Shown one piece after another: positions 1 to 22,144 of a stretch of DNA of 22,144 bases (within the stretch, counting starts at the first letter, position 1; each line of letters opens with the position of its first letter). Source of the DNA: a virus. The position numbers and the translations under genes are program-made. The notes under the pieces were generated by a model. That model was not told the DNA's origin. It saw only the letters and a list, made by a program, of their open reading frames with translations, and did no database searches. The DNA lies in IMG/VR virus record IMGVR_UViG_3300042905_001114, positions 1 through 22,144 of that record, one strand, 5' to 3'.

Positions 1-3000
1 ATCACGCCAGCGGCTGCGGCTACTCCACAGGAAATCCTAACGAACCTCGAAAGCTTTGCTATCTCCGAGGCACAAGACCGTGACTTCGACCAAGACGCGT
101 TCCTTGAAGGTGTAGATGACATCCGCAATGGCCGCGAACCGATGTCCTACTCCGACGCGCTTAAAACCTACGGTCTCGACAATGCAAAAATCCCCCTTGG
201 GCCATCTGAGGGCGGCGATGTAGCCCTCTCGCGTGTAGCTGGGGCGCAGTGGGCGCAGGAACGTGTCGCCGAAGCGCAAACTGCTGCACCAGTTGTACAG
301 GAACCTGTACAGGAAACTACTGCTACACCAGCACCCGCAGAGGTTGCGTCCGAGATTCCTCCTGCTGCGGCTCCTCCGGGTGCGCCGCCTATCCCGCCTA
401 CGGCTCCGCCCGCCACTGGTGGTCCGAGTGCGCCCGCACCTAGAAAACCCAAGGTCGTTTCCAATGGTAAGCCGGTTGTCCTAACCGAAGCGCAGAAGCG
501 CACGGCACTGGCAAAGGCCAAGGCTATCCGGACTAAGATGAACCGTATCCAGAAGCGGATTGCGGCTACTAACGATACGGCTGACGTTCTGAGCGATGGG
601 ATTGACCTCGTTAAACTGGCACGTGGTGACAAGGAAAACTGGGCGCTACTGCGTGGGGCCATTGACACCGTTGATATTGGTAAGTGGCAACTGATCCTGC
701 CTACCCTCTCGACCGAAGATATTTTCCGTGTTTTGAAGGGGCGCATTCCGGGTCTTACTGAGGCTGACCGGATCACTCAGCAGGATATCACTCGGTTCCA
801 GACCAAGGAATATTTAAAGCTTGCCGATGAGTTGGAGCAGGTCGCTGACTTCCTGAAGAAGTATCCGAAGGCCGCACAGGCTCTATCGGACCTTGAGTTC
901 GCCACTGTGGCATATCAGGTGGACCCGACCAAGGCAGCTACGCCTGAGGCGTATGCCAAACTCGACAAGAAAACCAAGGAGCTTCAGACCGAACTGGGGA
1001 ACGTCACGGTTGGTGACGCCAAAGGTAAAAAGAAGGTCGAAGATAAAATCGCTCGCCGATTCGAAGATATCAAGAGCGTCTACGTAGGTGTTCCCGGTGA
1101 CGAGCGCGTCATCGGTTGGCGTGATCTTGGTCGTCCGGAGTTTGGTGGCGGTAAAGGCCGTGAAATTTTTAAGCTCCTGCGGGATGGCCATCGGCGCGAT
1201 TTGGAAGCCAAGTATGATGCGCTGCGTTCGCGTCTCATGGAGACCAAGAAAGACGAGGCACTCGACGAGGCATTGGAGAAGCTCGAAGCGCAGTTCAAAC
1301 CGGCACGGGAGCAGGTTATCTACTTCCCAGCTATGCGCTTTGGTTCCTACTACGCACGTGTGGGTACGGGCGCTAATAGCATTTTCAAACTGTTTGAGAC
1401 CTCAACCCAACGGAACCAGTTCGTACGGATAATGGAGTCTCGTGGTGAGGAAGTCACCGAGACTGGGAATGTGGAAGACCTCCGCAACCAGTTCGGACAG
1501 ATGGCGGGTGGTCCGCTGAAGGAAGTCCTCGACCTGTTTGAGGGTGACCAGAAAGACCTCGGTGCACTTAGAAGCCAAGTCTTTGATCTGTGGCTTCAGA
1601 CCATGTCGGCTGGTGATATGCGTAAGCACATGGCTCCGCGTAAGATGCGCGCTGGTTACAGCACCGACATCCTGAAAAACTTTGCCAACTTCCGACGCGC
1701 ATCCATTAACGATGTGAAGCGCGCTAAGTTCGGGGAAAAGCTACGAACAGAGATTTCCCGGGCCAAGGATATGGTCAAGGATATGCCTGACCGTGAGAAG
1801 ATGAACGTCTTCATCAAGGAGATCGAACTCCGCACGTTGAGCGACCTAATGCCACCGGAGCGGGGCAACCCTTATTGGGAGGGCGCTATCGAGCTTGGTA
1901 ATAAGATGGCCTTCTACCAGTATTTGGCTAACCCTAAGACTGCGCTTATTCAGCTTACGCAGCTTCACATTGTGGCGCTCCCGATATTGGCCCAGAAATA
2001 TGGGTCGGCCAAGGCCACTGCCGCTCTCAGCAAGTACGGTTTCTCTAGCCTTGGTGGTTTCGTCACCAGTCCGTTGAAGGCAATCAAGCGCGAGGATGGC
2101 AGTTTTACCTTTGATTGGGAGCAGCCCAACCTACTCGACAACCCGATCTCGGCGCTCAAGGAAGAGAGCGATCCGGAACTGTACGAAGTGTTGTCGGAAG
2201 GGTGGAACGAAGGCCGCGACCTAAACCTTTGGATGGATACCTTTGCCAACCAGATTGGCGGCTATGGTAATGCTGACCCCCAGCAGAGCAGCGCTCTTCA
2301 GGAACTTATGAAAGGCCGTGTGCACACGGCTGCTTGGCGCGGTACAACCTTCGCTTTCGAGGCCATGGGTACGCTCATGCACCAGATGGAGCGCGTGAAC
2401 CGCGAAGCTACCTACATGGCCGCGCTGGAACTGGCGTATCGGGAGAATAAGAAAAAGGGGCAGACCCACGCCGAAGCAAAGAAGAACGCCATCGAAGCGG
2501 CTGTGGAGACTACGCTAGCAGCTACCTTCGACTTCTCATCGTACAACAAGCCACGTGTCCTCAACACAGGGATAGGGCGTCTGGCGGGGCAGTTCATGAG
2601 CTACCCGTACATGATGACGTCGCTGCTGGCACGGAACATGTACACGGCTATTAAGGTTAGCGGGCTTGAACCCGGAGAGCGGAAAGCTGCTATCCAGACT
2701 GCGACTGGCGCACTTTTCAATATCGGCCTCTATGCAGGTCTCACCGGAGTGCCGTTGTATGGTCTCTCCACCACCATCGCTAGCATGTTGTTATGGGCGT
2801 TTGGCGATGACGAGGAGGAAGAAGGCGGTCTCAGCTATCTCGACGAGAACGGCAACATCAAGGCCACCTATAATGTTGACTGGTGGTTCCGGAACGTCTG
2901 GATACCCAAGTTCTTTGGGTCGGATGGCACGGTCGCCAATCTCTTCGGGCTTGATGATGACACCGCTGAAGTTGTGGCACGTTCGGTTGAGAAAGGACCG

Positions 3001-3711
3001 ATCTCGGCCATCACTGATATCGACCTATCCAACTCAGTGGCGCTCGACTTCCTGTTCTTTGTGCCAAGGGAATCTCGGGCTGAGACACCAGAAGGCAAGG
3101 TTGTGGAGTACACATTCAGCGCCCTGACCGGGGCGGCTGGCAACATGGTCATGGATTACCTGAAGGCCGGTAAGGACTTGATAAACGGTTACACCAACCG
3201 TGCTTTGGAGAAAACGCCAAAACTGTTCAGCAACGTCGCCAAGGCCAACCGCTTCGCTACCGAAGGCCAGACAAATTATGCCCGTGAATTGGTCGGCATG
3301 GACAAGGACTTCTGGAGCAGCGACAAAGTTATCCTCCAAGCCCTTGGTTTTGCTTCAACCGAAGCCAGCCAGAAACAGCAGCAAAACTACGAAGCCAAGT
3401 CTATCGACGTCAAGGTCAAGAAGGCCCGTGAAGACTTCCTGAACAAACTACGTAAGACTGCGCTTGACCGCTACCAGTACGGCAGTACCCCAGAGACAGA
3501 TGCTGCGCAGCAGCAGATTGTAAAGGATTGGGTCACGTTCAACCAGACCTATCCGACTCATGTAATTGGGATAGACTCGTTCTACGAGGTTCAAAACAAC
3601 GCGGTGAATAACGCTGTCGAAAGTTATGGCACTCGTGGATTGCCAATGGATGAGAGTACCCCATACCTAAGCGATCTCTATCTGCGCCGTCTCGAAACCG
3701 AGAAACAATAA
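1..3711 (+). CDS. Giant PLxRFG-type virion protein, 5' end outside window
   Basis: The reading frame is open from base 1, so the gene starts upstream; 1236 codons plus TAA are visible. The ATG at 142 is internal, not a supported start. Window codons about 95-155 form a Pro/Ala-rich linker. Codons 443-448 read PAMRFG inside an aromatic YF-PAMRFG-SYY context, matching the PLxRFG signature of very large phage proteins. Codons 901-935 are hydrophobic and glycine-rich, enough for one or two membrane-crossing helices, followed by an acidic DDEEEEGG stretch. Long charged helical segments fill much of the rest. Proteins of this class are known as giant phage structural proteins and are often assumed to be internal proteins ejected with the DNA; that role is inference here. 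It is the only rightward gene and converges with the leftward operons. Confident for family, moderate for role. Confidence 0.75.
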   Translation: MTPAAAATPQEILTNLESFAISEAQDRDFDQDAFLEGVDDIRNGREPMSYSDALKTYGLDNAKIPLGPSEGGDVALSRVAGAQWAQERVAEAQTAAPVVQEPVQETTATPAPAEVASEIPPAAAPPGAPPIPPTAPPATGGPSAPAPRKPKVVSNGKPVVLTEAQKRTALAKAKAIRTKMNRIQKRIAATNDTADVLSDGIDLVKLARGDKENWALLRGAIDTVDIGKWQLILPTLSTEDIFRVLKGRIPGLTEADRITQQDITRFQTKEYLKLADELEQVADFLKKYPKAAQALSDLEFATVAYQVDPTKAATPEAYAKLDKKTKELQTELGNVTVGDAKGKKKVEDKIARRFEDIKSVYVGVPGDERVIGWRDLGRPEFGGGKGREIFKLLRDGHRRDLEAKYDALRSRLMETKKDEALDEALEKLEAQFKPAREQVIYFPAMRFGSYYARVGTGANSIFKLFETSTQRNQFVRIMESRGEEVTETGNVEDLRNQFGQMAGGPLKEVLDLFEGDQKDLGALRSQVFDLWLQTMSAGDMRKHMAPRKMRAGYSTDILKNFANFRRASINDVKRAKFGEKLRTEISRAKDMVKDMPDREKMNVFIKEIELRTLSDLMPPERGNPYWEGAIELGNKMAFYQYLANPKTALIQLTQLHIVALPILAQKYGSAKATAALSKYGFSSLGGFVTSPLKAIKREDGSFTFDWEQPNLLDNPISALKEESDPELYEVLSEGWNEGRDLNLWMDTFANQIGGYGNADPQQSSALQELMKGRVHTAAWRGTTFAFEAMGTLMHQMERVNREATYMAALELAYRENKKKGQTHAEAKKNAIEAAVETTLAATFDFSSYNKPRVLNTGIGRLAGQFMSYPYMMTSLLARNMYTAIKVSGLEPGERKAAIQTATGALFNIGLYAGLTGVPLYGLSTTIASMLLWAFGDDEEEEGGLSYLDENGNIKATYNVDWWFRNVWIPKFFGSDGTVANLFGLDDDTAEVVARSVEKGPISAITDIDLSNSVALDFLFFVPRESRAETPEGKVVEYTFSALTGAAGNMVMDYLKAGKDLINGYTNRALEKTPKLFSNVAKANRFATEGQTNYARELVGMDKDFWSSDKVILQALGFASTEASQKQQQNYEAKSIDVKVKKAREDFLNKLRKTALDRYQYGSTPETDAAQQQIVKDWVTFNQTYPTHVIGIDSFYEVQNNAVNNAVESYGTRGLPMDESTPYLSDLYLRRLETEKQ

Positions 3712-3744
3712 AAAGACCCCCGGCTGAGTGAGCAACCGGGGGTC
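3706..3744 (-). terminator. Intrinsic terminator of the leftward operon
   Basis: A perfect 9-bp stem, GACCCCCGG (3715-3723) with CCGGGGGTC (3736-3744), encloses a 12-base loop. Read leftward it is followed at once by TTTTTATTG, a good U-tract, so it terminates minus-strand transcription. On the plus strand no T-run follows, so it is at best a weak stop for the giant virion gene. The U-tract overlaps the TAA of that opposing gene. Confidence 0.85.
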
Positions 3745-3797
3745 GGGGAGTGATGCGTTTAGCAACTGGAAGGAGCAAACTTCCGAAGCCCTCATAC

Positions 3798-3992
3798 CTA
3801 TTTTCGCCAGATGCGTAAACCCCTAATCCCATTTTCTATGGAGGGCTTGACCAACACCTTGATGCGTAGTCGCTTGAGGACCACCATTAGTTGTGTCCGA
3901 GCACGTGTTTGGTCGAGGCAGGGGAAGAACATAGAAGCCCCCTTCCGGAATGCGCGCCAGTTAATTTCGTAGGTTACGCCCTCAATTTGCAT
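3798..3992 (-). CDS. Small basic protein, 64 aa, last gene of the primase operon
   Basis: The ATG lies inside the last codons of the primase-helicase gene (11-base overlap), so translation is probably coupled. The protein starts MQIEGVTYEINW and ends GLRIWRK; it is rich in Arg and Lys and shows no domain I recognise. The same frame extends upstream to 4115, but that extra part lies fully inside the primase gene in another frame, so I use the coupled ATG. A GGAAG lies almost directly against the ATG, which is too close for a normal ribosome site and weakens the start choice. Termination follows about 50 bases later at the strong hairpin. A small nucleic-acid-binding role would fit the charge but is not shown. 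Confidence 0.6.
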   Translation of the reverse strand: MQIEGVTYEINWRAFRKGASMFFPCLDQTRARTQLMVVLKRLRIKVLVKPSIENGIRGLRIWRK

Positions 3993-6837
3993 CTTCCGAT
4001 TTGTCTTCCTTGGTATACTCATCCACCTTGATAAAATCATCGTCGAGCTTGAACCAGAGACAGTGTACGTTACCGCCAGAGACAGCCATACCCTTGGATA
4101 GGCGCTTGCCGTCACGCTTCACCAGCCGCCCCTGCTTCTCCAGTTTGGCCAACGTGTCGTTGTAGTTGATCTGGTATTTGACGCAGTATTCCTTGAACGG
4201 CTTGGCGATAAAGAACATCATCTTGGTGTCCGGCTCGATGCGGATTAGCAACTCACCCTTTGGTTCGCGCTTCGGCAGTGCTTGCATATTGGTGCGCAGG
4301 TCCGCCATGTCATCAACGACGAGGATGTTCTGCACGTGGCGATAGAGGTAGTCATTGATAACTTGCTCCACGCCGTTCAACGGTGCCGCTGTGTCCACGC
4401 GGATGCGCTCAACCAGACCACAGGCCCACATATAGATGCGGTCCATATCCCAGTCGATTAACCCGCACTGCTTGGCAAGCATACCACCCACGATGTTGGC
4501 TGAAAGCGTAGCCGACCAGAAGCGCTCCTTGGGGAGCAACCCAAGCTCACGGTCGATCTTCTCCTGCATCTGGGCGCACTTACCAAGCACATACTCCATG
4601 TTCGCCAACACGTAACGGATGTAAATAGGTCCGGCATGGCCGTAGTTAGCGAAAAGCACCTTGTCGAATAGGTTCTTACCGTGCGCAGTGCTGACGGTCT
4701 CTACCAACCCAATGGGATACTCGATCAGGCGCATCAGTTCGCCTTCTGGGTTGTCCTTCAATATCGACAGCTTCTCGACAAACGAGGAGTTTGACGTCGA
4801 GACCGTGATGCTCTGCCACGTGGTGTTGTTCTCACGCAGTTCGTTGGACCCAGCCAACATGCGCTCTTTCCCCTTGCCGTTGGACAGCGAGTATAGGAAG
4901 TCCGAGTATTCCTTCGACGTGACGTTGGTAAGCTCGTCCATCGTGGGGGCCAAGTTATTGAGAACGCCAACCCACTGGAGCTTGCCGTTCATGGTGTCGA
5001 TTTCTTTGAGGCGCAGTTCCTTGGGGTGCCCATAGACGCTGTTGACCATGTTGAGGATGGTGGTCTTACCGGTACCGGAGAGCGAGTTGAACAGGTTGAT
5101 AACCGCTCCGGTCTGGTCGAGGAACTTGAGCAGCGGAGACCCGAACGCGCTAAGCGCGGCGAAAGCCTGTGCTTCCATACCCTCTACGCCGTAAAGACTC
5201 CAAACTTCTTTCCAGTTTTCCAGCGACCCGACTGGGCCGACGAACTTGGCCAGCTTGCTTGTGGCCTTGGAGGGAGGGGAATAGATGTTGCCCTCAACGG
5301 TGATCTCTTGGTCGCCTAAAACGAAACGGCTGTTGCCGTCTACCCAGCCAAATTGTTGTCTCATGATTTCTGCTTTCTGTGTATCTTGGAGGTTCTCGAC
5401 CGACTTCATGACGTAGTCCATGAGGATGTCGAACTTTTTGCCGTAACTAACTACACCCCGTGCGGAGAGCGCCTTGCGAAGCTCATCCTTCTGGGTGACC
5501 TTGAACATCGGGATGGAAAATTCACGCAACGGGTCGCGTGGTAGGTGCAAGCGAAACAACGCGGAGTCGCCCTCACCCGGATCGTGCATCCGCTTCACCA
5601 CATAGAAGTCGTTGGAGTAGACCATGATTGGGTCAGTCTCTTCCGCGTCCTTGGGTGGCTTACGCCAGATGCCCCCGCTCTCGCCCCGATAGAACGGGAA
5701 GGGGTACTTGGGGATTTCAATTTCTTCAACCACACCGGGCGACGTCTCAACTACAACCGAATCCTCAACAGATTCCTTGACGACCTTACCCAATTCCTTG
5801 GGGCCGAGGATTTTGTCGAGATGCGGACACCCAACACATAGGTCAGGGTTGACGCTCTTAAACTTGGCGCAGCTTGTCGCCTTCCGGATGGTGGCTACCT
5901 TCTTGTCTATGGTATCCGGGTCGTAGTCCGGATGGCCCTTCGACATCATGTGCACTGCTGTATCAGCATCCCCGCACATGGCAGCCACGGACAGCGCGTA
6001 GAACCACTCGTAATAGCCAACAGTGGCTTGGTTCTTGTAGGCGTGTAGAAGCTGGTTGCAACCATCACCCTTGGCTGTGCGGACCATTATGCGCTTGAAG
6101 TTATAATCCACGCCGCTCATCAGCGCCTGTTGGCGCGGCGACATCTCGAAGTTATCGTCGAAGATTGTCGCCTGTGGCTTGACACCGAAGACCGAGCGCA
6201 TTGCCTCGATGGTAGTCGTCTCACCCACATGGATAAACTGAACCGGACGTGGCTCTTCCTGCTTGAAGTTAAACGTGCCGGGGATGCGCAGGATGCGCGC
6301 CACTTCAAACACCTTGTCATCGACGTAGAAGTTCTGGGCGCGGCAGACCGCCTTGAAGCGTTCAGCCACTGGTTCCCAGTCACGCCGTGATATTTCTTCC
6401 TCAAGCGGCCAATAGGCATGGATGCCACCGCCTGAGCTTACGAGGGTAGGGGTAGAAAGACCGACTGTCTTACAGAAAGTACGCAGCGCTTGGAGCGCCG
6501 TCTTCTGGTCAATATATCCATCAGGTCGTTTAGTGTTAGGGTCGATCTCGGCCTTGGTAGGGCCGCAATCAATATCGAGCCAAAAGGCTTTCAACCCCTT
6601 CACGTTCTCCTTTGTGCGGTTGTCGCCAGTTGCGTACTTGGCGACCCCAAAGAATACATTCCAGCCAGCGTTGACATAGCGCTCAACCAGAGCATCTACT
6701 TCTTCTCGCGTAGCTACAAGTTCCTGACGGACGTCAGCCTTCTTCCCGCTTCCTTTTATGCTCGTAATTGCGAACCAGCCATCGGCTGGCTGCACAAGTT
6801 CTAGAAGATCGGGTTGTTGCATTGCATCACTCACCAT
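3982..6837 (-). CDS. Primase-helicase: AEP-like primase plus DUF927-type helicase
   Basis: This 951 aa protein should make primers and unwind DNA at the phage fork. Residues 80-215 look like an archaeo-eukaryotic-type primase: the acidic pair in FWLDIDCG (D88, D90), the SGGGIH motif with H140, and a basic RILRIPGTFNF (181-191). Cys323, Cys334 and Cys337 could bind metal between the domains. The C-terminal half matches the DUF927 helicase group: Walker A SLSGTGKT (585-592), Walker B-like APTMDE (D634, E635) and a sensor-like ITVSTSN near 680. The first ATG (6837) has GGGAG at a good distance but buried in a hairpin; a second in-frame ATG at 6822 has GGTGAG ahead of it. It lies between the HTH gene and a 64 aa gene. 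No separate replicative helicase is seen, so this protein probably fills that role. Confidence 0.85.
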   Translation of the reverse strand: MVSDAMQQPDLLELVQPADGWFAITSIKGSGKKADVRQELVATREEVDALVERYVNAGWNVFFGVAKYATGDNRTKENVKGLKAFWLDIDCGPTKAEIDPNTKRPDGYIDQKTALQALRTFCKTVGLSTPTLVSSGGGIHAYWPLEEEISRRDWEPVAERFKAVCRAQNFYVDDKVFEVARILRIPGTFNFKQEEPRPVQFIHVGETTTIEAMRSVFGVKPQATIFDDNFEMSPRQQALMSGVDYNFKRIMVRTAKGDGCNQLLHAYKNQATVGYYEWFYALSVAAMCGDADTAVHMMSKGHPDYDPDTIDKKVATIRKATSCAKFKSVNPDLCVGCPHLDKILGPKELGKVVKESVEDSVVVETSPGVVEEIEIPKYPFPFYRGESGGIWRKPPKDAEETDPIMVYSNDFYVVKRMHDPGEGDSALFRLHLPRDPLREFSIPMFKVTQKDELRKALSARGVVSYGKKFDILMDYVMKSVENLQDTQKAEIMRQQFGWVDGNSRFVLGDQEITVEGNIYSPPSKATSKLAKFVGPVGSLENWKEVWSLYGVEGMEAQAFAALSAFGSPLLKFLDQTGAVINLFNSLSGTGKTTILNMVNSVYGHPKELRLKEIDTMNGKLQWVGVLNNLAPTMDELTNVTSKEYSDFLYSLSNGKGKERMLAGSNELRENNTTWQSITVSTSNSSFVEKLSILKDNPEGELMRLIEYPIGLVETVSTAHGKNLFDKVLFANYGHAGPIYIRYVLANMEYVLGKCAQMQEKIDRELGLLPKERFWSATLSANIVGGMLAKQCGLIDWDMDRIYMWACGLVERIRVDTAAPLNGVEQVINDYLYRHVQNILVVDDMADLRTNMQALPKREPKGELLIRIEPDTKMMFFIAKPFKEYCVKYQINYNDTLAKLEKQGRLVKRDGKRLSKGMAVSGGNVHCLWFKLDDDFIKVDEYTKEDKSEDAN

Positions 6838-6838
6838 C

Positions 6839-6853
6839 GCGGGAATCTCCCGC
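6839..6853 (-). promoter_or_regulatory. Hairpin covering the primase ribosome site
   Basis: GCGGGA and TCCCGC form a 6-bp stem with a 3-base loop, ending two bases before the primase ATG. The stem contains the only good Shine-Dalgarno (GGGAG) for that ATG. If it forms, it would limit initiation at 6837 and favour the downstream ATG at 6822. The pairing is seen; regulation is inferred. Confidence 0.45.
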
Positions 6854-6869
6854 TTATTATTTGCTCTTT

Positions 6870-6889
6870 AAAAAACCTCAGGCGAGGTT
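6870..6889 (-). terminator. Possible weak terminator or attenuator after the HTH gene
   Basis: Read leftward, AACCTC-GCCT-GAGGTT forms a 6-bp stem with a tetraloop and runs into a stretch of T. The TGA of the HTH gene is part of the hairpin. The stem has only four GC pairs and two bases are shared with the T-run, so it may reduce rather than stop transcription into the primase gene. Confidence 0.4.
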
Positions 6890-7105
6890 GGCTATATACG
6901 CCTCGATAGCTTCACAGGCAGGTCCTCTTGGCTCACTTTTTCCAAGAAACCAGTAGTATATAGTCTGCCGTGTAACCCCAAATGCGTCCGCTACTGCGGC
7001 GACAGGGATGTCTTGGGCGAGACAGACTCGCCCAAGCTTTACCCCCATGAGGTTACCATCGGCTTCCTTGATGCCCTTGGCTATGCGGATGGTGTAACCC
7101 TGCAT
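6878..7105 (-). CDS. Small helix-turn-helix DNA-binding protein (Cro/XRE-like)
   Basis: A 75 aa protein with a clear helix-turn-helix at about residues 32-56: PVAAVADAFGVTRQTIYYW, with the usual alanine and GVT turn, then a WFLGK motif common in small phage regulators. The ATG at 7105 comes two bases after the SSB stop and has AAGAGG upstream; a TTG six bases earlier is a weaker choice. It sits between the SSB and primase genes with a hairpin over its stop codon, so it may set the level of downstream replication genes. It is also the best local candidate to bind the palindromic repeats at 17546 and 21795, but nothing in the sequence proves that. It could equally be a replication accessory DNA-binding protein. 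Confidence 0.75.
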   Translation of the reverse strand: MQGYTIRIAKGIKEADGNLMGVKLGRVCLAQDIPVAAVADAFGVTRQTIYYWFLGKSEPRGPACEAIEAYIANLA

Positions 7106-7107
7106 AA

Positions 7108-8010
7108 TCAAGCCTCTTCTTCATCATCAAGCCATTCGTTGAGGACTTCCGCCAGTTCTGGCTTCACCTCGGCAGTTGCCTTAGGCTTTGCGGCCCGTTT
7201 GACTGGTGCTACTTCTTCCTCTTCGTCATCGTCGCCGAACGGATTAGCAGTCGCAGCAGGTGCGGCAATAGCAGCAACAGCAGGAGCCTTGGCCCCATCC
7301 ATCGCAGCAGCCGTAAGCTGGATATAACGCTGGGTTTCTGAATCGTCCTGTGCGGCATCAACCAGACCAGCTTCCAACTCGGTGAGGTGGCGGATGGCTT
7401 TGAACTTTAGCTTCGAGGTGTCCGACTCAAGGTCGTACATTACCCGAGTAACGACGGTGTCGAGGTTTTCACCATTGGCTGACAGGAACTTCCGGTAGGC
7501 TTCGAACGGATGGTTGTTACCAACGCTCTTACCGAACAGCGAAGTCGCTGCGTAATTCATCTGGTAGACTTCACCTGATGGGTCACCAGCAACGAGGACC
7601 GCTACGCGGCGCTTGAAGCGGCAAGCCTTACCCTTACCGTTCTGGCCCGAACCATCGACGTTCTTGGGGCAAGCGGCGCAGGAGTCAGACTGCGGAGTGG
7701 TAGCCTTGGCGTCGGGCTTATCACCCAACCCCGACCAGCAATCAGGCAGCGTGGCTTTTGCGTCTGGGTCATACGCCTTAACGTAGAACTCACGCGACAC
7801 GTCCTTCATCCAGTCAACGATGATGACATCCAGTTGGTGCGGCACAGCTTTACCGATCTGCTCCCCACCAACGACACGCTTAAAGGTAGCGGCGTTCGTG
7901 GTAGCGATGCGACGGAGGCCAGTGCCACCACCCATCTTGTCTGCGCGGCGCGTCTCACGGCGTACCGTGGGCAGGTCGGATGCTTCTTCAAAAATCGTAA
8001 TGTTGCTCAC
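7108..8010 (-). CDS. Single-strand DNA-binding protein, Gp2.5-like, with four cysteines
   Basis: The 300 aa protein has the layout of a phage SSB: a beta-rich body likely to be an OB fold, an Ala/Pro linker at about 240-253, an acidic stretch (about 255-262), then a Lys/Ala segment and an acidic C-terminal tail ending NEWLDDEEEA. Such tails in SSB and T7 Gp2.5 contact polymerase and helicase. Cys91, Cys111, Cys114 and Cys130 (CAACP and KACRFKRR context) form a likely zinc site in an insert of the fold. The start is GTG at 8010, supported by GGAG seven bases ahead and a GTGA overlap with the upstream gene. The neighbours, a small phage protein upstream and the primase downstream, fit replication. 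SSB assignment rests on tail, fold impression and context, not a unique motif. Confidence 0.7.
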   Translation of the reverse strand: MSNITIFEEASDLPTVRRETRRADKMGGGTGLRRIATTNAATFKRVVGGEQIGKAVPHQLDVIIVDWMKDVSREFYVKAYDPDAKATLPDCWSGLGDKPDAKATTPQSDSCAACPKNVDGSGQNGKGKACRFKRRVAVLVAGDPSGEVYQMNYAATSLFGKSVGNNHPFEAYRKFLSANGENLDTVVTRVMYDLESDTSKLKFKAIRHLTELEAGLVDAAQDDSETQRYIQLTAAAMDGAKAPAVAAIAAPAATANPFGDDDEEEEVAPVKRAAKPKATAEVKPELAEVLNEWLDDEEEA

Positions 8011-8279
8011 TTGTTTTCTCCTGATTTTATTGCGTACTGGGTACGTACCGTACCCCAGAAAATACCTTCGATGAATATCTGCCGAGGGGACTTATCGTCG
8101 TCGTTTACAGGTGTCATGTCGGGTTGAGAGATGATGTCCTTAGCCAAAGTTAGGAGGAAGTTCTTCTCCTCGTCGGATAGCTCTTCCCATGGGCGCTGCC
8201 AACAATCTGGCATACCTTCATCAGACCACCTTTGGGTAGCTTCGTGTGCTACCCGCGTAACCGTTTCTATAATATCCAT
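8007..8279 (-). CDS. Unknown acidic protein, 90 aa
   Basis: I do not recognise this protein. It is mostly helical and acidic, with Trp-rich spots (MPDCWQRPWEEL, IFWGTV). It starts with ATG three bases after the preceding gene's stop and overlaps the SSB GTG by four bases, so it belongs to the SSB-primase operon and is probably made alongside SSB. Its 3' part contains a conspicuous inverted repeat (8037-8058). Confidence 0.7.
   Translation of the reverse strand: MDIIETVTRVAHEATQRWSDEGMPDCWQRPWEELSDEEKNFLLTLAKDIISQPDMTPVNDDDKSPRQIFIEGIFWGTVRTQYAIKSGENK
8037..8058. repeat. Inverted repeat inside the 90 aa gene
   Basis: CTGGGTAC (8037-8044) and GTACCCCAG (8050-8058) are complementary except for one extra C, separated by GTACC. 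The unit is built from repeated GTAC steps and lies about 30 bases before the SSB start codon. It could be an RNA hairpin before the SSB ribosome site or a protein-binding site, or just codon chance. Confidence 0.4.
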
Positions 8280-8282
8280 ATC

Positions 8283-8687
8283 TTACTTCTCGCTAGGTTT
8301 GCGGACTTGGATGACGTACTTATTATCGACTTGGAGGCCGATGGGAAGAGCGTCCGGATTCTCTTCCAAGAATTGCTTCATATTACCGTTGTGGATGCGC
8401 TTTTCCAACAGATGCACGGCTTCGTTCTCGACGATAAATTCGTTCATCTTCTCCCAATCGGTGGTCCAATAGCGCGTTTGCACACGCCGTGATACCGTCC
8501 CCACTGGGGTCTTCACGCTATCAAGGTTCTGCGTATTACAGAAGTTCAGAAGCTCACCGGACACAAGGTCCAGCTTCTCCTTAAGCGAGGCCACACGGGC
8601 CTCATGGGCTTCTTCTGCCTCCGCTATGGCTGCGCGTAACTTACGATACGCAGACACGAGGTCATTAACTGGTATTTGTTCTGACAT
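8283..8687 (-). CDS. Conserved phage protein of the SSB operon, 134 aa
   Basis: First gene of the promoter-8786 transcript. Residues 10-48 are strongly helical and charged, a probable coiled coil; the rest (KTPVGTVSRRVQTRYW, then a helical segment and VDNKYVIQVRK at the end) looks compact and basic. The overall plan resembles phage proteins found next to SSB genes, loosely like Gp157 or Gam-type host-nuclease inhibitors, but I cannot name a family with confidence. The ATG has AAGGAG five bases upstream, part of the extended GGAGCAAAC ribosome site seen in this genome. A structured leader of about 90 bases precedes it. Confidence 0.75.
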   Translation of the reverse strand: MSEQIPVNDLVSAYRKLRAAIAEAEEAHEARVASLKEKLDLVSGELLNFCNTQNLDSVKTPVGTVSRRVQTRYWTTDWEKMNEFIVENEAVHLLEKRIHNGNMKQFLEENPDALPIGLQVDNKYVIQVRKPSEK

Positions 8688-8702
8688 GTTTGCTCCTTCA
8701 TT

Positions 8703-8780
8703 TGTGTGCCGGTCCCCATCTTAACCTGTCTATTCAGGTCCGCCTTTTTTGTTCAGCGCCGTCGCAAGGGGACCGACACA
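8703..8780 (-). promoter_or_regulatory. Structured 5' leader RNA of the SSB-primase operon
   Basis: The only non-coding gap of this size near the block (8688-8800) encodes a leader with a long closing stem: TGTGTCGGTCCCC (8780-8768, minus strand) pairs with GGGGACCGGCACACA (8717-8703) through 13 bp with a two-base bulge. Inside is a smaller hairpin, ACCTG (8739-8735) with CAGGT (8728-8724). The predicted transcription start, near 8779, is at the very base of the closing stem, so the mRNA 5' end would be paired, while the ribosome site stays free. Such 5' stems are known to slow mRNA decay. Pairing is seen; the function is inferred. Confidence 0.6.
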
Positions 8781-8785
8781 ACCTC

Positions 8786-8814
8786 CTTATACTCCTTATA
8801 TTATACAGTGTCAA
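8786..8814 (-). promoter_or_regulatory. Sigma70-like promoter for the SSB-primase operon
   Basis: On the minus strand a perfect -35 TTGACA (8814-8809) is followed after 17 bases by TATAAG (8791-8786), five of six to the -10 consensus. The -35 lies in the last codons of the SNF2 helicase gene. The spacer also holds TATAAT and the first of two tandem TATAAGGAG copies (8792-8800 and 8783-8791). Predicted start is near 8779. Together with the host-like boxes this suggests use of the host RNA polymerase. Confidence 0.7.
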
Positions 8815-10345
8815 GTTCTCTACGGTATAAATCAATGATGCGTTCGTGATTCTCAATGTTCCCACGCAGCATGGAATAGAGGCGCGCTTCGACTTCGCTA
8901 CCCGTGATATGCACGATGGTCATGGCGTTCTTCTGGCCGGGGCGGTTGATACGGGCGTTTGCCTGTAGGTAGGTCTCCACAGAAGTCACCGGGGCATACC
9001 AGATGATAGTATCTGCTGCCGTAAGAGTAAGCCCGTGCGATGCAGCCTGTGGCTGGATGATGAGGACGTGTGGGTTCTTCTCGTTTTGGAACCGCGTGAC
9101 GATGTCGCTGCGCCTGTTGACTGGCACCTTGCCGTTGATGACATCGCAGGAGATGCCCTGCTTCTCCAACTTGGCGCGTAGAAGCTCGATGGTGTGCGTG
9201 AACGGCACGAAGACCAGCACCTTACTGGTGGCTTCCTCAATGACTTCCAGCACGGTGTTGATGCGGTTGCTGACGTCGAACTCCAACACCTCACCAGTGT
9301 CCGTGTAGACCGCGCCTCCGCTGATCTGGAGCAGCTTGTTGATGCGTGTAGCGGCGTTGACCGCGCTGACCTCTTCGCCCCCAGCTTCGATCAGCATCTG
9401 GCTCTTAAGCTGCTTGTAATACTTCATCTGCTGCGCGGAGAGCGGCGCTTCGCGCTCGGTGTGGGTCACCTCGGGTAGGTCCAAGCAATCCTTCTTCTCG
9501 AACCGGATGGCTGGCTGGAGTATGCTATGCACAATATCCTGCGCCTTGGGCTTGGGAACCCATTTGAACTGGGTCACCTTCATCATTACTTGGTCGCGAT
9601 ACTGACCGTAGAACTTGGGGCAGTTAGGTCCACCAGCCAGCTTAGCGAGGCCATAAGCGTCGAGCGGTGACTGTGCTGCTGGCGTACCAGTAAGCATCCA
9701 GATGTGAGGTTCTGTCGCGTTCACGATTTGCTTGAGGATTTTCCAACGGTTGGTCTGCGCGTTTTTATAGGCGTTAGCCTCGTCGATCACGATAAGGTCG
9801 AAGCCACCATTGATAATCTGGTCCTTGACGATAGCCACGCCGTCGAAGTTGATGATGACGAACTCGGCACCCGCTGCGATAATCTTCTCCCGCTGCTTGG
9901 CGGCACCATGCGCCACGCTACACGAACGGTGCATGGCGAACTTGAACAGGTCTTGCTGCCACGCTGACTTCATGATGGACAACGGGCATAGGACGAGGAC
10001 GCGCTTCACATCGCCACGGTTCATGAGATAGTCGGCTGCCCAGATGACGGACGCCGTCTTGCCTGTGCCCTGCTCGTTGAAGCAAAACGCTCTGCGCCGG
10101 ATGGAGAGGAACGAGGCTGTGGTCTTCTGGTGCTCGAACGGGGTGAGCTTACCAGTCCATTGGTAGCTCTTAAGGATGGGCGATGGGGTATCGTCGAAGC
10201 CCAGCTTGGCTAGGATTTCGCTCTCGGTGTGTCCCCATTTGACAAGGACACCTTCGGCTGTATCTGCGCTCTTATGTATATTGTCCGTGATGACGGACGA
10301 GTCCGCTGCGTTGACCAGCAACGCCTTGTTCTCAATGATTTGCAC
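8801..10345 (-). CDS. SNF2-family DNA helicase/translocase
   Basis: A 514 aa superfamily 2 ATPase with both RecA-like lobes: a Q-motif-like LTPFEHQ (68-73), Walker A EQGTGKT (91-97), DEAN in place of DEAH (188-191), LTGTP (218-222), a second lobe with VLVFVPF, and the SNF2 arginine motif QANARINRPGQ (461-471). It should move on double-stranded DNA in replication restart, recombination or displacement of host proteins. It is about the size usual for phage SNF2-like helicases. The start is GTG at 10345, chosen because the extended ribosome site GGAGCAAAC stands seven bases upstream. It follows the HNH gene by 18 bases, and its last codons carry the -35 box of the next promoter. Confidence 0.9.
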   Translation of the reverse strand: MQIIENKALLVNAADSSVITDNIHKSADTAEGVLVKWGHTESEILAKLGFDDTPSPILKSYQWTGKLTPFEHQKTTASFLSIRRRAFCFNEQGTGKTASVIWAADYLMNRGDVKRVLVLCPLSIMKSAWQQDLFKFAMHRSCSVAHGAAKQREKIIAAGAEFVIINFDGVAIVKDQIINGGFDLIVIDEANAYKNAQTNRWKILKQIVNATEPHIWMLTGTPAAQSPLDAYGLAKLAGGPNCPKFYGQYRDQVMMKVTQFKWVPKPKAQDIVHSILQPAIRFEKKDCLDLPEVTHTEREAPLSAQQMKYYKQLKSQMLIEAGGEEVSAVNAATRINKLLQISGGAVYTDTGEVLEFDVSNRINTVLEVIEEATSKVLVFVPFTHTIELLRAKLEKQGISCDVINGKVPVNRRSDIVTRFQNEKNPHVLIIQPQAASHGLTLTAADTIIWYAPVTSVETYLQANARINRPGQKNAMTIVHITGSEVEARLYSMLRGNIENHERIIDLYRRELDTV

Positions 10346-10363
10346 CAGTTTGCTCCTAGGTGT

Positions 10364-10642
10364 TTATTTTTTGCGTTCGCGCTTACTCGTCTCCGATACG
10401 AGGTTACCCTTGCTGTCCCGCTTGAACGAACGGTTGGCAGACTTGTTAACGAGCCGGATACCGTCCTTGATTGAGCCACCCTTGTCAATGGCTTTCACAT
10501 GGCCAGCGTCTTTGCCGTCACCCTTCTTGGCTTTACCAGCCTTCACCAGCTTGGCACGGGCTGCATTGCGCTGCGCCCGATTCTTGATCTGGTCTGGCTT
10601 ACCTTGGTACTTCTCGTACTCTGCCTTGTAATCTCTGGCCAT
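10364..10642 (-). CDS. Small HNH-type endonuclease-like protein, 92 aa
   Basis: The protein is short and very basic. Its C-terminal part shows a minimal HNH-type pattern: GHVKAIDKGG with H48, then NKSANRSF with N66 and N70. There are no zinc-binding cysteines, as in several compact phage HNH-like proteins. It may nick or cut DNA during recombination or packaging. A longer frame reaches 10720, but the ATG at 10642 overlaps the exonuclease stop as TGATG and has GGAGG five bases upstream, so I use it. It lies between the Cas4-like nuclease and the SNF2 helicase, which suggests joint action. Catalysis is not certain because the first catalytic residues cannot be checked without a structure. Confidence 0.7.
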   Translation of the reverse strand: MARDYKAEYEKYQGKPDQIKNRAQRNAARAKLVKAGKAKKGDGKDAGHVKAIDKGGSIKDGIRLVNKSANRSFKRDSKGNLVSETSKRERKK

Positions 10643-11313
10643 CACTTCCTCCGTGGTTTCCAGTGTTCGCAAGCGGTGACGGGGCACCACCCACAAAGCG
10701 GACTTGTCTTGGCGTTCCATATACCATTATCCATGGAAGCTTCCAACTGGTCTAATTGGTCATCGAACACCGACATATACTCGGCCATCTTCTCACGCTT
10801 ATGGGTCTTCTTTGGGAACTCGTGGCTGACCACGTAGGCCAGCGCCGATTTTATGATCTTCAGGTCTGGGTACTTTACGAATAGCGCAGCAGCCATAAGG
10901 TCTAACTGCTTCAGGTCTGCGTACTTGGCGTTCTTGCCTGTCTTGTAGTCAACCATCCAAGCTCGGTCGCCGTCGATAATCGCCAAGTCAACGATGCCGC
11001 GATACCAGACGTCCTTGTCGAAGAAGCCACATGCCTCAAAGCCAGTATCCGTCTTCTTGACGCCCAGCTTCACCTCGGTAAGCTTCTCACCTTGCTTGGC
11101 AGCCAGCGGCTCCACGATGGGTCGCATGTAAGCAAACTTCTCGGGGATGGGTGTGCCGTCCTTAACGAACAACTCTGCCGCTTCGTGAACAGCGGTCCCA
11201 TAGACAGCGGCTTCGCCGGGGTCATCCTTGACGTCCTTCACAACCTTAAGGTGGAAGTATTTCTTCGGACACTGGTCGAAGGTCTTGATGCTGCTATAGG
11301 ACCATGCTGTCAT
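10642..11313 (-). CDS. Cas4/RecB-like PD-(D/E)XK exonuclease with probable Fe-S cluster
   Basis: A 223 aa nuclease with the RecB/Cas4 arrangement: SSIKTFDQCPKKYF at the start (C15), H43 in GTAVHEAAE, D109 in GIVDLAI, the D122-Y-K124 core in VDYKTGK, and Q136 in KQLDLMA. C207, C210 and C215 near the end together with C15 match the four-cysteine iron-sulfur site of Cas4 and AddB. It should degrade DNA ends, giving single strands for recombination; SSB and the SNF2 protein are encoded in the same direction. The ATG comes one base after the previous stop, with only a distant AAGGA, so coupling is likely. Confidence 0.88.
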   Translation of the reverse strand: MTAWSYSSIKTFDQCPKKYFHLKVVKDVKDDPGEAAVYGTAVHEAAELFVKDGTPIPEKFAYMRPIVEPLAAKQGEKLTEVKLGVKKTDTGFEACGFFDKDVWYRGIVDLAIIDGDRAWMVDYKTGKNAKYADLKQLDLMAAALFVKYPDLKIIKSALAYVVSHEFPKKTHKREKMAEYMSVFDDQLDQLEASMDNGIWNAKTSPLCGWCPVTACEHWKPRRK

Positions 11314-11314
11314 G

Positions 11315-11830
11315 TTATCGTACTTTTCCTTCTAAACGATCAGCCACCAGCTTAGCATAGCCAGCGATATCAATCCAGCTATCAGCGTAGTTTGGGTCAC
11401 CATTTAAGATGCGCCCAATCTTATGGAAGATCATGTCCAGCGCCTCGGCCTGATCGACATCAAAGGTCTTACCATGATGTGCGGCGAAGCCGTGAGCCAC
11501 TTCCTTAAGTCGCTGGGTAATCCGCGCATGGTCGAGGAAGTTCCCATAACGGGAACCCCGGGCGTCAAGTATTGCGTCTACGTTAGTATCAGCTTGAATG
11601 AACTCCCCGGGCTTTGGTTTGCCCTTACCCTGCAAGGTTGCGAGTGCCACTTCAATAATTGTCTCCTCGGGGACACCGACTTCCTCAGATGTGAACGGTT
11701 TTTTCTCCATCTGTTTCTTAACCGCATGGATGTAACTTTCGCTCACTGCCATACGGTCTTTTATTTCCCTAGCGGTGTAGCCCTGCTTAAGCAGTTTCAT
11801 AATTCCTGCTGCTTTCGTATTCTTCTTCAT
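11315..11830 (-). CDS. HTH plus DUF6378-like protein, 171 aa
   Basis: Residues 8-38 form a helix-turn-helix of the sigma-region-4 or resolvase sort (LLKQGYTAREIKDRMAVSES). Residues about 86-168 (RGSRYGNFLDHA through PNYADSWIDIAGY and VADRLEG) match, from memory, the phage-common DUF6378 domain, whose biochemical role I cannot state. Joining the two suggests a DNA-targeted form of that domain, or a regulator. The ATG has AAGGAGCAAACGAC ahead of it, the extended ribosome site, placed directly after the glycosyltransferase stop. Confidence 0.75.
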   Translation of the reverse strand: MKKNTKAAGIMKLLKQGYTAREIKDRMAVSESYIHAVKKQMEKKPFTSEEVGVPEETIIEVALATLQGKGKPKPGEFIQADTNVDAILDARGSRYGNFLDHARITQRLKEVAHGFAAHHGKTFDVDQAEALDMIFHKIGRILNGDPNYADSWIDIAGYAKLVADRLEGKVR

Positions 11831-11842
11831 GTCGTTTGCTCC

Positions 11843-12616
11843 TTACTTGAGATTGCCGCCGCTTTTCAGAATGTCCCCATCAAACACATAGGTGCCTGTG
11901 TGGGTCAGCCGGATAAACGGGTGGGCGTGGATTTTGCCACCGTGGGTGCGCCACAGTTCACAAAAATGGTAATCCTCTGACAACAGCGCCCCGCTCTCGT
12001 CGATTGACGTAGCGAAAAACTCATGGGTCAAAGGCTTGGCGTACTCGTCTGTCTCTGGGTCTTTGAACGACGATACGCGATAGGTTGGAACGTGGGGTAT
12101 AAGATGCTCGAACACCCCCCGCTTGATGAGCATGAAGCCTGTGCCGCCATGGCGGACTTCGATGCAGCCGCTCTCGTCACTGTGCGCGTCTCCACTCCCA
12201 ACCATGTTGAACACAAAGGCTCCGGCATGTTCTGCTAGGTCCGTCTCGCCAGCCAGTGCCGCACGGTTGACGCTGTCCCAGTTCACTTCCTTCTTGGGGT
12301 AGATGCCACAGGCGATGTCCTTGTCAGCCAGCATAAGCTGTGCGACTGCCTCACCATTAAAGCCAATGTCAGCGTCGATGAACATGAGGTAGTCATGGTC
12401 ACTAGCAAGGAACACACGGGCCAGTTCGTTACGGGCACGGGTGATGAGGCTCTCGTTCATAATCTGGCACCACGCCACGTTGACGCCCACTTCACGCATC
12501 TTCTGCATGGTCATCAGCAAGCCCTGCACATAAGTTCCCGTGCACATACCACCGTACATAGGTGTGGCGATCATAATGCTTGGGCGCTTGGTCGGTACTT
12601 TAATTTCATCCGTCAT
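11843..12616 (-). CDS. Glycosyltransferase, GT-A fold (GT2-like)
   Basis: A 257 aa protein with the features of a GT-A sugar transferase: an N-terminal beta strand and PMYGG loop (13-23), the metal-binding DAD in MFIDADIGF (D81, D83), and a C-terminal SEDYHFCELWRTHGG (213-227) followed by LTHTGTY (H239), typical of acceptor and metal sites in phage members. It has no membrane segment, so it acts in the cytoplasm. The substrate could be modified DNA bases, a phage protein or a host surface precursor; the sequence does not say. It overlaps the SANT-like gene upstream by 11 bases. The ribosome site is poor (AGAGAAAG), so coupling to that gene is likely. Confidence 0.85.
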   Translation of the reverse strand: MTDEIKVPTKRPSIMIATPMYGGMCTGTYVQGLLMTMQKMREVGVNVAWCQIMNESLITRARNELARVFLASDHDYLMFIDADIGFNGEAVAQLMLADKDIACGIYPKKEVNWDSVNRAALAGETDLAEHAGAFVFNMVGSGDAHSDESGCIEVRHGGTGFMLIKRGVFEHLIPHVPTYRVSSFKDPETDEYAKPLTHEFFATSIDESGALLSEDYHFCELWRTHGGKIHAHPFIRLTHTGTYVFDGDILKSGGNLK

Positions 12617-12785
12617 TTGCTTTTTGCTTTCTCTTTAGCTTGTGATAGCGGCCCTCCACGGAAGCAACCGTACGCCCCATCCGTTCCGCTATATATGCTG
12701 GCCTCAAGCCATGCTGATAATAACTCAGTAACTCTGCGTCTTTCTCAGGTGTCCATACCGTCATAGACCGTCTTACTACTGGCAC
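12606..12785 (-). CDS. Small SANT/GcrA-like DNA-binding protein, 59 aa
   Basis: A short gene. The protein carries one Myb/SANT- or GcrA-like unit: VWTPEKDAELLSYY, GLRPAYIAERMGRT, VASVEGRYHKL, that is three helices with the third as recognition helix, then a basic tail. Start is GTG at 12785, with GGAGGT five bases upstream, the strongest ribosome site in the window; the inner ATG at 12764 has none. The GTG shares one base with the stop of the membrane-protein gene, and the end overlaps the glycosyltransferase start. Likely role: regulator or DNA-recognition adapter. GcrA itself is an alphaproteobacterial cell-cycle factor, a weak hint about the host. Confidence 0.75.
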   Translation of the reverse strand: MPVVRRSMTVWTPEKDAELLSYYQHGLRPAYIAERMGRTVASVEGRYHKLKRKQKANDG

Positions 12786-12952
12786 TACTTACCTCCTGTG
12801 AAACGCCCCTTGGAGTCGCGGTCCGTAAGCTTGTGCACCTCCTTATTCAACCGTTCGTTCTCGCGTTTGAAGTGTCCGATGGCGCTAAGCCGCCCAAGCG
12901 CATAGCTAGCTAACACCGATACAAACACTGCTACAGTCATAATCCAATCCAT
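12785..12952 (-). CDS. Small single-pass membrane protein with coiled-coil tail, 55 aa
   Basis: Residues 3-20 (IMTVAVFVSVLASYALG region) form one membrane helix; residues 24-45 are charged and helical with a KRENERLNKEV heptad pattern; the end is FTGGK. With this topology the tail is probably cytoplasmic. The ATG stands two bases after the methyltransferase stop and has GGGAGAG upstream. Size and layout resemble small phage inner-membrane proteins such as Rz-like or host-takeover proteins, but no lysis gene is adjacent, so function is open. Confidence 0.7.
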   Translation of the reverse strand: MDWIMTVAVFVSVLASYALGRLSAIGHFKRENERLNKEVHKLTDRDSKGRFTGGK

Positions 12953-12954
12953 AC

Positions 12955-13560
12955 TCACTCTCCCTTCTTGCGTACAACTAACTGGTATCCAACGTGGACA
13001 ATCTCTGCTTCTTCCGCGAAGATATTGCAGAAGGCGTCGATGGCTGGTTTGGGGCGGTGCAGGATGTCACGCGGGTTGCCCCACATATAATCGTCAAACA
13101 CCATCATCCCCTTGGGCTTGAGCAACTGCCAAGCCATACACGCATCGGTCAGCACGTCCTTGGCGATGTGGCTTCCGTCGATGTAGATGAAGTCCACTTC
13201 GCTTTGCTGTTCGTGTATCTCATAGGCTAGCCAATGTGTTGACTTGCCTTTGTTCTTATTAATAACCCGCTCGTGGTTGTGTTTGATACCAAACAACTCC
13301 GTATTACGGTCAAACCGCGCCTCGACAGCCGCCATATCCTCGGCACTGTGCTCCTCGCCGCCTTCCCACGTATCTATACAGACAATCCAGTCGCCATCCT
13401 GCATCATGTTCTCGGCAATCCAGACAGTGCTGCGACCTTCGAAGGAACCAATCTCAAGAAAGGTGCGCGTACCCGCTTTACCCGACAGGTGCGGGATAAG
13501 CTGCGTCCAGACCTCCGGTGCCCAGTTGAACCAGTCCTTGGTGAATTGATACTCGCTCAT
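12955..13560 (-). CDS. Class I SAM-dependent methyltransferase (Methyltransf_24-like)
   Basis: A 201 aa Rossmann-type enzyme: motif I FLEIGSFEGRST (34-45) for the SAM methionine end, the acidic VCIDTW after strand 2 (D63), DFIYIDGSH (123-131) and GMMVFDDYMWG (151-161), the set found in Methyltransf_24 and cephalosporin-hydroxylase-like enzymes. No target-recognition domain or DPPY motif is present, so it is unlikely to be a DNA adenine or cytosine methylase; sugars or small molecules are likelier targets. That fits the nearby glycosyltransferase, and the two may act on one substrate. The start overlaps the upstream stop by four bases; the ribosome site is weak, so coupling is likely. Confidence 0.82.
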   Translation of the reverse strand: MSEYQFTKDWFNWAPEVWTQLIPHLSGKAGTRTFLEIGSFEGRSTVWIAENMMQDGDWIVCIDTWEGGEEHSAEDMAAVEARFDRNTELFGIKHNHERVINKNKGKSTHWLAYEIHEQQSEVDFIYIDGSHIAKDVLTDACMAWQLLKPKGMMVFDDYMWGNPRDILHRPKPAIDAFCNIFAEEAEIVHVGYQLVVRKKGE

Positions 13561-14039
13561 TTTTTAATTCCTAGCGCTTGTTTGATTTGATTGATGGCTG
13601 ATGTTGAAAGGGTTGGTTGGGTGGTGATGCCAGCCTTTAGGCTCGGACCTTGACCCGCTATGTGTGTAATCCCTGCGCTCCGGTACATATCACGGTCCAC
13701 GTCGTACGCGTTTGAGTAGGCGTTCTGTAAACCTTGCTGCGCCTGTTGCATCATCTGCTGCTGTGTAAGCATGAGTGACTTTTTGAGGTTACGCTCATAC
13801 TCCTGCTCTTCCGCTTCCTTGCGGCGGCGTTCGGGGCCGTTCATAAGTTCGTCCAGCACCTGCTCGTGGAAGGTCTGCATCATAGGCCCACGGAGGAGCA
13901 CACGCTCGGCTTCGGTGACGAACGGTATAAGTTCGTCAAGCCACTGTGCCCACCGCCCCTCTCCGTCCGGCGCAAACTCCTCTGGGTGGCTCTCCATACG
14001 GGCAGCCAGTAGTTTCACTACGTCATGCGGTTCGCTCAT
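13557..14039 (-). CDS. Unknown protein, 160 aa, Gln/Met-rich middle
   Basis: I do not recognise this protein. The first 60 residues are helical (HDVVKLLAARMESHPEEF, WAQWLDELIPF), residues 70-115 are charged then very Gln/Met-rich (LTQQQMMQQAQQGLQNAY), a likely coiled coil, and the end is Ser/Thr-rich and probably loose. The start forms an ATGA overlap with the upstream stop and has GGAG eight bases ahead. It could be a scaffold or adapter, but its place between polymerase-side genes and the methyltransferase gives no firm clue. Confidence 0.65.
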   Translation of the reverse strand: MSEPHDVVKLLAARMESHPEEFAPDGEGRWAQWLDELIPFVTEAERVLLRGPMMQTFHEQVLDELMNGPERRRKEAEEQEYERNLKKSLMLTQQQMMQQAQQGLQNAYSNAYDVDRDMYRSAGITHIAGQGPSLKAGITTQPTLSTSAINQIKQALGIKK

Positions 14040-14506
14040 GCGTTGTTCTCCATTACGGCGCTGTAGTCAAAGCTCTCAACGCAATCTCTGATCGTTATTA
14101 ACTCTTCGCTAAAGCCCTCGACCTCGGCGTTGTAGGTGTAGACCTTCTTCGGTACCTGTAGGCGGTTCTGCGCGAACAGGACGCCCCTCTTGGTAGCCCT
14201 CCAAAGGCCGGAATGTTTCTGTGTCTTATCCTCGGTGTCAAGGCGCTCCACCAACCCCCACCAACGCAGGGTCGGCAGTTGGTTAGACTTCACCAGCCAG
14301 CGTGGTGCGCGGCGCGGCACATCCACCCAGTCACCATTGGCGCTGTGGTGCGTCAACCATACCAGCGACCGTGCCATAGTCTCGTTAAGGCTACGCGGGT
14401 AAATCTTACCCCACCTATCGCAGCATGGGCAGTGCCCACCTTCGTCACCGATTACTCCACGCCAGATGCCCCGAAGCTCTGATAAAAATGTACGTTTATC
14501 AGTCAT
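14036..14506 (-). CDS. Unknown protein with CPCC zinc knuckle and winged-helix-like part, 156 aa
   Basis: Residues 25-36 read HCPCCDRWGKIY, with C26, C28, C29 and H25 as possible metal ligands. Residues 42-110 have a winged-helix feel: MARSLVWLTHH, LVKSNQLPTLRWWGLVE, then GLWRATKRGVLFA, a pattern known in small phage proteins of unknown role. It may bind DNA. GGAG stands seven bases before the ATG, and the gene overlaps its neighbours by eight and four bases, which places it firmly in the polymerase operon. Confidence 0.65.
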   Translation of the reverse strand: MTDKRTFLSELRGIWRGVIGDEGGHCPCCDRWGKIYPRSLNETMARSLVWLTHHSANGDWVDVPRRAPRWLVKSNQLPTLRWWGLVERLDTEDKTQKHSGLWRATKRGVLFAQNRLQVPKKVYTYNAEVEGFSEELITIRDCVESFDYSAVMENNA

Positions 14507-15152
14507 TAAACATCTCCATTATTTTTTCTTCGCTAAACAGTTTGAGGGTGCGAATTACCTCGGCGTCATCCTGCCTAGATGCGGGTGCCGCAGGTGCGCC
14601 ACGCACCGTCATGTTCAAAGGTGCTCTCAACGTGCGGATGAACGCACCTTCCACGCGGTCTAAATCGTCCTTCGGCCAAGGTAAGAAGAAAACTCGATCA
14701 AATGTCTTACCTGCGTGTGCTGTAATACGCGCAGTGATATTCACCGATTGCCCTACGTAAACGACCTCTTGTTTGTAGCATAGGAAGTAGATGCCGGAGC
14801 CTACCATAAAGTCACCCAGATCGCGCAAGTTAGGCACCGCTTGGATTGCGTATGGGACATCCTGAGGGTTGGCACGGGGTTTGTGGGCCACGACAATCAC
14901 AGGTTCGGGTAGGTCCTTACCTGCGTTATACTGCATTATATTTTTGACCGCCCAGCGTTTCACCTCGACTAACTTGAAACGGATTTCTCCACCGTCAATC
15001 TTATAATGCGGGGCAAAGCCGCTATTCGCTAGGTCAGTAATCCGTGTGGCAGACACCCCCAGCTTATCGGCTACTTCGTCCGCGTTAATCAATCCGCTAG
15101 GCCACTCATCCAGTATATGGGTGATATTCAAACGCTCCATGCTATCCGCCAT
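14499..15152 (-). CDS. HTH/GIY-YIG nuclease fusion, 217 aa
   Basis: The N-terminal 70 residues look like an excisionase or MerR-type helix-turn-helix (INADEVADKLGVSATRITDL, then a wing and VKRWAVK). Residues 118-182 are a GIY-YIG nuclease: GIY (120-122), YVG (132-134), catalytic-type R142, metal-binding E168 and N180 in APLN. Such enzymes cut one strand or both at sites set by the attached domain. Usual phage GIY-YIG homing enzymes have the nuclease first; here the DNA-binding part comes first, which is less usual. The gene overlaps the polymerase end by 11 bases and has GGGAG six bases before its ATG. It could be a freestanding homing endonuclease or a branch-cutting repair enzyme. Confidence 0.85.
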   Translation of the reverse strand: MADSMERLNITHILDEWPSGLINADEVADKLGVSATRITDLANSGFAPHYKIDGGEIRFKLVEVKRWAVKNIMQYNAGKDLPEPVIVVAHKPRANPQDVPYAIQAVPNLRDLGDFMVGSGIYFLCYKQEVVYVGQSVNITARITAHAGKTFDRVFFLPWPKDDLDRVEGAFIRTLRAPLNMTVRGAPAAPASRQDDAEVIRTLKLFSEEKIMEMFND

Positions 15153-16965
15153 AACTCACTCCCATCTTGCTCTCACAGTTCAACGGCAGCAGCGTTGCCC
15201 ACTTGGGGCGTATACGCATACACTGCTCCACATATTCTCTTGCCTCTGCGGCTTTCCCTGTAGGGGCGATTGCTCCTACTGCGTCATGTACAGTCATCAC
15301 CACTCGCAGGCGTCGTGCGACCATCAGCATCTGTTCGCCAATCACGATACGCGCCAAGGCTTGGCAGATATTCTCCACCAGCTTCCCACCGTAGATGCGG
15401 GTCGGGATGACGGCGCGGCCCTTCTTCTGGTCGTAGACCATCTCATTGTGGTTACCACCCAGCATAGGTTTCCAGCGCAGGTTTGGATATTTAAGGCTCA
15501 ACCCATTGGGTAGCTTGATGCCGTCCTTACCATACACCACCAGCACACCGTCCAGCCCTATCGGGGCCGTCTGGTTGTTAGCCATAGCATCCAGCGCGTC
15601 CCCAGCCTGACGCCATAGCTTGGGTATCATGGGGTAGGTCTCACGGTATACCGTGATAATGCGTTTGCACTCCTCCGCTGGCATATCGACACCGAAGGTC
15701 TTTAGCTGCGCTTGGAACTTCACAGCGCCCATACCATACCCTGCACCAAGGATGGTGGTCTTACCCACGAACCTCTGCGGGTCTGTCACCTCATCGACAG
15801 GCACACCGTAGATGGAAGACGCCATAATCTTATACACGTCCTCACCTTTGTCGAACGCATCAACGAGGTCATACTGCCCAGCCAGCCACGCCAAGGTCCG
15901 CGCTTCGATCTGGCTGCTATCGCAGTCGATAAAGATATACCCGTCTGGTGCGCGCATCGCCTTCTTCAATGGTGACTTGCGGGGTAGGTTCTGGAGGTTA
16001 ACCTTATCGTCCCCTCCCCATCGCCCAGTATGTGCAGCGTAGTAGCGTAGAGGCACAGGCAATGTGCCGCGCTCCGCAATCTTGATGAACCGCTCGGTGC
16101 GTGTCTCTTCCAGCGTAGACTTTACCCCTAGCCGCGCAGCGACAATCGCTTGCACCTGTGGGTTCTCATGGTCCAGCAGCGCCTTGAAAGCCTCGTCGTT
16201 CTTGGCGAAGGCGTAGGTCTCCTTACCCGTAGCAGGGCTAACCTTCATCGGCACATCAACCCCATGAAACACCAGCAGTTCAGCCAGCTTGGGGTTGCTC
16301 ATCAGGTCAGCCTTGTCGTAGTTCAGCTTGGACATGAGCGCTTCCTTGGCACTCTTCACATTAGACAGGTGGTTTGTGAGGACTTCTTTGTCTAAGCTTA
16401 GCACAGGCTCCGTAAACATCCGGATCGTCAGGTCTATTAGACGTAGCTCAATAGCAGGAAAGCCAGCCGCGATCCGTTGGAACAGTTCATAGGTCAGGTC
16501 GGTATCGTTGATACAATACCCAGCGTAACGCGCCATCTCGTCTGGCTCAAAATCCAAACGTGTCTTGCCCAGTGCGTTCAGCACCTCGTTACCCTTGACG
16601 CCCAGCCCATATCGCTCGGCAGCTTTAGCTAGGCTGTTACCCGCATCAGGCCCATCAATGGCGCGAAGCATGGAGAGCGTGTCAGCAATCCGCTTGGGGC
16701 GGATGTCGAAGTGCCAGTTGAGGATAGCCATGTCGAACACAGCGTTGTGCGCCACAGCAATGCTGTTGTCCCAGTCAAACTGGTCAAGCCACGCCTTAGT
16801 CTTCGCCTTGGTCCCACTGAACCATTGCGCCTCCTCGTCGTTGCGCTTTACTGATACGCCGATAACCTCAAACATCTCGTCGCGGATATACTCCTCCGTT
16901 GTCACCTTGGATAACGAATAGCTCCGGTCGTAGAAGGTCTCGAAGTCGATGGTCAGGATGTTCAC
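15142..16965 (-). CDS. Family A DNA polymerase with 3'-5' exonuclease
   Basis: Replicative polymerase, 607 aa. Exonuclease motifs: DFE (D7, E9), HNAVFD (73-78) and YCIND (Y150, D154). Polymerase motifs: TGRWGG and NLQNLPR (313-329), motif A DSSQIEAR (349-356), motif B R398-K402-Y410-G411 and motif C VHD (559-561). All catalytic residues expected for both activities are present. There is no 5'-nuclease domain, as usual in phages, and it is somewhat shorter than T7 polymerase. A TTG at 17001 extends the frame, but the GTG at 16965 sits in a GTGA overlap with the upstream stop, starts two strands before the exonuclease motif and has GAGG upstream, so I use it. Confidence 0.93.
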   Translation of the reverse strand: MNILTIDFETFYDRSYSLSKVTTEEYIRDEMFEVIGVSVKRNDEEAQWFSGTKAKTKAWLDQFDWDNSIAVAHNAVFDMAILNWHFDIRPKRIADTLSMLRAIDGPDAGNSLAKAAERYGLGVKGNEVLNALGKTRLDFEPDEMARYAGYCINDTDLTYELFQRIAAGFPAIELRLIDLTIRMFTEPVLSLDKEVLTNHLSNVKSAKEALMSKLNYDKADLMSNPKLAELLVFHGVDVPMKVSPATGKETYAFAKNDEAFKALLDHENPQVQAIVAARLGVKSTLEETRTERFIKIAERGTLPVPLRYYAAHTGRWGGDDKVNLQNLPRKSPLKKAMRAPDGYIFIDCDSSQIEARTLAWLAGQYDLVDAFDKGEDVYKIMASSIYGVPVDEVTDPQRFVGKTTILGAGYGMGAVKFQAQLKTFGVDMPAEECKRIITVYRETYPMIPKLWRQAGDALDAMANNQTAPIGLDGVLVVYGKDGIKLPNGLSLKYPNLRWKPMLGGNHNEMVYDQKKGRAVIPTRIYGGKLVENICQALARIVIGEQMLMVARRLRVVMTVHDAVGAIAPTGKAAEAREYVEQCMRIRPKWATLLPLNCESKMGVSYGG

Positions 16966-17168
16966 TGGCCCATCGCCTCTTCCACGGTCATCTTGGGGCA
17001 ACGGTCACTTGGTTTGATCTCAATGCTCTCGATGGTGTAGAAGCTAGGTCCGCACTCCACTATGTCTTGAAGTTCGAAAAGTTCCTCGACGTTAATTGTG
17101 GTGCTGCGTGGCCCATCTCCGTGGTGATAGGTCAGCGTTACCGTCCAGCGTGGTTTTGTATCGTTCAT
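16962..17168 (-). CDS. Unknown small protein, 68 aa
   Basis: A compact, beta-rich protein beginning MNDTKPRWTVTLTYHHGDG with a short acidic helix (VEELFELQDIV) and ending TVEEAMGQ. No family recognised. The frame is open further upstream, but ATG 17168 forms an ATGA overlap with the VRR-NUC stop and its own stop overlaps the polymerase GTG, so this start fits the tight operon. It may be a polymerase-operon accessory protein. Confidence 0.65.
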   Translation of the reverse strand: MNDTKPRWTVTLTYHHGDGPRSTTINVEELFELQDIVECGPSFYTIESIEIKPSDRCPKMTVEEAMGQ

Positions 17169-17485
17169 TGTGTGTCTCCTATGATAGTAGCAGCCTTGAG
17201 CTTGCGGATAAGTTCGCGCACCATGTCCCAGTTCTCTTCGTTCACCACCACGGCCACGCCATTGTTGCGCCGGATAGCTTCGATCTCGCTGACTTGTAGT
17301 GCGGTAGGTTTGTTCGTCCCAGCCTTGCACTCGACAGCAAGGAATAGTCCGTTCACGCAGATGATGATGTCGGGGACGCCGCTGCGTCCGTAGCCGTGGG
17401 TTGCAGGGAAAAAGTAATAGACGCTCTCTTCTTTGAGAACGCGAACGACCTTCTCCTTCACCCTTTTCTCAGGTGTAGATGCCAT
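17165..17485 (-). CDS. VRR-NUC domain nuclease (PD-(D/E)XK)
   Basis: The 106 aa protein is a single VRR-NUC domain: GRSGVPDIII (D39), VECKAG with E52 and K54, and Q64 in TALQ, the canonical order. Standalone phage VRR-NUC proteins are thought to cut Holliday or flap structures, as the domain does in FAN1. It starts the polymerase operon, with AAGGAGCAAACAAC before its ATG. The intergenic space upstream carries a hairpin, a TTGACA motif and one copy of the 25-base repeat, so this is probably where the operon is controlled. Confidence 0.88.
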   Translation of the reverse strand: MASTPEKRVKEKVVRVLKEESVYYFFPATHGYGRSGVPDIIICVNGLFLAVECKAGTNKPTALQVSEIEAIRRNNGVAVVVNEENWDMVRELIRKLKAATIIGDTQ

Positions 17486-17503
17486 GTTGTTTGCTCCTTG
17501 TTT

Positions 17504-17519
17504 GCGGTAATCGCACCGC
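17504..17519 (-). promoter_or_regulatory. Leader hairpin before the VRR-NUC gene
   Basis: GCGGT (17519-17515) pairs with ACCGC (17508-17504) around a 6-base loop, 9 bases upstream of the AAGGAG of the VRR-NUC gene. It could be an mRNA stability or translation element like the stems in the other two leaders. The stem is short, so confidence is low. Confidence 0.35.
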
Positions 17520-17523
17520 TGCC

Positions 17524-17535
17524 ATACATTGTCAA
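17524..17535 (-). promoter_or_regulatory. TTGACANTGTAT motif upstream of the polymerase operon
   Basis: A perfect TTGACA followed by ATGTAT. At 17-base spacing the downstream hexamer is GATTAC, only three of six to the -10 consensus, so this may be a weak or activator-dependent promoter. The same 12-base pattern occurs at 8803-8814 and 21873-21884. Confidence 0.4.
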
Positions 17536-17537
17536 TA

Positions 17538-17562
17538 GGTGTTTGCTTACTCGGGTAAGGTA
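17538..17562. repeat. 25-base intergenic repeat, copy 1 (operator candidate)
   Basis: Matches the second copy at 21787-21811 in 24 of 25 bases. The core CTTACTCGGGTAAG (17546-17559) is an inverted repeat with 5-bp arms and a 4-base centre, the size and form of a dimeric repressor site. It stands just upstream of the TTGACA motif in the gap before the polymerase operon. Confidence 0.65.
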
Positions 17563-17577
17563 AATAATTACGCCGTG

Positions 17578-18453
17578 TTATCCCTCTGCTTTCTTGTCCA
17601 TAACGAAGTAGAGGTTGGTGTTGACGCGGACGCCTACACCGTCAATGTAGCCCTTGACGTCCATCAGCTTGAGTAGGCCCAGCGCACCGCGCAGGTGGTC
17701 GGTCAGCGATGCGTCTGTGTAGGTCACCGCATCAAAGCCATCGTTAGCCCTACGCGAGACAAGGTAAGCGCCGTTGGACTCGATACGCACAGTGACGCCG
17801 TTGTTGTCGTTATAGAAGCCCATCAGCATAATAGCCTCCTGATTAGCTTCGGCCAGCGCGGGGAAGTCCATATCATCAGCATTAAGGTATTGCTTGATGT
17901 CGCCCCAGTTACGTGCCGCATACTCGAACAGCCGGTCCTCAATCCGTCCCTTGGCACGACGGAAGGGCCATGATGTCTCGGAGGCTATACCGTTGATTAC
18001 GGAGTGCGTCTCCTTGTGTGCATCAGCAGCGCGTTCCTTGGGTGTCTTGAGGTGGAACGCCTTGACGATACGCTTGGCCGCAACGTCTGGCTTGGTAGAG
18101 AAGGTCTTCATGTGGCGTTGGCTCATCTGTGTGAGCCGGAAGTTGTCGAAGAAGTAACGGATGGTCTCGTCGCGCCAGTGCGTCTCAATCCACAGCTTCC
18201 CAAGCTCCTCGTCATTATCAAAGATAACAAGCTCACTTACTCTTGGGTTGCTACCATAAGGCCCGAACGATTGCTTAGACTTGTAGCGCCATGTCGGACG
18301 CTCCTTCATCAGTCTATCTAGCACTGGGGGGAGCGCGGTGTGTAGAGTAATCACCCGATCTGGGTATTCGGGCCGCTCAAGCGCCTCCTCATGCACAAGG
18401 TTCTTCATGCTATTGAGGTAGGTGTAACGGTTCTTGATGTCGTCGATAAACAT
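17578..18453 (-). CDS. Unknown protein, 291 aa, last gene of the AAA+/VWA operon
   Basis: No family recognised. Residues 1-110 look mixed alpha/beta (WIETHWRDETIRYFFDNF); 120-200 are helical and basic with QRHMKTF and KTPKERAADAHKE; the last 80 alternate strands (GVTVRIESNGAYLVSR, GYIDGVGVRVNTNLYFVMD). There is no membrane helix, signal or nuclease motif. The ATG shares one base with the previous stop and has AAGGAGCAGAC upstream, a variant of the extended ribosome site. Being the last gene after ATPase and VWA genes, it may be a client or partner of that complex. Confidence 0.7.
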   Translation of the reverse strand: MFIDDIKNRYTYLNSMKNLVHEEALERPEYPDRVITLHTALPPVLDRLMKERPTWRYKSKQSFGPYGSNPRVSELVIFDNDEELGKLWIETHWRDETIRYFFDNFRLTQMSQRHMKTFSTKPDVAAKRIVKAFHLKTPKERAADAHKETHSVINGIASETSWPFRRAKGRIEDRLFEYAARNWGDIKQYLNADDMDFPALAEANQEAIMLMGFYNDNNGVTVRIESNGAYLVSRRANDGFDAVTYTDASLTDHLRGALGLLKLMDVKGYIDGVGVRVNTNLYFVMDKKAEG

Positions 18454-18653
18454 TAGTCTGCTCCTTCTGCTAATTTCTGTAGTCCGATGGTGTATGCCTC
18501 TAGCTCGTCACGAGCTATGATGTTGGGGAACACATACTTCAAGCCGTTGCCGCCATGCGTCCAATACACGGAGAAGTATTTTGTCTCCCCGTAACCCCAT
18601 GCCTCCACCTCATATATCTGGTGTTCACCACTCGTATTGTTTGAGGATGGCAT
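18453..18653 (-). CDS. Unknown small protein, 66 aa
   Basis: A short gene with an ATG preceded by AGGGA, overlapping the end of the DUF3150-like gene by 29 bases and the next ATG by one base. The protein is rich in Tyr, Trp and Gly (YEVEAWGYGETKYFSVYW, HGGNGLKYVF) with a helical end (DELEAYTIGLQKLAEG), so it is probably a small beta sheet plus helix. Function unknown. Conserved overlap on both sides supports it as a real gene. Confidence 0.6.
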   Translation of the reverse strand: MPSSNNTSGEHQIYEVEAWGYGETKYFSVYWTHGGNGLKYVFPNIIARDELEAYTIGLQKLAEGAD

Positions 18654-19476
18654 CTAACTTTCCCTTCACATCTTCGCGCACGTCGATGCTCTCTTTGATC
18701 TCGTCGATGTCCACGTTGGCAATGGCACGCTCAAGTCCACGCCTTGCCTCTTCTAGAGTAGGGTCACGGGTCACGTTCAGGTGGGTCAACATACTGCACA
18801 TCTCTTGTGCGTTGGTGATGAACGTATCGTGCCAGCGGCGCTTGTCCTCATCCTCTGGCTCGACCAGCTTGTCTGACATGCGTGATACCATGTCGTGCAG
18901 CTTGCTCCATTGCTCACGCATGGCAGCCTCGACACGCTCATTGGCATGGGTTTCATACTGCATCCGCATCGCGTCTAGCTCCTGCTTTGGTAGGTCTAGA
19001 CGGAAGTCGCCTGCATCAGGCACAGGTGAGAACACAAGACGGAACCCGAACTTGGAACGCACCTCGTCAGTGTCGGGGTAGTCCATTGGGTCGAACAGGT
19101 CGCCAAGGTAGTTGTGTGCGGTGTGCACCAGACTCGGGTAAGCAATAAGGAACTCGCTCACCTTGTTGTCGAAGTAGGCTTGACGCGCATTGGCCTCGGT
19201 CTTGTAGTCAAAGAATAGCGACGTAGGTAGAAGCCTCGGCCCTCGATCAGCCCAAGGCATGGTGCGGGTGTTGTGCCACAGGCGGCAGCCAGCAGCGTAG
19301 TCAGCAATCTCCTTACGTAGATGGCTCCCTGCCATAAGGTTCTTGCGGAACTGCCCAGCGTCAGCAGACGCACGGTTATCGTCAGCCACCTTGCGACTTG
19401 CGTCCTTGTCGATTTTGTTGGCTGTCCATACGGAGATGTTAAGCTCGGTCAGCATTGCTGCATTTGAGATGGTCAT
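18625..19476 (-). CDS. DUF3150-like helical protein, third member of the AAA+/VWA module
   Basis: The 283 aa protein is highly helical. The pattern NISVWTANKID, the CRLWHNTRTMPW segment, LIAYPSLV and RLVFSPVP followed by a long charged helix (about 170-215) and an acidic C-terminal region resembles, from memory, DUF3150 proteins that accompany phage and bacterial MoxR/VWA gene pairs. The role is unknown; by position it may be substrate or adapter of the ATPase. AAGGAGCAAACC stands before the ATG, only 12 bases after the ATPase gene. Alternative: an unrelated coiled-coil protein; family confidence is moderate. Confidence 0.6.
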   Translation of the reverse strand: MTISNAAMLTELNISVWTANKIDKDASRKVADDNRASADAGQFRKNLMAGSHLRKEIADYAAGCRLWHNTRTMPWADRGPRLLPTSLFFDYKTEANARQAYFDNKVSEFLIAYPSLVHTAHNYLGDLFDPMDYPDTDEVRSKFGFRLVFSPVPDAGDFRLDLPKQELDAMRMQYETHANERVEAAMREQWSKLHDMVSRMSDKLVEPEDEDKRRWHDTFITNAQEMCSMLTHLNVTRDPTLEEARRGLERAIANVDIDEIKESIDVREDVKGKLDAILKQYEW

Positions 19477-19487
19477 TGGTTTGCTCC

Positions 19488-20564
19488 TTAGAGGATGTCT
19501 TGGTTGTCACGCGCCCAGTCAGTGAACGCTTTGTTGGTGAACGCTATCTTCTGCTTGGACTTGGACCGTGCCAGCGACGTGCAGAACACGGCTTGGTATT
19601 CTTCTTCGAGGCGACGGACATATTTCATGATGGGTGCGATGGTCTCACCGTCCACCGCACGTTCAAGGTTGAACAACAGTGTTACGACTGCGCCAGTAGA
19701 CGTAGGTATCGTAGCCGACTCGGGCGTAGCGATGATGCTCTCGCGGGTAGGTATCTCATCCTGATACGCAAGGAAGGATGCAATGTCGTTAGCCCCTGCG
19801 CTCCCTACTGTGCCTACTAGCGCACAGGTAAGCGCGTTAGTGCTGATCCGGTCACGGCCCCACATGACGTTGGAGCCAAGCTCAAGGGAGCGCGGCGTGA
19901 TGAACTTACCCTGCACTCGCTTAGGGTTGTAGACGTAGGGGTTGTCGGTGTCGAAGTCGTCGTCTCTGAATGAGGATAACACTGTAGGTGTTTGGTTAAC
20001 CCACGCCATGAGCGCAGGGTGGATGTTGTTCTCGGCAGCCCACGGCAGCCACTCGCTGGCGTTGGCCTTGCGGACCTCGACCACAGTCAGACGGTCGATG
20101 CTATGGTCAAGCAGCGTATCGCCAAGCCCTTCTTCAGACAGGTTGGTGGTTAGGAATACGATACTACCCTCTGGCAGCATGGTGTCTTGGATGCGCTTGT
20201 TGTTCACCTCAAGCAAGGTGTGCATCATGTTCTGGATGGAGCGCGGCGCTTTGCCGAACTCGTCAAGCATAATGACAACAGGCTTACCCGTGTGCAGCTT
20301 GAGCGCCGTGTTGATGAAGAACTCCATAACCTTGCGCTCCTTGTCGGGGAACGGGATGGCAGTGTCGCCCTCGGACTTGTTGCCCATGTCGAAGTAGGCA
20401 TACTCATAGCCGGAGCCAAGCAGGTCGGGCAGTAGCTTCATGATCGAAGACTTGCCGATGCCCTTCTCGCCCTTGAGTAGGATGGTGTTGGTTGTGCCGA
20501 TGGCAGCGATAAGCTCGGCTGCTTCTTGCAGTGAAACGCGATTGGTAAAGTCGATGTTGCTCAT
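19488..20564 (-). CDS. MoxR/CobS-like AAA+ ATPase
   Basis: The 358 aa ATPase has Walker A GEKGIGKSS (32-40), Walker B VVIMLDEFGKA (96-106, D101 and E102), sensor 1 in FLTTNLSEEG (N141) and an arginine-finger candidate R158 in HSIDRLTVVEV, the MoxR/CobS order. Members form hexamers that remodel partners bound through VWA proteins; CobS with CobT inserts cobalt, RavA with ViaA acts in stress. Here the VWA partner is encoded directly upstream. GGAG stands eight bases before the ATG. The substrate in the phage is unknown. Confidence 0.88.
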   Translation of the reverse strand: MSNIDFTNRVSLQEAAELIAAIGTTNTILLKGEKGIGKSSIMKLLPDLLGSGYEYAYFDMGNKSEGDTAIPFPDKERKVMEFFINTALKLHTGKPVVIMLDEFGKAPRSIQNMMHTLLEVNNKRIQDTMLPEGSIVFLTTNLSEEGLGDTLLDHSIDRLTVVEVRKANASEWLPWAAENNIHPALMAWVNQTPTVLSSFRDDDFDTDNPYVYNPKRVQGKFITPRSLELGSNVMWGRDRISTNALTCALVGTVGSAGANDIASFLAYQDEIPTRESIIATPESATIPTSTGAVVTLLFNLERAVDGETIAPIMKYVRRLEEEYQAVFCTSLARSKSKQKIAFTNKAFTDWARDNQDIL

Positions 20565-20580
20565 GGTATTTGCTCCTTTG

Positions 20581-21768
20581 TTATTGAACGTGGACGGTCT
20601 TGCCCGTCTTACTTGTTACGCTTGGGTTGCCACATATCACCCACAGGATGGGTGCTGGCCAGTTGTCGCCCCATTGGTCAAAGACGTGCCCGTCCGTGAA
20701 CATAATGATGCAGTCAGGTTTGATGTTGTTCTCTTTAAGGTATCGTTGGACGCAGCGCGGGTCAGTGCCACCGCCACCCTTGGGTCGCATAGCGTTAGCG
20801 ATACCCTCGTAGTCGCCACGCTTGTATTCCTCGTGGCCCGTCACCTCGCCGTCCCAGTAAAGCAGGTCAACGTGCTCTGGGTTTACTTGGTTCACGACAC
20901 CAACGAACTCGGACAGGACTTTCTTCATGTCGGACGGGTCACCCATCCACATCGAGCCGGACAGGTCTGGACCTGCCACGATATGTCCAAGGCTCTCACC
21001 GTAGGTGGTGGGCATGATTAAGTCTAGTGCATGGAACCTACGGTTGAGGCGTCGATAGGTCGTATCGTCCTTGACGGTGCAATTCTGTGTGATGAACTCG
21101 CGCAGCGCGTCCTTCCAGTTGATCTGCGGACGTAGTAGCTCACCTATCTCGGCAGGGATGTCGCCCTTGCCAGCCCCGCAACGCTTGGCCTCGGCCTCAC
21201 CTCGACGCATGGCGTGTTCAATCTCCTTCTGTAGCGCGTCTTGCTCCTCCTTCGGTAGCTCCTGCGCGTCACCCCAGCCATGCTCGTCGAAGCCTTGGCT
21301 ATCGGATGGCGGGTCTTTCTTCAACAGGTCGAAGACTTGTCGCGCCGACATGCCGTCATACTTCTTATCATATAGGCCCATCCTGCTACCGTCTGGGTTG
21401 CGCGGGAACTGAACCACGCTCTCGGCGGGGTCAGCCGCCACAATCATACGGTTAACAACGTAGTCACAAGCCTGATTGGCGAGCGAGGCGTCTTCCTCGA
21501 ACAACTTGCGCCATACGGTCAGATGTCGAAGTCCCTTGTGCATCGCCTCGTGCAGACAGACGAAGCTAAGCTGTGCCACAGGCAACATCTCCACGAAGTC
21601 GCGGCCATAGACCTCGTCGCGTCCGTTGGTATATGCAGTTGGTGTAGTGTCACAGATGCTCGTCTTGCCGATTGCCATGATACCCGACCACAACCGAAGG
21701 CTCGGAAGTGTCGAACGCATGACGTCGATTTTGGCTTTCTTGAGCTTGCGCTCGGCAGTTATCGTCAT
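20581..21768 (-). CDS. DUF2201-type protein: putative metallopeptidase plus VWA-like domain
   Basis: A 395 aa two-domain protein. The N-terminal half has a zinc-peptidase HEAMH (73-77) in FVCLHEAMHKGLRH, with a possible third ligand in the downstream NQACDYVVNRM (D102), the DUF2201 layout. Residues 150-220 are a charged linker. The C-terminal half is VWA-like with a full MIDAS: DLSGS (D268, S270, S272), T335 in GGGTD and D359 in FTDGH. It thus may bind and cut or position a protein substrate while coupled to the MoxR-type ATPase downstream. It is the first gene of its operon, with GGGAGCAAAACG before the ATG, a promoter at 21856-21884 and one copy of the 25-base repeat in its leader. Peptidase activity is predicted only. 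Confidence 0.82.
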   Translation of the reverse strand: MTITAERKLKKAKIDVMRSTLPSLRLWSGIMAIGKTSICDTTPTAYTNGRDEVYGRDFVEMLPVAQLSFVCLHEAMHKGLRHLTVWRKLFEEDASLANQACDYVVNRMIVAADPAESVVQFPRNPDGSRMGLYDKKYDGMSARQVFDLLKKDPPSDSQGFDEHGWGDAQELPKEEQDALQKEIEHAMRRGEAEAKRCGAGKGDIPAEIGELLRPQINWKDALREFITQNCTVKDDTTYRRLNRRFHALDLIMPTTYGESLGHIVAGPDLSGSMWMGDPSDMKKVLSEFVGVVNQVNPEHVDLLYWDGEVTGHEEYKRGDYEGIANAMRPKGGGGTDPRCVQRYLKENNIKPDCIIMFTDGHVFDQWGDNWPAPILWVICGNPSVTSKTGKTVHVQ

Positions 21769-21786
21769 CGTTTTGCTCCCGATGAT

Positions 21787-21811
21787 GGTGTTTGCTTACT
21801 TGGGTAAGGTA
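21787..21811. repeat. 25-base intergenic repeat, copy 2 (operator candidate)
   Basis: One mismatch to copy 1. The inverted core CTTACTTGGGTAAG lies at 21795-21808, between the promoter start and the ribosome site of the VWA gene, about 40 bases into the predicted transcript. A bound protein here would act as a roadblock; as RNA the arms could also pair. Confidence 0.65.
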
Positions 21812-21823
21812 GGTGGTGGGTGA

Positions 21824-21848
21824 CGGGGTGGCTCGTTGCTCTGCCCCG
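21824..21848 (-). promoter_or_regulatory. 5'-terminal stem of the VWA operon leader
   Basis: CGGGG (21848-21844) pairs with CCCCG (21828-21824) around a 15-base loop. The predicted start from the promoter at 21856-21884 is near 21849, so the transcript would begin at the base of this stem, as in the SSB operon leader. Confidence 0.45.
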
Positions 21849-21855
21849 CCCTTAC

Positions 21856-21884
21856 TGTATAGCGTAGTAGCTATACAATGTCAA
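21856..21884 (-). promoter_or_regulatory. Sigma70-like promoter for the AAA+/VWA operon
   Basis: Perfect -35 TTGACA (21884-21879), 17-base spacer, -10 TATACA (21861-21856; four of six, with TATA kept). The -35 includes the TGA stop of the 51 aa gene. The spacer begins TTGTATAG, sharing the TTGACANTGTAT pattern with the other two gaps. Confidence 0.62.
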
Positions 21885-22036
21885 CCTTCCACCTCGTCGT
21901 ATACCTCACGGCGTATGGTGTCGAGCCGCTCGGTCAAAGCTATAGCAAGCTCCTTCCAATCCACATCGACGCCATACTTGGCTTGTTCGCGTAGCTCGTT
22001 GTGCGTCATGGCGCGGTAGTAGTTGCGGTCTTTCAT
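21881..22036 (-). CDS. Small unknown protein, 51 aa
   Basis: A short gene. ATG at 22036 with GGGAG eight bases upstream, two bases after the stop of the membrane-protein gene. The protein, starting MKDRNYYRAMTHNELREQ and ending EVYDEVEG, is charged and helical with no recognised domain. Good ribosome site, tight spacing and host-like codon use support it. Confidence 0.6.
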   Translation of the reverse strand: MKDRNYYRAMTHNELREQAKYGVDVDWKELAIALTERLDTIRREVYDEVEG

Positions 22037-22038
22037 GG

Positions 22039-22144
22039 TTATGCTCCCTTGATGGTTTTGTGGATTGCCCAGATGGCGAAGATGCCCACGCTGATGAAAA
22101 AGATTTCGGCTGCGACGTGGATGATAATGATACGGCGACCACCG
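22039..22144 (-). CDS. C-terminal end of a small membrane protein (gene start outside window)
   Basis: Thirty-four codons and a TAA are visible. The stretch reads as a basic GRR followed by hydrophobic residues (IIIIHVAAEIFFISVGIF, then AIWAI) and a short basic tail HKTIKGA, so it ends in a membrane helix. The ribosome site of the 51 aa gene lies in its last codons. Function cannot be told from this fragment. Confidence 0.55.
   Translation of the reverse strand, partial: GGRRIIIIHVAAEIFFISVGIFAIWAIHKTIKGA

Follow-up and report, generated by a model that had tools for sequence, protein, structure and literature searches.

A five-gene module of an uncultured phage encodes a putative AAA+ remodelling machine, which in our favoured reading is made early and used by the mobile element in its own DNA metabolism; for this statement as a whole we put the probability at roughly 0.35. 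The module occupies positions 21768-17578 on the minus strand of a 22,144-bp IMG/VR phage contig, analysed here at full length (the window), and consists of the genes for a zincin-VWA protein, a MoxR-type ATPase and a DUF3150-like protein (the trio), followed by those for a 66-aa and a 291-aa protein (p66 and p291). It is probable that these proteins assemble into a remodelling complex; that the client of the complex is a protein complex on the DNA of the element is a tentative proposal. The ATPase/VWA pair and the trio are of kinds already known, and the trio is not phage-specific. What is new is a large clade of uncultured water phages that carries the trio together with a constant p291.

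An earlier, sequence-only reading had described five adjacent, co-directional genes under one promoter, and the coordinates of the five ORFs agree exactly with those it gave. The genes are separated by gaps of 16 nt (VWA/AAA+) and 11 nt (AAA+/DUF3150-like), followed by overlaps of 29 nt and 1 nt, and are predicted to form one operon behind one conserved sigma70-like promoter. This site, TTGACA-17-TATACA (21856..21884, minus strand), lies about 90 nt 5' of the VWA start codon and recurs in relatives, where promoter-like sites are mostly found 100-190 nt 5' of the first module gene. Such sites occur in 48 of 79 segments upstream of the module versus 52 of 585 random segments, counts that are not independent since part of the loci are close kin. 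An automatic promoter scan of the window gave no call for the site at 21884-21856. The site is overlapped by an 8-bp perfect inverted repeat (21856-21877), but an N4-like hairpin promoter was rejected, as the repeat is imperfect in relatives and no stronger than in shuffled sequences (z -0.74). Upstream of the VWA gene, 376 nt of contig sequence remain.

The first gene (20581..21768, minus strand) encodes a 395-aa protein with a DUF2201_N zincin domain (Pfam, 8.8e-19, 68.6 bits against a cut-off of 23.2) and a DUF2201 VWA domain (3.5e-07, 30.8 bits, cut-off 26.4), an assignment that agrees with PHROG 1314 (5.8e-78) and with alignments of 34-76 relatives. Among 76 aligned relatives, the MIDAS is complete and invariant (D268/S270/S272, T335, D359), and the zincin domain, whose HEAMH motif spans residues 73-77, conserves H73, E74 (99%), H77, N98, D102 and N106. 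A third metal ligand, raised as a question by the sequence-only reading, has conserved candidates in this alignment, namely D102 (100%) and H82 (~95%); either residue would be the third ligand if the domain is a peptidase. Many homologues of the related N4 protein gp25 carry the PHROG label 'HNH endonuclease', which is corrected here to DUF2201 zincin-VWA.

The second gene (19488..20564, minus strand) encodes a 358-aa ATPase, which is assigned by sequence to the MoxR/midasin clade of AAA+ proteins (Pfam AAA_5, 1e-06; PHROG 1297, 1.3e-43). When its family profile was compared with PDB, the AAA modules of midasin matched best (4.5e-33); NorQ (1.7e-06) and, more weakly, CbbQ also matched, both ranking below many Clp matches. 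Walker A (G35/G37/K38) and Walker B (D101/E102) are kept in 70 relatives, as are N141, R158 and R225, leaving the sensor 1 and arginine residues intact. The earlier description of a VWA protein with HEAMH and MIDAS, a MoxR-type ATPase and a DUF3150-like partner is borne out. Since the ATPase, MIDAS and HExxH sites are all conserved, the machine is predicted to hydrolyse ATP, to grip a client and possibly to cut it.

Alternatively, the machine could be a chaperone or metal-insertase without protease activity, similar to NorQ/NorD, in which the zincin fold would be a remnant that serves structure or metal binding. Remodelling or metal insertion, and no cleavage, is what the best studied MoxR/VWA pairs carry out (PMC9976466, PMC13036017), and one relative (L046) lacks the Glu of the HExxH motif. 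Nevertheless, H73, E74, H77, N98, D102 and N106 are otherwise kept, in phages and plasmids alike, which exceeds the needs of the fold alone; we regard an absence of protease activity as unlikely.

The third gene (18625..19476, minus strand) encodes a 283-aa, mostly helical protein, whose relation to DUF3150 is indicated by gene context and by an indirect link to PF11348. The protein of the window has no Pfam hit and does not match DUF3150 at E<=1, while one relative (L045) passes the Pfam DUF3150 model (PF11348) with 26.3 bits against a gathering score of 24.9. The phage family matches the DUF3150 proteins of conjugative plasmids at 96% (E 4.9e-09) when intermediates are included in the alignment, but at 2% when the alignment contains phages only; the direct link was therefore dropped, and homology is stated as indirect, via L045 and the intermediates. 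An AlphaFold2 model of the protein (pLDDT 80.2) has no match among PDB folds, and a literature search covering 5.39 million open-access papers returned none that names DUF3150. In nearly all inspected elements that carry it, the DUF3150-like gene accompanies the AAA and VWA genes, and because it travels with them, its product is probably a subunit of the machine.

The two remaining genes, which the sequence-only reading had singled out as unknowns beside the trio, differ in how constant they are in relatives: the gene for p291 is retained almost throughout, but that for p66 in a minority of closer relatives. The p291 gene (17578..18453, minus strand) lies downstream of the DUF3150-like gene on the same strand in 83 of 84 loci, with a median gap of 14 nt, and in 40 of 40 loci of a second set, i.e., in 123 of the 124 loci whose sequence continues for at least 900 nt beyond the DUF3150-like gene; it is thus the constant fourth gene of the module. 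This constancy was measured within the present phage clade, as the kept loci mostly share >50% identity. In the sole exception (L114), the VWA gene is found downstream of the DUF3150-like gene, and the sequence then ends. The trio and p291 occur all together in 66 loci. With a dN/dS of ~0.13-0.29, p291 is under purifying selection, and because of this and of its conservation in more than 100 loci, the gene is more than a chance ORF.

p291 represents a new family. By sequence, nothing above noise was found in phages, plasmids, GTDB genomes, Pfam, PHROGs, NCBIfam, PADLOC or PDB, and a collection of phage records gave no match either. An AlphaFold2 model (pLDDT 84.7, pTM 0.55) suggests two beta-rich parts connected by a helical joint with a 44-residue helix; this fold has no match in PDB with E<=0.001 and in BFVD matches only unnamed proteins of uncultured phages. 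Gene 055 of Rhizobium phage RHph_TM29, which occupies the same spot before the DNA polymerase gene, was considered as a homologue and not accepted, since no similarity was detectable in a comparison of low power with a single sequence. The near-invariant residues of p291 (P53, W55, G85, R106, E140, L261, K262 and G274) do not look like a catalytic site, and p291 might rather be a clade-specific, non-enzymatic adaptor.

The 66-aa gene (18453..18653, minus strand) was found in ~12 loci and, to judge from this distribution, is a local extra of one subgroup. Its dN/dS (~0.2-0.9) comes from 63-66 codons that partly overlap another gene, a signal weaker than that of p291. Other members of the clade carry different small genes in the module, a ~75-aa gene before the DUF3150-like gene in 92 loci and a BrnA-like gene of ~70 aa after p291 in 100 loci; kinship of p66 with these was rejected, as no relation was found. 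The suggestion that the two small proteins are substrate or effector of the machine is not supported, the data pointing neither way.

The 66-aa and 291-aa proteins have no match in the Pfam, PHROG, NCBIfam or PADLOC libraries. The earlier reading also proposed a defence role, i.e., that the module protects against rival phages, and this is not supported. MoxR/vWA ternary conflict systems do exist in bacteria (PMC7159879). However, the hits that the five proteins gave in Pfam, NCBIfam and PADLOC include no named VMAP or effector family, those in PADLOC being weak and directed to a generic AAA domain, and within the clade the module is no variable cargo but a fixture of the replication arm. We regard defence as very improbable.

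A search of viral contigs with a profile of the DUF3150-like protein returned at least 584 contigs, and the analysis retained the 80 best of them. The usual order in the clade is AAA-VWA-DUF-p291-VRR nuclease-DNA polymerase, while the subgroup of the window places the VWA gene first; the trio stays together under varying order (VWA-AAA-DUF, AAA-VWA-DUF or AAA-DUF-VWA). In the window, the module is co-directional with the downstream genes for a VRR-NUC/Hjc-like nuclease (17165..17485, minus strand; PHROG 93, 4.4e-17; Pfam Hjc, 0.00085, below the cut-off) and for a family A DNA polymerase (15142..17001, minus strand; Pfam, 3e-34), which is syntenic across the clade and marks the replication arm. 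The nuclease gene, the first one 3' of the module, is a clade-syntenic neighbour for which no role as a subunit is claimed. In a 63-kb relative (G006), the plus strand carries the module, the VRR nuclease and the DNA polymerase, as well as homologues of the exonuclease, SNF2-type helicase and primase/helicase-like genes of the window, and the minus strand carries the portal, terminase and structural genes. The module thus belongs to the replication arm, opposite the structural genes.

This position has to be weighed against a role in virion assembly or maturation, in which the ATPase and the VWA-peptidase would fold and process structural proteins. A peptidase-less pair of the Acidianus two-tailed virus, p618/p892, reportedly acts in virion assembly and maturation. 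The pair is widely distributed in tailed phages, and such a role has been proposed for homologous phage pairs (PMC7824862); moreover, timing is not proved by position, and a gene expressed early may still contribute to assembly. Against this, the module has its own sigma70-like promoter and is found on the replication strand, apart from the structural arm, and homologous trios are found on plasmids, which make no virion. Assembly is a doubtful alternative. The early-type location and promoter would also suit host takeover, in which the machine would take apart or cut a protein complex of the host, with p291 as its targeting adaptor; the conserved metal-site residues and a variable, clade-specific partner such as p291 would fit as well. 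However, no host target is suggested by any of the data, and the core trio also occurs on plasmids, elements that persist in their host without killing it, so that takeover, too, is improbable.

The plasmids are informative beyond these two points. A tblastn search with the DUF3150-like protein of the window returned 44 plasmid records, mainly from Burkholderiales, and every inspected plasmid among them shows the order AAA-DUF-VWA. In these Burkholderiales/Rhodovastum plasmids, all three proteins of the trio are homologous to those of the window over their full length (DUF profile match 100%, E 1.7e-50), but the gene order differs and no 291-aa or 66-aa protein was found. On several Burkholderiaceae plasmids, PRTRC genes, a T4SS operon or both are found close to the trio; plasmids of Simplicispira and Rhodovastum carry it without such a neighbourhood.

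A second group was reached through pCAR1, to whose ORF100-103 the literature pointed (PMC2642839): ORF101-103 encode an AAA protein, DUF3150 and a VWA protein with HExxH and MIDAS. Relatives of the pCAR1 DUF3150 protein are present in 1,139 plasmid records, 983 of which are typed as conjugative. These trios share the three-part layout of the window, including HExxH and MIDAS, and their ATPase is clearly homologous (97.6%), but the VWA protein (~600 aa) is not of the DUF2201 family and its link to the phage VWA protein is weak (12%), even though the two align in the HExxH and N...D columns. On an IncC plasmid and four others, the neighbours of the trio genes are RecT/Bet and a lambda-type exonuclease, with ssb annotated in some; unlike the phage trio, that of the conjugative plasmids sits beside ssb/RecT/exonuclease genes and not a DNA polymerase, and lacks p291. 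On pVgang, the trio neighbours an exonuclease only, and Aromatoleum plasmid 1 carries DUF3150 without an adjacent trio. When bet, exo, s067, s068 and s070, which may include equivalents of trio genes, were deleted in SXT, transfer fell by no more than tenfold (PMC2791158).

The trio thus serves both phages and plasmids and is often located beside DNA genes in both, which is why a client on the DNA of the element is favoured; the frequent location of plasmid trios beside recombination or transfer genes likewise makes processing of the element's own DNA likelier than an attack on rival phages. In the favoured view, the MoxR ATPase would form a hexameric ring and the zincin-VWA protein its arm, which would grip the client via the MIDAS and whose HExxH site would possibly cut it. 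A third subunit or client adaptor would be provided by the DUF3150-like protein and a clade-specific, non-enzymatic adaptor by p291, with a protein complex bound to phage DNA under replication or recombination as the putative client. We infer complex assembly, peptidase activity and, above all, the client. Homologous trios on plasmids, which have no virion to build, speak for the favoured view; against it, gene neighbourhood in phages often mirrors timing only, the phage DUF3150-like protein is tied to DUF3150 via intermediates, and the VWA link to the conjugative-plasmid trio stands at 12%. A more far-reaching version, in which phages and conjugative elements share an AAA+/zincin-VWA/DUF3150 machine that strips or cleaves DNA-bound proteins, with p291 as a new-fold adaptor to the phage replisome, is decidedly less likely; in this version, the machine would act while the element replicates or establishes itself, on targets such as single-strand-binding or recombination complexes or DNA-protein crosslinks. 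As the MoxR-DUF3150-VWA trio is present on many conjugative plasmids, a phage relative in the replication arm with a constant partner narrows its purpose, and the phage clade offers a compact system for finding its client.

Among cellular systems, NorQ/NorD, RavA/ViaA and other pairs likewise combine a MoxR-clade ring with a VWA partner and probably share the working principle of the phage module. Their clients are cellular, however, NorD has no described zincin domain, and we know of no DUF3150 partner for any of these pairs. Judged by annotation, neither the genes of the window nor the scanned proteins of the 63-kb relative show a CobN partner or cobalamin genes. In NorQ/NorD, a finger of the VWA protein reaches into the pore of the AAA+ ring, with the MIDAS as the proposed binding site for the client (PMC9976466, PMC13036017); by this precedent, the ATPase ring of the phage machine would work on its VWA arm.

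A search of phage records with the VWA protein gave 719 matches, N4 gp25 among them. The 2021 description of a MoxR/metallopeptidase-vWA pair in jumbo phages proposed a role in virion assembly and processing (PMC7824862); this pair and N4 gp24/gp25 (PHROG 1297/1314) belong to the same AAA+ and DUF2201 zincin-VWA families as the proteins of the window and are likewise encoded by adjacent genes. The VWA proteins of N4 (gp25) and Vibrio phage D505 are full-length homologues of that of the window. Unlike the window, N4 and D505 have no detectable DUF3150-like or 291-aa gene, and neither protein is therefore needed for the pair in general; the 66-aa and 291-aa proteins were likewise not found in the N4-type phages and plasmids examined. 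In D505, the pair adjoins a Dda-like helicase gene, a few genes from the DNA polymerase, and in RHph_TM29 the VWA gene is located two genes ahead of the DNA polymerase gene. Although its small genes are interspersed and no p291 was detected, Synechococcus phage MinM2 resembles the window in carrying MoxR, DUF3150-annotated and VWA genes in one cluster.

In the wider clade of loci that carry the module (the phage loci L099, L156 and L158 and about 100 related ones), additional genes are linked to it: one of about 75 aa before the DUF3150-like gene, a BrnA-like gene of about 70 aa after the gene for the 291-aa protein, and one of about 272 aa upstream of the MoxR-type ATPase gene. In the window, these three genes are either absent or lie beyond the contig end. 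The module promoter itself overlaps a perfect 8-bp inverted repeat (21856-21877), which could be a local operator; in the relatives compared, the perfect repeat is not kept.

The description of PHROG 1314 as "HNH endonuclease" looks wrong, because its members, among them the window protein encoded at 20581-21768, are DUF2201 zincin-VWA proteins. This label has been passed on to many phage annotations.

Outside the module, a minus-strand gene (8283-8687) encodes a Mu Gam-like protein, with a Pfam score of 27.6 bits, slightly below the cut-off of 28.3 bits, and is preceded by a promoter-like site on the same strand (TTGACA-17-TATAAG, at 8814). At 1-3711 the plus strand carries an ORF that is open at its 5' end, is at least 1236 aa long and matches PHROG 10089, a DarB-like antirestriction family; its homologue in G006, a 63-kb relative, is a 2140-aa ORF on the same strand as the structural genes of that genome.

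On the Burkholderiaceae plasmids L032, L130 and L131, a PRTRC system is found a few kb upstream of the trio of ATPase, DUF3150-like and VWA genes, and on L032 and L131 the trio also precedes a T4SS operon. The trio and PRTRC, both uncharacterised plasmid modules, are possibly linked.
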